Assembly (NCBI GenBank): GCA_017461585.1
Contig: JAFTYM010000047.1
Location: forward strand, 1 to 52,703
Length of the DNA: 52,703 nt
Source: Oscillospiraceae bacterium
GTDB taxonomy: Bacteria > Bacillota > Clostridia > Oscillospirales > Oscillospiraceae
Direction: 5' to 3'
Shown here: in pieces, positions 1-52,703 of the stretch
How the letters are laid out: every line of letters starts with the position of its first letter
Position numbering within the stretch: position 1 is the stretch's first letter
Translations under genes and position numbers: made by a program
Notes under the pieces: generated by a model
Databases searched by the model: none
What the model saw: only the letters and a program-made list of their open reading frames with translations
Told to the model about the DNA's origin: nothing

Positions 1-252
1 CTTGTCAGCCTCTGCAACATAAACTGTAATGTACTGCTCAAGGTAGGCACCGCCCTGCTCCATCTTGGAGTCAACAACTTCAACACCCTCAACCTTAAGT
101 CCGGTGATTGTGCCTGCGATCTGGCTGATGTTGATGGGAATCACGGTGCTGGCAGCTGCAGTACCATCTGTTCCTGTGGCAAGCGCACTCATCGGCAGCG
201 CGCCAAGAACGATGAGAACTACAAGCAGCAAGCTCAATAGTCTTTTCTTCAT
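1..252 (-). CDS. Secreted protein, N-terminal part only (runs off the window)
   Basis: The gene reads leftward out of the window, so only its first 84 codons are visible. The product starts MKKRLLSLLLVVLIVLGALP, a Sec signal peptide ending in SALA at about residue 26. An ordinary threonine/alanine-rich extracellular segment follows. The ATG is preceded by an AGGAGGTAAT Shine-Dalgarno sequence. I do not recognise a domain in what remains. It lies downstream of the HNH_repeat/DUF2292 genes on the same strand, but a strong terminator-type hairpin (325-403) separates them. It may therefore be a separate unit or the attenuated tail of that operon. Confidence 0.8.
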   Translation of the reverse strand, partial: MKKRLLSLLLVVLIVLGALPMSALATGTDGTAAASTVIPINISQIAGTITGLKVEGVEVVDSKMEQGGAYLEQYITVYVAEADK

Positions 253-324
253 GTTTGTTAATTACCTCCTATGGTATTAAATTTATTATCGTCGCAGTTT
301 GATGGGGGAACTGTTGACTTCTTG

Positions 325-403
325 AAAAAAAATAAAAGTCCGGCAGACAGGTCTCAGATGATTGCAGGTATTGCGCCCGCAACATACTTACCGTCTTCCG
401 AAC
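325..403 (-). terminator. Intrinsic terminator or attenuator with structured loop
   Basis: On the minus strand the segment 403-391 pairs with 350-338 over 12 bp with one mismatch, and is followed by a T-rich run (337-325). The 40-nt loop contains a second hairpin built on TTGC/GCAA. A short alternative hairpin (GAAC CTCG GTTC, 400-411) uses part of the same terminator stem. It ends the DUF2292 transcript and may attenuate the secreted-protein gene that starts 72 nt further on. Confidence 0.65.
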
Positions 404-441
404 CTCGGTTCTTCCGTTAGTTCTTTAATGACTATCTATAT

Positions 442-603
442 TTATTTGTCATTTGTAAGCCGGATACTTTTTCTTATCTCCTCTATACGTATAGGACCGT
501 TATCTTTTACTATGATCCTGACCTCACCATATCCGAGATCACGTATCTGAGTTATCAGCTTTTTCTCTGCTGACGTAAGTTCGATTATATTGGCACTATC
601 CAT
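442..603 (-). CDS. Small DUF2292 (YezD-like) protein
   Basis: This 53-residue gene starts with ATG at 603 and stops with TAA at 442. The product reads LTSAEKKLITQIRDLGYGEV near its N-terminus, then an alternating hydrophobic stretch and a basic RIEEIRKSIRL tail. This is the pattern of the small DUF2292/YezD family, whose function is unknown. It lies 19 bp downstream of the HNH_repeat gene, so the two are probably co-transcribed and would share control by the invertible promoter and riboswitch upstream. The Shine-Dalgarno sequence is weak (GGCGGAA). The family call rests on sequence pattern alone. Confidence 0.65.
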   Translation of the reverse strand: MDSANIIELTSAEKKLITQIRDLGYGEVRIIVKDNGPIRIEEIRKSIRLTNDK

Positions 604-622
604 TTATTTTCCGCCTACGATA

Positions 623-1342
623 TTATCTACACGCAGCTAAAACGAGCTCTCTGTATTCAGCTGTGCTTTCAACTCCGTCAAAATATGTATTCACCTGTTT
701 TTTTGAAGGCGGCTTCATTCCTTTCGGAAGGGGCAGCCCTGCAAGGGTCAGCATCAGCGCCCAGCTGATAAACCTTTCCCGCAGATACTCTCCGCCGATA
801 ACGTCTTTTGCCTGCGGTGTATAACCGAGCTCGGATGCCCGGTCTTTCACATATTTTAGAAGCTGTTCATCTGTGTCAGCCTTATGTTCTTCTCCCCATT
901 CGAGGTCTCTTTTCTTTTTCTGCTCAAACTCCACCTGCGCGATTTTGGATTTCTCCACACGCACCGCTTTTCTCTCTTCACGTGTATTCCTGTTTTCAGC
1001 TTTTCGCTGTTTTACCTGCCGCTTAAGTTCATCTTTGTATATCTTTCGTGTTTTAAGGGGAGGTGGGTAACCCGGGCTCGGCAGGCCAATCATTCCTACA
1101 GCTATTGACCAGTTTCCAAAACGCTGAGCAATAAAATTTCCGCCTATGATCTCTTCCCGGCACGGCGTATGTCCTATTTCCTCAGCACACTTGCGTATGT
1201 AATCAAGGAGCTGTTCTTTTGTATCTTCTGCGTGTTTGAGAGCGAACATCTCGTTTTTCTTTTTCAGCGCGGCAATTGTCCGCTTTTCAAGCTGACAATT
1301 TGTCCATTTATTTGCATTAAAATGTTTGTTTTCTTGTTTCAA
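623..1342 (-). CDS. Protein with two HNH_repeat (homing-endonuclease-associated) modules
   Basis: The 239-residue protein contains two copies of a roughly 50-residue module (about 42-90 and 157-207). Each runs EQLLxYxxxxAxELGxTP, then IIGG or VIGG, then RFxxW and AGLP/IGLP. This matches the homing endonuclease associated repeat, a putative DNA-binding helical module often found beside nucleases. The modules are joined by a highly charged, probably helical linker (95-150, rich in K, R and E). No HNH or other nuclease motif is visible, so a DNA-binding role is inferred. The start is TTG at 1342 with AAGGTG 9 nt upstream. It is the first gene after a cobalamin riboswitch and terminator, downstream of the invertible promoter. 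Confidence 0.75.
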   Translation of the reverse strand: MKQENKHFNANKWTNCQLEKRTIAALKKKNEMFALKHAEDTKEQLLDYIRKCAEEIGHTPCREEIIGGNFIAQRFGNWSIAVGMIGLPSPGYPPPLKTRKIYKDELKRQVKQRKAENRNTREERKAVRVEKSKIAQVEFEQKKKRDLEWGEEHKADTDEQLLKYVKDRASELGYTPQAKDVIGGEYLRERFISWALMLTLAGLPLPKGMKPPSKKQVNTYFDGVESTAEYRELVLAACR

Positions 1343-1466
1343 AACTGTTCCACCTTAGTAAAAAAGTAAATGATTTGACCTTTTTATACGGATAAGGAAC
1401 ACCACGATTATTTGCACACAGATATCGTATTGCTACGCTTAAAACTATCGATCTGGAAAAGGCAAA

Positions 1467-1501
1467 CAAAAAAGCCACATTAGCAAACCTGCTAATGCGA
1501 C
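1467..1501 (-). terminator. Intrinsic terminator of cobalamin riboswitch 1
   Basis: A 12-bp minus-strand stem (CATTAGCA/TGCTAATG core, 1474-1501, loop GGTT) is followed directly by TTTTTTG. It lies between the cobalamin riboswitch and the HNH_repeat gene, about 125 nt before the TTG start. It is the likely expression platform. Confidence 0.85.
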
Positions 1502-1564
1502 CGTCTTCTCGCCCCATGCTGTCCCTCATATTGTGTATTTTTGCGCACAAAGACACAATACGCC

Positions 1565-1785
1565 CTTCAGTCTCGATTACCGTCGGTATTCTGGCTCATG
1601 CATTGGAGAGCTTTTTATCGCTCCTGCGTCTGCTATTCAGCCTTCTCAGGTTTCCCCAATGACCGGATCACTCCACGAATATCAGACTCCTGCATATACA
1701 GCAACGGGCATTGCTCCGGATTCCAACCGGATTCCCTAATCCACCCGCCTGATTTAAAGTGCAAATGGACACGATGCAGCTTATT
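1565..1785 (-). promoter_or_regulatory. Cobalamin riboswitch 1 (upstream of HNH_repeat gene)
   Basis: The minus strand shows the ordered conserved boxes of the large cobalamin riboswitch class. They are GGGAATCCGGTTGGAATCC, then GCCCGTTGCTGTA (the CCCxxxACTGTxA box), then a GTCATTGG...GGGAAACC segment. The last is GAGCCAGAATACCGAC (the AGCCAGGAxACC box). A 5' P3-like stem TCCA/TGGA precedes the first box. Boundaries are approximate. It lies between the left inverted repeat of the invertible segment and the intrinsic terminator at 1467-1501, which implies shut-off of the downstream genes when cobalamin is bound. Confidence 0.85.
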
Positions 1786-1800
1786 CAGTTATTGGCATTT

Positions 1801-1824
1801 ACTACATAATTCTCATTATGTGGT
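1801..1824. repeat. Left inverted repeat (IRL) of invertible segment
   Basis: This 24-bp near-palindrome has 10-bp arms around a TCTC centre. It is the reverse complement of the right repeat (2031-2054) at 23 of 24 positions. The only difference is T for C at 1803. Because the arms are self-complementary, only the 4-bp centre (TCTC here, GAGA on the right) gives the sites a direction. That direction is inverted, as an inversion substrate of a tyrosine recombinase requires. Confidence 0.85.
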
Positions 1825-1849
1825 AAGACGCACTATCAATTGTACATAC

Positions 1850-1878
1850 ATTAAAGCACAACAACAATAATTATGCAA
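1850..1878 (-). promoter_or_regulatory. Sigma-A promoter inside the invertible segment
   Basis: On the minus strand: TTGCAT (1878-1873), a 17-bp spacer, and TTTAAT (1855-1850) with an extended -10 TGn. The predicted start is near 1843, so the transcript passes through IRL, then cobalamin riboswitch 1. No comparable promoter faces right inside the segment. Confidence 0.75.
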
Positions 1879-1928
1879 GTCCCTTTTAGAGCATTTGGCA
1901 AAAATCTTCATTTTTTTGTATGTTAACT

Positions 1929-1959
1929 ACACCCTCAAGCTAAAAAACAATGAGGGTGT
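1929..1959. terminator. Insulating stem-loop inside the invertible segment
   Basis: A 9-bp perfect stem (ACACCCTCA/TGAGGGTGT) with a 13-nt loop. It lies between the recombinase end and the internal promoter, so it may block read-through from the recombinase gene. It has no long T tract on either strand, so it is a weak terminator at best. Confidence 0.5.
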
Positions 1960-2030
1960 GTTTGCTATGCATAAAAGTACTGATATTTTGTAATTATATG
2001 GGTATTTGCCTCAATATTTAAGATTGGATT

Positions 2031-2054
2031 ACCACATAATGAGAATTATGTGGT
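2031..2054. repeat. Right inverted repeat (IRR), doubling as a rightward terminator
   Basis: A perfect palindrome with arms ACCACATAAT and ATTATGTGGT around GAGA. On the plus strand it is followed by TTTTTCTTTTTT (2053-2064), which makes a canonical intrinsic terminator in the rightward direction. If the segment flips, the promoter would fire right and the RNA would end here, before running antisense through the recombinase. IRL lacks a T tract and has a mismatched arm, so leftward RNA should read through. Confidence 0.8.
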
Positions 2055-2065
2055 TTTTCTTTTTT

Positions 2066-2905
2066 CTATACCACAAGCCCTAACCGTTCCATAGTTCTGC
2101 GGTGTTCAGCGCCTGTTGAGATAATATATATCCTCGTTGTGTTTATACTGCTGTGTCCAGGAATATCAGCAAGCTTCGCTATATCCTTTTCAGCTCGGTA
2201 GAAAGTACGTGCAAACAGTTTACGCAGATTGTGGGGAAACACCTTAGACGACGCCACCTTTGCCCTCGCACACAGCTTCTTCATCATTGACCAAATATTA
2301 CTGCGGTCTATTGGCTTTTCGTTTTTGGTGCGAAAAATGACGCCGCTTCTGATACCTGATTTCGCCGCATACTTCAGCAGCAGCTTTTTTAATTCCCCCG
2401 GTATGAATATCCTGCGGTTCTTTCCTTTGCATGCTACGCTGACAGTGCCTGACCGCACAGCTTCCACTGTGAAATATTTCAGTTCTGACACCCGTATTCC
2501 CGTTCCGCATATGGTCTTAATGATGAGCTGAAGCCGCGGTTGATTTGACGCTGCATTTACAAGGCGTATGTATTCTGACTTGGTGAGTTCTTTCTCCTCA
2601 GTGCAAAATACCTCTCTTTGTTGCTTAATGCTCTTTGTCTTACAGTCCTGCCACCCCATAAACTCAAAAAAGCTGTTTAACGATGCTATCTTGGAATTCA
2701 CAGAGCGCACAGCATATCCTTTCTGCACAAGATACTGCTTATATTCAACTACCAATTCTTTCGTTATCGGCTTATCCCCTGTAAATAGCGCAAAAGCGCA
2801 AATATCACGGCAATACTTCTCTGCCGTGACCGCGCTTTTTTCTTCCCCGATCAGGGCTTCCTTATACTTTTTCAGCGTACATGATGTGATAGTTCTGTTT
2901 TCCAT
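2066..2905 (-). CDS. Tyrosine site-specific recombinase (probable inverton invertase)
   Basis: The 279-residue protein has an N-terminal SAM-like core-binding domain (about 10-95) and a C-terminal catalytic domain. All catalytic residues of the family can be placed: R138 in GTGIRVSEL, K160/K162 in CKGKNRR, H225 and R228 in HNLRK, H251 in PGHSS, and nucleophile Y260 in TTRIYIIS. The start is ATG 2905 because AGGAGGG lies 7 nt upstream; an in-frame upstream ATG at 2956 has no such site. The stop codon is 12 bp from the right inverted repeat, so this enzyme is the obvious candidate to invert 1825-2030. Its mRNA leader carries cobalamin riboswitch 2 and a Shine-Dalgarno sequestering stem. Confidence 0.9.
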   Translation of the reverse strand: MENRTITSCTLKKYKEALIGEEKSAVTAEKYCRDICAFALFTGDKPITKELVVEYKQYLVQKGYAVRSVNSKIASLNSFFEFMGWQDCKTKSIKQQREVFCTEEKELTKSEYIRLVNAASNQPRLQLIIKTICGTGIRVSELKYFTVEAVRSGTVSVACKGKNRRIFIPGELKKLLLKYAAKSGIRSGVIFRTKNEKPIDRSNIWSMMKKLCARAKVASSKVFPHNLRKLFARTFYRAEKDIAKLADIPGHSSINTTRIYIISTGAEHRRTMERLGLVV

Positions 2906-2914
2906 TGTCTTTCC

Positions 2915-2962
2915 CTCCTGATTTATTTTACAGTTTTTTAATGGCTTGTTCCACATCAGGAG
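2915..2962 (-). promoter_or_regulatory. Shine-Dalgarno / anti-Shine-Dalgarno stem of the recombinase mRNA
   Basis: In the RNA, CUCCUGAU (2962-2955) is perfectly complementary to AUCAGGAG (2922-2915), the recombinase ribosome binding site. Two G-U pairs and a U-A pair extend it to about 11 bp, across a 32-nt loop. This is a classic translation-blocking expression platform just downstream of riboswitch 2. Confidence 0.75.
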
Positions 2963-2980
2963 AAATTATGCACACAGCTT

Positions 2981-3140
2981 TACCGCACCCGGTATCAAGG
3001 CGAGTGCGGTTCTGCAGCATACGGTGCGTGTCTGACTTATCTCCTTTTCGGAGCTTCACAGTGACCTGTTCGCAGGGACTTTCACCCCATTCCGTTTAAT
3101 CATCCTACCTTTAGCAGGACAAGCCGTATGTCTGTTTCTT
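2981..3140 (-). promoter_or_regulatory. Cobalamin riboswitch 2 (compact class), upstream of the recombinase
   Basis: The minus strand begins with a P1 arm CATACGG, closed about 90 nt later by CCGTATG. Between them are the conserved elements ACGGAATGGGGTGAAAGTCC, GGTCACTGTGAAG and GATAAGTCAGA. These are the GGGAAxxGGTG, ACTGTGA and AAGTCAGA boxes of cobalamin riboswitches. The peripheral domain is short (CTCC/GGAG hairpin only), as in the Cbl-II type. A 10-bp hairpin (ACCGCACTCG/CGGGTGCGGT) follows, then the anti-Shine-Dalgarno sequence. There is no T tract, so control is probably at translation. Confidence 0.8.
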
Positions 3141-3148
3141 GTGCTTTA

Positions 3149-3177
3149 ATTATAATCTTTGATATATCACTTTTCGA
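3149..3177 (-). promoter_or_regulatory. Sigma-A promoter of riboswitch 2 / recombinase transcript
   Basis: TCGAAA (3177-3172), 17-bp spacer, perfect TATAAT (3154-3149) on the minus strand. The start predicted near 3141 falls at the beginning of the riboswitch P1 region. Confidence 0.75.
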
Positions 3178-3217
3178 TGGTAATTTCTTCCAGCGCAGCT
3201 CTGCTCTCTGAGCATAA

Positions 3218-3252
3218 AAACGGCAGTCTCTTAGGAAAAGAGACTGCCGTTT
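3218..3252 (-). terminator. Terminator after the DUF2284 gene
   Basis: A 15-bp perfect stem (AAACGGCAGTCTCTT and its complement) with a 5-nt loop, about 27 bp after the DUF2284 stop. It is palindromic with A/T flanks on both sides. It separates the DUF2284 transcript from the recombinase promoter. Confidence 0.8.
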
Positions 3253-3278
3253 AAGGCTCATATCTGAATTATAATGTC

Positions 3279-3857
3279 CTAAGCTTCATGAAATGCAACC
3301 ATTCCATATAAGTAGAGTTTGCCCTGTGTCCATGCAAATTCCAAGCCGCATCTTTTCGCAAGTTTTGCCACATCTATGCAATATGCCGACATGCAGCTTA
3401 TTTGTTTTTCCGGATGCGCACACGGCAGACCATCTTTTAATTTGCACGGATCGCATATAGGACATCCGTTGTATCCTGAACAAAAGCCTTCATAACCCAG
3501 CTTGCGCATTTTGTCTGCAAGCCGCAAAACCGCATTATTGTGTGACTTCTTTGCATACTCTACTGCCGGTATATCGTCATAGCTTTCAACACTCCATACC
3601 GTTTGTACTATAAGAGCTCTGTTTTCCCTCATGAGCTTCTCACGTAGCTCTTCTACCGTACCGCAGTCCGGAGGACATGAGTAGTTGGCGCCGTATTTGC
3701 CGCATAAGTTTTCTTCGCAATATGCTCTGAAGCTCGGCTCTATCGGTATCTGATCTACATCGATAAGTGCAGCTGCAAAGCCCTCTTCTTTAGCTAAATC
3801 CAGCAGTTCATTGTCTTTCATTAACATCTTCCTTGCATATTCAAGTATTGTCATCAT
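3279..3857 (-). CDS. DUF2284 cysteine-rich predicted metal-binding protein
   Basis: The product has the DUF2284 pattern. FRAYCEENLCGKYGANYSCP is followed by PDCG, and a C-terminal group reads CSGYNGCPICDPCKLKDGLP then CAHP, with further cysteines in ISCMSAYC. That is over a dozen cysteines, which suggests an Fe-S or other metal site; the biochemical function is unknown. The start is ambiguous. ATG 3857 has AGGAAGG 5 nt upstream, while ATG 3821 (MKDNELLDLAKEEGF) has AAGGAAG 6 nt upstream and fits the usual family N-terminus better. The gene is alone behind cobalamin riboswitch 3 and its terminator, so its role should be tied to B12 supply or a B12-dependent process. Confidence 0.8.
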   Translation of the reverse strand: MMTILEYARKMLMKDNELLDLAKEEGFAAALIDVDQIPIEPSFRAYCEENLCGKYGANYSCPPDCGTVEELREKLMRENRALIVQTVWSVESYDDIPAVEYAKKSHNNAVLRLADKMRKLGYEGFCSGYNGCPICDPCKLKDGLPCAHPEKQISCMSAYCIDVAKLAKRCGLEFAWTQGKLYLYGMVAFHEA

Positions 3858-3926
3858 CATTACCTTCCTATATTTCACACCACTACATTCTTACCAGCAT
3901 TTCAGGCCACTTAAAACTCCCATTTG

Positions 3927-3960
3927 CCAAAAAAGCGCCGCAGAGGACGCTCTTTTGGCG
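3927..3960. repeat. 12-bp inverted repeat in the DUF2284 leader
   Basis: GCCAAAAAAGCG and CGCTCTTTTGGC flank a 10-nt loop, with one G-T pair when read on the minus strand. It lies in the 5' leader between riboswitch 3 and the gene. No T tract follows the stem outside it, so a terminator role is doubtful. Confidence 0.5.
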
Positions 3961-4175
3961 CAAACAGGATTTAAGAAGGGTACACAGCATAAAAGGAGTG
4001 GGATATGTGCTGATTTTGAGGTTTGGGCAGATGTAGAAATCACTCGTCCGCCCTTTGAGCTATATGATACACCGGGATGTAGACGGGCAGCCAAGGAGAG
4101 ATGAACAGCTCCTTCTGTTTACCCGTAACGCTGTACCCAATCTACAGCTTTTAATAAACCGCATGATGCGGAGTA

Positions 4176-4217
4176 TGCAAAAAATAAATGGCTATGACAA
4201 CAAATGTTGCCACAGCC
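4176..4217 (-). terminator. Intrinsic terminator of cobalamin riboswitch 3
   Basis: The minus-strand stem GGCTGTGGCAACA/TGTTGTCATAGCC with a 2-nt loop is followed by ATTTATTTTTTG. It lies 30 nt after the riboswitch and about 320 nt before the DUF2284 start, so it is the probable expression platform. Confidence 0.85.
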
Positions 4218-4247
4218 GTTTTTCTGCGCAATAATATAACAAAGCCT

Positions 4248-4445
4248 TTCTTGTAGGTCTTCTGACTTGTGCCTTTGGGAGTATTTTAATCTCCTGCGTA
4301 TTTGCTCTGCCTTCCCAGTTTCCCAGTGACTGACTTTCATCAAAAGAGCAAATACTCCGGCACTTACAGCGGCGGTTACCGTTTGGGATTTGCACCCACT
4401 TCCCTTGTCCATTTTCCTTCCTATACGGTAAGGAAACCACAAGAA
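4248..4445 (-). promoter_or_regulatory. Cobalamin riboswitch 3 (upstream of DUF2284)
   Basis: All conserved boxes of the large cobalamin riboswitch are visible on the minus strand. They are AAGGGAAGTGGGTGCAAATC, ACCGCCGCTGTAAG, GTCACTGGGAAACTGGGAAG and CAAGTCAGAAGACCTAC. P1 is TTCTTGT/ACAAGAA at the two ends, and a long peripheral stem (GTATTTGCTC/GAGCAAATAC) is also present. The clarity of the boxes makes this the most certain of the three. Confidence 0.95.
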
Positions 4446-4459
4446 CTATCTTTACCATA

Positions 4460-4488
4460 AGATTACAACTTTATATTTATTGTGTCAA
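4460..4488 (-). promoter_or_regulatory. Sigma-A promoter of the riboswitch 3 transcript
   Basis: Perfect TTGACA (4488-4483), 17-bp spacer, weak TAATCT (4465-4460) on the minus strand, immediately upstream of the riboswitch P1. Confidence 0.6.
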
Positions 4489-4584
4489 AGCAATATTTAT
4501 CATAAATTGTAAAAATCTTACGATTTCTAAATATTTTCCAAAAACCCATGTATTACTTTACTAAATAAGTGTTGTACAAACTGC

Positions 4585-4905
4585 TCAAGTATGGAAGAGA
4601 TTATCTATCCCAGCAAATATTTGATGACTTGACTCTATACACTGTGCCTGACCTTCAATTGCGCTTCTGGTTTTATCAGAGGATGACATAAGCGAAATAG
4701 TCTCTATTTGTACAAACTTTTTAAGAACTCTGTTAACAGTTATTTTGGAGACTCTCCATCATATAGAAAGCTCACTGTAGGCAACCAGCGAAGAGCTTGT
4801 GCCGTCAATACAATGATACGAGATGCGGAAGCTTGCGTAGCTGCACAGTACTGCGTAATAAAAAAGTCCGGAGCTTCCGTTTGTGCGGATGCTTCGGTCT
4901 TCCAT
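4585..4905 (-). pseudogene. Possible decayed gene remnant (one frame, one internal TGA)
   Basis: One minus-strand frame runs from ATG 4905 for 106 codons, broken by a single TGA (4761-4759). The first part reads as an ordinary protein (FRISYHCIDGTSSSLVAYSE). The second part contains VLKKFVQIETISLMSSSDKT, then RSAIEGQAQCIESSHQIFAG. That helical pattern resembles the tail of a methyl-accepting chemotaxis protein signalling domain, but the likeness is weak. No Shine-Dalgarno sequence precedes the ATG. It fills the otherwise empty space between the groEL terminator and the riboswitch 3 promoter. It may be chance; the other strand is also open over part of this stretch. Confidence 0.25.
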
Positions 4906-4913
4906 TGTAAACA

Positions 4914-4947
4914 AAGGACACTACTCATACATGCGAGTAGTGTCCTT
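4914..4947 (-). terminator. Terminator after groEL
   Basis: A 13-bp perfect stem AAGGACACTACTC/GAGTAGTGTCCTT with an 8-nt loop and TTTGTTT following on the minus strand, 88 bp after the groEL stop. Confidence 0.8.
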
Positions 4948-5035
4948 GTTCTACACCTTTAGCGCCTTATTTCGTGGCGTAAATTGCGCGCAATTTTTCC
5001 GCAAAACCTGTACTTTCAAGGTTTCAGCGTTATGT

Positions 5036-6676
<1,641 letters not shown>

Positions 6677-6689
6677 CTAATATATGCAA

Positions 6690-6974
6690 TTACTCAACAA
6701 TTGCGAGAATGTCACTCTGTCTTACGATAACAAGCTCTTCGCCGTCGATCTTGACTTCTGTGCCTGTGTACTTGCCTGTGATGACCATGTCGCCCTTCTT
6801 AACTGTCATAACGACTTCAGCACCGTCTACAAGACCGCCGGGGCCTACTTCGATAACTTCGAACATCTGGGGCTTTTCCTGAGCAGCGCTTGTAAGAATG
6901 ATGCCGCTCTTTGTCTTCTCTTCAGCTTCAACCTGCTTGATGATAACTCTGTCAGCCAAAGGTTTCAGTGTCAT
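6690..6974 (-). CDS. groES: Co-chaperonin GroES (Hsp10)
   Basis: This 94-residue protein is of normal GroES length. It opens with the conserved LKPLADRVIIKQVEAEEKTK, then the mobile-loop SGIILTSAAQEKP that contacts GroEL, and ends with the EELVIVRQSDILAIVE strand. It forms the heptameric lid for GroEL. It is the first gene of the groESL operon, 54 bp downstream of the CIRCE operator. Confidence 0.98.
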   Translation of the reverse strand: MTLKPLADRVIIKQVEAEEKTKSGIILTSAAQEKPQMFEVIEVGPGGLVDGAEVVMTVKKGDMVITGKYTGTEVKIDGEELVIVRQSDILAIVE

Positions 6975-7022
6975 AGTGGTTTTCCTCCTGAAATATATAG
7001 TATTTTTATTATTAACAGTTTT

Positions 7023-7061
7023 ACTGGTTTAGCACTCGAAGTCTTTGAGTGCTAAACCAGT
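7023..7061 (-). promoter_or_regulatory. CIRCE operator (HrcA site)
   Basis: TTAGCACTC-N9-GAGTGCTAA lies at 7029-7055, the exact CIRCE consensus. Flanking bases extend the inverted repeat to 15 bp per arm (7023-7037 and 7047-7061). It lies between the -10 box and groES, so HrcA binding would block the start region. Confidence 0.97.
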
Positions 7062-7065
7062 TATA

Positions 7066-7094
7066 ATAATAGTATATGTTTGTAAGTATTTCAA
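7066..7094 (-). promoter_or_regulatory. groESL sigma-A promoter
   Basis: TTGAAA (7094-7089), 17-bp spacer, TATTAT (7071-7066) on the minus strand, immediately upstream of CIRCE. Confidence 0.8.
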
Positions 7095-7150
7095 GTGTTA
7101 ATTTGAAGAATTTAACAAATTTTTTACACTTATTTTGTGCGATTTGCAGA

Positions 7151-8260
7151 TTAATAATACATGAACAGATCACACTTTATCATGCCGTTGTAGAGTTTGC
7201 GCTTTTTGACGGCATTTTTGCCGAATGTGCGCTCAAATTCTGTGTGAGAGGACAGCAGGTACATCTTCCAGTTGTCCAGCTTTTTCACAGCGCGTCCAAA
7301 CTTGCGGTAGATTTCCTCTGCCTCGCTTCTCTCCATAACACGCTCACCGTAAGGGGGATTGGAAATAATAATGCCGCCCGGTGTCTCTCGGCAGAAATCT
7401 GCAGCCTCGGCAACCTCAAACTTGATTATCTTATCAACGCCTGCGCGCTTTGCATTAATCTTGGAAATCTCGATGCACTGGGGATCAATATCGCCGCCCC
7501 AGATCTCGTAAGTTCCCTTGTATTCCTTGTCGATAGCCTCGTCACGGGCATCAAGCCATACCTGTTTGGGTACCCACAGCCAGCGCTGAGAGTCGTATCC
7601 GCGGTTAAGTCCGGGTGCGCGGTTTATGGCGGCAAGTGCTGCCTCAATGGGAATAGTGCCGGAACCGCAGAAGGGGTCACACACAAGCTCACGTCCTCTG
7701 TAACGGGCAAGCTTTACCATGGCAGCAGCAAGTGTCTCACGAAGAGGAGCGGCGTTGCCAACAGGGCGATAGCCGCGCTTGTGAAGTCCTGCGCCCGAGG
7801 AGTCGAGATATAATGTTGCCTCATCGTGCATGATTGCAAACTGGACCTGATATTTTGCACCGCTCTCTTTAAGCCACTCTGTTCTGTATTTAGGCTTAAG
7901 GCGCTCAACAATTGCCTTTTTAACTATCTTCTGACAGTCGGGAATTGAAAACAGCGCAGAGTTCAGGCTGTGTCCCTTAACGGGGAATGCGCCGTCAATT
8001 GGTATATACTTCTCCCATGGCATATTGCGCACACCCTCAAACAGCATGTCGAAGGTCTTTGCAGGTGTTCTGCCCACAACCACAAGAACACGCTCACCTG
8101 TGCGCAGGTTGATGTTCGCCTTTACAAGATCTTCAATTCCGCCTGTGAACAGGACACGTCCGTTTTCAGCGCGAACATCCTTCATGTCAAGTCTGCGCAG
8201 CTCATCTGCTGCCAGTCCCTCAAGCCCAAACAGGCAGGGAACGCACATTTCAAATGTCAT
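7151..8260 (-). CDS. THUMP-domain class I SAM-dependent RNA methyltransferase (RlmL/YpsC type)
   Basis: The 369-residue protein has an N-terminal ferredoxin-like/THUMP region (about 1-155) and a Rossmann methyltransferase domain. Motif I is DPFCGSGT (195-202), the acidic loop is GGDIDP (255-260), and the catalytic motif is NPPYGER (301-307). The NPPY motif and THUMP arrangement are those of the 23S rRNA guanine-N2 methyltransferase family (RlmL N-terminal half, YpsC). The exact rRNA position is inferred from family only. The smr gene ends 9 bp upstream, so the two are co-transcribed. The gene converges on nothing; groESL follows on the same strand with its own promoter. Confidence 0.9.
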   Translation of the reverse strand: MTFEMCVPCLFGLEGLAADELRRLDMKDVRAENGRVLFTGGIEDLVKANINLRTGERVLVVVGRTPAKTFDMLFEGVRNMPWEKYIPIDGAFPVKGHSLNSALFSIPDCQKIVKKAIVERLKPKYRTEWLKESGAKYQVQFAIMHDEATLYLDSSGAGLHKRGYRPVGNAAPLRETLAAAMVKLARYRGRELVCDPFCGSGTIPIEAALAAINRAPGLNRGYDSQRWLWVPKQVWLDARDEAIDKEYKGTYEIWGGDIDPQCIEISKINAKRAGVDKIIKFEVAEAADFCRETPGGIIISNPPYGERVMERSEAEEIYRKFGRAVKKLDNWKMYLLSSHTEFERTFGKNAVKKRKLYNGMIKCDLFMYY

Positions 8261-8269
8261 ATTTTTCTC

Positions 8270-8602
8270 CTATAATATAATGATAGTAATTCCGTTATTA
8301 TGTCTGTCCAAATCATCGTCTTTCCGAAGGTCTGCGCAAGCCTTAAAAGCCTGTCTGGTGGCTTCGTTGAAGATGGAAAAATCCTCACCGAAGATAACAT
8401 TTTCTGAAAACTCAGCGGCCTTTCTCCGCACGGCTGTGCGTATTTTGCCGCCTTTGCCTGTTGAGCCGTAACCGTGGATTATTTTCACAGCACCCGCTCC
8501 CAGTTTTCTGCCTGCTGTAACCGCAGCGCAGAGTCTGTCTTCAGCCTCCGAAACCGAGGGCATATCGGATTTTATATTGACTTCTTTTAAAAATCCCGAC
8601 AT
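8270..8602 (-). CDS. Smr domain protein
   Basis: The 110-residue protein is almost entirely one Smr domain. The motif VKIIHGYGSTGKGGKIRTAV (about 39-58) matches the HGxGxGxLR signature, with a DIK-like NIKSDMPS near the N-terminus and FxxA helices after. Stand-alone Smr proteins are associated with nucleic acid nicking or ribosome quality control, by analogy to the MutS2 C-terminus; substrate is unknown here. It heads the pair with the RNA methyltransferase gene and has a good promoter just upstream. Shine-Dalgarno is AGAGG. Confidence 0.85.
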   Translation of the reverse strand: MSGFLKEVNIKSDMPSVSEAEDRLCAAVTAGRKLGAGAVKIIHGYGSTGKGGKIRTAVRRKAAEFSENVIFGEDFSIFNEATRQAFKACADLRKDDDLDRHNNGITIIIL

Positions 8603-8634
8603 TTTTTGACCTCTTTTGACGTGTTGACAAACTT

Positions 8635-8663
8635 ATTATAATCGTGTATTTTTATTTATGCAA
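8635..8663 (-). promoter_or_regulatory. Sigma-A promoter of the smr-methyltransferase operon
   Basis: TTGCAT (8663-8658), 17-bp spacer, perfect TATAAT (8640-8635), about 33 bp before the smr ATG. Confidence 0.7.
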
Positions 8664-8695
8664 TTTAAATTTCAAAACAACCGAAATTTATATCT

Positions 8696-8727
8696 GCAGC
8701 GGTATCGAAGTGGGGACGTTTGCGAGC
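8696..8727 (+). pseudogene. Partial tRNA-Ser copy
   Basis: The 18 nt GCAGCGGTATCGAAGTGG are identical to the first 18 nt of the intact tRNA-Ser at 8888. After a 5-nt gap comes TTTGCGAGC, identical to its variable-arm region. The D-loop distal half, anticodon arm and T arm are missing. ATAACGGGGC, also part of the tRNA, recurs at 8820-8829. This looks like the debris of a tandem duplication or an integration/excision event at the tRNA gene. Confidence 0.6.
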
Positions 8728-8887
8728 GCTGCCGGGGCAGATGAAGCGAGCAAAAAGGAGTGGCAGCGGTCGAAATTTTTGCACGAATGTTCTGAAAAAT
8801 TTCGGGCACCGCAACAGGACATAACGGGGCGCCCCGTTCGGTATAATTAAATAAGGCGTTAATACTCTGCTTGAGTATAACATATAT

Positions 8888-8976
8888 GCAGCGGTATCGA
8901 AGTGGTCATAACGGGGCTGACTCGAAATCAGTTTGCGAGCAATCGCACGTGGGTTCGAATCCCACCCGCTGCGCCA
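8888..8976 (+). tRNA. tRNA-Ser (anticodon CGA)
   Basis: The acceptor stem GCAGCGG/CCGCTGC is perfect, with discriminator G and encoded CCA. The anticodon stem CTGA/TCAG encloses loop CTCGAAA, so the anticodon is CGA, reading UCG codons. A long variable arm (class II tRNA, as expected for serine) precedes the T arm GTGGG TTCGAAT CCCAC. A strong bidirectional terminator follows at once. Confidence 0.97.
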
Positions 8977-9014
8977 AAAAAACGGCATTCTTCCAAGGAA
9001 GAATGCCGTTTTTT
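8977..9014. terminator. Bidirectional terminator between tRNA-Ser and the C26 peptidase gene
   Basis: A 14-bp perfect stem (AACGGCATTCTTCC and complement), 2-nt loop, with a T run on both strands. It ends the tRNA transcript rightward and the peptidase gene leftward. Confidence 0.9.
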
Positions 9015-9019
9015 ACTTA

Positions 9020-9676
9020 TTATTTCTTTACTGTTACCTCTTCACTGAGTTCGCACACCCCCACAAACCACTCGATGAGCTTTGCACCGCAGTCGTATCG
9101 CTCCGGGTGCCACTGGACACCGACGATATTGAGGGTTTTATGCTCTATGGCTTCGACAGTTCCGTCAGGTGCTGCGGCTGTGACAACAAACGCATCGGCA
9201 ATATCTTTTACTGCCTGATGGTGTGAGCTTGTGACCTCTGTTTCCTCGCCGTAAAGCGTATGAATAATACTGCCGCTTTCAATTTTCACAGTATGGAATT
9301 TATCAACTCCGTTTTCGGGAGTATGAACCGCACACTTTTCATTCAGATGCTGAATCATAGTTCCGCCAAAAATTACATTAAGCGCCTGCATTCCGCGGCA
9401 TATACCCAAAATCGGCTTTCCCGCTTTTATAAAAGCATCAACCGCCAAGGGGTCGGAAGCTTCGCGCGCTTTATCCATGCCGACACTCAAGCCCTCGTTT
9501 ACTTCTCCGTACAGTTCTGGCGAAATGTCCTCTCCGCCTGCCAAAAGAAGTCCGTCGTAGCCTTCAAATTCCGTTGGCGAGTGTATTGCAACAGGCTCGC
9601 CGCCTGCCTTTTCTACGGCGCGGATATAGTTTTCTGCATGTCCTACCGAAGGTGATATTAAAATGCGTGGTTTCAT
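9020..9676 (-). CDS. Gamma-glutamyl-gamma-aminobutyrate hydrolase family peptidase (C26)
   Basis: The 218-residue protein is a class I glutamine amidotransferase-like hydrolase of the PuuD/peptidase C26 type. The nucleophile is C93 in GICRGMQALN, and the His-Glu pair is H190/E192 in QWHPE. The oxyanion segment LLLAGGEDISPELYGE (about 43-58) is typical of the group. Related enzymes hydrolyse gamma-glutamyl amide bonds; the substrate here is not evident. ATG 9676 was chosen because AAGGGAG lies 8 nt upstream. It is transcribed divergently from the membrane protein gene at 9809, and the two promoters overlap. Confidence 0.85.
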   Translation of the reverse strand: MKPRILISPSVGHAENYIRAVEKAGGEPVAIHSPTEFEGYDGLLLAGGEDISPELYGEVNEGLSVGMDKAREASDPLAVDAFIKAGKPILGICRGMQALNVIFGGTMIQHLNEKCAVHTPENGVDKFHTVKIESGSIIHTLYGEETEVTSSHHQAVKDIADAFVVTAAAPDGTVEAIEHKTLNIVGVQWHPERYDCGAKLIEWFVGVCELSEEVTVKK

Positions 9677-9689
9677 TCTCCTTACTCCC

Positions 9690-9745
9690 TTGCCAAATTT
9701 GTCAAATAATGCTATAAATATAGCAGATAAAATGCATAAGCGCAA
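9690..9745. promoter_or_regulatory. Overlapping divergent promoters with palindrome
   Basis: Rightward: TTGCCA (9690-9695), 17 bp, TATAAA (9713-9718). Leftward: TTGCGC (9745-9740), 17 bp, TATATT (9722-9717). The two -10 boxes overlap inside the near-palindrome TGCTATAAATATAGCA (9710-9725). One bound regulator or polymerase would therefore exclude the other. Confidence 0.65.
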
Positions 9746-9751
9746 ATTTTC

Positions 9752-9798
9752 CAGCTTTTCGTGTTTCTATATCAAACACGAAAGGCTGCTTGTTTTTC
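9752..9798 (+). terminator. Terminator-like hairpin in the leader of the 9809 gene
   Basis: CAGC plus TTTCGTGTTT (9752-9766) pairs with AAACACGAAA plus GCTG (to 9788), followed by CTTGTTTTT. It lies between the rightward promoter and the GGGAGG ribosome binding site (9799-9804), where it could attenuate the gene. Confidence 0.5.
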
Positions 9799-9808
9799 GG
9801 GAGGCACT

Positions 9809-10534
9809 ATGAAAAAGATAAATAAATCAAACGAGCTTCTGTGGTTATTCGGCATAATTTTTGTTGCCCTCGGCGTTTCCATATGCAGCAAGGCAAATCT
9901 CGGAGTTTCCATGATCGCCGCCCCTGCTTTTGTTATCTCCGAGGCTCTTATGCCTCTCTGGAGCGCACTTAACGTAGGCGTTACGGAATACATATTTCAG
10001 GGAGTTCTGCTTGTACTGCTGTGCATAATCGTCCGCAGATTTAACTGGCGCTATCTCCTCGCCTTTGCGGTTGCCGTTATTTACGGCTACGTATTAAACC
10101 TGTTTCTGTGGATAATGGGCAGCGTTGAATTTAACACAGTTGCAATGCGCTGGGTAATGCTCATCGTTGGCGATATCATTACAGCTCTCGGCGTTGCATG
10201 CTTTTTCAGAACATACATGCCTTTGCAGGTTTACGAGCTTTTTGTTGCAGAGCTGGTGGAGCGCTTTAACCTGAACATCAGCAAAACCAAATGGATCTTC
10301 GACCTGACTCTGCTGGTTATTTCCATCGTGCTGGCGGTAACTCTCTTCGGAGATTTCAAGACCTTTGACTGGTCCACAATAGGCTACTCCTCTTTCCACA
10401 GCATCGGTCTCGGAACGTTGGTAACTACCGCAATAAATTCCCCCATCATCAGCCTTATGGGCAAGCTGGTGGACCGCATTTTTGACCCCACTCCCCGCTT
10501 TGCAAAACTTGAGCAGCTTTTAAAGCGCAATTAG
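9809..10534 (+). CDS. YczE/YitT-like multipass membrane protein (DUF6198 type)
   Basis: The 241-residue protein has about five to six transmembrane helices and opens with a cytoplasmic MKKINKSNE segment. It carries a glycine-rich GVSICSKANLGVSMIAAPAF stretch after helix 1, a pattern seen in YczE/DUF6198-type membrane proteins. Function is unknown. The start ATG 9809 has GGGAGG 4 nt upstream. Its leader carries a terminator-like hairpin. It is followed 18 bp later by another membrane protein gene, probably in the same transcript. Confidence 0.7.
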   Translation: MKKINKSNELLWLFGIIFVALGVSICSKANLGVSMIAAPAFVISEALMPLWSALNVGVTEYIFQGVLLVLLCIIVRRFNWRYLLAFAVAVIYGYVLNLFLWIMGSVEFNTVAMRWVMLIVGDIITALGVACFFRTYMPLQVYELFVAELVERFNLNISKTKWIFDLTLLVISIVLAVTLFGDFKTFDWSTIGYSSFHSIGLGTLVTTAINSPIISLMGKLVDRIFDPTPRFAKLEQLLKRN

Positions 10535-10552
10535 TAAGGAGGTTGTGTTATT

Positions 10553-11407
10553 TTGGATACATTCTTAATAAAACTAAAAGAATTTTGGATTTTCATCTCC
10601 ACTCCGCCCTTTGTACCCCTGTTCGTATTTGCGTTGATTTTATTCGCCTTGAGCATAGTCGGCAGGCTTTTAAGCGGCTTTCGTCCCAAACAATCACTTA
10701 CACACACGGCGACCGTCTGCTTCAGCATTATTTTCGTATACGTTGTAAGTATTGTCGCATTCGGTGAGGATGCACATCTTCAGCTGTTTGCAGCCGCGCT
10801 GCCATTTATGAACAACATTGTTGACGGAACATCTTTGGCACTTCTGCTCCAGACAGATTTCCTCACTTTTCTGGCTGAGATGACACAGGTATTTTTCCTC
10901 GGTTTGACAATATCCCTTATAAAGCTCATTGGAAACAAGATCATATCCCCCTTCAGCTTCGGCCTGCTGAAAAAGTTTTTGGACTTCTTCAAATGGTACA
11001 TTGTTGAGTGCATCATAGTTTTCGCTGCCATGCTGATAAACGTGGGTATAGACAAGGCTCTCGAAGCGCTTATGGGCTCTGCTTTTGCAAAGTGGCTTCC
11101 TGTGGTCATATTCGTAGTTCTCGCTGTGTTCCTGCTGCTTCTGCTTCTGAAGGGTATTTTCAAAACCGCCGCATTTTTCGCCTCCCCCTTCATCGGCGCA
11201 CTCTCGTCATTCTTCCTGGAGAACACCATAGGCAAGACCATAAAAAGTGCATTTTTCACGACTATACTCATAACAGCAGCGCTTGTAATAATGTCCTATT
11301 TCGGCTGGCTTTGGCCTTTGATGACATACCTTTATCCGACTTTGATATTCGGTACGGCAATAATGCTTATTATTATCATCGCCTATGTAACCTGGATATT
11401 CTATTAG
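10553..11407 (+). CDS. Multipass membrane protein of unknown function
   Basis: The 284-residue product begins at TTG 10553, with AAGGAGG 10 nt upstream. About seven to eight hydrophobic helices span it, including the runs FVPLFVFALILFALSIV and LPVVIFVVLAVFLLLLLLKG and a very hydrophobic C-terminus (LIIIIAYVTWIFY). There are no recognisable catalytic or transport motifs. It lies 18 bp after the YczE-like gene and ends at a good terminator, so the two form a small membrane-protein operon. Confidence 0.7.
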   Translation: MDTFLIKLKEFWIFISTPPFVPLFVFALILFALSIVGRLLSGFRPKQSLTHTATVCFSIIFVYVVSIVAFGEDAHLQLFAAALPFMNNIVDGTSLALLLQTDFLTFLAEMTQVFFLGLTISLIKLIGNKIISPFSFGLLKKFLDFFKWYIVECIIVFAAMLINVGIDKALEALMGSAFAKWLPVVIFVVLAVFLLLLLLKGIFKTAAFFASPFIGALSSFFLENTIGKTIKSAFFTTILITAALVIMSYFGWLWPLMTYLYPTLIFGTAIMLIIIIAYVTWIFY

Positions 11408-11417
11408 CTTATTTATC

Positions 11418-11452
11418 GCCGCAATTTCCGTTTGGAAATTGCGGCATTCTTC
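11418..11452 (+). terminator. Terminator after the two membrane protein genes
   Basis: A 12-bp perfect stem GCCGCAATTTCC/GGAAATTGCGGC with a GTTT loop, followed by ATTCTTCTTT. Confidence 0.8.
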
Positions 11453-11486
11453 TTTAAATTTCAACAAAACTTGAGCATTTAAAATA

Positions 11487-11515
11487 TTGAAAACTTTCCT
11501 CTGCCGCACTATAAT
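11487..11515 (+). promoter_or_regulatory. Sigma-A promoter of the acyltransferase-PAP2-HD operon
   Basis: TTGAAA (11487-11492), 17-bp spacer, perfect TATAAT (11510-11515). The predicted start (about 11522) is only about 6 nt from the ATG at 11528. Confidence 0.75.
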
Positions 11516-11527
11516 GGTAGACATTGG

Positions 11528-12298
11528 ATGGTGAACACCTTGGACGACAAAAAAACAACCTTAACATACAGAATACTCAGATGGTTTGTGTATCTGTTTT
11601 ACCACAAAACCAAAGTTGCGGGCACAGATAATCTGCCTGACGAGCCATGTATTGTAGTGGGAAATCACTCTCAGATGAACGGACCTCTTGTTGGCGAGCT
11701 GCATTTTCCCGGAAAGCACTATATCTGGTGCGACGGACATATGATGCATTTAAAAGAAGTTCCCGCTTATGCTTTTGAGGACTTTTGGTCACGCAAACCA
11801 AAGTGGACGCATCCGTTTTACAAGGTGCTGTCCTATATAATCGCTCCTATTGCTGTCTGTGTTTTCAATAATGCACATACCATCGGTGTTTACCGCGACC
11901 AGCGCATAATACACACATTTAAAAACACCATTTCAAAACTTAACGAAGGCAACAATATCATCATCTTTCCCGAGCATTATGTGGACAGAAATCACATCAT
12001 CTGCAATTTTCAGGACAGATTTATAGACATCGCAAAGATGTATTACCGCAAGACGAAAAAAGAACTGTCCTTCGTCCCCATGTACATTGCCCCGTATTTA
12101 AAAACATCATATCTCGGAAAGCCTATACGTTTTAACGCGGAAGCTCCCTTGGAAGAAGAGCGCAGACGTATATGTGAATACCTGATGGACGAGATAACAG
12201 AAATCGCATGCAGCCTTCCCGAGCACACAGTAGTTCCCTACAGAAACCTGCCCCGCAGAATGTATAACACCAATAAAATCGAGGTATCTGAAAAATGA
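11528..12298 (+). CDS. PlsC-like glycerophospholipid acyltransferase family protein
   Basis: The 256-residue protein shows the acyltransferase block order of the LPLAT/PlsC family: GNHSQMNGP (45-53) in place of block I and IIIFPEH (144-150) for the FPEG-like block. The usual HX4D catalytic motif is altered: the histidine (H47) is present but the aspartate position is glycine. It may have a different acyl-transfer activity or substrate. The ATG has no Shine-Dalgarno sequence and lies only about 6 nt after the predicted transcription start. TTG 11540 is an alternative start. It overlaps the PAP2 gene by 4 nt, which suggests joint action in membrane lipid metabolism. Confidence 0.75.
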   Translation: MVNTLDDKKTTLTYRILRWFVYLFYHKTKVAGTDNLPDEPCIVVGNHSQMNGPLVGELHFPGKHYIWCDGHMMHLKEVPAYAFEDFWSRKPKWTHPFYKVLSYIIAPIAVCVFNNAHTIGVYRDQRIIHTFKNTISKLNEGNNIIIFPEHYVDRNHIICNFQDRFIDIAKMYYRKTKKELSFVPMYIAPYLKTSYLGKPIRFNAEAPLEEERRRICEYLMDEITEIACSLPEHTVVPYRNLPRRMYNTNKIEVSEK

Positions 12299-12978
12299 AA
12301 AAACCTGTGGTAGATTACCGACAGTTCCGCTTTTCAAAACTGAATGATCCGCAATTTTCACATCTCAAGCTCCTTTTGGGCTGGGTGGGATATTTCGTTC
12401 TGTACTATCTCACGGAAAACTTTATCCCCGTCGAAAACTGTCACCCTGTATGGTGCCCTCTCGACGACCTCATCCCATTTTCTGAGTATTTCCTGATTTT
12501 CTATGTATCCTGGTATGCGCTTATCGTAATTTCTCTGGGATATTTCCTGCTGTACAACATCGACAATTTCAAAGGTCTGCAGACCTTCATTATCGTCACT
12601 CAGGTCGTGGCAATGATAGTCTATATCATCTATCCCACAAGACAGGATCTGCGCCCTACCGAATTTGCAAACGACAATTTCCTCACATCCCTCATGGCGT
12701 TTATCTATTCATTTGATACAAACACAGGCGTATGCCCATCGCTGCACGTGGCGTACTCAATAGGCATCGCATCTGCATGGCTCAAGGAAAAATCCGCAAA
12801 CATTCCGTGGAAAGTTTTTATTGTTATACTGGTAATTCTTATCAGCCTTTCAACAGCATTCGTAAAGCAGCACTCTATCGTCGACGCTTTCGCAGCTATC
12901 CCAGTATGTATTCTGGCGGAGATAATTGCCTACGGAAAGCCCTATTGGAAAAACAAACTGAAGAAACAAAACTCATAA
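12295..12978 (+). CDS. PAP2-family membrane phosphatase
   Basis: The 227-residue protein has about six transmembrane helices. It shows the last two PAP2 motifs: CPSLHVAYS (147-155, the PSGH-type motif with H151) and KQHSIVDAFA (191-200, with H193 and D197). Such proteins dephosphorylate lipid phosphates (phosphatidate, undecaprenyl-PP) or transfer lipid head groups. The motif variants CPSLH/QHSxxD resemble the inositol-phosphorylceramide-synthase-like branch. The start overlaps the acyltransferase stop by 4 nt (ATGA), so the two are translationally coupled. Confidence 0.85.
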   Translation: MKKPVVDYRQFRFSKLNDPQFSHLKLLLGWVGYFVLYYLTENFIPVENCHPVWCPLDDLIPFSEYFLIFYVSWYALIVISLGYFLLYNIDNFKGLQTFIIVTQVVAMIVYIIYPTRQDLRPTEFANDNFLTSLMAFIYSFDTNTGVCPSLHVAYSIGIASAWLKEKSANIPWKVFIVILVILISLSTAFVKQHSIVDAFAAIPVCILAEIIAYGKPYWKNKLKKQNS

Positions 12979-12991
12979 AGGAGTATTTATC

Positions 12992-13555
12992 ATGCTTACA
13001 TTAGACAGAGCAAAAGAGCTTCTCGCTTTAACCACAACGGAAGAACACCTCTTCCTTCACGCCAAAAATGTCATGGCTGCCATGGGCGGCATGGCAAAGC
13101 ACTTCGGCGAGGATGCCGACCATTGGAGGGCTATCGGCTATCTCCATGATTACGACTATGAACAGTACCCCACAGAACACCTTCAGCACACAGAGGAGCC
13201 TTTAAAGGCAGCAGGTGTATCAGACGAGGAGATACGCGTTATTCTCTCCCACGGCTTTGGACATTGCAACGACGTCCAGCCCGTCACAAACGCCGAAAAA
13301 TCTCTCTTCACCGTTGACGAGCTCACAGGCATCATTCAGGCAGCGGCAAGAATGAGACCCATGGGCATTACAGACATGGAGATCTCCAGCTTCATGAAAA
13401 AGTTCAAGGATAAGAAGTTTGCCGCAAAGTGCGACCGCGAGATCATAAAGCAGGGCTGCGAAATGCTTGGCATGGAGGTCAAAGAGGTTGCCTCCATCTG
13501 CATCGAGGCTATGAAGGAATACGCCCTCGAGCTTCAGCTCGGTCCTAAGGAATAG
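12992..13555 (+). CDS. HD-domain phosphohydrolase
   Basis: The 187-residue protein is a small HD-superfamily hydrolase. The metal ligands are recognisable as H23 (EEHLFLHAKNV), the HD pair H52-D53 in IGYLHDYDYE, and the second histidine region HGFGHCND (about 86-93). The substrate is unknown, possibly a nucleotide or phosphoester. The gene starts with ATG after an AAAGGAG site, 13 bp after the PAP2 stop, and ends at a terminator. It closes the three-gene operon. Confidence 0.8.
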   Translation: MLTLDRAKELLALTTTEEHLFLHAKNVMAAMGGMAKHFGEDADHWRAIGYLHDYDYEQYPTEHLQHTEEPLKAAGVSDEEIRVILSHGFGHCNDVQPVTNAEKSLFTVDELTGIIQAAARMRPMGITDMEISSFMKKFKDKKFAAKCDREIIKQGCEMLGMEVKEVASICIEAMKEYALELQLGPKE

Positions 13556-13561
13556 AACATT

Positions 13562-13588
13562 AAAAGCACCTGCAAAGGTGCTTTTTGT
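13562..13588 (+). terminator. Terminator after the HD-domain gene
   Basis: AAAAGCACC/GGTGCTTTT stem with 6-nt loop, then TTGT. A simple short terminator. Confidence 0.7.
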
Positions 13589-13609
13589 CCATATACACAG
13601 GTGATAATT

Positions 13610-14920
13610 ATGAAAAAATCCATAAACACCGTATATCTGATACTCTTCTGTCTTACCGCAAACAGCTATCGTATCATCGAACGAAACGCATACTTTCTGT
13701 TCCTGATAATTCCCCTGTTCATTTTCATAAACCTGTTTGCAGGCACTATGCATCCACCCATAAAAAACAGGCGCGTAAGAGTCTGCTCCCACGGAGCGCT
13801 GCTTTTATCCGTATTTGAGATATCGGTTCTTATTTCAATAATCTACCATATCGTAATTCTGTTCTCTGCAGATTTATCCACCGTTCTGTGGAGTATCCTT
13901 TTCTGCGCTGTCGCCCATCTCATTCTCTTCTGGAACGGTATTATATGCATCTACATAACCGCATCACAACTGGGATTAAAGTACAGAATTTTGGGCATCG
14001 TCTGCGGTATGATACCGATTATTAACATCATCGTTCTGCGAAAGCTTATAAAAATTGCCCGCGAGGAAGCGGAGTTTGAATTTGCCCGCGAAGAGCGCAA
14101 TTCTCTGCGCTACGAAGAAAAACTGTGCGACACCAGATATCCGATTCTGCTGGTACACGGCGTATTTTTCCGCGACTTCAAGTATTTTAACTACTGGGGC
14201 AGAATCCCCGAGGAGCTGGAGCTCTGCGGCGCGGACATCTATTACGGCAACCACCAGTCTGCCGCGTCTGTTGCAGACAGCGCACGAGAGCTGACCTCGC
14301 GCATAAAGGAAATCACAGCAGAAACAGGCTGCGAAAAGGTAAATATCATAGCCCACTCGAAGGGCGGTCTTGATTGCCGATATGCAGTATCCATATTGGA
14401 TGCCGCTCCAATGGTCGCCTCTCTTACCACCATAAACACACCTCACAGAGGCTGCCTTTTTGCAGATTATCTGCTGGATGTCATACCCGAAAAGACTAAG
14501 AACAAAGTCGCAGCAGCATATAACTCAGCGCTTAAAAAGCTGGGTGACCCCAACCCCGATTTTCTGGCAGCGGTAGGAAATCTCACCGCAAGCTTCTGCA
14601 CTGAGCTGGATGCAAAGCTGGGTGTACCCGAAAACATTTTTTGTCAGAGTGTCGGCTCAGTTCAGAATAAAGCCCGCGGCGGTAAATTCCCGCTGAACTT
14701 CACTTACCACCTCGTCAAGTATTTTGACGGTGCAAACGACGGTCTCGTTAGTGTGGATTCTTTTGAATGGGGCGAAAACCACCAGCTTCTCAAGCCCACA
14801 GGCAAGCGCGGTATTTCCCATGGCGACATGATAGATCTAAACCGCGAGAACATCGGCGGCTTTGATGTACGTGAATTTTATGTCGGTCTTGTAAACGACC
14901 TTAAAAAACGAGGACTGTAA
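13610..14920 (+). CDS. Membrane-anchored alpha/beta-hydrolase (lipase-like)
   Basis: The 436-residue protein has an N-terminal membrane domain with four or five helices (about 8-145), then a short charged linker (147-172), then a lipase fold. LLVHGVFFRDF (180-190) supplies the oxyanion HG motif. IIAHSKGGLDCRY (246-258) supplies the nucleophile elbow with S250, and INTPHRG is typical of triacylglycerol lipase-like enzymes. FDGANDGLVS holds the likely acid residue and ISHGDM the histidine. It should act on lipids or esters at the membrane. ATG 13610 was preferred over GTG 13601 because AGGTG lies 6 nt upstream. The M20 peptidase gene follows after 1 bp. Confidence 0.8.
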   Translation: MKKSINTVYLILFCLTANSYRIIERNAYFLFLIIPLFIFINLFAGTMHPPIKNRRVRVCSHGALLLSVFEISVLISIIYHIVILFSADLSTVLWSILFCAVAHLILFWNGIICIYITASQLGLKYRILGIVCGMIPIINIIVLRKLIKIAREEAEFEFAREERNSLRYEEKLCDTRYPILLVHGVFFRDFKYFNYWGRIPEELELCGADIYYGNHQSAASVADSARELTSRIKEITAETGCEKVNIIAHSKGGLDCRYAVSILDAAPMVASLTTINTPHRGCLFADYLLDVIPEKTKNKVAAAYNSALKKLGDPNPDFLAAVGNLTASFCTELDAKLGVPENIFCQSVGSVQNKARGGKFPLNFTYHLVKYFDGANDGLVSVDSFEWGENHQLLKPTGKRGISHGDMIDLNRENIGGFDVREFYVGLVNDLKKRGL

Positions 14921-14921
14921 A

Positions 14922-16061
14922 ATGATAAATAATGAAATCAGCAGATACATAGACGAGCACAAAGACGAAGCATTTGACCTTCTTGTTGAGCTTGCGCAGA
15001 TCCCTGCGCCTTCACACCACGAGGAAAAGCGGGCGGAGTTTTGCAAAAACTGGCTTATAAAGCAGGGCGCAAAAGGCGTATATATTGACGAGGCATTAAA
15101 CGTCATATACCCTGTTGGCTCAGCGGAGAATAATCCCATTGCTGTATTCATGGCGCACAGCGATGTCGTCTTCCCCGACGAAACTCCCCTGCCATTAAAA
15201 ATCGAAGACGACAGAATACATTGTCCCGGTGTTGGAGACGACACGGCAAATGTGGTCGCCCTTCTCATGGCGGCAAAATATATAGCAGTAAACAACCTCT
15301 CTCTGAAAGATACAGGACTTCTCCTTGTTGTCAACTCCTGCGAAGAGGGCTTAGGAAACCTCAAAGGCTCCCGTAAAATCATTGAGGATTTCGGCAGCCG
15401 TATAACGGAGTTTGTATCATTCGACGGCAGCTACCGCGGTATAGTCAGCCGCGCAGTAGGCTCAAAGCGTTATAAAATCGAAATTGACACCGAAGGCGGT
15501 CACTCTTACAGCGCCTTTGGAAACCGCAATGCAATTGCTTACATGTCTTCTCTTATCGACACTTTGTATAAGGTAAAAGTACCCGATTTAGGTAAAACCA
15601 CCTACAACGTGGGTACAATTTCAGGCGGCACATCGGTAAACACTATCGCCCAGCACGCAGAGATGCTGTATGAATTCCGCTCCGACGAGGCCGAGGCTCT
15701 TTTAATTATGGAGAAGAGTTTTACAGATATTATCGAGAACTACCGCTCCAAAGGTCTTGACGTTACTGTAACTTTAGTGGGCGACCGCCCCTGCGCTTCC
15801 AACATTGATCCCGAGAAGCACAAAATACTTATGGAGAGAACGAAAAACGCAGTCAAACTCCACTATGATTTTGATGCAGGCTTCCACTCAGGTTCAACGG
15901 ATTGCAACATTCCCTTATCTGTGGGCATCCCTGCGGTCTGTGTCGGCTGTGTGGACGGACACGGTGCTCACACAAGAGAAGAATATGTAGAAATTTCAAG
16001 TCTTCGTCCCGGTCTGGGGTTGGCTTTTGATTTGGTACTTCATCATTTTAAGGAGAATTGA
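14922..16061 (+). CDS. M20-family metallopeptidase / deacylase
   Basis: The 379-residue protein has the M20 zinc-site sequence: MAHSDVVFP (77-85, H79 and the D81 next to it), GVGDDTANV (103-111, bridging D), EEGLGN (141-146, general base and ligand E), and a C-terminal GAHTREEYVE (ligand H). A dimerisation lid lies around 180-290 (EGGHSYSAFGNRNA). Family members are aminoacylases, dipeptidases or tripeptidases; the specific substrate cannot be read from sequence. GAGG lies 8 nt upstream of ATG. The next gene's start overlaps the end closely, so the genes are translationally coupled. Confidence 0.85.
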   Translation: MINNEISRYIDEHKDEAFDLLVELAQIPAPSHHEEKRAEFCKNWLIKQGAKGVYIDEALNVIYPVGSAENNPIAVFMAHSDVVFPDETPLPLKIEDDRIHCPGVGDDTANVVALLMAAKYIAVNNLSLKDTGLLLVVNSCEEGLGNLKGSRKIIEDFGSRITEFVSFDGSYRGIVSRAVGSKRYKIEIDTEGGHSYSAFGNRNAIAYMSSLIDTLYKVKVPDLGKTTYNVGTISGGTSVNTIAQHAEMLYEFRSDEAEALLIMEKSFTDIIENYRSKGLDVTVTLVGDRPCASNIDPEKHKILMERTKNAVKLHYDFDAGFHSGSTDCNIPLSVGIPAVCVGCVDGHGAHTREEYVEISSLRPGLGLAFDLVLHHFKEN

Positions 16062-16063
16062 CT

Positions 16064-17077
16064 ATGAGATATGCAATTTACGGCGCAGGCTCCCTCGGCA
16101 CAGTTTTAGGAGCATACATAACAAAAAACGGCGGTGAGATTGACCTTATAAACCGCAACCGCGCACACGTTGACGCACTTAACGAAAAGGGCGCACGGAT
16201 TACAGGCACAACCGACATGACAGTTCCCGTTCACGCAATCACTCCCGACGAGATGACAGGCAAATACGATGTCATCCTGCTTATGACAAAGCAGCTGAAT
16301 AACCGCAAAGTTGTCACAAATCTGAAAGATTTTCTCACGGAAGATGGCGTTATCGTAACCCTGCAGAACGGTCTGCCTGAGCCTTTAATCGCTGAGATCG
16401 TGGGCTCTGACCACACAATGGGCTGCACGGTCGAGTGGGGCGCAACAATGTCCGAGTCAGGCGTCTGCATACTCACAAGCGCTCCCGACAGTCTGTCCTT
16501 CCATATGGGCAAAATGGACGGAATTTCCGACAAGCAGTTTAAGACAGTCACCGACCTTCTGGAGCTTATGTGCCCCGTCCACGAAGAGGAAAACCTTATC
16601 GGTGCACGTTGGTCAAAACTCCTTATAAACTCCACCTTCTCAGGTCTTGGCACAGTTGTTGGCGGCGTTTTCGGCGATGTTTCCGAGAACAAAGAGGCAC
16701 GCAAAGTCGCGCTTTACTGCATGAAGGAGTGCATCGACGTAGGTCACGCATCGGGTGCAACTTTTGCTCCCGTTCAGGGCAAAAACATCACAAAGCTGTT
16801 TTACTGGACAAACGGACTTAAAAAGGCTTTTGCATCATTCCTTATGCCTATCGCCATGAAAAAGCACCGCAATATTGAGCCCTCCATGCTTCGCGATATC
16901 AGAAACGGTAAGATGTGTGAAATCGACGAAATCAACGGCATTATCTGCGCTTACGGACGTAAATACGGCGTTGCAACTCCCGTGAACGACCGCATCGTTG
17001 AGATAATCAAAAAGGAACAGGGCGGCGAAATAACCCCCAAGGCAGAAAACATTAAGCTTTTTGAGGACCTTGTGTAA
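16064..17077 (+). CDS. Ketopantoate reductase (ApbA/PanE) family protein
   Basis: The 337-residue protein begins MRYAIYGAGSLGTVLGAYIT, a Rossmann NADP-binding motif at G7-G12. It continues with the family features LMTKQLNNR (the K of the active site), VTLQNGLPE and a helical C-terminal domain with KLLINSTFSG. This is the PanE fold, reducing 2-dehydropantoate or related 2-oxo acids with NADPH. The gene is not near other pantothenate genes, so the physiological substrate is uncertain. ATG 16064 lies 8 nt after AGGAG; an in-frame TTG at 16058 overlaps the previous stop and is less likely. Confidence 0.8.
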   Translation: MRYAIYGAGSLGTVLGAYITKNGGEIDLINRNRAHVDALNEKGARITGTTDMTVPVHAITPDEMTGKYDVILLMTKQLNNRKVVTNLKDFLTEDGVIVTLQNGLPEPLIAEIVGSDHTMGCTVEWGATMSESGVCILTSAPDSLSFHMGKMDGISDKQFKTVTDLLELMCPVHEEENLIGARWSKLLINSTFSGLGTVVGGVFGDVSENKEARKVALYCMKECIDVGHASGATFAPVQGKNITKLFYWTNGLKKAFASFLMPIAMKKHRNIEPSMLRDIRNGKMCEIDEINGIICAYGRKYGVATPVNDRIVEIIKKEQGGEITPKAENIKLFEDLV

Positions 17078-17129
17078 TCACAGACGAAGTTAAACCAATC
17101 TCTCCGTCGATCGAATGTAGGGCAAACAA

Positions 17130-17876
17130 ATGACAAACAGAGATGAAGTTTTAGAAAAAGTAAATAGTTTGATACGTGCATATAACACGGGACTTTTGGG
17201 CGGCGAGAAAATGCCCGAGGACGAAAATCCTCATTTAGAAAAATCTTCCGTGCAGAACTATATGTATTTCACTTTGCCTATGGCGCTGAATTATCAGAGA
17301 AACTCATACGTTCTGTGGGAATGTGCAAACAGAATGTATGCAGATAAAGATGCCCGTATGGTATTTGACAGCAGAGAAGTCTGTAAAATGCCGGAAAACA
17401 TTCTGCGGGAATATCTTGTTAAATACAAAGTTGCGCTTCAGCCAAACAAGCAGCCCTTAATATGGAAAAAGCTGTGTGAAACTATAGAGAACGAACTGGG
17501 CGGAGATATACGCAATCTGTTTTCAAGCAATGATTACTCCGTTAAAAAAATCAAGGAGCACATAGAGAATAACAAAAAGAGCTTTCCGTATCTGGGCGGA
17601 AATAAAATCTGTAATTACTGGTTATATGTGCTTGAAAAGTATACCGACCTGACTTTTATTGACAGAGAGAATATAACCGTCGCTCCCGACACTCATGTTT
17701 TACAGGCAAGTCAAAAGCTTGGTATCATTTCCTCCGAAGAGGCAGATTCCGCCAATGTGCAGCTTATAGTTGCCGAAAGATGGAAAGCCCTGCTTGAGAA
17801 CACGGATTTTAACCCCATAGATGTCCATACTCCAATGTGGTTTTGGAGCAGAGGAAAATTTAAAGTTGATATATGA
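17130..17876 (+). CDS. Uncharacterised protein, possibly HhH-GPD DNA glycosylase-like
   Basis: I do not firmly recognise this 248-residue protein. Its C-terminal half reads FPYLGGNKICNYWLYVLEKY, then VAPDTHVLQASQKLGI, then NPIDVHTPMWFWSRGK. That order of a Lys-containing helix-hairpin segment, a PDTHV (D-x-HV) motif and a final PxWxxGR-like end is reminiscent of the HhH-GPD base-excision glycosylases. There are no Fe-S cysteines. It has a weak Shine-Dalgarno (TAGGG) and follows the PanE-like gene by 52 bp, with a terminator after it. DNA repair is a guess. Confidence 0.45.
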   Translation: MTNRDEVLEKVNSLIRAYNTGLLGGEKMPEDENPHLEKSSVQNYMYFTLPMALNYQRNSYVLWECANRMYADKDARMVFDSREVCKMPENILREYLVKYKVALQPNKQPLIWKKLCETIENELGGDIRNLFSSNDYSVKKIKEHIENNKKSFPYLGGNKICNYWLYVLEKYTDLTFIDRENITVAPDTHVLQASQKLGIISSEEADSANVQLIVAERWKALLENTDFNPIDVHTPMWFWSRGKFKVDI

Positions 17877-17884
17877 TTAACGCC

Positions 17885-17915
17885 AAACAGCCTGGTTTTA
17901 AACCAGGCTGTTTTT
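17885..17915 (+). terminator. Terminator after the 17130-17876 gene
   Basis: A 14-bp stem AAACAGCCTGGTTT and its complement, with a T run (TTTTT). Confidence 0.85.
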
Positions 17916-18010
17916 ATGAATTAACCTACAATATTTGTACAGCAAATATCGTGCATCGTACAGGGCAACATTGTATAATACTAACAGAACATAAGTTTTA
18001 AGGAGCTATT

Positions 18011-18862
18011 ATGCATTGGATTAACAGAATGAACCGCACTCTTGAATATGTGGAATCACATATTTGCGACTTTGACCCAAATGTAATCAGCAGAATTATG
18101 GCGTGTCCATATTCCGTCTTTTTACGCACGTTTGCACCAATTACCGGAATATCTTTTTCTGAATACGTCCGCCGCAGACGTTTAAGCTGCGCTGCTCACG
18201 AACTGTGTAACTCACCAGAACGTATAATTGACATTGCCCTAAAATATGGCTACGCTTCTGCAGATGCATTTTCAGCTGCCTTCAAAAAGAAGCATGGCAT
18301 ATCTCCGTCAAAAGCAAGAAACGGAAGCGCAGAACTATCCTTTTACCCCAAAATCGTTATTTCACTAAACATATCAGACATTTCCGCGCTGAAGTACACA
18401 GTCAAAAAGCTACCTGCTTTTTCTGCACTCGGTCTAAAAATGAAAGTTAAAAAAGATGAAAACGCATGGGCAATTTTGGATAGTCATCCCGTTGAACCAT
18501 TGCTTACACAAACGCTCGGCAGAAAATGTGATTTAGGTATATGTTTTGGTTATGACGCTGACGGTAACAACGATTATATGTGTGCCGCAAAATTCAGCAG
18601 TAATAACTACGACGATTTCAATATATATCACTTTCCCGAGCTCACATGGCTTGTTTTTACCGCCGAGGGCACTGTTTCTGAAGATGTTTTCCAAAAAACA
18701 GAAGACCGCATATACGGTGAATTTATCCCCCAATGTGCATACAACGTCCTTGATTTGCCCGTTGTTCAGAAATTTATTGATTGGAACACAGATACAGATC
18801 ATTGCCATGTTGAATTCATGGTACCTGTACAATCAGATCTATCAGAACAAAAGGAGAGATAA
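18011..18862 (+). CDS. AraC-family regulator with GyrI-like effector domain
   Basis: The 283-residue protein has two AraC helix-turn-helix motifs in its first 100 residues (ending IDIALKYGYASADAFSAAFK then KKHGISPSKAR). A SOUL/GyrI-like ligand-binding domain follows (about 115-280), shown by LPAFSALGLKMKV, GICFGYDADG and FPELTWLVFTAEGTV. This is the layout of Rob/BltR-type effector sensors that respond to small hydrophobic molecules. A TATAAT box (17974-17979) lies upstream. The VOC gene begins 3 bp after the stop, so the regulator is probably linked to it. Confidence 0.85.
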   Translation: MHWINRMNRTLEYVESHICDFDPNVISRIMACPYSVFLRTFAPITGISFSEYVRRRRLSCAAHELCNSPERIIDIALKYGYASADAFSAAFKKKHGISPSKARNGSAELSFYPKIVISLNISDISALKYTVKKLPAFSALGLKMKVKKDENAWAILDSHPVEPLLTQTLGRKCDLGICFGYDADGNNDYMCAAKFSSNNYDDFNIYHFPELTWLVFTAEGTVSEDVFQKTEDRIYGEFIPQCAYNVLDLPVVQKFIDWNTDTDHCHVEFMVPVQSDLSEQKER

Positions 18863-18864
18863 TC

Positions 18865-19245
18865 TTGAATGTATCATACATGGCAGTTGTTCTTGACTCT
18901 GCAGACTCCGACGCTCTGTCAGCTTTTTACGCAAATATGCTCGGTTGGGAGCGAATGAAGCCCGATGATGAGTGGATAATCGTGTATAACAAGGAGTCAC
19001 GTAACTTCCCGTTAATCACTTTTCAGCAAATCGAAAACTATGAGCGTCCAAAATGGCCTGCCGAGCACGGCAAGCAGCAGCAAATGGTTCATCTTGATTT
19101 CCACGTAGACGATGTCGACGAAGCTGTAAAGCACGCAATCTCATGCGGTGCTGTTCTTTCTGACATTCAACTCGAAGATGCATGGCGAGTTATGCTCGAT
19201 CCTGCAGGTCATCCATTTTGTATATTACCTGTACACAGTGCATAA
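18865..19245 (+). CDS. VOC-superfamily (glyoxalase/bleomycin resistance-like) protein
   Basis: The 126-residue protein is a single VOC module pair. It begins with VSYMAVVLDSADSDALSAFY and has MVHLDFHVDDVDEAVKHAIS near residue 70 and WRVMLDPAGHPFCI at the end. These are the beta-alpha-beta-beta-beta signatures, with H and D/E metal-ligand positions. The substrate is unknown; a small-molecule binding or resistance role would fit the AraC/GyrI-like partner. The start is TTG 18865 with AAGGAGAG 6 nt upstream, and it directly follows the regulator stop. Confidence 0.8.
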   Translation: MNVSYMAVVLDSADSDALSAFYANMLGWERMKPDDEWIIVYNKESRNFPLITFQQIENYERPKWPAEHGKQQQMVHLDFHVDDVDEAVKHAISCGAVLSDIQLEDAWRVMLDPAGHPFCILPVHSA

Positions 19246-19246
19246 A

Positions 19247-19509
19247 AAAGGCCCCGATTTAAAAGGCGCGGTGAGATAAGAATACATATGGTTTAGAAAC
19301 AAAAATTCACGCTCTCACATCATGAAAACAAAAATTTTAAGTTTCTAAACTGCTTGCACCCGAAAAGTTAAGATTTTGCCTGTAAGCGAGGCATTTAAGT
19401 GCAGACATACTTGGTGTCTGTCAAGTTTAAATAACAATGCTTACGGGTAAAAGATTTCTTTTCGGGCATATGCTTTCTTATCTCACCGCGCCTAAATCGG
19501 GGTCTTTTT
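19247..19509. repeat. Nested inverted-repeat element (MITE-like or structured RNA)
   Basis: Outer arms of about 40 bp (19250-19290 and 19467-19503) are near-perfect reverse complements, both containing the core GCGGTGAGATAAGAA. Inside is a second inverted repeat GTTTAGAAAC (19291-19300) / GTTTCTAAAC (19341-19350). Smaller hairpins follow: TGCCT/AGGCA, CAGACA/TGTCTG and a CCCGAAAAG/CTTTTCGGG pair. The right arm runs into TCTTTTTC and the left arm is preceded by AAAAAAG, so it could end both convergent genes. No coding sequence is visible. Confidence 0.7.
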
Positions 19510-21189
19510 CTATTTCTTTTCCTTATATTTCTGTGCCGCGGCGAGCTGCTGACCTGCGCTGTCGAGCGTGAGGTCTGTAATATTATCGCCGCCTGTGAGA
19601 CGGGAAAGCTCTGCCTTCCTGCCTTCCGTGTCAAGAGCGGAAACTCTTGTATATGTACGCTCACCTGCTGAATCCTTTTCAACAACAAAGTGATTGTCCG
19701 CCATAACGGCAATCTGCGGAAGGTGCGTTACGCACAGAACCTGCCTTTTTATGCCCAGCTCCCACAGCTTTTCGCCGACGCGCTGTGCAGCAATTCCCGA
19801 AACGCCTGTGTCGATCTCATCAAAGACCATTGTTCCGACGTCGTCGTTTTCCGCAAGTACATTTTTCATGGCAAGCATGATTCGCGAAAGCTCACCGCCG
19901 GAGGCGATTTTTGCAATTCTGCCCGGCTCCTCACCGGAGTTTGCAGACATGAGGAAGCGGACTTCGTCACAGCCTGTGCCCGAAAGCTCAGCCTTTTCAA
20001 AGCTGACCTTGAACTTAACACCTTTCATGTTAAGGTGAGCCAGCTCGTCCTGTATGCGCTTTTCAAGTGTAAGTGCACCCGCTTTGCGGCTTTCGGAAAG
20101 TGCTTTAGCGCACTTTTCAGCATCCGCCAAGGCTGCTTTCAGCTTCTTTTCAAGCTTCAGCTTTTTCTCGTCGGAATACTCAATATCGTCAAGCTCTTCC
20201 TTGGCGCGCTCCAAAGTTTCAAGGATTTCCTCTTCCCCAGCGCCATACTTTCTCATAAGTCGCTTAAGAGTGGAGATTCGCTCTTCTATCTCATCAAGCT
20301 CACCGGGAGAGAAGTCCAACTCATCTCGAAAATCACGGATTTCCTCGGCAATGTCCATAAGGGCATACTTAACGTCTGCCATCTTGGAGCTGAGTTCACC
20401 GAGCTTATCGGAATATTTTGACGATGCGTCCAACTCACGCTCTGCCTCTTCTGTAAGGGTCACAGCTCCGTCAGCTCTGTCAGAACCCCAGAGAGCGGAA
20501 AAAACGCTGTCTACGGAGTCTGTAAGGCGTGATGCATTTTTAAGAAGCTCGCGCCGCGCTTCCTTTTCGTCCATCTCGCCAACAACGATATTTGCACGTT
20601 CTATCTCGTCTATCTGGAATTTCAGCATGTCGGCTCTGCGCTCTTTCTCGCCCTCGTCCATGTCGAGAGCGTCAAGCTCTGCGCGTAAAGCTTTCAAAAC
20701 GCCGTACTTCTCTTTATATTCGCCAAGCTCTGCATCGTTTCCACAGTAGCCGTCCAGATATTTAAGGTGAAAGCTCTCATCCAAAAGCTTTCTGCCGTCG
20801 TTCTGACCGTGGATATCAATAAGCTCCGCGCCCAGCTCTTTAAGCTGTGAAACAGAAACAGGGGTGCCGTTTATGCGGCAGGAGCTTTTACCATCTGCAG
20901 AGATTTTACGCATGACGAAAAGCTGGTCATCGTCTTCTTTTTCAATGCCGTTTTCCTCATACCATTCATCGGACATGACCTGTGTGAACACAGCGGTTAC
21001 AGAGGCAGCCTTTGCCCCTGTTCTGACAATATCTTTGGAAACTCTTCCGCCCGTTACGGCATTGAGGGCATCGATAACGATAGACTTACCAGCGCCCGTC
21101 TCACCTGTCAGGACGCTTAAGCCCCCATCAAACTCAATGTCAGCCTTTTCAATAACGGCAATATTTTCAATATGAAGCAGGTTTAACAT
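19510..21189 (-). CDS. recN: DNA repair protein RecN
   Basis: The 559-residue SMC-like ATPase has Walker A GETGAGKS (29-36), two long coiled-coil arms (about 150-360), the ABC-type signature LSRIMLAMKNVLA and Walker B TMVFDEIDTGVSG. RecN binds broken DNA ends and helps recombinational repair. It is the last gene of the OLE operon, 22 bp after argR, its usual neighbour in Firmicutes. Confidence 0.97.
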   Translation of the reverse strand: MLNLLHIENIAVIEKADIEFDGGLSVLTGETGAGKSIVIDALNAVTGGRVSKDIVRTGAKAASVTAVFTQVMSDEWYEENGIEKEDDDQLFVMRKISADGKSSCRINGTPVSVSQLKELGAELIDIHGQNDGRKLLDESFHLKYLDGYCGNDAELGEYKEKYGVLKALRAELDALDMDEGEKERRADMLKFQIDEIERANIVVGEMDEKEARRELLKNASRLTDSVDSVFSALWGSDRADGAVTLTEEAERELDASSKYSDKLGELSSKMADVKYALMDIAEEIRDFRDELDFSPGELDEIEERISTLKRLMRKYGAGEEEILETLERAKEELDDIEYSDEKKLKLEKKLKAALADAEKCAKALSESRKAGALTLEKRIQDELAHLNMKGVKFKVSFEKAELSGTGCDEVRFLMSANSGEEPGRIAKIASGGELSRIMLAMKNVLAENDDVGTMVFDEIDTGVSGIAAQRVGEKLWELGIKRQVLCVTHLPQIAVMADNHFVVEKDSAGERTYTRVSALDTEGRKAELSRLTGGDNITDLTLDSAGQQLAAAQKYKEKK

Positions 21190-21211
21190 TTTTACCCCTC
21201 CAAAAAGAGCA

Positions 21212-21661
21212 TTACATCATGCTCTTTATCTCTTCACAAAATGTCTTTGCATCCTCGCTTGTAAACATGCAGAGAAAAGCTGTATCGTCGCCTGCAAGTG
21301 TACCTGCAATAGTGTCGATGTTCATTCCGTCAATTGCGCTGCAGGCAGCAGGAGCAAGTCCGGGAAGTGTCTTAATGACAATCATGTTCTGTGCGCAGAC
21401 GCATGATGTAACACCTTCGCGAAAAATCGCCTTAAGTCTTGTGGAATGGTTCTGCAGCTCCTTTTTGTGTGCGGGAGCATAGCGGTATTTGCCCTCGGGA
21501 GACAGTTCCTTGATAATATGCAGTTCTTTGATGTCACGGGAAACTGTTGCCTGTGTGCTGTTGATGCCCGCCTGCGCAAGAGCTTCAATAAGCTGGTTTT
21601 GTGTCTCTATATCATTAGCAAGGATAAGCTCGATAATTGTGTTCTGTCTTGCGTTCTTCAT
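21212..21661 (-). CDS. argR: Arginine repressor ArgR
   Basis: The 149-residue protein has the N-terminal winged-helix DNA-binding domain with TQAGINSTQATVSRDIKELH-like sequence (about 28-48). The C-terminal hexamerisation and arginine-binding domain contains PGLAPAACSAIDGM and GTLAGDDTAF. It represses arginine biosynthesis when arginine is bound. The start codon overlaps the nadK stop by 4 nt. Its place between nadK and recN is the conserved Firmicutes order. Confidence 0.95.
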   Translation of the reverse strand: MKNARQNTIIELILANDIETQNQLIEALAQAGINSTQATVSRDIKELHIIKELSPEGKYRYAPAHKKELQNHSTRLKAIFREGVTSCVCAQNMIVIKTLPGLAPAACSAIDGMNIDTIAGTLAGDDTAFLCMFTSEDAKTFCEEIKSMM

Positions 21662-22497
21662 TTTCTTTCACCTAACTTCTCGTAAACTTTCTTGTAAAAG
21701 CTTCTGTTTGAAAGGCTGATAAATCTCGCCTGTCTTTCAGACACCTTGACCACCAGCTCGTCTCCCTCTTTGAAAGCGGTCACATCCTGTCCGTCAACTA
21801 TCAGGACAGTTGTGTTTACTTTTCTGCCGTCCAGTACAACACGCACAACCCTCTCGGGTGCAAGTACAAACGACTTTGCCGTGAGAACGTGTGGGCAAAT
21901 GGGTGTAATTATAATATTGCTTGCGTCCGGCTCTACAATAGGTCCGCCTGCAGACATGGAGTATGCGGTTGAACCTGTAGGCGTTGCGATAACCGCACCA
22001 TCGCCTGTAAAGGACGAGATAGCATTATCATCACCGAAGAGCTCCAGCGTGATCACTTTGTTTATACCCTTTATTACAATATCGTTAAGAGCAAAATCTT
22101 CAAAAATCGTCTCACCATTGCGTTTAAGGGCAACATCAAGCATGATACGGCGGACAATCTTGTACTCGCCGTCCAAAACCTGTCTGATACCATTTATTTC
22201 CTCAGGCTCAAGCTCAGCCATAAAGCCCATATCGCCCAAATTTACGGCGATAATTGGTACTTCATACTCTGCAACGGCACGGGCAGTTTTAAGAATCGTA
22301 CCGTCACCGCCGAAGGTTATGACCATGTGTGCATTCTTTGCCTGCTGTGTTATGGTGCAAAGCTCATTTTCACCACCGTCGCTTAACGGACAGAGAACGG
22401 TTTCAGCGCCGTACTGCGCCAGCATGGTCTCTACCTGTTTTGTAACAGCTAAGTCTGTATCACGCAGAACATTGGGACAAAGCAATATCTTCATCAT
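21658..22497 (-). CDS. nadK: NAD kinase
   Basis: The 279-residue protein phosphorylates NAD to NADP. It has the diagnostic GGDGT motif (VITFGGDGTILKTAR, about 77-91), the NLGDMGFMAELEPEE loop and the glycine-rich GSTAYSMSAGGPIV substrate segment. Length is normal for bacterial NAD kinase. It overlaps tlyA and argR by 4 nt on either side, so it is translationally coupled in the OLE operon. Confidence 0.95.
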   Translation of the reverse strand: MMKILLCPNVLRDTDLAVTKQVETMLAQYGAETVLCPLSDGGENELCTITQQAKNAHMVITFGGDGTILKTARAVAEYEVPIIAVNLGDMGFMAELEPEEINGIRQVLDGEYKIVRRIMLDVALKRNGETIFEDFALNDIVIKGINKVITLELFGDDNAISSFTGDGAVIATPTGSTAYSMSAGGPIVEPDASNIIITPICPHVLTAKSFVLAPERVVRVVLDGRKVNTTVLIVDGQDVTAFKEGDELVVKVSERQARFISLSNRSFYKKVYEKLGERK

Positions 22498-23294
22498 TTA
22501 TCCCCCAATTCGTCATGGGATTGTTTTGCAGTGGCTTCGGGATCTATCTCTCCGTTTTCACCGCCTGCAATAAGGTGACCGAGATATTCAATATTTCCTT
22601 CAGGACCCTTGATGGGCGAGAATGTGATTCCGCGCACACCAAAGCCTGCGTCATTTGCATTTTTTACAAAGTTTTCCAAAACCTCTATATGGGTGGACAG
22701 CTCTCTTACAACACCCTTTTTCCCCACCTTTTCCTTGCCCGCCTCAAACTGGGGCTTTATAAGGCAGAGTATCTGTGCATCCTCGGCTAAAAGCTCACGC
22801 ATTACGGGCAAAACGATGCGCAGCGAGATAAAGGACACGTCGATAACACCAAGCTTTGGAGAATCTGGAATCTGCTCTGTTGTGACGTTTCTTATGTTGG
22901 TACGCTCCATGACCACAACTCTGGGGTCACTTCTTATGCTCCACGCCAGCTGACCGTAGCCGACGTCGATGGAGTAGACCTTCACAGCGCCGCCCTTTAA
23001 AAGGCAGTCTGTAAAGCCGCCTGTGGACGCACCGCAGTCAATGCATATTTTGCCGTCAGGAGAGACGTCAAAATATTTAAGTGCCTTTTCAAGCTTTAAG
23101 CCACCACGGCTGACGTATTCAAGAGTGTTCCCGCGGACTTCTATAACGGCATCCTCATTAACAGCTGTGCCGGGCTTGTCCACTCTGTTTCCGTTGACAT
23201 ATACCTGACCTGCCATAATGGTGGTCTTTGCACGCTCACGGCTTTCAAAAAATCCCTTATCTGTTAAAAGTACATCAAGTCTGACTTTAGCCAT
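22494..23294 (-). CDS. tlyA: TlyA-type rRNA (cytidine-2'-O-)methyltransferase
   Basis: The 266-residue protein begins with an S4 RNA-binding domain (MAKVRLDVLLTDKGFFESRE). An FtsJ-like methyltransferase domain follows, with DCGASTGGFTDCLLKGGAVK as motif I and LIKPQFEAGKEKVGKKGVVR as a later catalytic block. TlyA proteins 2'-O-methylate 16S/23S rRNA cytidines. ATG 23294 was chosen for the S4-domain start and GGATGG ribosome binding site; an upstream in-frame ATG at 23336 lies well inside dxs. The start overlaps the dxs stop by 8 nt. Confidence 0.92.
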   Translation of the reverse strand: MAKVRLDVLLTDKGFFESRERAKTTIMAGQVYVNGNRVDKPGTAVNEDAVIEVRGNTLEYVSRGGLKLEKALKYFDVSPDGKICIDCGASTGGFTDCLLKGGAVKVYSIDVGYGQLAWSIRSDPRVVVMERTNIRNVTTEQIPDSPKLGVIDVSFISLRIVLPVMRELLAEDAQILCLIKPQFEAGKEKVGKKGVVRELSTHIEVLENFVKNANDAGFGVRGITFSPIKGPEGNIEYLGHLIAGGENGEIDPEATAKQSHDELGDK

Positions 23295-25143
23295 TTTTGT
23301 CCATCCTCTCCGCTGCATCTGCAATACTTTCCGCATCTATTCCGCACAGTTTGCGCAGAAGTGCCACACTTCCGTGGGTGACAAAATCCTTGCCCGTATT
23401 CATAAGATGAGCTCTTACGAATACGCCTTTTTCCATAAGCGCGGACAAAACAGCCTGTCCCACGCAGCCGTTTTCCATAGCTTCTTCAACAAAGATGACT
23501 TTGCCTGTATTTGAGACGTATGGCACAAGCTCGTCCACACTCAGCGGCGCGATAATGCCCAGCTTTACAACAGCTGCAGAAACGCCTCTGTTTTCCAGAA
23601 GCCTTGCCGCCTCAAGGGCATCATTTACTGTAATGCCGTAGGTGATGATAGTAACGTCTGTTCCGTCTTTTATAAGCTTTACCGCTTCACAGCCGCCGTC
23701 GGTATACTGCCCTTCACCGCCTCTGGGGTATCTTACCGCCGCAGGACCTGTATGGTCGTTTACCGCTGCACCAAGCATATCTCGAAGCTCTGCAAAGCTT
23801 GCAGGAGCAAATACTGTCATTTTTGGAACTGTCGTCAAAAATCCCACATCAAAAAGTCCGTGGTGAGTTTCGCCGTCCTGTCCCACAAGTCCGGCTCTGT
23901 CCACGCCGAATACAACGTGGTGTCCTTCAATTGCAACATCATGGATGAGCATATCGTAAGCTCTCTGCAGGAATGTGGAATATACCGCAAACACAGGCTT
24001 TCCGCCGCCTGCAGCAATTCCAGCTGCCATAGCGGATGCATGCTCTTCTGCTATGCTTACATCAAAAAACCGTTCGGGATACTTTGCGGCAAAATCTGAA
24101 AGTCCGGTTCCTTCCGTCATTGCAGCGGTGATGGCGCAGACCTTGTCGTCCTTTTCCGCAAGGGCGCACATACAATCACCGAAAACAGATGAAAAGCTTA
24201 CGGATGCAGGTGCAGTTTCGCCTGTCTCGGGATCAAAGGGTGAAATTCCGTGGAACTTTCCCGGATTTTCCTCTGCGTACTTATACCCCTTGCCCTTCTG
24301 AGTCATGATATGGACAAGAGTAGGCGCACCTGTCGCCTTTGCCCAGCGAAGCACTTCCTCCACTCGGGCAACATCGTGTCCGTCCACAGGACCTGCATAC
24401 TGAAGTCCCATCTCCTCAAACATACTGCAGTTGAGAATTGAGTGTTTCAGCACGTTTTTCATCTTATGAGTAAACTTCAAAATCCCCTTGCCGCCGGGAA
24501 TACGCCCCATAACCTTTCTGTAATTCTCTTTAAAAGAGCGGTAGGAAGGCTTAAGACGCTTTCTGGATAGATAGCTTGCCATGCCGCCAACGTTGGGGTT
24601 TATGGACATTCCGTTATCGTTCAGAATGATAATGAGCGGTTCGCCTGAATCTCCTGCATCGCACAGCGCCTCGTATGCAAGACCGCCTGTCAATGCGCCG
24701 TCACCGATGAGTGCGATGACATCGTAGTCTCCGCCCGATATACGTCTTGCTCTTGCCATTCCCAGCGCAACGGAAATGGAGTTTGACGCATGACCTGCGA
24801 TAAATGCATCATGGATGCTCTCGTTGGGCTTGGGAAAGCCTGCGAGACCATCATACTGGCGCAGAGTGTCCATTTTGTCTTTTCTGCCTGTCAGTATCTT
24901 GTGGACATAGCATTGATGTCCAACGTCAAAAACAAGCCTGTCCTTTTCCGTGTCAAACACACGGTGAAGAGCAACTGTAAGCTCTACAGCGCCGAGATTG
25001 GACGCTAAATGACCGCCTGTTTTGGACACGCTCCGGACCAGATATTTTCTTATATCACTGCAAAGCTCAGGCAAACTGTCCTCAGACAGCGCACGAACAT
25101 CCGCAGGAGTGTTTATTTTTTCAAGGATGCTCAAAAAAGTCAC
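23287..25143 (-). CDS. dxs: 1-deoxy-D-xylulose-5-phosphate synthase
   Basis: The 618-residue thiamine-diphosphate enzyme makes DXP from pyruvate and glyceraldehyde-3-phosphate, the first step of the MEP isoprenoid pathway. The TPP/Mg motif GDGALTGGLAYEALCDAGDS and LIIILNDNGMSINPN lie near 150-185. The C-terminal transketolase part has YSTFLQRAYDMLIHDV and DRAGLVGQDGETHHG. It overlaps oapA by 4 nt. The prenyl synthase ispA, which uses the pathway's products, lies just beyond OLE on the same strand. Confidence 0.97.
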   Translation of the reverse strand: MTFLSILEKINTPADVRALSEDSLPELCSDIRKYLVRSVSKTGGHLASNLGAVELTVALHRVFDTEKDRLVFDVGHQCYVHKILTGRKDKMDTLRQYDGLAGFPKPNESIHDAFIAGHASNSISVALGMARARRISGGDYDVIALIGDGALTGGLAYEALCDAGDSGEPLIIILNDNGMSINPNVGGMASYLSRKRLKPSYRSFKENYRKVMGRIPGGKGILKFTHKMKNVLKHSILNCSMFEEMGLQYAGPVDGHDVARVEEVLRWAKATGAPTLVHIMTQKGKGYKYAEENPGKFHGISPFDPETGETAPASVSFSSVFGDCMCALAEKDDKVCAITAAMTEGTGLSDFAAKYPERFFDVSIAEEHASAMAAGIAAGGGKPVFAVYSTFLQRAYDMLIHDVAIEGHHVVFGVDRAGLVGQDGETHHGLFDVGFLTTVPKMTVFAPASFAELRDMLGAAVNDHTGPAAVRYPRGGEGQYTDGGCEAVKLIKDGTDVTIITYGITVNDALEAARLLENRGVSAAVVKLGIIAPLSVDELVPYVSNTGKVIFVEEAMENGCVGQAVLSALMEKGVFVRAHLMNTGKDFVTHGSVALLRKLCGIDAESIADAAERMDKNG

Positions 25144-25682
25144 CTCTTTTTTCTGAAAAGCCCCGTAGTAATGCTCATTATCTTGCCAACAAACAGCACG
25201 ATTTTAGTGCTGCTGTTCATGGCAAAGGTCTTACCCAGCGCCTTACCGCCGATGGTGAGAGACGCAACAAGACCCGAAACAACGAGCTGGATAAGTATAT
25301 TCTGAGTTGACAAGTCGTTCATAAGGTTTGCAACGATGATAGCCGATGTACTACCCGAGACGATACCGGAAATATCACCGACGACGTCGTTGCAGATGCT
25401 TGCAACCTTTTCTGCGTTTTTCATAAGGCGAAGAGCCTCAGCAGCGCCGCGCTCTTTATGAGATGCCATGGAATGGAAGGGCGCGGGAACAGCCGTTGTA
25501 ACCGCGACGCCGATTATATCAAAGAGAATACCTATTGAGATAAAAATTGCCAGCACAATAAATGCGAGAACATATCCCGCACTCTCAAGAATTTCCGAAG
25601 ACGCAAAGGTAAACACAACGGAAACCGAAAAGCTGATAAGCACTATCTGTATAAGCCATTTTAAATTAACTTTGTTTTTCAA
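25140..25682 (-). CDS. oapA: OLE-associated membrane protein OapA
   Basis: The 180-residue protein has about four transmembrane helices and a cytoplasmic loop, FHSMASHKERGAAEALRLMK. After the loop comes a conserved DxxxD in CNDVVGD. This is the OapA pattern, related to the CNNM/CorB transmembrane domain. OapA binds OLE RNA as a dimer and tethers it to the membrane. Its location between OLE and dxs is diagnostic. The start is TTG 25682 with AGAGGA 9 nt upstream. The C-terminus is basic (FRKKR). Confidence 0.9.
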   Translation of the reverse strand: MKNKVNLKWLIQIVLISFSVSVVFTFASSEILESAGYVLAFIVLAIFISIGILFDIIGVAVTTAVPAPFHSMASHKERGAAEALRLMKNAEKVASICNDVVGDISGIVSGSTSAIIVANLMNDLSTQNILIQLVVSGLVASLTIGGKALGKTFAMNSSTKIVLFVGKIMSITTGLFRKKR

Positions 25683-25715
25683 TTCTATTTATCCTCTTTA
25701 ACAGTATTTTTTAAG

Positions 25716-25749
25716 CAAAAGAAATCCGCTCCGAAATCGCGGAGCGGAT
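25716..25749 (-). terminator. Terminator-like hairpin between OLE RNA and oapA
   Basis: A 10-bp perfect stem ATCCGCTCCG/CGGAGCGGAT with loop CGATTT, followed by TTCTTTTG on the minus strand. It could release much of the RNA as free OLE and let a fraction read into oapA-dxs. Confidence 0.65.
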
Positions 25750-25762
25750 ATTATTTTAAAAA

Positions 25763-26406
25763 GCAGCGGCAACAAACAGAGTAAATCTTACGGCTTAGGT
25801 ACGGGCTGGATTTCCCCCGCGTCTACCCTTCGTTGCCGATGAGGGCGGTTTCCCTTTAAAGACACGTTCGGAGCGTTGCCGGTTCCGCTGCCCGACTGCC
25901 ACTTAGTCCGCACTGTAATCCTCTATTTGTCCTCTTCTAACTGACAGCCTAGGTGTTTTCCACTACAGTCTTACCGTTTCTTAGCCTCTTTTGCAGAAAG
26001 TATTTCAAGGAGCAATGACATCACCCGTCCGGCCGCGACAAGGCGTGCCTGGTCTTCTATCCGCACAGTCCACTCAAGGCAGGCTACTCTGCACACAGCA
26101 CAAGCTTTCGCCATTATATTGCGCACCGCATTGCAGGTCAAACACTGACCCGTAGACAGATCGATATAATTACCGCTTAGGGAGTACGTCTGCCCACGTG
26201 ATCAGGCCTCCACATAAACAGGGTCGCGTCTTCCATGCCATTGCAAGGCGCCCTGAGTATGCAAGCGTGAAACACGCTTCCCCACAGCATCCACCCCAAA
26301 CTGGGCGTTCAAAGCAGACACAATGGGTTTCATAGATATGCCCTTCAAAGGATTTTTAGGCCCTTCCTGAAAACGGCAGTACCGACTAGGATACTGCGCC
26401 GCTGTT
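25763..26406 (-). ncRNA. ole: OLE RNA (ornate, large, extremophilic)
   Basis: About 640 nt without a normal gene lie directly upstream of oapA in the order OLE-oapA-dxs-tlyA-nadK-argR-recN, the classic OLE neighbourhood. The two ends pair as CAGCGGC (26404-26398) with GCCGCTG (25770-25764). The body is rich in purine loops and local stems such as GGGCGTTCAAAG and GAAGCGTGTTTCACGCTTGC. OLE acts as a ribonucleoprotein at the membrane with OapA and has been linked to stress adaptation. The call rests on synteny, length and structure, not on an alignment. Confidence 0.88.
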
Positions 26407-26411
26407 TTGAT

Positions 26412-26440
26412 ATTTTAGCAAATCTATATTCAGTTTTCAA
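26412..26440 (-). promoter_or_regulatory. Sigma-A promoter of OLE RNA and its operon
   Basis: TTGAAA (26440-26435), 17-bp spacer, TAAAAT (26417-26412) on the minus strand. The predicted start is about 26405, exactly where the OLE terminal stem begins. Confidence 0.85.
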
Positions 26441-26601
26441 TAGTTTATCCTACATATTTTACATATTATTCAATGTTTCAATGAATATTCGTCATATACG
26501 CATATTGCAAAGTGCACAATTTCATCCGCTTATTTTTTACACCCAAAACTATTGAACTAAATGCATAAATGTAAGAAAATGTACGCAAGGGAGGTATCTG
26601 T

Positions 26602-29600
26602 ATGAGACCTAAACTGTCACTAAAAACTCTATACCGCAGCCCTGTTAAAACTGTGCTGACGTTCATTCTCCTTGCTGCGGTAACCTTCGCGCTGTTTTCG
26701 CAAATAATCGAGCATGCTGTGTCAGAGCGCGAACTGCAAAAGGCAATAGGTATGTACCATGGTACGGGTGCGGTTGAGGTTCAGGAGCCATACAGCACTG
26801 CCTTGGAAACATGGGATTACGATTATATATACACCGATACGCGAGTTCCAATGGAAACGTGGGACGAGTCTGTGTCAAATTTTACACGTGATACGGTTAG
26901 ATATGCTCATGTGACGCAGGAACAAATCAATGAAATTACTGCAATGCCTTATGTGGACTACACAGATTTGCGATATATGACAGCGGGCGTATCGGAAGAA
27001 CACGAGCGTCTTGACGAAGGACAGGGCGCTTATGACTATACTGATACTTGCGTAATAGAAGGGACAATTAGTGATATTTCCACTTATACGCACGCAAGTG
27101 GCAGCATATACCATGAGTGCAGTGTGTATTTAAAAGACTTTGATATTTTGGCAGGTAATCCACCATGGGGAGAACGTGTTGATATTAGGCTGACCGTTAA
27201 CAGTAGAGAAGCTGATGCTGCAACTGTTGAAAGCGCGGGAACCGAATTTATTACATCATATTTGTTTCCGGGATATGCCGAAAATTACAGCGCAGATGTA
27301 GTAAGACAGCTGACCATCGGGGAGAGATATGTCTTTATCGTTAGATATGACCCCGAGGAGTTTATATCCAACATGGATCTAACAGTTCTTACATATCTTA
27401 CAGATCCGCTTTTAGATACAACTCCGGGAATTTGGCATGTCGATGGAGAGCCTGATAACTATCTTGAGACAGAGGAATATGCTCTTCTTAAAGAGTACAT
27501 AGATATGGTTAATACCGATATACATACCTTCGACGTTGTATATACGGGGAATATGGACAGCATATTGCGCGTTGCAGACGGAACGATAGGCATTGTTGAC
27601 GGAAGAGCTATAACACCTGAGGACGTTGAAAATGGAAATATGGTTTGCGTTATCAGCCGTTCTCTGTCTAACAAAGGGCTTAAGGTTGGAGATACAATAA
27701 CGCTTAAGCTTGGAGACAAGCTGTTTGAACAGTATCGAAATCTTGGCGCTGTTGCCGCCGTACCCGGTCGTATGTCTGAAAACTACACAGAAGTTACTTT
27801 GGAAATTGTTGGCATCTATATGGACATTCGTGATGATTTATTAGCGGCTCAAGACCCGTTTTGGTCATACTCACGAAATGCGATTTTTGTACCAAGCTTT
27901 TTGCTTAATGTATCGGAAAGTGAGCTTGAAGGACATGCATTTGCCCCCGGTGAGTTCAGCTTTGTAGTAAGTGATGCGTGGAACCTTGCGGCTTTTGATG
28001 ACGAAGTTGCACCGAAATTCATCGACATGGGATTAACTCTGCTTTTTGAAGACGGCGGATGGGTTGAAATATCAGAGCAGTTTGGAAAATCACAGCAGCT
28101 GTCTATGATAAAAATTGCAGTATTTTCGCTGGCAACAGCGATAACAATATGCTTTGCCGCATTTTTATATGTTGTCGGCAGAAGACGGGACTACGCAATT
28201 ATGCGACTTCTCGGAACAAACAGGCAAAAATCTGACGGAGCTTTACTTTTGCCTTTGGGTGTTGTTTCTTTTGGCGCGATTGTTGTAGGTGCAGTAATCG
28301 CAGTTATAAGCACTACAAGAAGCATAGCTAAAAATGAAATGCTGACACAAATGACTCAGTCTGCTGTAGAAGCTGATATTCCTGTTGTGGCAATTATGCT
28401 GGGAATTGTTGCAGAAATACTTGTTGTACTCTTGGTAGCTGCGGTAATGCTTGGCGTATTGGGCAGCAAACCGCCCCTTGAACTTATGCAGACAAGACAA
28501 CAGAGACGAAAAATGTCAAAGAAGCATAAAATCACATACGCTTCTGAACCCGAAAACATAGTTTTGGGAGAGTGGGTATCTATTGAACCTGCGATGTGGG
28601 ACGGAAAGAAACGCGACATATCTTTTACTTTAAAATATGTCAAAAGGCACATACGCCGAACTGCAACAAAAGCGTTACTGTTTGTAGTTGTTACTGTGCT
28701 TCTGCTTAATGTTGCGGGACAAATGTGCATCATGCAGGGCTCGTATGAGGATTTGTTCAGAGACACAACAATTACCTCAAACTTTGCAGGCGGCATGGAG
28801 CTCGGCGGTGTGTTTAAGCTCATGGATAAAGGCTTTATCGGTGATGTTTATTATCAGGCTTCCGGCAGTATGGAAATAGACAAGGAATATGAGATTTCAT
28901 ATATAACAACCGATGTTGCACGCTTTACTGAAGAGAATGTTGAGATCACTTATGCAGACGGTTATGACAAAGCTTCGTTGCAGGATATAAGCGGTATTCT
29001 TATCGTTGGTGAAAATGTGATGAAGGACAGAGGCTGGGAGTTAGGACAAAAGGTAAGAGTATCTATACCGGGAAAATATGCAGAACTGCTTCAAAATCTT
29101 ATAGAGACATATTACAAACAGAACAGTGAGCCTGACTACAACAGCATGACAAATGAAGAAAAGCAGCGGTATAATACGGAGCTTTATGAAATGATGATAC
29201 CGCAGGCAGATGAAAACTATCTGTGGAATTCACATGAGTTTATAATTGCAGGCATAGTCAAAGCAGATACGGATAAGTGGAACGATTGCGTATACACACC
29301 GGGACGGGATGTTGATAATGCCTGCTACGGAAAGCTTATAGTGCCCTCGATAGTAGAAATAACATTGTCGGACAACAACCTTGTTGAAGAATACCGTGAA
29401 TATGCGCAGTATCTTGCAAATTCCGCAAAAGAAAGTGACATAGTGTTCATAATGGACACATCAAAGCTTGACAACATTGAGAATAATATAGTTCTTATGG
29501 AGACGTTATTCCCGATTATAGTGACAGCAATTCTAATCATTGGTGCATTCATGTGCGGACTTATAATTGCGCAGAATTCACTGGATATTGCCATAATGCG

Positions 29601-29832
29601 AGTTTTGGGCACCTCGAAAGCTAAAACAAGAACTATACTTGTTTTAGAGCAGATGATATTGTGCATAATTGGCATTATAATTGCAGGCGCTGTTCTTTAT
29701 ATCCGAGGAGCATTTACTCAGATGCTGTGGGTATTCGGCGCGTATGCAGGGGTGATAATGGTTGCATCTATAATTGCATCTATTGCGTCATCACGCAAAA
29801 ATGTACTTGAACTATTGCAGACAAAAGAATAA
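26602..29832 (+). CDS. FtsX-type (MacB-like) ABC permease without adjacent ATPase
   Basis: The 1076-residue protein has an N-terminal transmembrane helix (about 15-35), a large extracytoplasmic region, and a three-helix FtsX domain (about 500-640). A short cytoplasmic stretch with KKHK precedes another helix near 690, a second extracytoplasmic domain, and a second FtsX block (about 960-1070) ending VLELLQTKE. Both FtsX blocks carry the characteristic IAIMRVLGTSKAKT or YAIMRLLGTNRQKS motif. Such permeases usually act with an ABC ATPase in lipoprotein or peptide transport or signalling. No ATPase gene is adjacent. GGGAGG lies 8 nt upstream of ATG. It is the only rightward gene between ispA and OLE and is more A+T-rich than its neighbours, so insertion is likely. 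Confidence 0.85.
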   Translation: MRPKLSLKTLYRSPVKTVLTFILLAAVTFALFSQIIEHAVSERELQKAIGMYHGTGAVEVQEPYSTALETWDYDYIYTDTRVPMETWDESVSNFTRDTVRYAHVTQEQINEITAMPYVDYTDLRYMTAGVSEEHERLDEGQGAYDYTDTCVIEGTISDISTYTHASGSIYHECSVYLKDFDILAGNPPWGERVDIRLTVNSREADAATVESAGTEFITSYLFPGYAENYSADVVRQLTIGERYVFIVRYDPEEFISNMDLTVLTYLTDPLLDTTPGIWHVDGEPDNYLETEEYALLKEYIDMVNTDIHTFDVVYTGNMDSILRVADGTIGIVDGRAITPEDVENGNMVCVISRSLSNKGLKVGDTITLKLGDKLFEQYRNLGAVAAVPGRMSENYTEVTLEIVGIYMDIRDDLLAAQDPFWSYSRNAIFVPSFLLNVSESELEGHAFAPGEFSFVVSDAWNLAAFDDEVAPKFIDMGLTLLFEDGGWVEISEQFGKSQQLSMIKIAVFSLATAITICFAAFLYVVGRRRDYAIMRLLGTNRQKSDGALLLPLGVVSFGAIVVGAVIAVISTTRSIAKNEMLTQMTQSAVEADIPVVAIMLGIVAEILVVLLVAAVMLGVLGSKPPLELMQTRQQRRKMSKKHKITYASEPENIVLGEWVSIEPAMWDGKKRDISFTLKYVKRHIRRTATKALLFVVVTVLLLNVAGQMCIMQGSYEDLFRDTTITSNFAGGMELGGVFKLMDKGFIGDVYYQASGSMEIDKEYEISYITTDVARFTEENVEITYADGYDKASLQDISGILIVGENVMKDRGWELGQKVRVSIPGKYAELLQNLIETYYKQNSEPDYNSMTNEEKQRYNTELYEMMIPQADENYLWNSHEFIIAGIVKADTDKWNDCVYTPGRDVDNACYGKLIVPSIVEITLSDNNLVEEYREYAQYLANSAKESDIVFIMDTSKLDNIENNIVLMETLFPIIVTAILIIGAFMCGLIIAQNSLDIAIMRVLGTSKAKTRTILVLEQMILCIIGIIIAGAVLYIRGAFTQMLWVFGAYAGVIMVASIIASIASSRKNVLELLQTKE

Positions 29833-29836
29833 ACAA

Positions 29837-29868
29837 AAAACCGAGGAGAAAATTCTCCTCGGTTTTTT
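29837..29868. terminator. Bidirectional terminator between the FtsX-type gene and ispA
   Basis: A 14-bp stem AAAACCGAGGAGAA and its complement, 2-nt loop, with a T run on the plus strand and A-flanks that give a T run on the minus strand. Confidence 0.85.
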
Positions 29869-29870
29869 AC

Positions 29871-30740
29871 TTAATTCACACGTCCTGCCAAATACCCGGC
29901 AAGCCATACCAAAAATTCACAGTTTTCAAACGCGCCTTTGACGGCTTCTATCGCCGCCTGTGTTTTCTCTTCTATAAGCTCACGACACTTGTCAACTCCG
30001 AAAAGTGTGACAAATGTGGACTTTTCGTTCTCGTCGTCGCTGCCTACGGGCTTGCCCAGCTCTTCCGTTGTGGAGATAACGTCCAAAACGTCATCTCTTA
30101 TCTGAAAAGCTATACCCAGATTTTCCGCGTATTCTTCCGCGGCACGAAGCTGTGTATCGCTGCCGCCTGCTGCGGCTACGCCCATTTTGGCGCAGGCAAC
30201 GAGAAGTGACGCTGTTTTAAGAGAGTGTATTTTGCTTACCTCTTCGGCATTTAAGCTCTTGCCCTCTCCCGCAATGTCCAGCGCCTGTCCGCCGCAGATA
30301 CCCATAAGTCCTGCAGCGTTTGAGAGATACTGAACCATTTTCACAACGCGCTCTGCGGGAAGATTGGAGTTTGACAGTATTTTAAAGCACTCTGCCTGCA
30401 GGGCATCGCCTGCCAAAACGGCAGTACACTCACCGTAAACCACATGGTTTGTGGGTTTTCCGCGGCGCAGATCGTCATCGTCCATACAGGGCAGATCGTC
30501 GTGTATGAGAGAATATGTGTGCAGCATTTCGGCAGCGCAGGCTGCGTCCAAAGCAGATTCCATATCTCCGCCTGCAGCTTTGGCGAACTCAAGCACAATA
30601 ACAGGTCTTATGCGCTTGCCGCCGGCTAAAAGGCTGTAGCGCATGGAGGAAGCCAAATTCTCATCGGGCACATCTTTTGTAAAAAGCGTGTTCAGTCTGT
30701 TTTCAATAAGACTTCTCGCCTTTTCAAACTCTGCTGTCAA
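29871..30740 (-). CDS. ispA: Polyprenyl (farnesyl) diphosphate synthase
   Basis: The 289-residue protein condenses isopentenyl and allylic diphosphates. The first Asp-rich motif is HDDLPCMDDDDLRRGKPTNH (about 79-98) and the second is FQIRDDVLDV. Length fits a short-chain synthase (geranyl/farnesyl). It starts 3 bp after xseB in the conserved xseA-xseB-ispA order and ends at the terminator shared with the FtsX-type gene. Confidence 0.95.
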   Translation of the reverse strand: MTAEFEKARSLIENRLNTLFTKDVPDENLASSMRYSLLAGGKRIRPVIVLEFAKAAGGDMESALDAACAAEMLHTYSLIHDDLPCMDDDDLRRGKPTNHVVYGECTAVLAGDALQAECFKILSNSNLPAERVVKMVQYLSNAAGLMGICGGQALDIAGEGKSLNAEEVSKIHSLKTASLLVACAKMGVAAAGGSDTQLRAAEEYAENLGIAFQIRDDVLDVISTTEELGKPVGSDDENEKSTFVTLFGVDKCRELIEEKTQAAIEAVKGAFENCEFLVWLAGYLAGRVN

Positions 30741-30743
30741 GGC

Positions 30744-30971
30744 TTACTCCTCCTCGTCAAATGGCAGCTCTACAGGGGAGCCGTCCTCACCCTTGCGAAG
30801 CTTTACGACCTTCTGCTCCGCCTCGTCCAGCATTTTGCCGCAGCTGCGGATTAAAGCTGTGCCCTCTTCAAAAAGTGCAAGAGACTGCTCTAAAGCTGCG
30901 TCTCCGCGCTCTAAGTGCTTTACGATCTCGTCTATTCTCTTCAAAGCCTGTTCAAAGCTCATGTTTTCCAT
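30744..30971 (-). CDS. xseB: Exodeoxyribonuclease VII small subunit
   Basis: This 75-residue helical protein has the conserved MSFEQALKRIDEIVKHLERG core, then LEQSLALFEEGTALI. It is the small subunit of exonuclease VII, which degrades single-stranded DNA with XseA. It follows xseA by 2 bp and precedes ispA by 3 bp. Confidence 0.95.
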   Translation of the reverse strand: MENMSFEQALKRIDEIVKHLERGDAALEQSLALFEEGTALIRSCGKMLDEAEQKVVKLRKGEDGSPVELPFDEEE

Positions 30972-30973
30972 AA

Positions 30974-32170
30974 TTAGTCCTCCGTTACCGTACAGCGGAT
31001 GCTGTCCTCTTTGAATTTGACCGTTATCTTATCGCCTACCGCTACATCGCCTGCGGATTTAAGTATCTTGCCGCTGTCCGCCTGTGCAATTGAGTAGCCT
31101 CGTCCCAAAACCTTAAGGGGACTCATGGCGTCGAGAGATGCAGCAAGAGATGCAAACTCATGCTTGCTCTTGGCTAAAATTCGCTCCGATGCGGCAATAA
31201 GGCGCATCTGGCAGTTGTCCAGAGCCTGTCTGCGGTCGTCAATGTAGTTTTTCGGGTCTTTTAAAACGCGCTTCTCGGAAAGCTCCGTCAGTTTGTCTCT
31301 GTAAGCGCCGAGTTTGCGCTTTTCCGCCTGATAAAGGCGCACATCGTAACTGTCCAACATATCAGAAAGCTCCGAAATATCGGGAGAAGCAAGCTCTGCA
31401 CCGTTGGATGGAGTTGCTGCGCGCAAATCTGCCACATAGTCTGCTATTGTGACGTCCGGCTCGTGTCCCACAGCGGAGATAACGGGAATGCGCGAGTCAA
31501 AAATCGCCCTTGCAACGCGCTCGTCGTTAAACGCCCAAAGGTCCTCGATAGATCCGCCGCCGCGGCCTGTTATGATAAGGTCCGCCACATCATATTTGTT
31601 TGCATAGCGGATAGCACCTACGATTTCGGGAGGTGCCTCAACCCCCTGCACTCTTACGGGGAGAATGAGAACTTTTGCAAGTGGCCAGCGCTTACGCAAA
31701 ACGCGGATAACATCACGCACGGCAGCTCCCGCTCCCGAGGTGATTACGGCAATTTTCATAGGAAACTGGGGTATGGGCTTTTTATATTCCCTGTCGAAAA
31801 GTCCCTCTTTATAGAGTTTTTCCTTAAGCTGCTCAAAGGCTACATGGAGATCGCCCATGCCGTCTGCGTTCATGCCGCTGACGTAGAGCTGATATGCGCC
31901 GTCTCTGGGGTAAACAGTAACTTTACCGAAAGCCGTTACCTTCATGCCGTTTTCAGGCTTAAAGCGCAGCTTTGAGGCACTGCCCTTGAACATTACGCAC
32001 TTTAAAGCGCCTTCCGCATCCTTCATGGTGAAGTAATGATGACCCGAAGGATATACCTTGTAGTTGGACAATTCGCCCTTTACGTATACTTCATTTAAAA
32101 CATAGTCAGAGTCGATAAGAGCTTTGATCCTGCCATTTAGCTCCGACACGGTATAAACTCTTTCAGCCAT
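30974..32170 (-). CDS. xseA: Exodeoxyribonuclease VII large subunit
   Basis: The 398-residue protein starts with an OB-fold (YTVSELNGRIKALIDSDYVL; VKGELSNYK). The catalytic domain follows, with AVITSGAGAAVRDVIRVLRK, the GRGGGSIEDLWAFNDE motif and AVGHEPDVTIADYVADLRAA. A coiled-coil and a C-terminal basic segment complete it. It cuts single-stranded DNA ends together with XseB. It overlaps the TsaD-like gene by 8 nt. Confidence 0.96.
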   Translation of the reverse strand: MAERVYTVSELNGRIKALIDSDYVLNEVYVKGELSNYKVYPSGHHYFTMKDAEGALKCVMFKGSASKLRFKPENGMKVTAFGKVTVYPRDGAYQLYVSGMNADGMGDLHVAFEQLKEKLYKEGLFDREYKKPIPQFPMKIAVITSGAGAAVRDVIRVLRKRWPLAKVLILPVRVQGVEAPPEIVGAIRYANKYDVADLIITGRGGGSIEDLWAFNDERVARAIFDSRIPVISAVGHEPDVTIADYVADLRAATPSNGAELASPDISELSDMLDSYDVRLYQAEKRKLGAYRDKLTELSEKRVLKDPKNYIDDRRQALDNCQMRLIAASERILAKSKHEFASLAASLDAMSPLKVLGRGYSIAQADSGKILKSAGDVAVGDKITVKFKEDSIRCTVTED

Positions 32171-33086
32171 TTTTCATCACCGCCCTGTATGTAAGGATAG
32201 CTGTACCCATTGCGTTGTCTGTCGAAAACTGCGGCTTTGCAAATATGCCGTTCGGCGTCAGCTCTCGGAGAAGGGAGTTTGACGCAACACCGCCTGAGTA
32301 TAAAACGGGCATATTGCCGTATTCGCTCTTTGCAGCCTTTGTAACGCGCTCCACACCCGAAATTACGGAAGCGAGAGCAAAATATGCGATGTCCTCGTGT
32401 GCTTCGCCGCGCTCAAACATCTGCTTCATCTTGTGCTCAACGCCCGAAAGGGAAAATGTGAGCCCATTTAATTTCATGTTGTACTGCTGCTTGTTTTCGC
32501 ACTTTGCAGCCAAAGCGTCTATGGCTTTTCCCGAGGGGAACTGCAGCCCAAGGAGCTGACCTGTGCGGTCAATAAGCTGACCTGCAGAAACATCCGTTGT
32601 GCCGCCGATTATTCTGCATTTAACGGCAGTATCCCACGGCTCAACGTATAAAAGCTCCGTTGTTCCGCCCGATAAGTGCCACGCCAGATGGGGCGTATCC
32701 AAAATATCCATTCTGCCTGCCGACCACGCTGCTGCAGCTATGTGACCCTGCTGGTGGGAAAATTCAAAAAAAGGCACGTCCAGCGCCTTTGCGAGGACCG
32801 CGCCCTGTGATGCTCCCGCGAGGAAGCACGGCATATATGAATCTTCCGTCTCACGCGGCTTTGTGCTTGCACCGACCGCAATGATATCTCCCGAAAAATC
32901 AAGCTTTTCGGTTATCTCCGGAAGTCTTTTGACGTGGGCAAACAGCGCGTCCGACTGGCGCAGACCAAGTTCGCCCGGCTTTACATCAAGAAGACGACCG
33001 GAGTTTTCACCATTTTCACCGTCAAAGACGGCGCAGGATGTAGTGTAGTTGCTCGTATCGAAGGCAATTACTTTACCCTGCATCAT
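32163..33086 (-). CDS. TsaD/Kae1-like protein (peptidase M22 family paralogue)
   Basis: The 307-residue protein has the ASKHA-type fold of TsaD. It has an N-terminal FDTSNYTTSCAVFD phosphate-binding strand, the metal site HQQGH (HxxxH) in FEFSHQQGHIAAA, WHLSGGTTELL, and LYSGGVASNSLLRE near the end. It is shorter than classical TsaD and lies in the nusB-xseA region, where Clostridia often carry a second TsaD-like gene. A role in tRNA threonylcarbamoylation is therefore not assured. The start overlaps the nusB stop by 1 nt (TAATG). Confidence 0.8.
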   Translation of the reverse strand: MMQGKVIAFDTSNYTTSCAVFDGENGENSGRLLDVKPGELGLRQSDALFAHVKRLPEITEKLDFSGDIIAVGASTKPRETEDSYMPCFLAGASQGAVLAKALDVPFFEFSHQQGHIAAAAWSAGRMDILDTPHLAWHLSGGTTELLYVEPWDTAVKCRIIGGTTDVSAGQLIDRTGQLLGLQFPSGKAIDALAAKCENKQQYNMKLNGLTFSLSGVEHKMKQMFERGEAHEDIAYFALASVISGVERVTKAAKSEYGNMPVLYSGGVASNSLLRELTPNGIFAKPQFSTDNAMGTAILTYRAVMKNG

Positions 33087-33529
33087 TAAAACGCTTCACC
33101 CTTTACAAATGCGCCGAGGATGCCGTTTACGAAGGGAACAACTTCAGGCTCCTCATATTTCTTCGCAAGCTCAACAGCTTCGTTGATAGATACACCATTG
33201 GGAATATCGGGCATATAGAGCACCTCGTACATTGCTGTCTTCATGATGGCAAGAGCAGTGCGGGAAATGCGGTCAAAGTCCCATTTATCAGAGTATCTCT
33301 CAATATATTCGTCAAGCTCTGCATTGTGCATACCTACACCGCGGACAACTTCGCTGATATAATCCAGCTGCTTTCCGGGCTTTTCATTAAAAAGCTCGTC
33401 CTCTTCCTTTAATGTGACATAGTGATCGTTTTCAAACATGTCAGAAAGGATAACTTCAGGATCTTCGGAAGTTTCGGAGAGCATAAAGCACAGTCTTACG
33501 GCTATTTCTCTGGCTGTTGATCTTTTCAT
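33086..33529 (-). CDS. nusB: Transcription antitermination factor NusB
   Basis: The 147-residue all-helical protein begins MKRSTAREIAVRLCFMLSET and ends EAVELAKKYEEPEVVPFVNG then ILG, the standard NusB pattern. NusB acts with NusE at boxA sites in rRNA transcription. ATG 33529 was chosen over an upstream ATG at 33547 because it starts the conserved REIA helix and has AGGGTG nearby. It follows asp23, as in many Firmicutes. Confidence 0.9.
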   Translation of the reverse strand: MKRSTAREIAVRLCFMLSETSEDPEVILSDMFENDHYVTLKEEDELFNEKPGKQLDYISEVVRGVGMHNAELDEYIERYSDKWDFDRISRTALAIMKTAMYEVLYMPDIPNGVSINEAVELAKKYEEPEVVPFVNGILGAFVKGEAF

Positions 33530-33554
33530 TATTACACACCCTAACAATCAACTC

Positions 33555-33582
33555 AAAAAGGGCGGATTTCAGCCGCCCTTTT
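33555..33582 (-). terminator. Terminator between asp23 and nusB
   Basis: AAAAGGGCGG/CCGCCCTTTT stem with a 7-nt loop and TTGAG on the minus strand. It probably tunes expression within the spoIIIA-asp23-nusB line. Confidence 0.7.
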
Positions 33583-33591
33583 ATCGTATTT

Positions 33592-33954
33592 TTATTTACC
33601 GAGTCCGCAAACGTGAACGTTTACGTTGATAACGCTTACACCAATGGTAGACTCTACAGCGGACTTAACAGCCTGCTGTACGTTCTTGCCCATCTCTGCC
33701 ATGGAGATATTACCGTCTGTTACAACAAAAACATCTGCAGAGATACCGTCTTCCTCGATGCGGATCTTAACGCCCTTTGAAAGGCCCTTTTTGCCCATGA
33801 TCTCGGCAAATTCTCTAACAGGGGAAGTATAGAGCGCAGATACGCCCTCAACCTCTGCTGCAGCGCCGCTTACAACACCTGCAACAACTTCCTCTGAAAT
33901 ATTGATGCTTCCGCGAGCTGCGCGAAAACTTACGTAATCTTTCATTTCTGTCAT
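33592..33954 (-). CDS. Asp23/Gls24-family envelope stress protein (YqhY type)
   Basis: The 120-residue protein has the Asp23 alternating pattern: GSINISEEVVAGVVSGAAAE, then VRIEEDGISADVFVVT-like strands (KIRIEEDGISADVF) and ending VNVNVHVCGLG. The family is membrane- or division-associated and, as YqhY, is linked to acetyl-CoA carboxylase genes and fatty acid control. AGGAGTG precedes ATG. Its place between spoIIIAH and nusB is the typical yqhY location. Confidence 0.85.
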   Translation of the reverse strand: MTEMKDYVSFRAARGSINISEEVVAGVVSGAAAEVEGVSALYTSPVREFAEIMGKKGLSKGVKIRIEEDGISADVFVVTDGNISMAEMGKNVQQAVKSAVESTIGVSVINVNVHVCGLGK

Positions 33955-34028
33955 ATAAGTTCACTCCTGATGGGATTATTATATATGCTAAAGTATTTTA
34001 TCACATCACGAGCCAAAAATAAAGCTTT

Positions 34029-34631
34029 TTATTCTCTGATCTCAATAATTGTTAAGTTCTCTGCTTCAAAATCGGTTTCCGCCAGCACAATATCAGTAAT
34101 TCTTGCCACATCTGCCGTAGAAAGTCCCTCTCCCGATGCGGGAACCGTGACATCTATGCCTCCGTCATTGATAAATACGACGCACTCTTCAAATCCCTTT
34201 GCAAGGATAAGGCTCTCCAGCTCTGCTTCCATAATAGTGTATTCCGCCACCAATGTTATCTCAGCCAAAGCGGTGTCTATAGTTTCCTGTGATGCCCCCT
34301 CTGTCTCGGAAACTGTGGACAGCGTGGCGACAGCAGAGTCTCTCGCCTGAGTTCTGTTAAGTCGCACACTTGCAAAATATTCGGACATTGTTGCATCTGT
34401 CTCATCGGGTATGTAGTACAGCCCTGCGTCTTCTGTCTCTTCGATATCGTCAGCTGCCGCTGTGGCTTCTGCATTTTCCGAAACCTCTCCGCTGACCTCT
34501 TCTGCGTTTTCATTTTCTCCAGCGGCTAAAGCATCCGCTTCTTTCTGGTTATACGACCAGTTCAGATATACCGCTGCGCACACAAATGCCAGCACCGAAA
34601 GTACGATAATATTTCTCTTGAATTTTTTCAT
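34029..34631 (-). CDS. spoIIIAH: Stage III sporulation protein AH
   Basis: The 200-residue protein has one N-terminal membrane helix (about 9-26), then a low-complexity acidic linker (39-70). A C-terminal EscJ-like ring-building domain follows (YFASVRLNRTQARDSAVATL then EAELESLILAKGFEECVVFI). SpoIIIAH in the mother cell pairs with forespore SpoIIQ to form the feeding-tube channel. It ends the spoIIIA operon. Confidence 0.92.
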   Translation of the reverse strand: MKKFKRNIIVLSVLAFVCAAVYLNWSYNQKEADALAAGENENAEEVSGEVSENAEATAAADDIEETEDAGLYYIPDETDATMSEYFASVRLNRTQARDSAVATLSTVSETEGASQETIDTALAEITLVAEYTIMEAELESLILAKGFEECVVFINDGGIDVTVPASGEGLSTADVARITDIVLAETDFEAENLTIIEIRE

Positions 34632-34644
34632 GTCTATACCCCTC

Positions 34645-35181
34645 CTATGAGCTTTTCATTTTTACAACAGTTATTTTTTCGGTACTCAATCCCGTCAGAT
34701 CCGCCACCGCCTGAGTAAGGCGGAGTTTTGTTTCTGCGTTCCCTGCGCCTTCTGCAACTACCAGCGCACCCTGATATTCGGGATATATCACCTCTACCGT
34801 CACGGGAGATTCCTTTTGGCTCCCTTCCGACACGGTCACCACAGAGGATGACACCTCCTGCCGTGACTCTCCGTCCTCCTGCAGAACATAGCTCTCCGTG
34901 TCCTTCGCCACCACCGTCTCTCCGGTTGAGCATACGGTGAGAACTACTGTCACCTTCCCCGCCCCGTCGATCTCGGAAAGCGCTTTTGCAATGCGTTTTT
35001 CCTCCTCCGACAGAGAAAACCCCTCCGTCAAAGAGGCAGACGTTTCCCGTACGCTCTCTTCTTCGTCCTTCGGCAGCGAGATAAGCACCACACCAAGGAG
35101 GATCACAACCAGCACATATTTGCTTTTCTTTATAAACTCCCATATCTTTTTCAATGCCTCCGGCATGTTTTTCTTTTCCAT
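34645..35181 (-). CDS. spoIIIAG: Stage III sporulation protein AG
   Basis: The 178-residue protein has a membrane helix (about 22-40) and the ring-building domain with AKALSEIDGAGKVTVVLTV, a beta insertion, and PEYQGALVVAEGAGNAETKL followed by TGLSTEKITVVKM. SpoIIIAG forms a large ring in the channel to the forespore. It follows spoIIIAF by 3 bp. Confidence 0.92.
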   Translation of the reverse strand: MEKKNMPEALKKIWEFIKKSKYVLVVILLGVVLISLPKDEEESVRETSASLTEGFSLSEEEKRIAKALSEIDGAGKVTVVLTVCSTGETVVAKDTESYVLQEDGESRQEVSSSVVTVSEGSQKESPVTVEVIYPEYQGALVVAEGAGNAETKLRLTQAVADLTGLSTEKITVVKMKSS

Positions 35182-35184
35182 TTT

Positions 35185-35652
35185 TCAGCTCCAGTAAATA
35201 CTCTCCGTCGGTATCCCCAGCTCTTCAGCTATTACCTGCGACAGTTCGGCGCTTTCAAAAGAAGCGTCTATCTCCGCTTTCACAGGATACCAATACCCTT
35301 CGTCACTCCAGCGCACAGATACATCCGCAGATGCTATCTCCACACCTGTTTTTTCACCTTTGTCCAATATATATGCTTCGTATCTGTCTTCTATGACTTT
35401 TCTTGTGACCACCTGCTCAGTCTCATAAGCCTCTTGCTCAAATATGTCCGCGTCTGCAAAGTCAAACTCGAAGCTGCCCAGCTCATCAAGCCTTCCGTCT
35501 GTTACAGGATATGCAAGGCAAAGCAAAGTTACGACACCGCACACAAGCTGCACCGTCTTTTTCACTCTGCCCGAAGGCACAACACCAATGCACACAGCAG
35601 ACAGTACGGCGGCTCCCGTCACGCACAGGATCCAGTTTCTCAGCAATTCCAT
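35185..35652 (-). CDS. spoIIIAF: Stage III sporulation protein AF
   Basis: The 155-residue protein has two N-terminal membrane helices (WILCVTGAAVLSAVCIGVV; LVCGVVTLLCLAYPV) and a C-terminal soluble domain with DVSVRWSDEGYWYPVKAEID. The layout is that of SpoIIIAF in the mother-cell membrane complex. It follows spoIIIAE with no gap. Confidence 0.9.
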   Translation of the reverse strand: MELLRNWILCVTGAAVLSAVCIGVVPSGRVKKTVQLVCGVVTLLCLAYPVTDGRLDELGSFEFDFADADIFEQEAYETEQVVTRKVIEDRYEAYILDKGEKTGVEIASADVSVRWSDEGYWYPVKAEIDASFESAELSQVIAEELGIPTESIYWS

Positions 35653-36762
35653 TTACGTCACCGCCTTCATGGAGATTATGACAGAGACAAACAGCATTAA
35701 TGCCGATGCACCAACAATCCCCAAAATCATTCCAAAGGCTGTGCCGATAGTTCCCAGCAGCTTTGTTATCCGGGAGTCTGCCACAGTACCGCAAAGCCCG
35801 GCAGCCGCTTTATACGTCAGGTATCCGAAGCCTATTTTCAAAAACGGTACCGTACAGACCGCAAGCACAACTATCATACCGAATACACCGATACCGTTTT
35901 TTAAAAGCGCCGCTCCGGCTGCCACCGCACCGGCTGCGTCGGAAACTATTCCGCCGACAACAGGCAGAGCCGTTGATATGGCAGTTTTTGTCATGCGCTG
36001 TACTGTTGCATCAGCGCTGCCTGAGACGATTCCCGTTATGGACAGAAACGCAGTAAATATCATCACCAAACTTGTCATGATAGTCACGGTCAGCCACTTT
36101 AAAAAGCTGACCACCGCGCCTATTCCATCACCGCCCAGAGCCGCCGCTGCAATACCTGCCGCCAGATAAGCGCAGATAAGCGGGATTATCAGCTTTTCCG
36201 CTGCCGATATCAAAAGGTCTATAAAAAATACGGACACCGCATATTTTGCACCTGACGATGTATACGCTCCGCTTACTGTTCCCGCGGTGGCAAGGGTGGG
36301 CAGAAGCACTTTTGAAAATGTGGAAATTTCAGACAGCGTATCTCTCCCCAATGAAATAAACGACGCCGCGCTGGACACTGTCACGGCACTTATTCCTGCA
36401 ACTCCTGCCATAACCGTATAGCTCTGCTTTACATCAAAAGCTGATGTTACGAGCGATGTCAAAACAGCTATAAGAAGAACCGAAGCCGCACTTTTTACTG
36501 CCTGTTTAAGCTGCTTTCCGCTGTTTTCCTTTATGTAATTCCATATATCCTCAAAGAGCCTTTTCTGCCCCTCGCCCGTCTCTATCTCTGCCCGTCCTAT
36601 GATCTCCCGCGCACTTTCGGGCACAGCATTTTCCACAATATCGGTGTTCAGCGCATCTTCAAGTTCTTCCGTTACCTCAACCCCCAAAGCAGGGAGCGCA
36701 GCAGCCATAAGAAATACAAAAACAAAAACAGCTGTCAGAATAATCTTTTTTAATCGTTTCAC
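35653..36762 (-). CDS. spoIIIAE: Stage III sporulation protein AE
   Basis: The 369-residue protein has an N-terminal signal-like helix (MKKIILTAVFVFVFLMAAA region), a soluble stretch, then about seven to eight hydrophobic helices (VLLIAVLTSLVTSAFDV; LIIPLICAYLAAGIAAAAL). SpoIIIAE is the polytopic core of the SpoIIIA apparatus. Its start overlaps the spoIIIAD stop by 4 nt. Confidence 0.92.
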   Translation of the reverse strand: MKRLKKIILTAVFVFVFLMAAALPALGVEVTEELEDALNTDIVENAVPESAREIIGRAEIETGEGQKRLFEDIWNYIKENSGKQLKQAVKSAASVLLIAVLTSLVTSAFDVKQSYTVMAGVAGISAVTVSSAASFISLGRDTLSEISTFSKVLLPTLATAGTVSGAYTSSGAKYAVSVFFIDLLISAAEKLIIPLICAYLAAGIAAAALGGDGIGAVVSFLKWLTVTIMTSLVMIFTAFLSITGIVSGSADATVQRMTKTAISTALPVVGGIVSDAAGAVAAGAALLKNGIGVFGMIVVLAVCTVPFLKIGFGYLTYKAAAGLCGTVADSRITKLLGTIGTAFGMILGIVGASALMLFVSVIISMKAVT

Positions 36763-37145
36763 ATAAGTTTCCCCATTGTCTCCAGTACAATTTCAAATAA
36801 CGGCATCGCAATATACATTGCCGTCATAGCGCCTGCTACTTCACATGCGGATGAAAGCGCCGCCTGTCCCGCATCTTTGCAGATGTCAGACACCAATCCT
36901 GTTATCACTGCAACCGCAACTGTTTTCAAAACGATGGGCACTATCCCATCGGGAAGTCCCGTCACATCTATCAGCCTGCCCAGAAATCCAAACACATCTT
37001 CTGCAGCTGTAAATACTGCTGCAAGCAGAGCTACCGCAGCGCCCGTCCCAAGAAGCAGCGCCGTCTCAGGGTTATTCTTTTTCAGTACAAGTCCCAACAC
37101 AGCAGCAGTTATGGCAGCTGCTGCACATTTCAGTAATATATCCAT
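36759..37145 (-). CDS. spoIIIAD: Stage III sporulation protein AD
   Basis: The 128-residue protein has four hydrophobic helices and the conserved LKTVAVAVITGLVSDICKDA loop. SpoIIIAD is a small membrane component of the mother-cell complex. It overlaps spoIIIAC by 1 nt. Confidence 0.9.
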   Translation of the reverse strand: MDILLKCAAAAITAAVLGLVLKKNNPETALLLGTGAAVALLAAVFTAAEDVFGFLGRLIDVTGLPDGIVPIVLKTVAVAVITGLVSDICKDAGQAALSSACEVAGAMTAMYIAMPLFEIVLETMGKLM

Positions 37146-37339
37146 CAGAATCCAAATAGTGATTTTATAAGCGAGAACAGATCCGATATTTCCTGAATGA
37201 TTATTATCAGCACAACAACAAGTCCCGCTATAGTTGTCATAAGCGCCTGTTCATCTCTTCCTGCACGGCTTAAAAGTAAATTCAAAACCGCCACAAGAAT
37301 ACCCACGGCGGCAATTTTAAAAATCAGATCAACATCCAT
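37145..37339 (-). CDS. spoIIIAC: Stage III sporulation protein AC
   Basis: This 64-residue protein has two membrane helices (IFKIAAVGILVAVLNLLLSR; LMTTIAGLVVVLIIIIQEIS) joined by a short AGRDEQA turn. This is the diagnostic pattern of SpoIIIAC. It overlaps spoIIIAB by 1 nt. Confidence 0.93.
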   Translation of the reverse strand: MDVDLIFKIAAVGILVAVLNLLLSRAGRDEQALMTTIAGLVVVLIIIIQEISDLFSLIKSLFGF

Positions 37340-37854
37340 CAGATAAGCACCACCACAGCCATCATCCCTGCTGCAATCCCCAAAAATGCATGCAGCTTTG
37401 AGTTGGCATTTTTATCCTTCTCCGCTCTTTCCTCTATCCTCTCAAGACTCTTTTTTGCAGTCATTATCACTCGCCCCTGGGAGTCGCAGTCATACTTTCC
37501 AAGTCCCGAGCCCAAGCGGATCAGCACATCGCGTTCATCTTCCTCAAGAGTCATTCCGCAGCCATCATCCAGCGCCTGCATCCATATTCCGAAAAAGCCC
37601 TGCTGCGGTATATCATCTGTTTTGGAGGCAACATTTCTGAAAAATTTTCCGGCAGGCTTCGGCGCTGCTTTTCCCGTAAGCTCCATGACTTTGGGAAGGG
37701 GCGTCAGATTTACGCATATCTCATCCCGCATAATGTCAAGAGATGTAATAAGAGAGCGCAGAGTTATCACTCTGTTTTTCATTCTCGCAACGCTGCTCAT
37801 ACCCCAGGCTGCCGTCCCGCAGATTATCAGCAGAGCACCCACTATTTTTATCAT
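37339..37854 (-). CDS. spoIIIAB: Stage III sporulation protein AB
   Basis: The 171-residue protein has an N-terminal membrane helix and a C-terminal one (FLGIAAGMMAVVVLI), with a helical GspF-like core (IRLGSGLGKYDCDSQGRVIM) between. SpoIIIAB resembles type II/IV secretion platform proteins and may anchor the ATPase SpoIIIAA. It lies 4 bp after spoIIIAA. Confidence 0.92.
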   Translation of the reverse strand: MIKIVGALLIICGTAAWGMSSVARMKNRVITLRSLITSLDIMRDEICVNLTPLPKVMELTGKAAPKPAGKFFRNVASKTDDIPQQGFFGIWMQALDDGCGMTLEEDERDVLIRLGSGLGKYDCDSQGRVIMTAKKSLERIEERAEKDKNANSKLHAFLGIAAGMMAVVVLI

Positions 37855-37858
37855 CTTC

Positions 37859-38773
37859 CTACCTCCCTGTTTTCTCCACAGTATAAATTCTTCTGCCGTT
37901 CCTTTTCGTTATAAACACAGCATTTTTGAAAAACCCGCTCTCCAAAAGCTCTGCGTACATAGGTCTTGACGCAAGGTCGTTCATATCCTCCGCGTGTGCA
38001 GTTGCCAGTATTTTCACTCCGCAGTTTGCGCAGCTTTTTATTGCACAAATATCCTCAGGTGCCGTTATCTCATCAAGAGCCACCAACTGCGGATTCATGC
38101 TTCTAAGGAGCATCATTACCGCCTGCGCCTTGGAACATCCCTCAAGAACGTCTGTTCTTGCCCCTATGTCTCTTTGGGGCACACCGTTATATATGCAGGC
38201 TATTTCCCCTCGCTCGTCTGCCAGCGCAACTCTCATTCCGCGCAAGCCAAGCTTATCATCTCCGTCGGAAAGGACTCTGACCATATCCCGAAGAAGCGTT
38301 GTCTTTCCCGCCCCGGGCGGCGACACTATCAAAGCTGACTCAAATCTGCCGTTTTTGGTAAGCTCTCTCATTACGCTGCCTGCAGCGCCTATAACCTCAT
38401 TCGGAATGCGTATTGCAGCCGAAGAAAGCTCTCGAAATCCCTCAATCTCTCCGTTTTTTACCACAGCACTTCCGCAGATGCCGATCCTATATCCGCCTTT
38501 GGCAGTTATGTACCCTGCTTTCATGCTCTCTCTTGCAGAATAGACAGAAGCTTCTGTTGCGATCTCTGCCACTCTTTCAATATCGGCAGAGTCTATACAC
38601 CGCGAGCCTGTGACTACTTCACTTTCTCCCACAAGAACAGAGGCCTTTCTGCCTGCCCTCAGCCTTATTTCCTCAGCTTTCGCCGAAAGACGCATATCAA
38701 GCTGCACCTCACAGCGCAAATACTCAGGCAGCAGCTTTACTGCCAAATCATAATTTCCGGTTCCGTAGCTCAT
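37859..38773 (-). CDS. spoIIIAA: Stage III sporulation protein AA (ATPase)
   Basis: The 304-residue protein is a secretion-type ATPase. It has Walker A SPPGAGKTTLLRD, Walker B region MRVALADERGEIACIYNG, and the ATPase segment LRSMNPQLVALDEITAPEDI. It powers the mother-cell-to-forespore channel. ATG 38773 (MSYGTGNYDLAVKLL) was chosen because AAGGTG lies 6 nt upstream and it begins the family N-terminus; an in-frame ATG at 38827 lacks a ribosome site. Confidence 0.95.
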   Translation of the reverse strand: MSYGTGNYDLAVKLLPEYLRCEVQLDMRLSAKAEEIRLRAGRKASVLVGESEVVTGSRCIDSADIERVAEIATEASVYSARESMKAGYITAKGGYRIGICGSAVVKNGEIEGFRELSSAAIRIPNEVIGAAGSVMRELTKNGRFESALIVSPPGAGKTTLLRDMVRVLSDGDDKLGLRGMRVALADERGEIACIYNGVPQRDIGARTDVLEGCSKAQAVMMLLRSMNPQLVALDEITAPEDICAIKSCANCGVKILATAHAEDMNDLASRPMYAELLESGFFKNAVFITKRNGRRIYTVEKTGR

Positions 38774-38861
38774 CTTCAGCACCTTCTGTTTTGGATTACA
38801 CAGTAAGTCTATTTGTGCCTGTCCCAAATTAGAACTTTCAATTCTGACGTGCTCAAAAATA

Positions 38862-38890
38862 TTGCGTATTTGCTGTCTTGGTTGTATAAT
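38862..38890 (+). promoter_or_regulatory. Promoter and palindromic operator of the SDR-OYE operon
   Basis: TTGCGT (38862-38867), 17-bp spacer, perfect TATAAT (38885-38890). The -10 box lies inside the inverted repeat TTGGTT-N9-AACCAA (38879-38899), a good candidate operator for the LysR-type regulator or another repressor. Confidence 0.75.
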
Positions 38891-38937
38891 GTAACCAAAT
38901 TTTATTTATCACTCCACATATGAAAGGAAAGGTAAAA

Positions 38938-39744
38938 ATGATCATTAAGACAAAACCTATCACCTCCATCAAAGATGCGTTCTCTGTTGAAGGCTACAAC
39001 GTAGTTGTTACAGGTGGCAACCGCGGCATCGGCTACGGCATCTCCTATGCATACGCAGAAGCAGGCGCAAACGTTGCCATTCTCTGCCGCAACATCGAAA
39101 GCGGCAATCAGGCTGTAGAGAGCATCAAGAAGTTCGGCGGAAAGTATTGTGCGATACAGTGCGACATTTCCTCCCTTGAGAGCGCACAGGCTGCGGCAGT
39201 TAAGGTCTATGAGTTCTTTGACCATGTTGACGTTCTTGTAAACAACGCAGGTGTTGCCACCACAACACGCTTTATGGACGATGTCGGTCTTTCCGAGTGG
39301 AACAGAGTTATCAACACCAACCTCCACGGTCCTGCAAATGTTATTCACTCCATCGTTCCCAAGATGAAGGAAGCAGGTCTCGGCGGAAGCATTATCAACA
39401 TCTCCTCCATCGGCGGCCAGTCCACAGGCAGCGCAAGAACTCACTTCAATCCCCCCTACCATGCATCCAAGGCAGGTCTTGACCACTTCACACACTACCT
39501 TGCAGTTGAGCTTGGCGACTACGGCATCCGCGTAAACGGCATTGCCCCCGGCCCCACACACTCTGACCTTGACAAGGATCTTCCCCCCGATGCTCTGGCA
39601 AAAATCGAAGAGGGCATGCCCATGCACCGCTTCGGTGAGCCTATTGAGATCGGCGCAATGTGCATTTATCTGTCCTCTCCCGCGGGCAATCAGGTTTCCG
39701 GTACGGTCTGCGTACACGACGGCGGACTTCTCTGCCTCGGATAA
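38938..39744 (+). CDS. Short-chain dehydrogenase/reductase (SDR)
   Basis: The 268-residue protein has the classical SDR features: NADP/NAD-binding TGGNRGIG (25-32), NNAG in VLVNNAGVATT, catalytic S157 and Y174-K178 (YHASK), and a PG motif APGPTHSDLD. It oxidises or reduces a hydroxyl/keto group. ATG 38938 was chosen because AAAGGAAAGG lies directly upstream; an in-frame ATG at 38920 lacks one. The OYE gene follows 18 bp later, so the pair likely act on one substrate in sequence. Confidence 0.9.
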   Translation: MIIKTKPITSIKDAFSVEGYNVVVTGGNRGIGYGISYAYAEAGANVAILCRNIESGNQAVESIKKFGGKYCAIQCDISSLESAQAAAVKVYEFFDHVDVLVNNAGVATTTRFMDDVGLSEWNRVINTNLHGPANVIHSIVPKMKEAGLGGSIINISSIGGQSTGSARTHFNPPYHASKAGLDHFTHYLAVELGDYGIRVNGIAPGPTHSDLDKDLPPDALAKIEEGMPMHRFGEPIEIGAMCIYLSSPAGNQVSGTVCVHDGGLLCLG

Positions 39745-39762
39745 AATTAAAGGAGTAATAAC

Positions 39763-41721
39763 ATGAAAGTACCTTTCAACAACTTCGAGCATCTGTTTGA
39801 GCCCATCAAAGTCGGTCACACCACTCTCCGCAGCCGTGTCGAATTTTCCCCCATGGTCTGCGATCTGACCTTAAGCACCTGTGAAGCTTCACAGAACTAT
39901 ATCGATTTCGTTGAATCACAGGCAAGATCAGGCGTCGGTCTTATCACTCTCGGCGCAACTCCCGTTGACCGCACAACAGCACCTGACTATCCCGCAGAGC
40001 TGGATGTAACATCCGATGACAGAGCAACAAACCTGTTCCTTCTGTCTGAAGCTGCTCACCGCGGCGGTGCAAAGCTCTCCGCTGAGCTTGTACACGCAGG
40101 TCTCGGCGCTGACCCTGCCCTTATCAAGACACCTTATGCGCTGGCTCCCTCCAACTTCCCCCTGCCTGAGAGATGCCACTACATAAAGGAAATGGACCAG
40201 CACGATATTGAGTATGTTGTAAACTGCTTTGCAGACTGCGCACTCCGCCTTAAAAAGGCAAACTTCGACGCCGTTATGATCCACGGTGCCCACGGCAACC
40301 TGCTGGCTCAGTTCATGTCTCCCCTTACAAACCACAGAAACGATATTTACGGCGGCTCTTTTGAAAACCGCATCCGCTTCCCTCTCATGGTCCTCAAGGC
40401 AGTCCGCGAAGCAGTAGGCCCTGACTTCATCATCGAATACCGCATCAGCGGCGATGAGATCGCAGAGGGCGGTATCAAGGTCAATGACGTTATTGAGTTC
40501 CTTAAGGTCGCTCAGGAGTACATCGACCTCGTAAACATCTCCGCAGGCATCATCGTTGACGTACGCTCCCAGTACTACACAATGCCTCCTTACTTCCGTC
40601 CCAAGGCAGCAAACGTGCCTTACGCACGTGCTGTCAAGGCATGCCCCGACATTCACATTCCCGTATCCGTTGTCGGCAGCATCACCTCCGCAGAGCTTGC
40701 CGAGGAGATCATCGCATCAGGCGCTGCTGATATGGTAGCCATGGCTCGTCCTCTGCTGGCTGACCTTGATATGCTGAACAAGGCATGGCACGGTCACCCC
40801 GAAGATGCACGTCCCTGCCTGAGATGCTGGAACTGTGCAGGTTCCTTCGGCGGACATCTGTCCTGCGCTGTCAACCCTCAGCTTGCAAGAACACCCAGAT
40901 ATTCAAAGCCCGGCAAGGCAGACGTTAAAAAGAAAGTCGTTGTTGTTGGCGGCGGCATCGCAGGCTGTCAGGCTGCAATGACCCTTACAGAGCGCGGTCA
41001 TGATGTTGTCGTCTTTGAAAAGACAGACAAACTGGGCGGTCTTTTAAACGACATCAACAAGCTGTCCTTCAAGGATGATATGCTTGCATACACAAACTGG
41101 CTCCAGAAGACAGCCGCAAAGTGCGGTGCTGACTTCAGAATGAACACAGAGGCAACACCTGAGCTGGTTATGGCAGAGAATCCCGACGCTATCGTCGTTG
41201 CAACAGGTTCCGTTCCCGCACGTCCTCCCGTTCCCGGTATCGACCGTGAGAATGTCTACAACGTACTGGATGTAGACTCCGGCAGAGTAAAGATCCCCGG
41301 CGGCAAGGTAGTTGTCTGCGGCGGCGGTCTTTCCGGATGTGAATCCGCACTCCAGCTTGCTATGGACGGCTGCGACGTAACAGTTGTTGATATGATCGAC
41401 GAAAATGATTTCGCAAGCGGCATCCACTCCATCACACGCGAGATGCTGCTCATGCTGATGAACGACTACAAGGTCAAGAAGGTCGGCGGTCACATTGTTC
41501 GTTCTATCGGTGAAGACGGCGTAACAGTTGAAGGCAAGAATTGGAAATATCAGACTCTGGAAGCTGACTACGTTGTAGATGCTTTCGGTATGGTTAAAAA
41601 TCCCGTTGCAGATCAGTTCCGTTACCTCATTCCCGATGTATACGTTGTGGGCGATGCTTACGAAGTCCGCAATATCAAATATGCAAATCTCAAGGCATAC
41701 GACGACTGCTGCAATATCTAA
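39763..41721 (+). CDS. Old-Yellow-Enzyme/2,4-dienoyl-CoA-reductase family Fe-S flavoenzyme
   Basis: The 652-residue protein has an N-terminal FMN TIM barrel (HGAHGNLLAQFMSPLTNHRN then DIYGGSFENRIRF). A four-cysteine [4Fe-4S] motif follows (CLRCWNC, then C eleven residues on in GGHLSCAVNP). A C-terminal FAD/NAD(P)H module has VVVVGGGIAGCQAAMTL and VVVCGGGLSGCESAL. This is the three-cofactor layout of dienoyl-CoA reductase, enoate reductase and the BaiCD/BaiH or steroid-reductase group. These enzymes reduce an activated carbon-carbon double bond. The substrate is not readable; CoA thioesters, enoates, bile acids or steroids are all possible. AAAGGAG precedes ATG. Confidence 0.9.
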   Translation: MKVPFNNFEHLFEPIKVGHTTLRSRVEFSPMVCDLTLSTCEASQNYIDFVESQARSGVGLITLGATPVDRTTAPDYPAELDVTSDDRATNLFLLSEAAHRGGAKLSAELVHAGLGADPALIKTPYALAPSNFPLPERCHYIKEMDQHDIEYVVNCFADCALRLKKANFDAVMIHGAHGNLLAQFMSPLTNHRNDIYGGSFENRIRFPLMVLKAVREAVGPDFIIEYRISGDEIAEGGIKVNDVIEFLKVAQEYIDLVNISAGIIVDVRSQYYTMPPYFRPKAANVPYARAVKACPDIHIPVSVVGSITSAELAEEIIASGAADMVAMARPLLADLDMLNKAWHGHPEDARPCLRCWNCAGSFGGHLSCAVNPQLARTPRYSKPGKADVKKKVVVVGGGIAGCQAAMTLTERGHDVVVFEKTDKLGGLLNDINKLSFKDDMLAYTNWLQKTAAKCGADFRMNTEATPELVMAENPDAIVVATGSVPARPPVPGIDRENVYNVLDVDSGRVKIPGGKVVVCGGGLSGCESALQLAMDGCDVTVVDMIDENDFASGIHSITREMLLMLMNDYKVKKVGGHIVRSIGEDGVTVEGKNWKYQTLEADYVVDAFGMVKNPVADQFRYLIPDVYVVGDAYEVRNIKYANLKAYDDCCNI

Positions 41722-41733
41722 ACAAACAAAAAA

Positions 41734-41768
41734 AGCTTCTCGGTTTAGAAAACCGAGAAGCTATTTTG
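41734..41768. terminator. Terminator between the OYE gene and the Na+ symporter gene
   Basis: A 13-bp perfect stem AGCTTCTCGGTTT and complement, loop AGA, with ATTTTGTT rightward and AAAAAAA before it, giving T's leftward too. Confidence 0.85.
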
Positions 41769-41775
41769 TTATTAA

Positions 41776-43104
41776 TCAGAACGCAATTTTCATAAACAGC
41801 GCTACGAGACACAGAATCAACACGCAAAGAACATATAAGAATTTACCTGCGCTATGCCACAGACCTCCGCGAAGCTTTGATACTCCTTTGTTGATTTCCT
41901 CCAGCAGATCGTCCTTCTTCATGATCCAGAACCATGAGACAGCGCCTAACGCTGCACCGATGGGGATGATATAAATGGATACGATGTCCATCCAGGGACC
42001 CCAGTTAAAAATCGGCTCCATATTCAAGCCAAAACCTAAGCATATTACCGCCAGAATTATCAAAACAAGACCGCGCTTAAGTTTGGGGAATTTATTCTGA
42101 AGAGATTCTCCGACAGCTTCAAACATATTCTGCAGAGATGTTACACCTGCAAAAACCATAGCGGCGTACAGTATGATCGCAAACAGCTGACCGCCGTGAA
42201 TATCCTGTAAAATTCGGGGCAGAGTTACAAACAGCAGAGAGGGACCTGCACCCACATCAAGACCGTAAGCGAAGCTTGCGGGGATAATGACGAGAGCGGC
42301 AACTAAAGCTGCGATGGTATCAAACATAGCTGTGCGTACAGCCAGTTTGACTACATCCTCTTTGTCGTCAAGATATGCACCATACACGATCATGCCGCTG
42401 CCTGTTACAGACAGAGAGAAGAGCGCCTGTCCCATTGCCCATATCCATGTCATAGGCTCTTTAAGCTTTTCCCACTCAAAGGTGAACATGAACTTGTAGC
42501 CTGCGGCTGCACCGGGCAGGAACGCAACACGTACAGCAAGAATTACAAAGATCACAAAGAAAACAGGCATCATGATCTTATTAGTTTTTTCAATGCTCTT
42601 TGCGCCCAGCAATAATGTGAGAAGTGTTCCCACCACTATGATTATGTGGAAAGGCACAACAGAGTATTCCGTTGTAGAGAAACCGTCAAACCATGCGCCT
42701 GTATCAACTGTCATCAGTTCACCGGTTACAGACTGGAAAAGCGCTTTAAGAACATAGGCGATAATTACCGCATAACCGATAGCGATACACATAGAACCTG
42801 CCAGCGGCAGCCAGCCCAGAAGACCGCCTGCTTTGCCCAATCTGGGGCTGCGTGACTCCCAAGCCTTCTTATAAGAACCCAGCGTACCTGTACGTGATCT
42901 TCGTCCGATGGCATATTCAGCAGACAGACCCACAATACTGAAAAGTGCCACAAATATCAGGTATGCAACCAAACACGCACCGCCGCCGTTTGCACCCATT
43001 TTTGCGGGAAATCCCCAAACGTTAGCCATACCGACCGCAGAGCCAACCGCTGATAAAATAAAGCCCCAACGGCTGAACAGAGTTGCATTTTCCTTCTGTT
43101 TCAT
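41776..43104 (-). CDS. Sodium-dependent transporter (NSS/SNF family)
   Basis: The 442-residue protein has about twelve transmembrane helices, with the NSS signature GFILSAVGSAVGMANVWGFP in helix 1 and the Na+/substrate region FSLSVTGSGMIVYGAYL in helix 6. Bacterial members import amino acids or related solutes with sodium. ATG 43104 was chosen because the promoter overlaps the upstream ATG codons. The gene converges with the SDR-OYE operon and diverges from the LysR gene, suggesting that this LysR protein may control it. Confidence 0.9.
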   Translation of the reverse strand: MKQKENATLFSRWGFILSAVGSAVGMANVWGFPAKMGANGGGACLVAYLIFVALFSIVGLSAEYAIGRRSRTGTLGSYKKAWESRSPRLGKAGGLLGWLPLAGSMCIAIGYAVIIAYVLKALFQSVTGELMTVDTGAWFDGFSTTEYSVVPFHIIIVVGTLLTLLLGAKSIEKTNKIMMPVFFVIFVILAVRVAFLPGAAAGYKFMFTFEWEKLKEPMTWIWAMGQALFSLSVTGSGMIVYGAYLDDKEDVVKLAVRTAMFDTIAALVAALVIIPASFAYGLDVGAGPSLLFVTLPRILQDIHGGQLFAIILYAAMVFAGVTSLQNMFEAVGESLQNKFPKLKRGLVLIILAVICLGFGLNMEPIFNWGPWMDIVSIYIIPIGAALGAVSWFWIMKKDDLLEEINKGVSKLRGGLWHSAGKFLYVLCVLILCLVALFMKIAF

Positions 43105-43130
43105 AACAATATATTTCCCTTCTTTTCCTC

Positions 43131-43179
43131 TTGACATAAGTGTCAAAATCAGTATAATAATCCAATATATATTTGTCAA
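43131..43179 (-). promoter_or_regulatory. Promoter of the Na+ symporter gene with palindrome at the start site
   Basis: Perfect TTGACA (43179-43174), 17-bp spacer, TATACT (43156-43151) on the minus strand. The start near 43144 lies in the palindrome TTGACA-TAAG-TGTCAA (43131-43146), a possible operator. Confidence 0.8.
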
Positions 43180-43230
43180 ATAAATGGTTTTTATCAGAAC
43201 TATTAAAAATTTTAATATCTCGGAGCAGTT

Positions 43231-44115
43231 ATGGATATACGAAATTTAACAACTTTTGTTCACGTGGCAGAGCTGGGCAACTTTTCCCGTGCTGCAGAGC
43301 GATTGGGTTATTCTCAGCCAACAATTTCCGTACAGATACGTCAGCTTGAGCAGGAATTGGGCTTTCGCCTGTTTGACCGAATCGGTCACTCAGTAAGGCT
43401 GACCGACAAAGGCCGCGATACACTTTCCTACGCGCAGCAGGTATGCAGACTTTGTCAACAGATGACCTTTAGCGATAATGAAGAGAACTCACGGGAAACT
43501 CTCATCAGAGTTGCTACATCCGACTCTCTGAGCGCCCCCCTGCTTTACGAGTGTTTTCCTCACATACGTAAAGCATACCCCAATATCCACCTGAAGCTTA
43601 CAACAGCAGGTACCGAAGACCTGTTCAGCATGCTCGATCACAATGAGGTCGATATTGTCTGCACGTTGGACAGCCACATTTACAACACCAATTACTGTAT
43701 AGCAGGTGAAAAAAGCATTGGCGTGCATTTTGTTGTTAATACTGACTCCCCTTTGGCAGATAACACATCCCTGAGCAAGGATGACCTGATGTCGCAAAAT
43801 ATGCTTTTGACCGAGACAGGCATGAGTTACCGCCGTTTACTGGATGAATGGCTGGCAAAAAACTCTTTGGAGATACATCCCGTTTTAGAGGCAGGTCAGG
43901 CTGACCTGATCTGTTCCCTTGTGGAAATGGGGTTGGGCTGCTCTTTTCTTCCGGATTACATCACAGAGGACGCCGTATCCCGAAAAACAGTAAAGCGCCT
44001 TTCTGCAGAGGGCTTTTATCCCGAGCTTTGGAAGCAGATTCTGTATCACCGCGAAAAATGGGTATCTCCCTCTATGCAAACCGTACTTGGCATCATGACA
44101 GATCATTGGCTCTGA
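43231..44115 (+). CDS. LysR-family transcriptional regulator
   Basis: The 294-residue protein has the LysR winged helix (NLTTFVHVAELGNFSRAAER, then LGYSQPTISVQIRQLEQELG) and a two-lobe substrate-binding domain (about 90-290). It is transcribed divergently from the Na+ symporter gene, whose promoter is 52 bp away. By the usual LysR rule it may control that gene, and possibly the SDR-OYE operon. CGGAG precedes ATG. Confidence 0.93.
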   Translation: MDIRNLTTFVHVAELGNFSRAAERLGYSQPTISVQIRQLEQELGFRLFDRIGHSVRLTDKGRDTLSYAQQVCRLCQQMTFSDNEENSRETLIRVATSDSLSAPLLYECFPHIRKAYPNIHLKLTTAGTEDLFSMLDHNEVDIVCTLDSHIYNTNYCIAGEKSIGVHFVVNTDSPLADNTSLSKDDLMSQNMLLTETGMSYRRLLDEWLAKNSLEIHPVLEAGQADLICSLVEMGLGCSFLPDYITEDAVSRKTVKRLSAEGFYPELWKQILYHREKWVSPSMQTVLGIMTDHWL

Positions 44116-44125
44116 TATACACAAA

Positions 44126-44160
44126 AAAGCGGTAGTGATCAAGTATCACTACCGCTTTAT
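44126..44160. terminator. Terminator between lysR and thiT
   Basis: A 14-bp stem AAAGCGGTAGTGAT and complement, loop CAAGT, with ATTATTAT rightward and a run of A's before it that gives T's leftward. It serves both convergent genes. Confidence 0.8.
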
Positions 44161-44162
44161 TA

Positions 44163-44723
44163 TTATCTTTCAAGGAGCTTTGTAAACGCCTTTGACGTCA
44201 TAAGCGCCCACGCTGCAAGCACCGTAAGTATCAGCTCAGGCAGCATATATTGTCCGTTATAGACAATGGAGTATATAAACTTACCCATTCCCTCAGGCGC
44301 CCACTGTCCCCAGATGACAATACCTGTAATAAAGTGGCACACAAATCTGATAATTATCAGCACAGTAATTACAGCAAGCACCTTCGCCTTTCCGTTTTTG
44401 ACGGATACTATACCCGTTGCACCAAGTATACCGAACGGTACAATATAATCAAAGAGTATGCAAATAATAACTGCGGTCGCTGTGTAGCAATAAGGGAACA
44501 CGTTGCCCTCAACAAGCGCCTGCACAAGCTGAACTGCTGCAAAAAGTCCGCTTGTTGCAAATCCCCACTTTACTCCGTGCCTCAACCCTACGAGCAAAAC
44601 AGGCAGCATACTCACCAGGGTTACGCTTCCGCCCATTGGCATGTTGTAAATCTTAACAAAGCTAAGAGCTACAGACAACGCCAACAAAATGGCACATTCA
44701 CACAGTCTTCTTGTTTTTGTCAT
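44163..44723 (-). CDS. thiT: Thiamine ECF transporter S component ThiT
   Basis: The 186-residue protein has about six transmembrane helices and the ThiT pattern GGSVTLVSMLPVLLVGLRHG, YCYTATAVIICILFDYIVPF, and HFITGIVIWGQWAPEG near the substrate site. It binds thiamine and uses the shared ECF module. The start ATG 44723 has GGAGGAATATT upstream. It is under a TPP riboswitch and follows thiN, so it is controlled by thiamine diphosphate. Confidence 0.93.
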   Translation of the reverse strand: MTKTRRLCECAILLALSVALSFVKIYNMPMGGSVTLVSMLPVLLVGLRHGVKWGFATSGLFAAVQLVQALVEGNVFPYCYTATAVIICILFDYIVPFGILGATGIVSVKNGKAKVLAVITVLIIIRFVCHFITGIVIWGQWAPEGMGKFIYSIVYNGQYMLPELILTVLAAWALMTSKAFTKLLER

Positions 44724-44736
44724 AAATATTCCTCCT

Positions 44737-44776
44737 AAAACTAAAATTACCACACAGAAAATATCCGTGTGGTAAA
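44737..44776 (-). terminator. Attenuator terminator of the TPP riboswitch
   Basis: On the minus strand TTACCACACG pairs with CTGTGTGGTAA-type complement (44775-44748), followed by TTTTAGTTTTAGG. It lies between the TPP riboswitch and the thiT ribosome binding site. Confidence 0.8.
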
Positions 44777-44807
44777 ACAGTTTCAAGATGACAAAAGGTC
44801 CCTGCTC

Positions 44808-44892
44808 TTCTATCTCCCTACGACGGCATTATCCGTATCAGGTTAAAGGGTTTGGAATAATTCCATCTCAGCCGAAGCACCCCTGATATTAT
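44808..44892 (-). promoter_or_regulatory. TPP riboswitch (THI box)
   Basis: The minus strand shows the conserved boxes GGGGTGCTTCGGCTGAGA and ACCCTTTAACCTGATACGGA, then TAATGCCGTCGTAGGGA. These are the pyrimidine- and pyrophosphate-sensing helices of the TPP riboswitch. It precedes thiT and its attenuator. Confidence 0.97.
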
Positions 44893-44910
44893 TCTGTTTG
44901 GTTGAATTTA

Positions 44911-44939
44911 ATAATATCACTACACTATTTTCTTGTCAA
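44911..44939 (-). promoter_or_regulatory. Sigma-A promoter of the thiT transcript
   Basis: Perfect TTGACA (44939-44934), 17-bp spacer, TATTAT (44916-44911), overlapping the end of thiN. It allows thiT to be made apart from thiN. Confidence 0.8.
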
Positions 44940-45579
44940 ACAAATTTGAGTATCTGAGCAGGTTTTCAACCTCAGTATAAACTGCAATGGTTCCGCTGCT
45001 TGCACAAACCGATGCCTCTTTACCGACAAACTCATTTCCCACTCCAAGTGTTACGGTCGATGACAGCAGCACTTTATCTGTCTCATATTTGAATCCGCAA
45101 ATGTCAACTCCGACGCAGCTATCACTTAAAGAAAATACGGAAACTCGTCCATGAGCATCTTTTAAAAACTCCAGCCTTCTCTTTGAAAAGGCAGTAATTC
45201 CATACTTGCCATCCACAAAGACCGCAGTTTTCCCCTTCTCCGCCATTCCCTTTAAAAGCGACATATTACCCAAGGTGTGGTCTAAGGCACCTCCTATACA
45301 GCCGTATAATATAAAGTTATCAAATCCGCGTATAGATGCATATTCTATCGCCAAAGCTGTGTCTGTATCATCTTTTTCAACAGGGTGCTTTACAACATCC
45401 ACAGAATCCGGTAAATCAGGATCTGTGACAGAGTCCATATCCCCCAAAAACACATGAGGGCCTATCCCCGTTTTTTTGAGAGAGTCAAGTCCACCGTCTG
45501 CGGCAATAATAAGATCACCTTCATGTGGGTTTATTTCAACATCAACGGGCACAGCCCCTATTATATGGCAAATTTTCAT
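44920..45579 (-). CDS. thiN: Thiamine pyrophosphokinase
   Basis: The 219-residue protein has the catalytic IIAADGGLDSLKKTGIGPHV, then LGDMDS, EKDDTDTALAIEYA and YGCIGGALDHTLGN of the family. The C-terminal beta-sandwich domain follows (TLGVGNEFVGKEASV). It makes TPP from thiamine and ATP, which matches ThiT in the thiamine salvage unit. The TPP riboswitch downstream of it governs thiT, not thiN. Confidence 0.95.
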   Translation of the reverse strand: MKICHIIGAVPVDVEINPHEGDLIIAADGGLDSLKKTGIGPHVFLGDMDSVTDPDLPDSVDVVKHPVEKDDTDTALAIEYASIRGFDNFILYGCIGGALDHTLGNMSLLKGMAEKGKTAVFVDGKYGITAFSKRRLEFLKDAHGRVSVFSLSDSCVGVDICGFKYETDKVLLSSTVTLGVGNEFVGKEASVCASSGTIAVYTEVENLLRYSNLFDKKIV

Positions 45580-45617
45580 AGTACCACGCCTTTCTTGGGC
45601 ATATTATAACAAAAAAC

Positions 45618-45646
45618 TTCACAAAATCCACACTATATGTTATTAT
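45618..45646 (+). promoter_or_regulatory. Promoter of the thymidylate-synthase-fold gene
   Basis: TTCACA (45618-45623), 17-bp spacer, TATTAT (45641-45646), 31 bp before the ATG at 45678. Confidence 0.65.
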
Positions 45647-45677
45647 ATTACAAATATTCTTCAAATGAGGTATTGCT

Positions 45678-46436
45678 ATGAACGAACTTATCGCAAGAGG
45701 ACGCTCTCTCCCCGAAGCATACCACAACGCTCTCATCGAGCTGCACGAAAACGGAGAGCATTGTCCCTGCCCCGACTATAATACAACACAGAAAGAGTGT
45801 TCCATGACCATGGTTGTGGAAGAGCCCCTGTCCGAGCCTCTTATCAGCCGTCTTTTCATCGGCGGTCCCAAAGAGCTTGAGCAGTACCGTCAGGAAATGC
45901 TGGACGGTATTCTGGACTTTGAGATAGAGCGCGGCAACTGGGAGTACACTTACCACTCCCGTATGGCAGAGCAGCTCCCCTTTATTCTCCGTGATCTGCG
46001 CCGTAACCCCTCCTCCCGCCGTGCAGTTATCGACATCCGCGACTGGAAGCATGACGCGGCAGAGGGCAACGAAAATCCCGCATGCCTGCAGCATATCCAG
46101 TATTTCATTCGTGATGACAAGCTGCACTGCAAAGTTCTCTTCCGCTCCAACGATGCTTGCAAGGCAACCTTTATGAACGCCTTTGCACTTATCATGCTGC
46201 AGGAGCGTATCGCAAAAGAGCTTGGCGTTCAGATGGGCACATATTCCCACCGTGCAAACAGCTTCCATTGCTATGAAAAGGATTTCCCCATGCTGGATGG
46301 CTATGTAAAGCGCATAAACTCCGCTGAAGATGACAGCGACATCACCTATGACTATGAAGAGGTCTGGAAGCCCATGATGGAAGGATACCAGGCAGAGATC
46401 TCTCAGATGGTCGAGGAGTTAAAGAACAGACCTTAG
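45678..46436 (+). CDS. Thymidylate-synthase-family protein
   Basis: The 252-residue protein has the thymidylate synthase core. The catalytic-cysteine segment reads NPACLQHIQYFI in place of the usual PCHxxxQF. VLFRSNDACKATFMNAFALI gives the RSxD and Asn motifs, and SHRANSFHCYEKDF is the HxY nucleotide site. It should bind a pyrimidine deoxynucleotide and transfer a one-carbon unit. The His next to the catalytic Cys is Leu, and the N-terminal THF-binding part is short, so the activity may differ from ThyA. GAGG precedes the ATG. Confidence 0.7.
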   Translation: MNELIARGRSLPEAYHNALIELHENGEHCPCPDYNTTQKECSMTMVVEEPLSEPLISRLFIGGPKELEQYRQEMLDGILDFEIERGNWEYTYHSRMAEQLPFILRDLRRNPSSRRAVIDIRDWKHDAAEGNENPACLQHIQYFIRDDKLHCKVLFRSNDACKATFMNAFALIMLQERIAKELGVQMGTYSHRANSFHCYEKDFPMLDGYVKRINSAEDDSDITYDYEEVWKPMMEGYQAEISQMVEELKNRP

Positions 46437-46471
46437 TAAAATCCCTACTTTTATAAAGGGAGGTAGACTAT

Positions 46472-47365
46472 ATGTCAACCGCACACAAAGGCTATGGGCA
46501 TCATCTCAGAAGGCTTAGCATAAGTGCACTTATAATAGTTGCCGTATGTCTCGTCGTCATTATCACCTCCGCACTCATTATAAATCTGGTTCTTATCCCC
46601 TCCGCAAAATACAAAACCGCAGTCAGCGACATGGATTCAGGCAATTACATCAAAGCCATACAGGAATTCATAGCTCTTGACGATTATAAAGACAGCCTGG
46701 ATAAAACCGTCACCTGTCTTGAGTTTATTTATGGTATAGAGCTTGAGTCTGCCACCACAACGGCGCTCTCTCCATGGTGGGTCATCACCGCCGACGGACA
46801 GGTTTCCTTTGACCAAAGCGCGTATAACGGTGACGGTGATCTGTCTATTCCTCAGGTCATTGACGGAATAATAGTCACCTCTATTGCAGAATACGGCTTT
46901 TCAAACAGCTATGAAATAATCACAGTTGATATCCCCAACACCGTTACAGAGCTTCAGGAAGGTGCATTTTATTACTGCACCGCACTTCAAAGCATAACGC
47001 TCCCGTCCTCTGTCAGAAAAATCGGCGACAGCGCTTTTTTCTCCAATATGTCACTTAAATCCGTGGAGCTGCCCTCTTCTCTTTCAACCTTGGGAATCGG
47101 TGCATTTGAAAACTGTGCAAACCTTGTCTCTGTAAATATTCCCAGAAGGCTTTCCGTTATTTCCAGCTCTGCCTTCAAAAGCTGTACTGCACTCCAAACC
47201 ATAACATTTGACGGCACACCTAAAGAGATCGCAGGTGCAGCATTCTCGGGATGCACTTCTCTTGACACGGTTTATTACCACGGAACACAGAGCAACTGGA
47301 GTACAATCGTCATAGTTCCCGACAATGAGCCGCTTTTAAATGCTGAAATAATATTTGAACAGTAA
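46472..47365 (+). CDS. Membrane-anchored leucine-rich repeat (BspA-like) protein
   Basis: The 297-residue protein has one N-terminal membrane helix (about 17-45), a short helical linker, then about five LRR_5/BspA-type repeats. Examples are IITVDIPNTVTELQEGAFYY, LQSITLPSSVRKIGDSAFFS and LVSVNIPRRLSVISSSAFKS. Such surface repeats are common in gut Clostridia and bind host or bacterial ligands. GGGAGG lies upstream of ATG. The stop codon lies in the following terminator stem. Confidence 0.9.
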   Translation: MSTAHKGYGHHLRRLSISALIIVAVCLVVIITSALIINLVLIPSAKYKTAVSDMDSGNYIKAIQEFIALDDYKDSLDKTVTCLEFIYGIELESATTTALSPWWVITADGQVSFDQSAYNGDGDLSIPQVIDGIIVTSIAEYGFSNSYEIITVDIPNTVTELQEGAFYYCTALQSITLPSSVRKIGDSAFFSNMSLKSVELPSSLSTLGIGAFENCANLVSVNIPRRLSVISSSAFKSCTALQTITFDGTPKEIAGAAFSGCTSLDTVYYHGTQSNWSTIVIVPDNEPLLNAEIIFEQ

Positions 47366-47392
47366 GTACTTCGGTACTTACTGTTTTCTTTT
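47358..47392 (+). terminator. Terminator at the end of the LRR gene
   Basis: A 12-bp stem AACAGTAAGTAC/GTACTTACTGTT with a stable TTCG tetraloop and TTTCTTTT. The LRR stop codon is inside the left arm. Confidence 0.9.
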
Positions 47393-47438
47393 CCCCGTCT
47401 TTTGTGGTATAGTAATACCTGCGAAAGGTGGTAAGAAT

Positions 47439-48563
47439 ATGCGCACAGCTGAAAAAACAAGAAAACCGCAGCTTTTAAAATACTTTTTATCGGCACTGCT
47501 GCCTGTTTTGCTGCTGTGTTTATTTTATTTTCTCACAACAAAACGTGATGCCATTAACAGCGTGCAGGAAAAGTTTTCTCTCCCCGCTCTACGTTTTCTC
47601 GGCAAAACATTTTCTGCAATCCCCGTATCCATACTTGAAATTTTTATCGCAGCTGCTGTTATAGCGGCAATCGTATACATATTTAAATTCATATCAGCTC
47701 TGCTGTCTTTCAGACGTGCCAAAACAGTTACCATTCTCCGTTTTCTTCTTATCCTCGTCATAATTCTCGCATGGATATGGAACGGCTACTGCTGGCTTTG
47801 GAATGCAGGTTATTATGCAGACAGCTTTGCTGAAAAAGCCGGTTTGGAAACCGTCGGCATCTCCACAGACGACCTGTACAACGCCGCAAAATTTTTCTGC
47901 GAGCAGGCAAACGCCCTCTCCTATCTTGTTCCCCGCGATGACGATGGAATCTTCTGCGGAGGTTTTGAGTATTTTGCCGAAAGCTATGACACGCTTTACG
48001 CTCCCATAGACGAAGAATTTCCGTTTCTCGCAGGGCAGACGACCATGCCAAAAGGCGTATTTTTCTCAAAAATCATGAGCTATATGGGCTATACAGGTCT
48101 GTTTTTCCCGTTTTCCGGTGAGACATATATAAACACCGATCAGCCCGCATGGGATATACCCAACACCATCGCCCACGAGATAGCACACCAGCGCGGAGTA
48201 CACTTTGAAGCAGAGGCAAACTTCATCGGCATTGCCGCATGCATACAGTCCGACGAACTGTACTACAGATACTCAGGCTATATGGCCGGTCTTATCCACC
48301 TGACCAACGCCCTTTACACCGCAGATCCCGAAAGATACTGGGAGCTCCGCGACAGTTTCTCCGCCCATTTGGAGGCGGACTGGCAGGACAACAACCGCTA
48401 CTGGCAGGAGAAAGAGGGCAAGCTCAATGAAGTTGCAGATATGGTTTATGACACATTTCTGCAGGTAAACAATCAGCCTTCAGGCCTGCAATCTTACGGC
48501 GAATGTGTGGATTTGCTTGTCCTGTGGCTGAACACCAGCGCTTACTCACCCATGGAGGGATAA
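47439..48563 (+). CDS. DUF3810 membrane metallopeptidase
   Basis: The 374-residue protein has three N-terminal membrane helices (within about 14-120) and an extracytoplasmic zinc-peptidase-like domain. TIAHEIAHQRGVHFEAEANF carries HEIAH plus the downstream EAEAN glutamate. The family function is unknown. ATG 47439 was chosen because AAAGGTGG lies 7 nt upstream. It is followed 1 bp later by the pentapeptide gene, so the two are co-transcribed. Confidence 0.88.
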   Translation: MRTAEKTRKPQLLKYFLSALLPVLLLCLFYFLTTKRDAINSVQEKFSLPALRFLGKTFSAIPVSILEIFIAAAVIAAIVYIFKFISALLSFRRAKTVTILRFLLILVIILAWIWNGYCWLWNAGYYADSFAEKAGLETVGISTDDLYNAAKFFCEQANALSYLVPRDDDGIFCGGFEYFAESYDTLYAPIDEEFPFLAGQTTMPKGVFFSKIMSYMGYTGLFFPFSGETYINTDQPAWDIPNTIAHEIAHQRGVHFEAEANFIGIAACIQSDELYYRYSGYMAGLIHLTNALYTADPERYWELRDSFSAHLEADWQDNNRYWQEKEGKLNEVADMVYDTFLQVNNQPSGLQSYGECVDLLVLWLNTSAYSPMEG

Positions 48564-48564
48564 T

Positions 48565-49167
48565 ATGCTCTATGAACTTGTAAACTCCGTCAGAGGCACC
48601 AGCCAAAGCATTGTCGGTCTTGAGTTTTCAAACGAAAACTATACAGAGCTTGACGCTTTTGATGTGGAGCTTAAAAATGTAAGTTTTACAAGCTGCCGAT
48701 TTATTGATTGTGATTTTACCAAAACCGGTTTTCACGAGGTATCATTCAAAAACTGCAGCTTTACAGGCTGCAATTTTACAGACAGCTTCTGGAAAAAGAG
48801 CCTTTTGGCAGATTGCAAAGCAGACGGCGGCGTCTTCTGCGGAGCAAGACTTCGTGAGTGCAGCTTTACAAACAGCAGCTTCAGATATGCAAATTTTGCA
48901 GAGGCTCTTTTTGACAAAATGAATTTCAAGGGCTGCAGCTTCCGCGAAGCTTTTCTGACCGAAGTCACTCTTTCAAAGCCTGTCTTTGAAAAATGCGACT
49001 TCACCTGCGCAGAGCTTTTTAAGACATCCCTTTCCGGATGCGACCTGTCAGATTGCAGAATAGACGGCATCGTGGTCTCTTCCTCCTGCAAGGAGCTGAA
49101 AGGAGCCGTGCTCGATCAGTTTCAAACTGTGGAACTTGCCCGACTTTTGGGAGTTAAAATTAAATAA
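48565..49167 (+). CDS. Pentapeptide-repeat protein
   Basis: The 200-residue protein is almost wholly pentapeptide repeats of the A(D/N)LxX type: VSFTSCRFIDCDFTKTGFHE, CSFTGCNFTDSFWKKSLLAD, CSFTNSSFRYANFAEALFDK. A C-terminal LDQFQTVELARLLGVKI helix follows. It should form a right-handed beta-helix, as in the DNA-mimic MfpA/Qnr proteins. Similarity to Qnr is only general, so fluoroquinolone protection is not claimed. GGAGGGA lies just before ATG. Confidence 0.85.
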   Translation: MLYELVNSVRGTSQSIVGLEFSNENYTELDAFDVELKNVSFTSCRFIDCDFTKTGFHEVSFKNCSFTGCNFTDSFWKKSLLADCKADGGVFCGARLRECSFTNSSFRYANFAEALFDKMNFKGCSFREAFLTEVTLSKPVFEKCDFTCAELFKTSLSGCDLSDCRIDGIVVSSSCKELKGAVLDQFQTVELARLLGVKIK

Positions 49168-49176
49168 CAACTCATC

Positions 49177-49215
49177 AAAACCACCTTTTTTCACAAAAAA
49201 CAAGGTGGTTTTTGT
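49177..49215 (+). terminator. Terminator after the pentapeptide gene
   Basis: An 11-bp stem AAAACCACCTT/AAGGTGGTTTT with a loop rich in A and T, then TTGTT. Confidence 0.8.
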
Positions 49216-49251
49216 TCAAATTGTTGAAAAATGAAAAAAACGCAACTTTTT

Positions 49252-49291
49252 ATTAATTCGCTATTGCTTTACCGAATTAATGTGCTATACT
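49252..49291 (+). promoter_or_regulatory. Promoter and operator of the amino acid ABC transporter
   Basis: A -10 TATACT (49286-49291) lies 17 bp after a weak ATTGCT (49263-49268). The -35 region is enclosed by the inverted repeat ATTAATTCG (49252-49260) / CGAATTAAT (49273-49281). A second palindrome, ACATATTCCAATATGT, lies just upstream of the ribosome binding site. Both suggest repressor control. Confidence 0.65.
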
Positions 49292-49336
49292 AAGCATCGT
49301 AACAACATATTCCAATATGTTCAGGAGGAAATTTAA

Positions 49337-50116
49337 ATGAAAAAGATTATTTGCTTAGTACTGGCACTTGCAATGTGCGTCTGTCTCTTCGCCTGCGGCG
49401 GCAAGAAAGCAGACAGTGACCTTGAATACATAAAGGAAAAGGGCACTCTCGTTGTCGGTATCACAAACTTCGCTCCCATGGACTATCCCGACGAAAACGG
49501 CGAGTGGATCGGTTTTGACGCTGACATGGCAAGAGCGTTTGCCGCATACCTCGGCGTTGAAGTTCAGTTCGTCGAGATTGACTGGGACAATAAGGTTCTG
49601 GAGATCAACAATAAGAGCATCGACTGCGTATGGAACGGCATGACCCTCCGTCCCGAAGTTACGGAAGCTATGGATTGCTCTGTTCCCTACTGCAACAATG
49701 CACAGGTAGTCGTTGTAAACTCCGCTGTAGCTGACCAGTATCAGACAAAGGAAGACCTTGCAGGTCTCATATTCGCAGTTGAAGCAGGTTCTGCCGGTGA
49801 AGATGCCGTTAAGGAAATGGGCAACGAGTACACAGCAGTTCTCACTCAGGCTGACGCTCTTATGAACGTTGCAGCAGGCACAGCAGATGCTTGCATCATC
49901 GACCTTCTCATGGCTGGCGCCATGATTGGTGAGGGCACAAGTTACCCCGATCTTACATACACCGTTTCCCTTACAAGTGAAGAGTACGGCGTTGGCTTCC
50001 GCAAGGGCAGCGACGTAGTTGCTGAGTTCAACAAGTTCTACGCAGATGCTTTCAAGGACGGCAAGGTTGAAGAGATTGCCATAGTTTACGGCGTACAGGA
50101 GTCTATCGTAGGATAA
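49337..50116 (+). CDS. Amino acid ABC transporter, substrate-binding lipoprotein
   Basis: The 259-residue protein starts with a lipoprotein signal ending in the lipobox LFAC (C20). It then has the SBP_bac_3 fold: GTLVVGITNFAPMDYPDENG, WIGFDADMARAFAAYLGVEV, SIDCVWNGMTLRPE and a typical polar residue set. It captures a polar amino acid or similar compound at the membrane. It is the first gene of a three-gene operon with permease and ATPase. Confidence 0.93.
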   Translation: MKKIICLVLALAMCVCLFACGGKKADSDLEYIKEKGTLVVGITNFAPMDYPDENGEWIGFDADMARAFAAYLGVEVQFVEIDWDNKVLEINNKSIDCVWNGMTLRPEVTEAMDCSVPYCNNAQVVVVNSAVADQYQTKEDLAGLIFAVEAGSAGEDAVKEMGNEYTAVLTQADALMNVAAGTADACIIDLLMAGAMIGEGTSYPDLTYTVSLTSEEYGVGFRKGSDVVAEFNKFYADAFKDGKVEEIAIVYGVQESIVG

Positions 50117-50140
50117 ATTTTTCTTGCATTGAAAAAAGCA

Positions 50141-50176
50141 CAAAAGGCAGAGAGTTTTTACGCTCTCTGTCTTTTG
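50141..50176 (+). terminator. Intra-operon hairpin between SBP and permease
   Basis: A 14-bp stem CAAAAGGCAGAGAG / CTCTCTGTCTTTTG. It may reduce permease and ATPase levels relative to the binding protein, a common design in such operons. Confidence 0.7.
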
Positions 50177-50203
50177 CGGTATTAAATCACAAGAGGACAC
50201 ATT

Positions 50204-50863
50204 ATGTTTGAAACTGTTTTACTGTCACTTTCAGAAGGTTTTGTCAAATCTCTGGAAGTATTTTTCTTAACACTGATAGGCGCTATACCTTTGGGTCTTC
50301 TCATAAGCTTCGGATCCATGAGTAAGTTCAAGCCCTTAAGCTTTCTTGTAAAGGTCATCGTATGGATCGTCCGTGGCTCTCCCCTTATGCTCCAGCTGCT
50401 TATCATCTATTTCGGACCCGGTCTTATCTTTGGCAACAACTGGTGGGGCAGCGGCAGCGAAGGCCGCTTTATCGCCGCTATGGTCGCTTTTATCTTCAAT
50501 TACGCCTGCTATTTCTCTGAAATCTTCCGCGGAGGTATAGAGGGTATCCCTCAGGGGCAGTATGAAGCGGGCGAAGTTTTGGGTATGACAAAATCACAGA
50601 TTTTCTTCAAGGTCATCCTTATGCAGGTTGTAAAGCGCATTGTTCCCCCCATGGGCAACGAGGTCATCACTCTTATTAAGGACACATCTCTGGTTCGCGT
50701 TATCTCCGTTTATGAGCTTATGTGGAACGGTCAGAGCTTTATCAAATCCTCCGGTCTTATCTGGCCGCTGTTCTTCACAGGCGTATTCTACCTTGCCTTC
50801 AACGGCATCGTAACTCTTCTCTTAGGCTATGCTGAGAAGAAGCTGGACTATTTCAAGGTTTAA
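50204..50863 (+). CDS. Amino acid ABC transporter, permease
   Basis: The 219-residue permease has five to six membrane helices and the EAA-like loop GQYEAGEVLGMTKSQIFFKV then ILMQVVKRIVPPMGNEVI. This is the polar amino acid uptake (HisM) type. It follows the binding protein after the hairpin and precedes the ATPase by 12 bp. Confidence 0.93.
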   Translation: MFETVLLSLSEGFVKSLEVFFLTLIGAIPLGLLISFGSMSKFKPLSFLVKVIVWIVRGSPLMLQLLIIYFGPGLIFGNNWWGSGSEGRFIAAMVAFIFNYACYFSEIFRGGIEGIPQGQYEAGEVLGMTKSQIFFKVILMQVVKRIVPPMGNEVITLIKDTSLVRVISVYELMWNGQSFIKSSGLIWPLFFTGVFYLAFNGIVTLLLGYAEKKLDYFKV

Positions 50864-50875
50864 GGGGGTTTTTAT

Positions 50876-51664
50876 ATGTCTATTCTTGAAGTTAAAAACC
50901 TTCGTAAATCCTTCGGCAATACCGAAGTTTTAAAGGACATCAATTTCACCCTTGAAGCAGGTGAGGTTCTGTCTATCATCGGCTCTTCCGGAAGCGGCAA
51001 AACAACGCTTCTGCGCTGCCTCAATTTCCTCGAAACTCCCGATTCCGGTCTCATTCTCGTACAGGGCAAACCGCTGTTCAACTCCGAGGACACGACCGCC
51101 AAAAGCGATGCGGAAATTCGCCGCAGCCGTCAGCATTTCGGTCTTGTTTTCCAGTCCTTTAACCTGTTTCCCCAGTACACTGCGCTGAAAAATGTAACAC
51201 TTGCCAGCGAGCTGCAGGCAAAAGAACGCCCCGATTACAAGACAAACAAGAAGTATATTCTTGAAGACATCCGCAAAAACGGAGAGCGTCTTCTCACGCA
51301 GGTAGGACTTTTCGACAAGCGGGACAATTACCCCCACCAGCTGTCAGGCGGTCAGCAGCAGCGAGTTGCTATCGCCAGAGCACTGTCCTTAAGCCCTGAC
51401 ATTCTCTGCTTTGACGAGCCCACCTCCGCCCTTGACCCCGAGCTTACAGGCGAGGTTTTAAAGGTCATCAAGGGATTGGCTGACCACAATACCACAATGG
51501 TCATCGTTACTCACGAGATGCAGTTTGCCCGTGAGGTTTCCGACAAAGTCCTGTTCATGGACAGCGGCTATGTTGTGGAATACGGTACACCCGAAGAGGT
51601 CTTTGACCACCCCCAACACGAGCGCACTCAGCAGTTCCTCTTAAGATATTCAGGAAACGAATAA
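50876..51664 (+). CDS. Amino acid ABC transporter, ATPase
   Basis: The 262-residue ATPase has Walker [18 protein letters not shown]-loop [13 protein letters not shown], signature [17 protein letters not shown], Walker [15 protein letters not shown] and the switch histidine [13 protein letters not shown]. It powers the polar amino acid importer. A 13-bp terminator stem follows the stop. Confidence 0.96.
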
Positions 51665-51670
51665 ATATTT

Positions 51671-51722
51671 GCCTCACATCTTTTATGTGTTATACTATAT
51701 AAAGATGTGAGGCTTTTATTAT
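51671..51722 (+). terminator. Terminator after the ABC transporter operon
   Basis: A 13-bp perfect stem GCCTCACATCTTT and complement with a 17-nt loop, followed by TTTTATTATT. Confidence 0.85.
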
Positions 51723-51739
51723 TCAAGGGAGGTTTTCTA

Positions 51740-52363
51740 ATGATAATCAAATGGCACGGACACGCTTGTATGCAGCTTACCGAACTCGACTACTCCGTAG
51801 TTTTCGACCCCTTTGCTCCCGGCTATGTCCCCGGACTTAACGATGTAAACACCGAGGCAGATAAAGTTCTCTGCAGCCACGGACACGATGACCACAACTA
51901 TAAGGATGCTGTCAAAATCGTTTCAAAGGGCGGCAATCCCTTTAAAATAACCGCCGTGCCCACATGGCACGACGAGGCAGGCGGCACAAAGCGCGGTCCT
52001 AACCTTGTCCACGTTGTTGACACAGATATGGGCATCAGGGCAATCCACTTTGGCGACTTGGGTCACATTCCCGACGGGGACACACTTTCCAAAATGGCAA
52101 ATCCCGACGTTGTGATGATCCCTGTAGGCGGCTTTTTCACAATTGATGCCGATGAGGCAAAGCAGATTTGCGACATTTTAAAGCCCAAAGTTATAATCCC
52201 CATGCACTACAGAAGTAAGACATTCGGCTATGATGTCATCGCTGAAGTGGGCGATTTTCTCAAGCTGTTCCCCACAAGTGCAGTTAAGTTCTATGACGGG
52301 GACACTATCGAGATAACCGAAGATACAGCACCGCATGTAGCTGTACTGAAATATTTGGGATAA
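51740..52363 (+). CDS. MBL-fold metal-dependent hydrolase (UlaG-like)
   Basis: The 207-residue protein has the metallo-beta-lactamase metal motif LCSHGHDDHN (HxHxDH), plus the early IIKWHGHACMQL strand, HVVDTDMGIRAIHFGDLGHI and IIPMHYRSKT. This is the UlaG/YtkL-like branch with metal-dependent hydrolase activity. The substrate is unknown. ATG 51740 was chosen because GGGAGG lies 8 nt upstream. The gene stands alone between a terminator and the repeat region. Confidence 0.85.
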   Translation: MIIKWHGHACMQLTELDYSVVFDPFAPGYVPGLNDVNTEADKVLCSHGHDDHNYKDAVKIVSKGGNPFKITAVPTWHDEAGGTKRGPNLVHVVDTDMGIRAIHFGDLGHIPDGDTLSKMANPDVVMIPVGGFFTIDADEAKQICDILKPKVIIPMHYRSKTFGYDVIAEVGDFLKLFPTSAVKFYDGDTIEITEDTAPHVAVLKYLG

Positions 52364-52369
52364 AAATAA

Positions 52370-52501
52370 AGGTTTCCCCTTGAGGGGAAGCTGTCACCGA
52401 CAGGTGACTGATGAGGTGTCATTGCACAAATATAGCATACTTTCTTTTACACCTCATCCACCGCTAAAGCGGTCCCCCTTCCCCTCAAGGGGAAGGCTTT
52501 T
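52370..52501. repeat. Hairpin-rich intergenic repeat 1 (REP/MITE-like)
   Basis: Inverted ends: TTCCCCTTGAGGGGAA (52374-52389) and TTCCCCTCAAGGGGAA (52479-52494), each nearly palindromic. Inner arms ATGAGGTGT (52411-52419) and ACACCTCAT (52449-52457) are also inverted, with hairpins TCACCGACAGGTGA and CCGCTAAAGCGG. No coding capacity is visible. Confidence 0.75.
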
Positions 52502-52556
52502 ACCACTCAACAAAAAACGCAGGCACCCTAGGGTGTACCCGACAAGAAAACATAAG

Positions 52557-52703
52557 GTTTTGCCTTTATCTATTCGGCTAGAATGCCATGTGTCGTCTCT
52601 GACGACACGGCGATATTAAAATTTCGCATCGTCACAAAGTGACGCTATGCGATAGAACAACTGCTACTGCAGTTGTTCTATCTCGAATAGCTTGTGGCAA
52701 AAC
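52557..52703. repeat. Hairpin-rich intergenic repeat 2 (MITE-like)
   Basis: Ends GTTTTGCC...CTATTCG (52557 onward) and CGAATAG...GGCAAAAC (to the last base) form an inverted repeat. Inside are hairpins GTGTCGTC/GACGACAC (52590-52608), GCATCGTCAC/GTGACGCTATGC and AGAACAACTGC/GCAGTTGTTCT. The element abuts the window end, so its full extent is unknown. Confidence 0.65.

Follow-up and report, generated by a model that had tools for sequence, protein, structure and literature searches.

The gene of a tyrosine recombinase in an Oscillospiraceae bacterium, positioned next to a presumed invertible DNA segment, is preceded by a leader whose assignment to the cobalamin-class aptamers is well supported by sequence comparison. 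Because this leader looks like a genuine B12-sensing RNA, B12 supply may set the frequency at which the segment is flipped, a link that we infer and find attractive. The reading that we favor, in which the compact riboswitch controls recombinase translation so that B12 scarcity raises the flipping of the 202-nt segment, has in our judgment about an even chance of being correct. The locus lies on contig C33 of a 2.07-Mb genome (54 contigs, 79% complete), here analyzed as a window of 52,703 nt, the whole stretch of DNA to which positions refer, and all genes discussed at the locus are on the minus strand (Table 1). An earlier note on this DNA had described the leader as a second cobalamin riboswitch; its place on the recombinase leader stands, but it is in fact one of three within 3 kb.

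Table 1. Features of the recombinase locus in order of transcription (window positions).
Feature	Position	Strand	Evidence or remark
Cobalamin riboswitch	4459-4235	-	73.8 bits; first in transcription order
DUF2284 gene	3878-3279	-	after riboswitch 4459-4235, ahead of recombinase leader
Promoter-like site of recombinase leader	3149..3177	-	TCGAAA (3177-3172), 17 nt, TATAAT (3154-3149); 10/12 consensus positions
Compact cobalamin aptamer with P13 hairpin	2976..3143	-	RF00174 at 3143-3006; R1 at 3098-2976
Anti-SD and adjoining segment	2943..2963	-	pairs with SD or, as predicted antisequestor, with 3045-3040, 3052-3049 and 3125-3119
Shine-Dalgarno (SD) region ATCAGGAGGG of recombinase gene	2913..2922	-	sequence, fold
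Tyrosine recombinase, 279 aa	2066..2905	-	PF00589, 2.1e-21; 4a8e XerC-like chain, 5.4e-21; homologue alignment
Inverted repeat, recombinase-proximal arm	2029..2054	-	26 nt, 96% complementary to distal arm; site core GAGA
Presumed invertible segment between arms, 202 nt	1827..2028	-	no clear promoter call in the window's copy
Inverted repeat, distal arm	1801..1826	-	26 nt, pairs with 2054-2029
Full-size cobalamin riboswitch behind presumed invertible segment	1564..1791	-	RF00174, 49.9 bits
Terminator-like hairpin near riboswitch 1791-1564	1502-1473	-	2 such in stretch, 1.9 expected
HNH_repeat gene, first ORF behind riboswitch 1791-1564	623..1342	-	PF18780, 2.7e-21
DUF2292-like ORF, after HNH_repeat gene		-	0.1 bit under its cut-off
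ORF with signal-peptide-like start (by eye), cut by contig end		-	last in transcription order, after DUF2292-like ORF

The elements that had been read in the leader are confirmed. The core is closed by P1, with seven intact pairs between CATACGG (3130-3124) and CCGTATG (3024-3018), followed by an intact P2 of nine pairs (3122-3114/3108-3100); both conserved boxes, CACTGTGA (3063-3056) and AAGTCAGA (3038-3031), are in place, and P4 (within 3088-3075), L5 (3071-3063), P7 (3053-3041) and P13 (3010-2982, about 10 pairs, with L13 at 3001-2991) are all present. The L5-L13 kissing contact joins AGGU (3067-3064) to GCCU (3001-2998) by four pairs, one of them G-U. The leader folds with a z-score of -4.1, and none of 200 shuffles was equally stable. 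The TATAAT promoter that had been placed before the core is likewise found there; taken alone it is not above chance, with 3 promoter-like sites in the 2-kb stretch as compared with 4.2 expected from shuffles.

The check with RF00174 that the earlier note had proposed did return a match to the leader, although at 24.5 bits (E = 3.3e-4 for 651 nt and 4227 families) it falls below the gathering score of 31.5. Scanning the leader against all of Rfam, RF01482 and RF01689 included, added one lower-scoring, overlapping match from the same clan (family unnamed). When RF00174 was run over the whole genome at E 0.001, the recombinase leader was not among the 8 matches listed. The genome holds a second low-scoring compact match (C47:19985-19856; 25.9 bits, also under the cut-off); there the compact subtype stands ahead of an operon for B12 uptake, which encodes DUF4430, a toroid-fold domain, an ABC transporter and PF02277, presumably the CobT family.

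These two compact RNAs share CACTGTGA-P7-ATAAGTCAGAYAC. A search of 300 genomes of the bacterial family for the pattern CACTGTGAN{8,30}AAGTCAGANAC gave 50 matches in 42 genomes, and none for the reversed pattern. The surroundings of the matches agree beyond the pattern itself (GGAA, P4, a GCGAGTCGGT stretch and a hairpin with GCCG in its loop), and the genes downstream, judged by eye, encode lipoproteins, a CobT-like protein and precorrin-methyltransferase-like proteins. With the window's own match kept out by design and 17 others unused, 32 of these compact cobalamin riboswitches were aligned and built into a covariance model, R1 (a MAFFT alignment of just two aptamers had misplaced P1 and P2). 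Across P3, P4, P7, P13 and the L5-L13 contact, 95.5% of the cells in this alignment pair, and covariation is 0.549 as compared with a mean of 0.194 in shuffled alignments and at most 0.128 when the pairing is slid. R1 scores 108 bits on the C47 riboswitch and 66.9 bits on the recombinase leader (E = 1.1e-15; 8.7 bits for the runner-up in the window), which speaks against a chance match behind the weak Rfam score, a reading that we reject. The R1 evidence is partly circular, because its members were gathered with two boxes common to the leader; P4, L5 and L13 lie outside the gathering pattern, and P1 and P2 outside the model. The sub-cut-off RF00174 match, the covariation of the subgroup and the R1 score agree with the cobalamin class that the earlier note had assigned.

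Downstream of the aptamer, the 8-nt anti-SD that had been claimed is found as CTCCTGAT (2962-2955), facing ATCAGGAG (2922-2915) ahead of the start ATG (2905-2903). As stand-alone evidence this complementarity is weak; by a loose measure, a complement of at least 8 nt to the ribosome-site region occurs in 17 of 79 homologous recombinase leaders (the best 80 homologues less one without a usable start). An in-frame ATG at 2956-2954, which overlaps the anti-SD, would give a 296-aa ORF; homologues align from the start at 2905. In the minimum-energy fold the anti-SD pairs with the SD, and the SD bases have an unpaired probability of at most 0.09 in the ligand-free ensemble. A predicted antisequestor would instead leave the SD free by pairing 2963-2958 with 3045-3040 and 2953-2950 with 3052-3049, both in P7, and 2949-2943 with 3125-3119 in P1/P2. 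When the transcript is cut at 2921, so that it does not yet contain the SD, this fold is computed at -65.8 kcal/mol (with the helix enforced), as compared with -66.0 for the unconstrained minimum and -61.1 for the canonical aptamer, the latter 4.7 kcal/mol above it when neither ligand nor tertiary contacts are counted; its energy was matched by 10 of 500 loop shuffles, in a test devised after the fold was seen. Once the SD is transcribed, sequestration is favored over the antisequestor by 9-10 kcal/mol, and the leader may therefore be OFF regardless of ligand unless its folding is kinetic. These folds fit a kinetic, ligand-OFF translational switch, of which the energies are no proof, and it is as a modelled prediction that we propose translational control through the anti-SD. 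In cobalamin riboswitches the kissing loop usually gates P13; because P13 is about 10 pairs long here, that gating may not apply.

The leader also departs from its relatives. Only two of the four P3 pairs are standard, as compared with four pairs in 32/32 R1 members; L5 reads AGGU where the first position is C in 30/32 relatives (mostly CGGU), and L13 reads GCCU where the last is G in 26/32 (mostly GCCG). As both loops have changed, the contact still pairs. The half-lost P3 and diverged L5 could mean that a compact cobalamin riboswitch landed before the recombinase and lost its B12 sensing, the anti-SD hairpin now serving to keep recombinase low. The leader's rank of 27th among the 32 R1 matches found in 24 of 394 genomes of the order, the low accessibility of the SD without ligand and the single occurrence of the pairing (see below) also suit such decay. 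We nevertheless regard it as unlikely, given that the boxes, P1, P2, P4 and P7 are intact and that the L5-L13 contact has been kept through paired changes. The regulatory reading is plausible, with the boxes and the kissing loop speaking for it and the weak P3, the long P13 and the stable default sequestration against it.

That the downstream gene encodes a tyrosine recombinase is borne out by its Pfam, solved-structure and homologue matches (Table 1). Its nearest solved structures by sequence are the XerC-like chain and a XerA chain, and residues R138, K160/K162, H225, R228, H251 and Y260, which we take to be catalytic, are invariant in 12 sequences; its scores stay far below the XerC and XerD NCBIfam equivalog cut-offs (94.3 of 335.15 and 96.1 of 329.6 bits). 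Homologues in 60 related genomes reach 60% identity, one genome (G024) carrying 15 copies at 46-49%, and a viral scan gave one relative at 65% and 23 at 39% or less. The genome of the window itself has a second copy, 60% identical; behind the cassette of this copy (C54; L062 8039-18001), where R1 finds no match, come an ORF with a DUF4379 zinc finger and the gene of a secreted protein, at least 2542 aa long, that has VWA and Ig-like domains.

The inverted-repeat pair directly downstream of the recombinase (2054-2029/1826-1801), ahead of the riboswitch at 1791-1564, is of a kind common beside this family. Among 63 of the best 80 homologues, drawn from named genomes and having at least 400 nt downstream (the other 17 were left out), 47 are followed by two ACATAA(N6)TTATGT sites in inverted order. 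A promoter (at least 9/12) lies 30-50 nt from a segment end in 34 of these 47 segments, as compared with 137 of 940 shuffled segments, and points only away from the recombinase in 7, only toward it in 25 and both ways in 2; both directions among the homologues fit an invertible promoter. The window's own segment has no clear promoter of this kind. Downstream of one homologue (L096) are perfect inverted arms of 65 nt with two site copies each. At a locus of another genome (G039), a homologous recombinase is followed after about 300 nt by a c-di-GMP-I riboswitch (L043 2420-2493; 54 bits), in the position that the cobalamin riboswitch 1791-1564 has here; a search of that locus for exact inverted repeats of 14 nt gave none.

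It could also be that the leader is a B12-repressed riboswitch but leaves the switching rate independent of B12, either because recombinase level is not limiting or because the enzyme acts chiefly elsewhere. No inversion was observed in the single assembly, and, the genome being 79% complete, other recombinase sites may be missing. We hold this to be improbable: in the assembly the exact site pattern CACATAATNNNNATTATGT is present only in this pair (core GAGA) and in the second recombinase's pair, whose core differs (CAGC), and sites beside the gene are a trait of the recombinase family.

The pairing of riboswitch and recombinase is a single case in one incomplete genome within our sampling, and no second genome supports its selection. 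Near the best 80 homologues, with at least 335 nt upstream of each, the best R1 match was 11.0 bits (E 4.6), which rules out the riboswitch as a general trait of the recombinase family; in a set of 41 loci nothing beyond the window's own locus was significant (14.1 bits or less). Rfam at gathering scores gave only tRNAs and one tmRNA at 57 of the best 80 homologue loci, and at E 0.1 no cobalamin match at 20 loci around recombinases. Conversely, tblastn at E 0.001 found no relative of the recombinase within about 1-2.5 kb downstream of 50 other compact-riboswitch loci. Searches of a collection of open-access papers brought up no riboswitch on a recombinase itself.

The DUF2284 gene, for a predicted metal-binding protein, lies about 360 nt behind the strong riboswitch that opens the locus (window 3279-4459), and tandem cobalamin riboswitches occur twice more in this genome, two on C35 (7810-8614) and three on C36 (12540-13590). 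Behind the tandem riboswitches (window 1-5000, C35 and C36) lie ORFs of the DUF2292-like or HNH_repeat kind and genes for secreted proteins; one of the latter, on C36, encodes 3393 aa and has both Ig-like and dockerin domains. Scanning 240-1500 against Rfam up to E 1 gave no match; a full-length OLE RNA lies at window 25750-26418 (395.5 bits).

In the reading that we favor, the recombinase mRNA would start with a compact cobalamin riboswitch acting on translation. With corrinoid absent, the empty aptamer would offer its P1, P2 and P7 strands to 2963-2943 for pairing, leaving the ribosome site open, and recombinase would be made; with corrinoid bound, the aptamer and the L5-L13 contact would lock, and the released 2963-2943 would pair with the SD region, lowering translation. 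The recombinase would act on its two repeats and invert the 202 nt between them, so that a promoter would come to face the riboswitch 1791-1564 and its operon or to point away from them. Since recombinase translation would fall with corrinoid, B12 scarcity would raise the flipping rate and also the output of those cells in which the promoter is directed outward. In the riboswitches of env8 and E. coli btuB an SD hairpin is reported to be steered by the kissing loop, and one activating corrinoid riboswitch is also reported (PMC10653944). As such a riboswitch exists and folding energies are no proof, the sign of the response here is one that we infer, repression of recombinase translation by B12 being the most likely. 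The opposite sign, corrinoid raising recombinase synthesis and inversion being frequent when B12 is plentiful, has that report and the SD-sequestering default fold in its favor, and seems very improbable against a predicted antisequestor that would exclude the bound state because it is built from P1, P2 and P7 strands of the aptamer itself.

More tentatively, at somewhat short of an even chance, the locus would form a nutrient-gated phase-variation cassette, in which the first riboswitch sets recombinase supply, and hence inversion rate, the second gates the output of the flipped promoter, and vitamin scarcity switches on bet-hedging. If B12 does act in this way, a metabolite-binding RNA placed directly before a recombinase gene would make the rate of programmed DNA rearrangement depend on a nutrient, and cobalamin riboswitches would gain another gene class. 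The rate of phase variation would be tunable with one small molecule, so that whether cells adjust their frequency of diversification would become directly testable.

Like the compact members of RF00174, with their short P7 and L5-L13 kissing loop, the leader has the core boxes, P4, P7, P13 and the kissing loop, and it sits upstream of the gene that it should control; unlike them, it stands on a recombinase rather than on B12 genes and has a weak P3, a long P13 and a sub-cut-off score. With the phase-variation cassettes of the best 80 tyrosine recombinase homologues the locus shares the inverted site pair just downstream of the recombinase, to which a promoter near a segment end is often added in those cassettes; it differs from them in its compact cobalamin riboswitch, of which the R1 search found none near the 80. 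In C. difficile flgB and cmrRST (PMC5386303, PMC8844915), c-di-GMP riboswitches precede RecV-inverted elements and act on the output operon. The likeness lies in a metabolite-binding leader (here riboswitch 1791-1564) and an invertible element placed before one operon. The two arrangements differ in ligand class, c-di-GMP there and cobalamin here, and in order: in C. difficile the riboswitch is upstream of the element, whereas here riboswitch 1791-1564 lies behind the segment and another stands on the recombinase.
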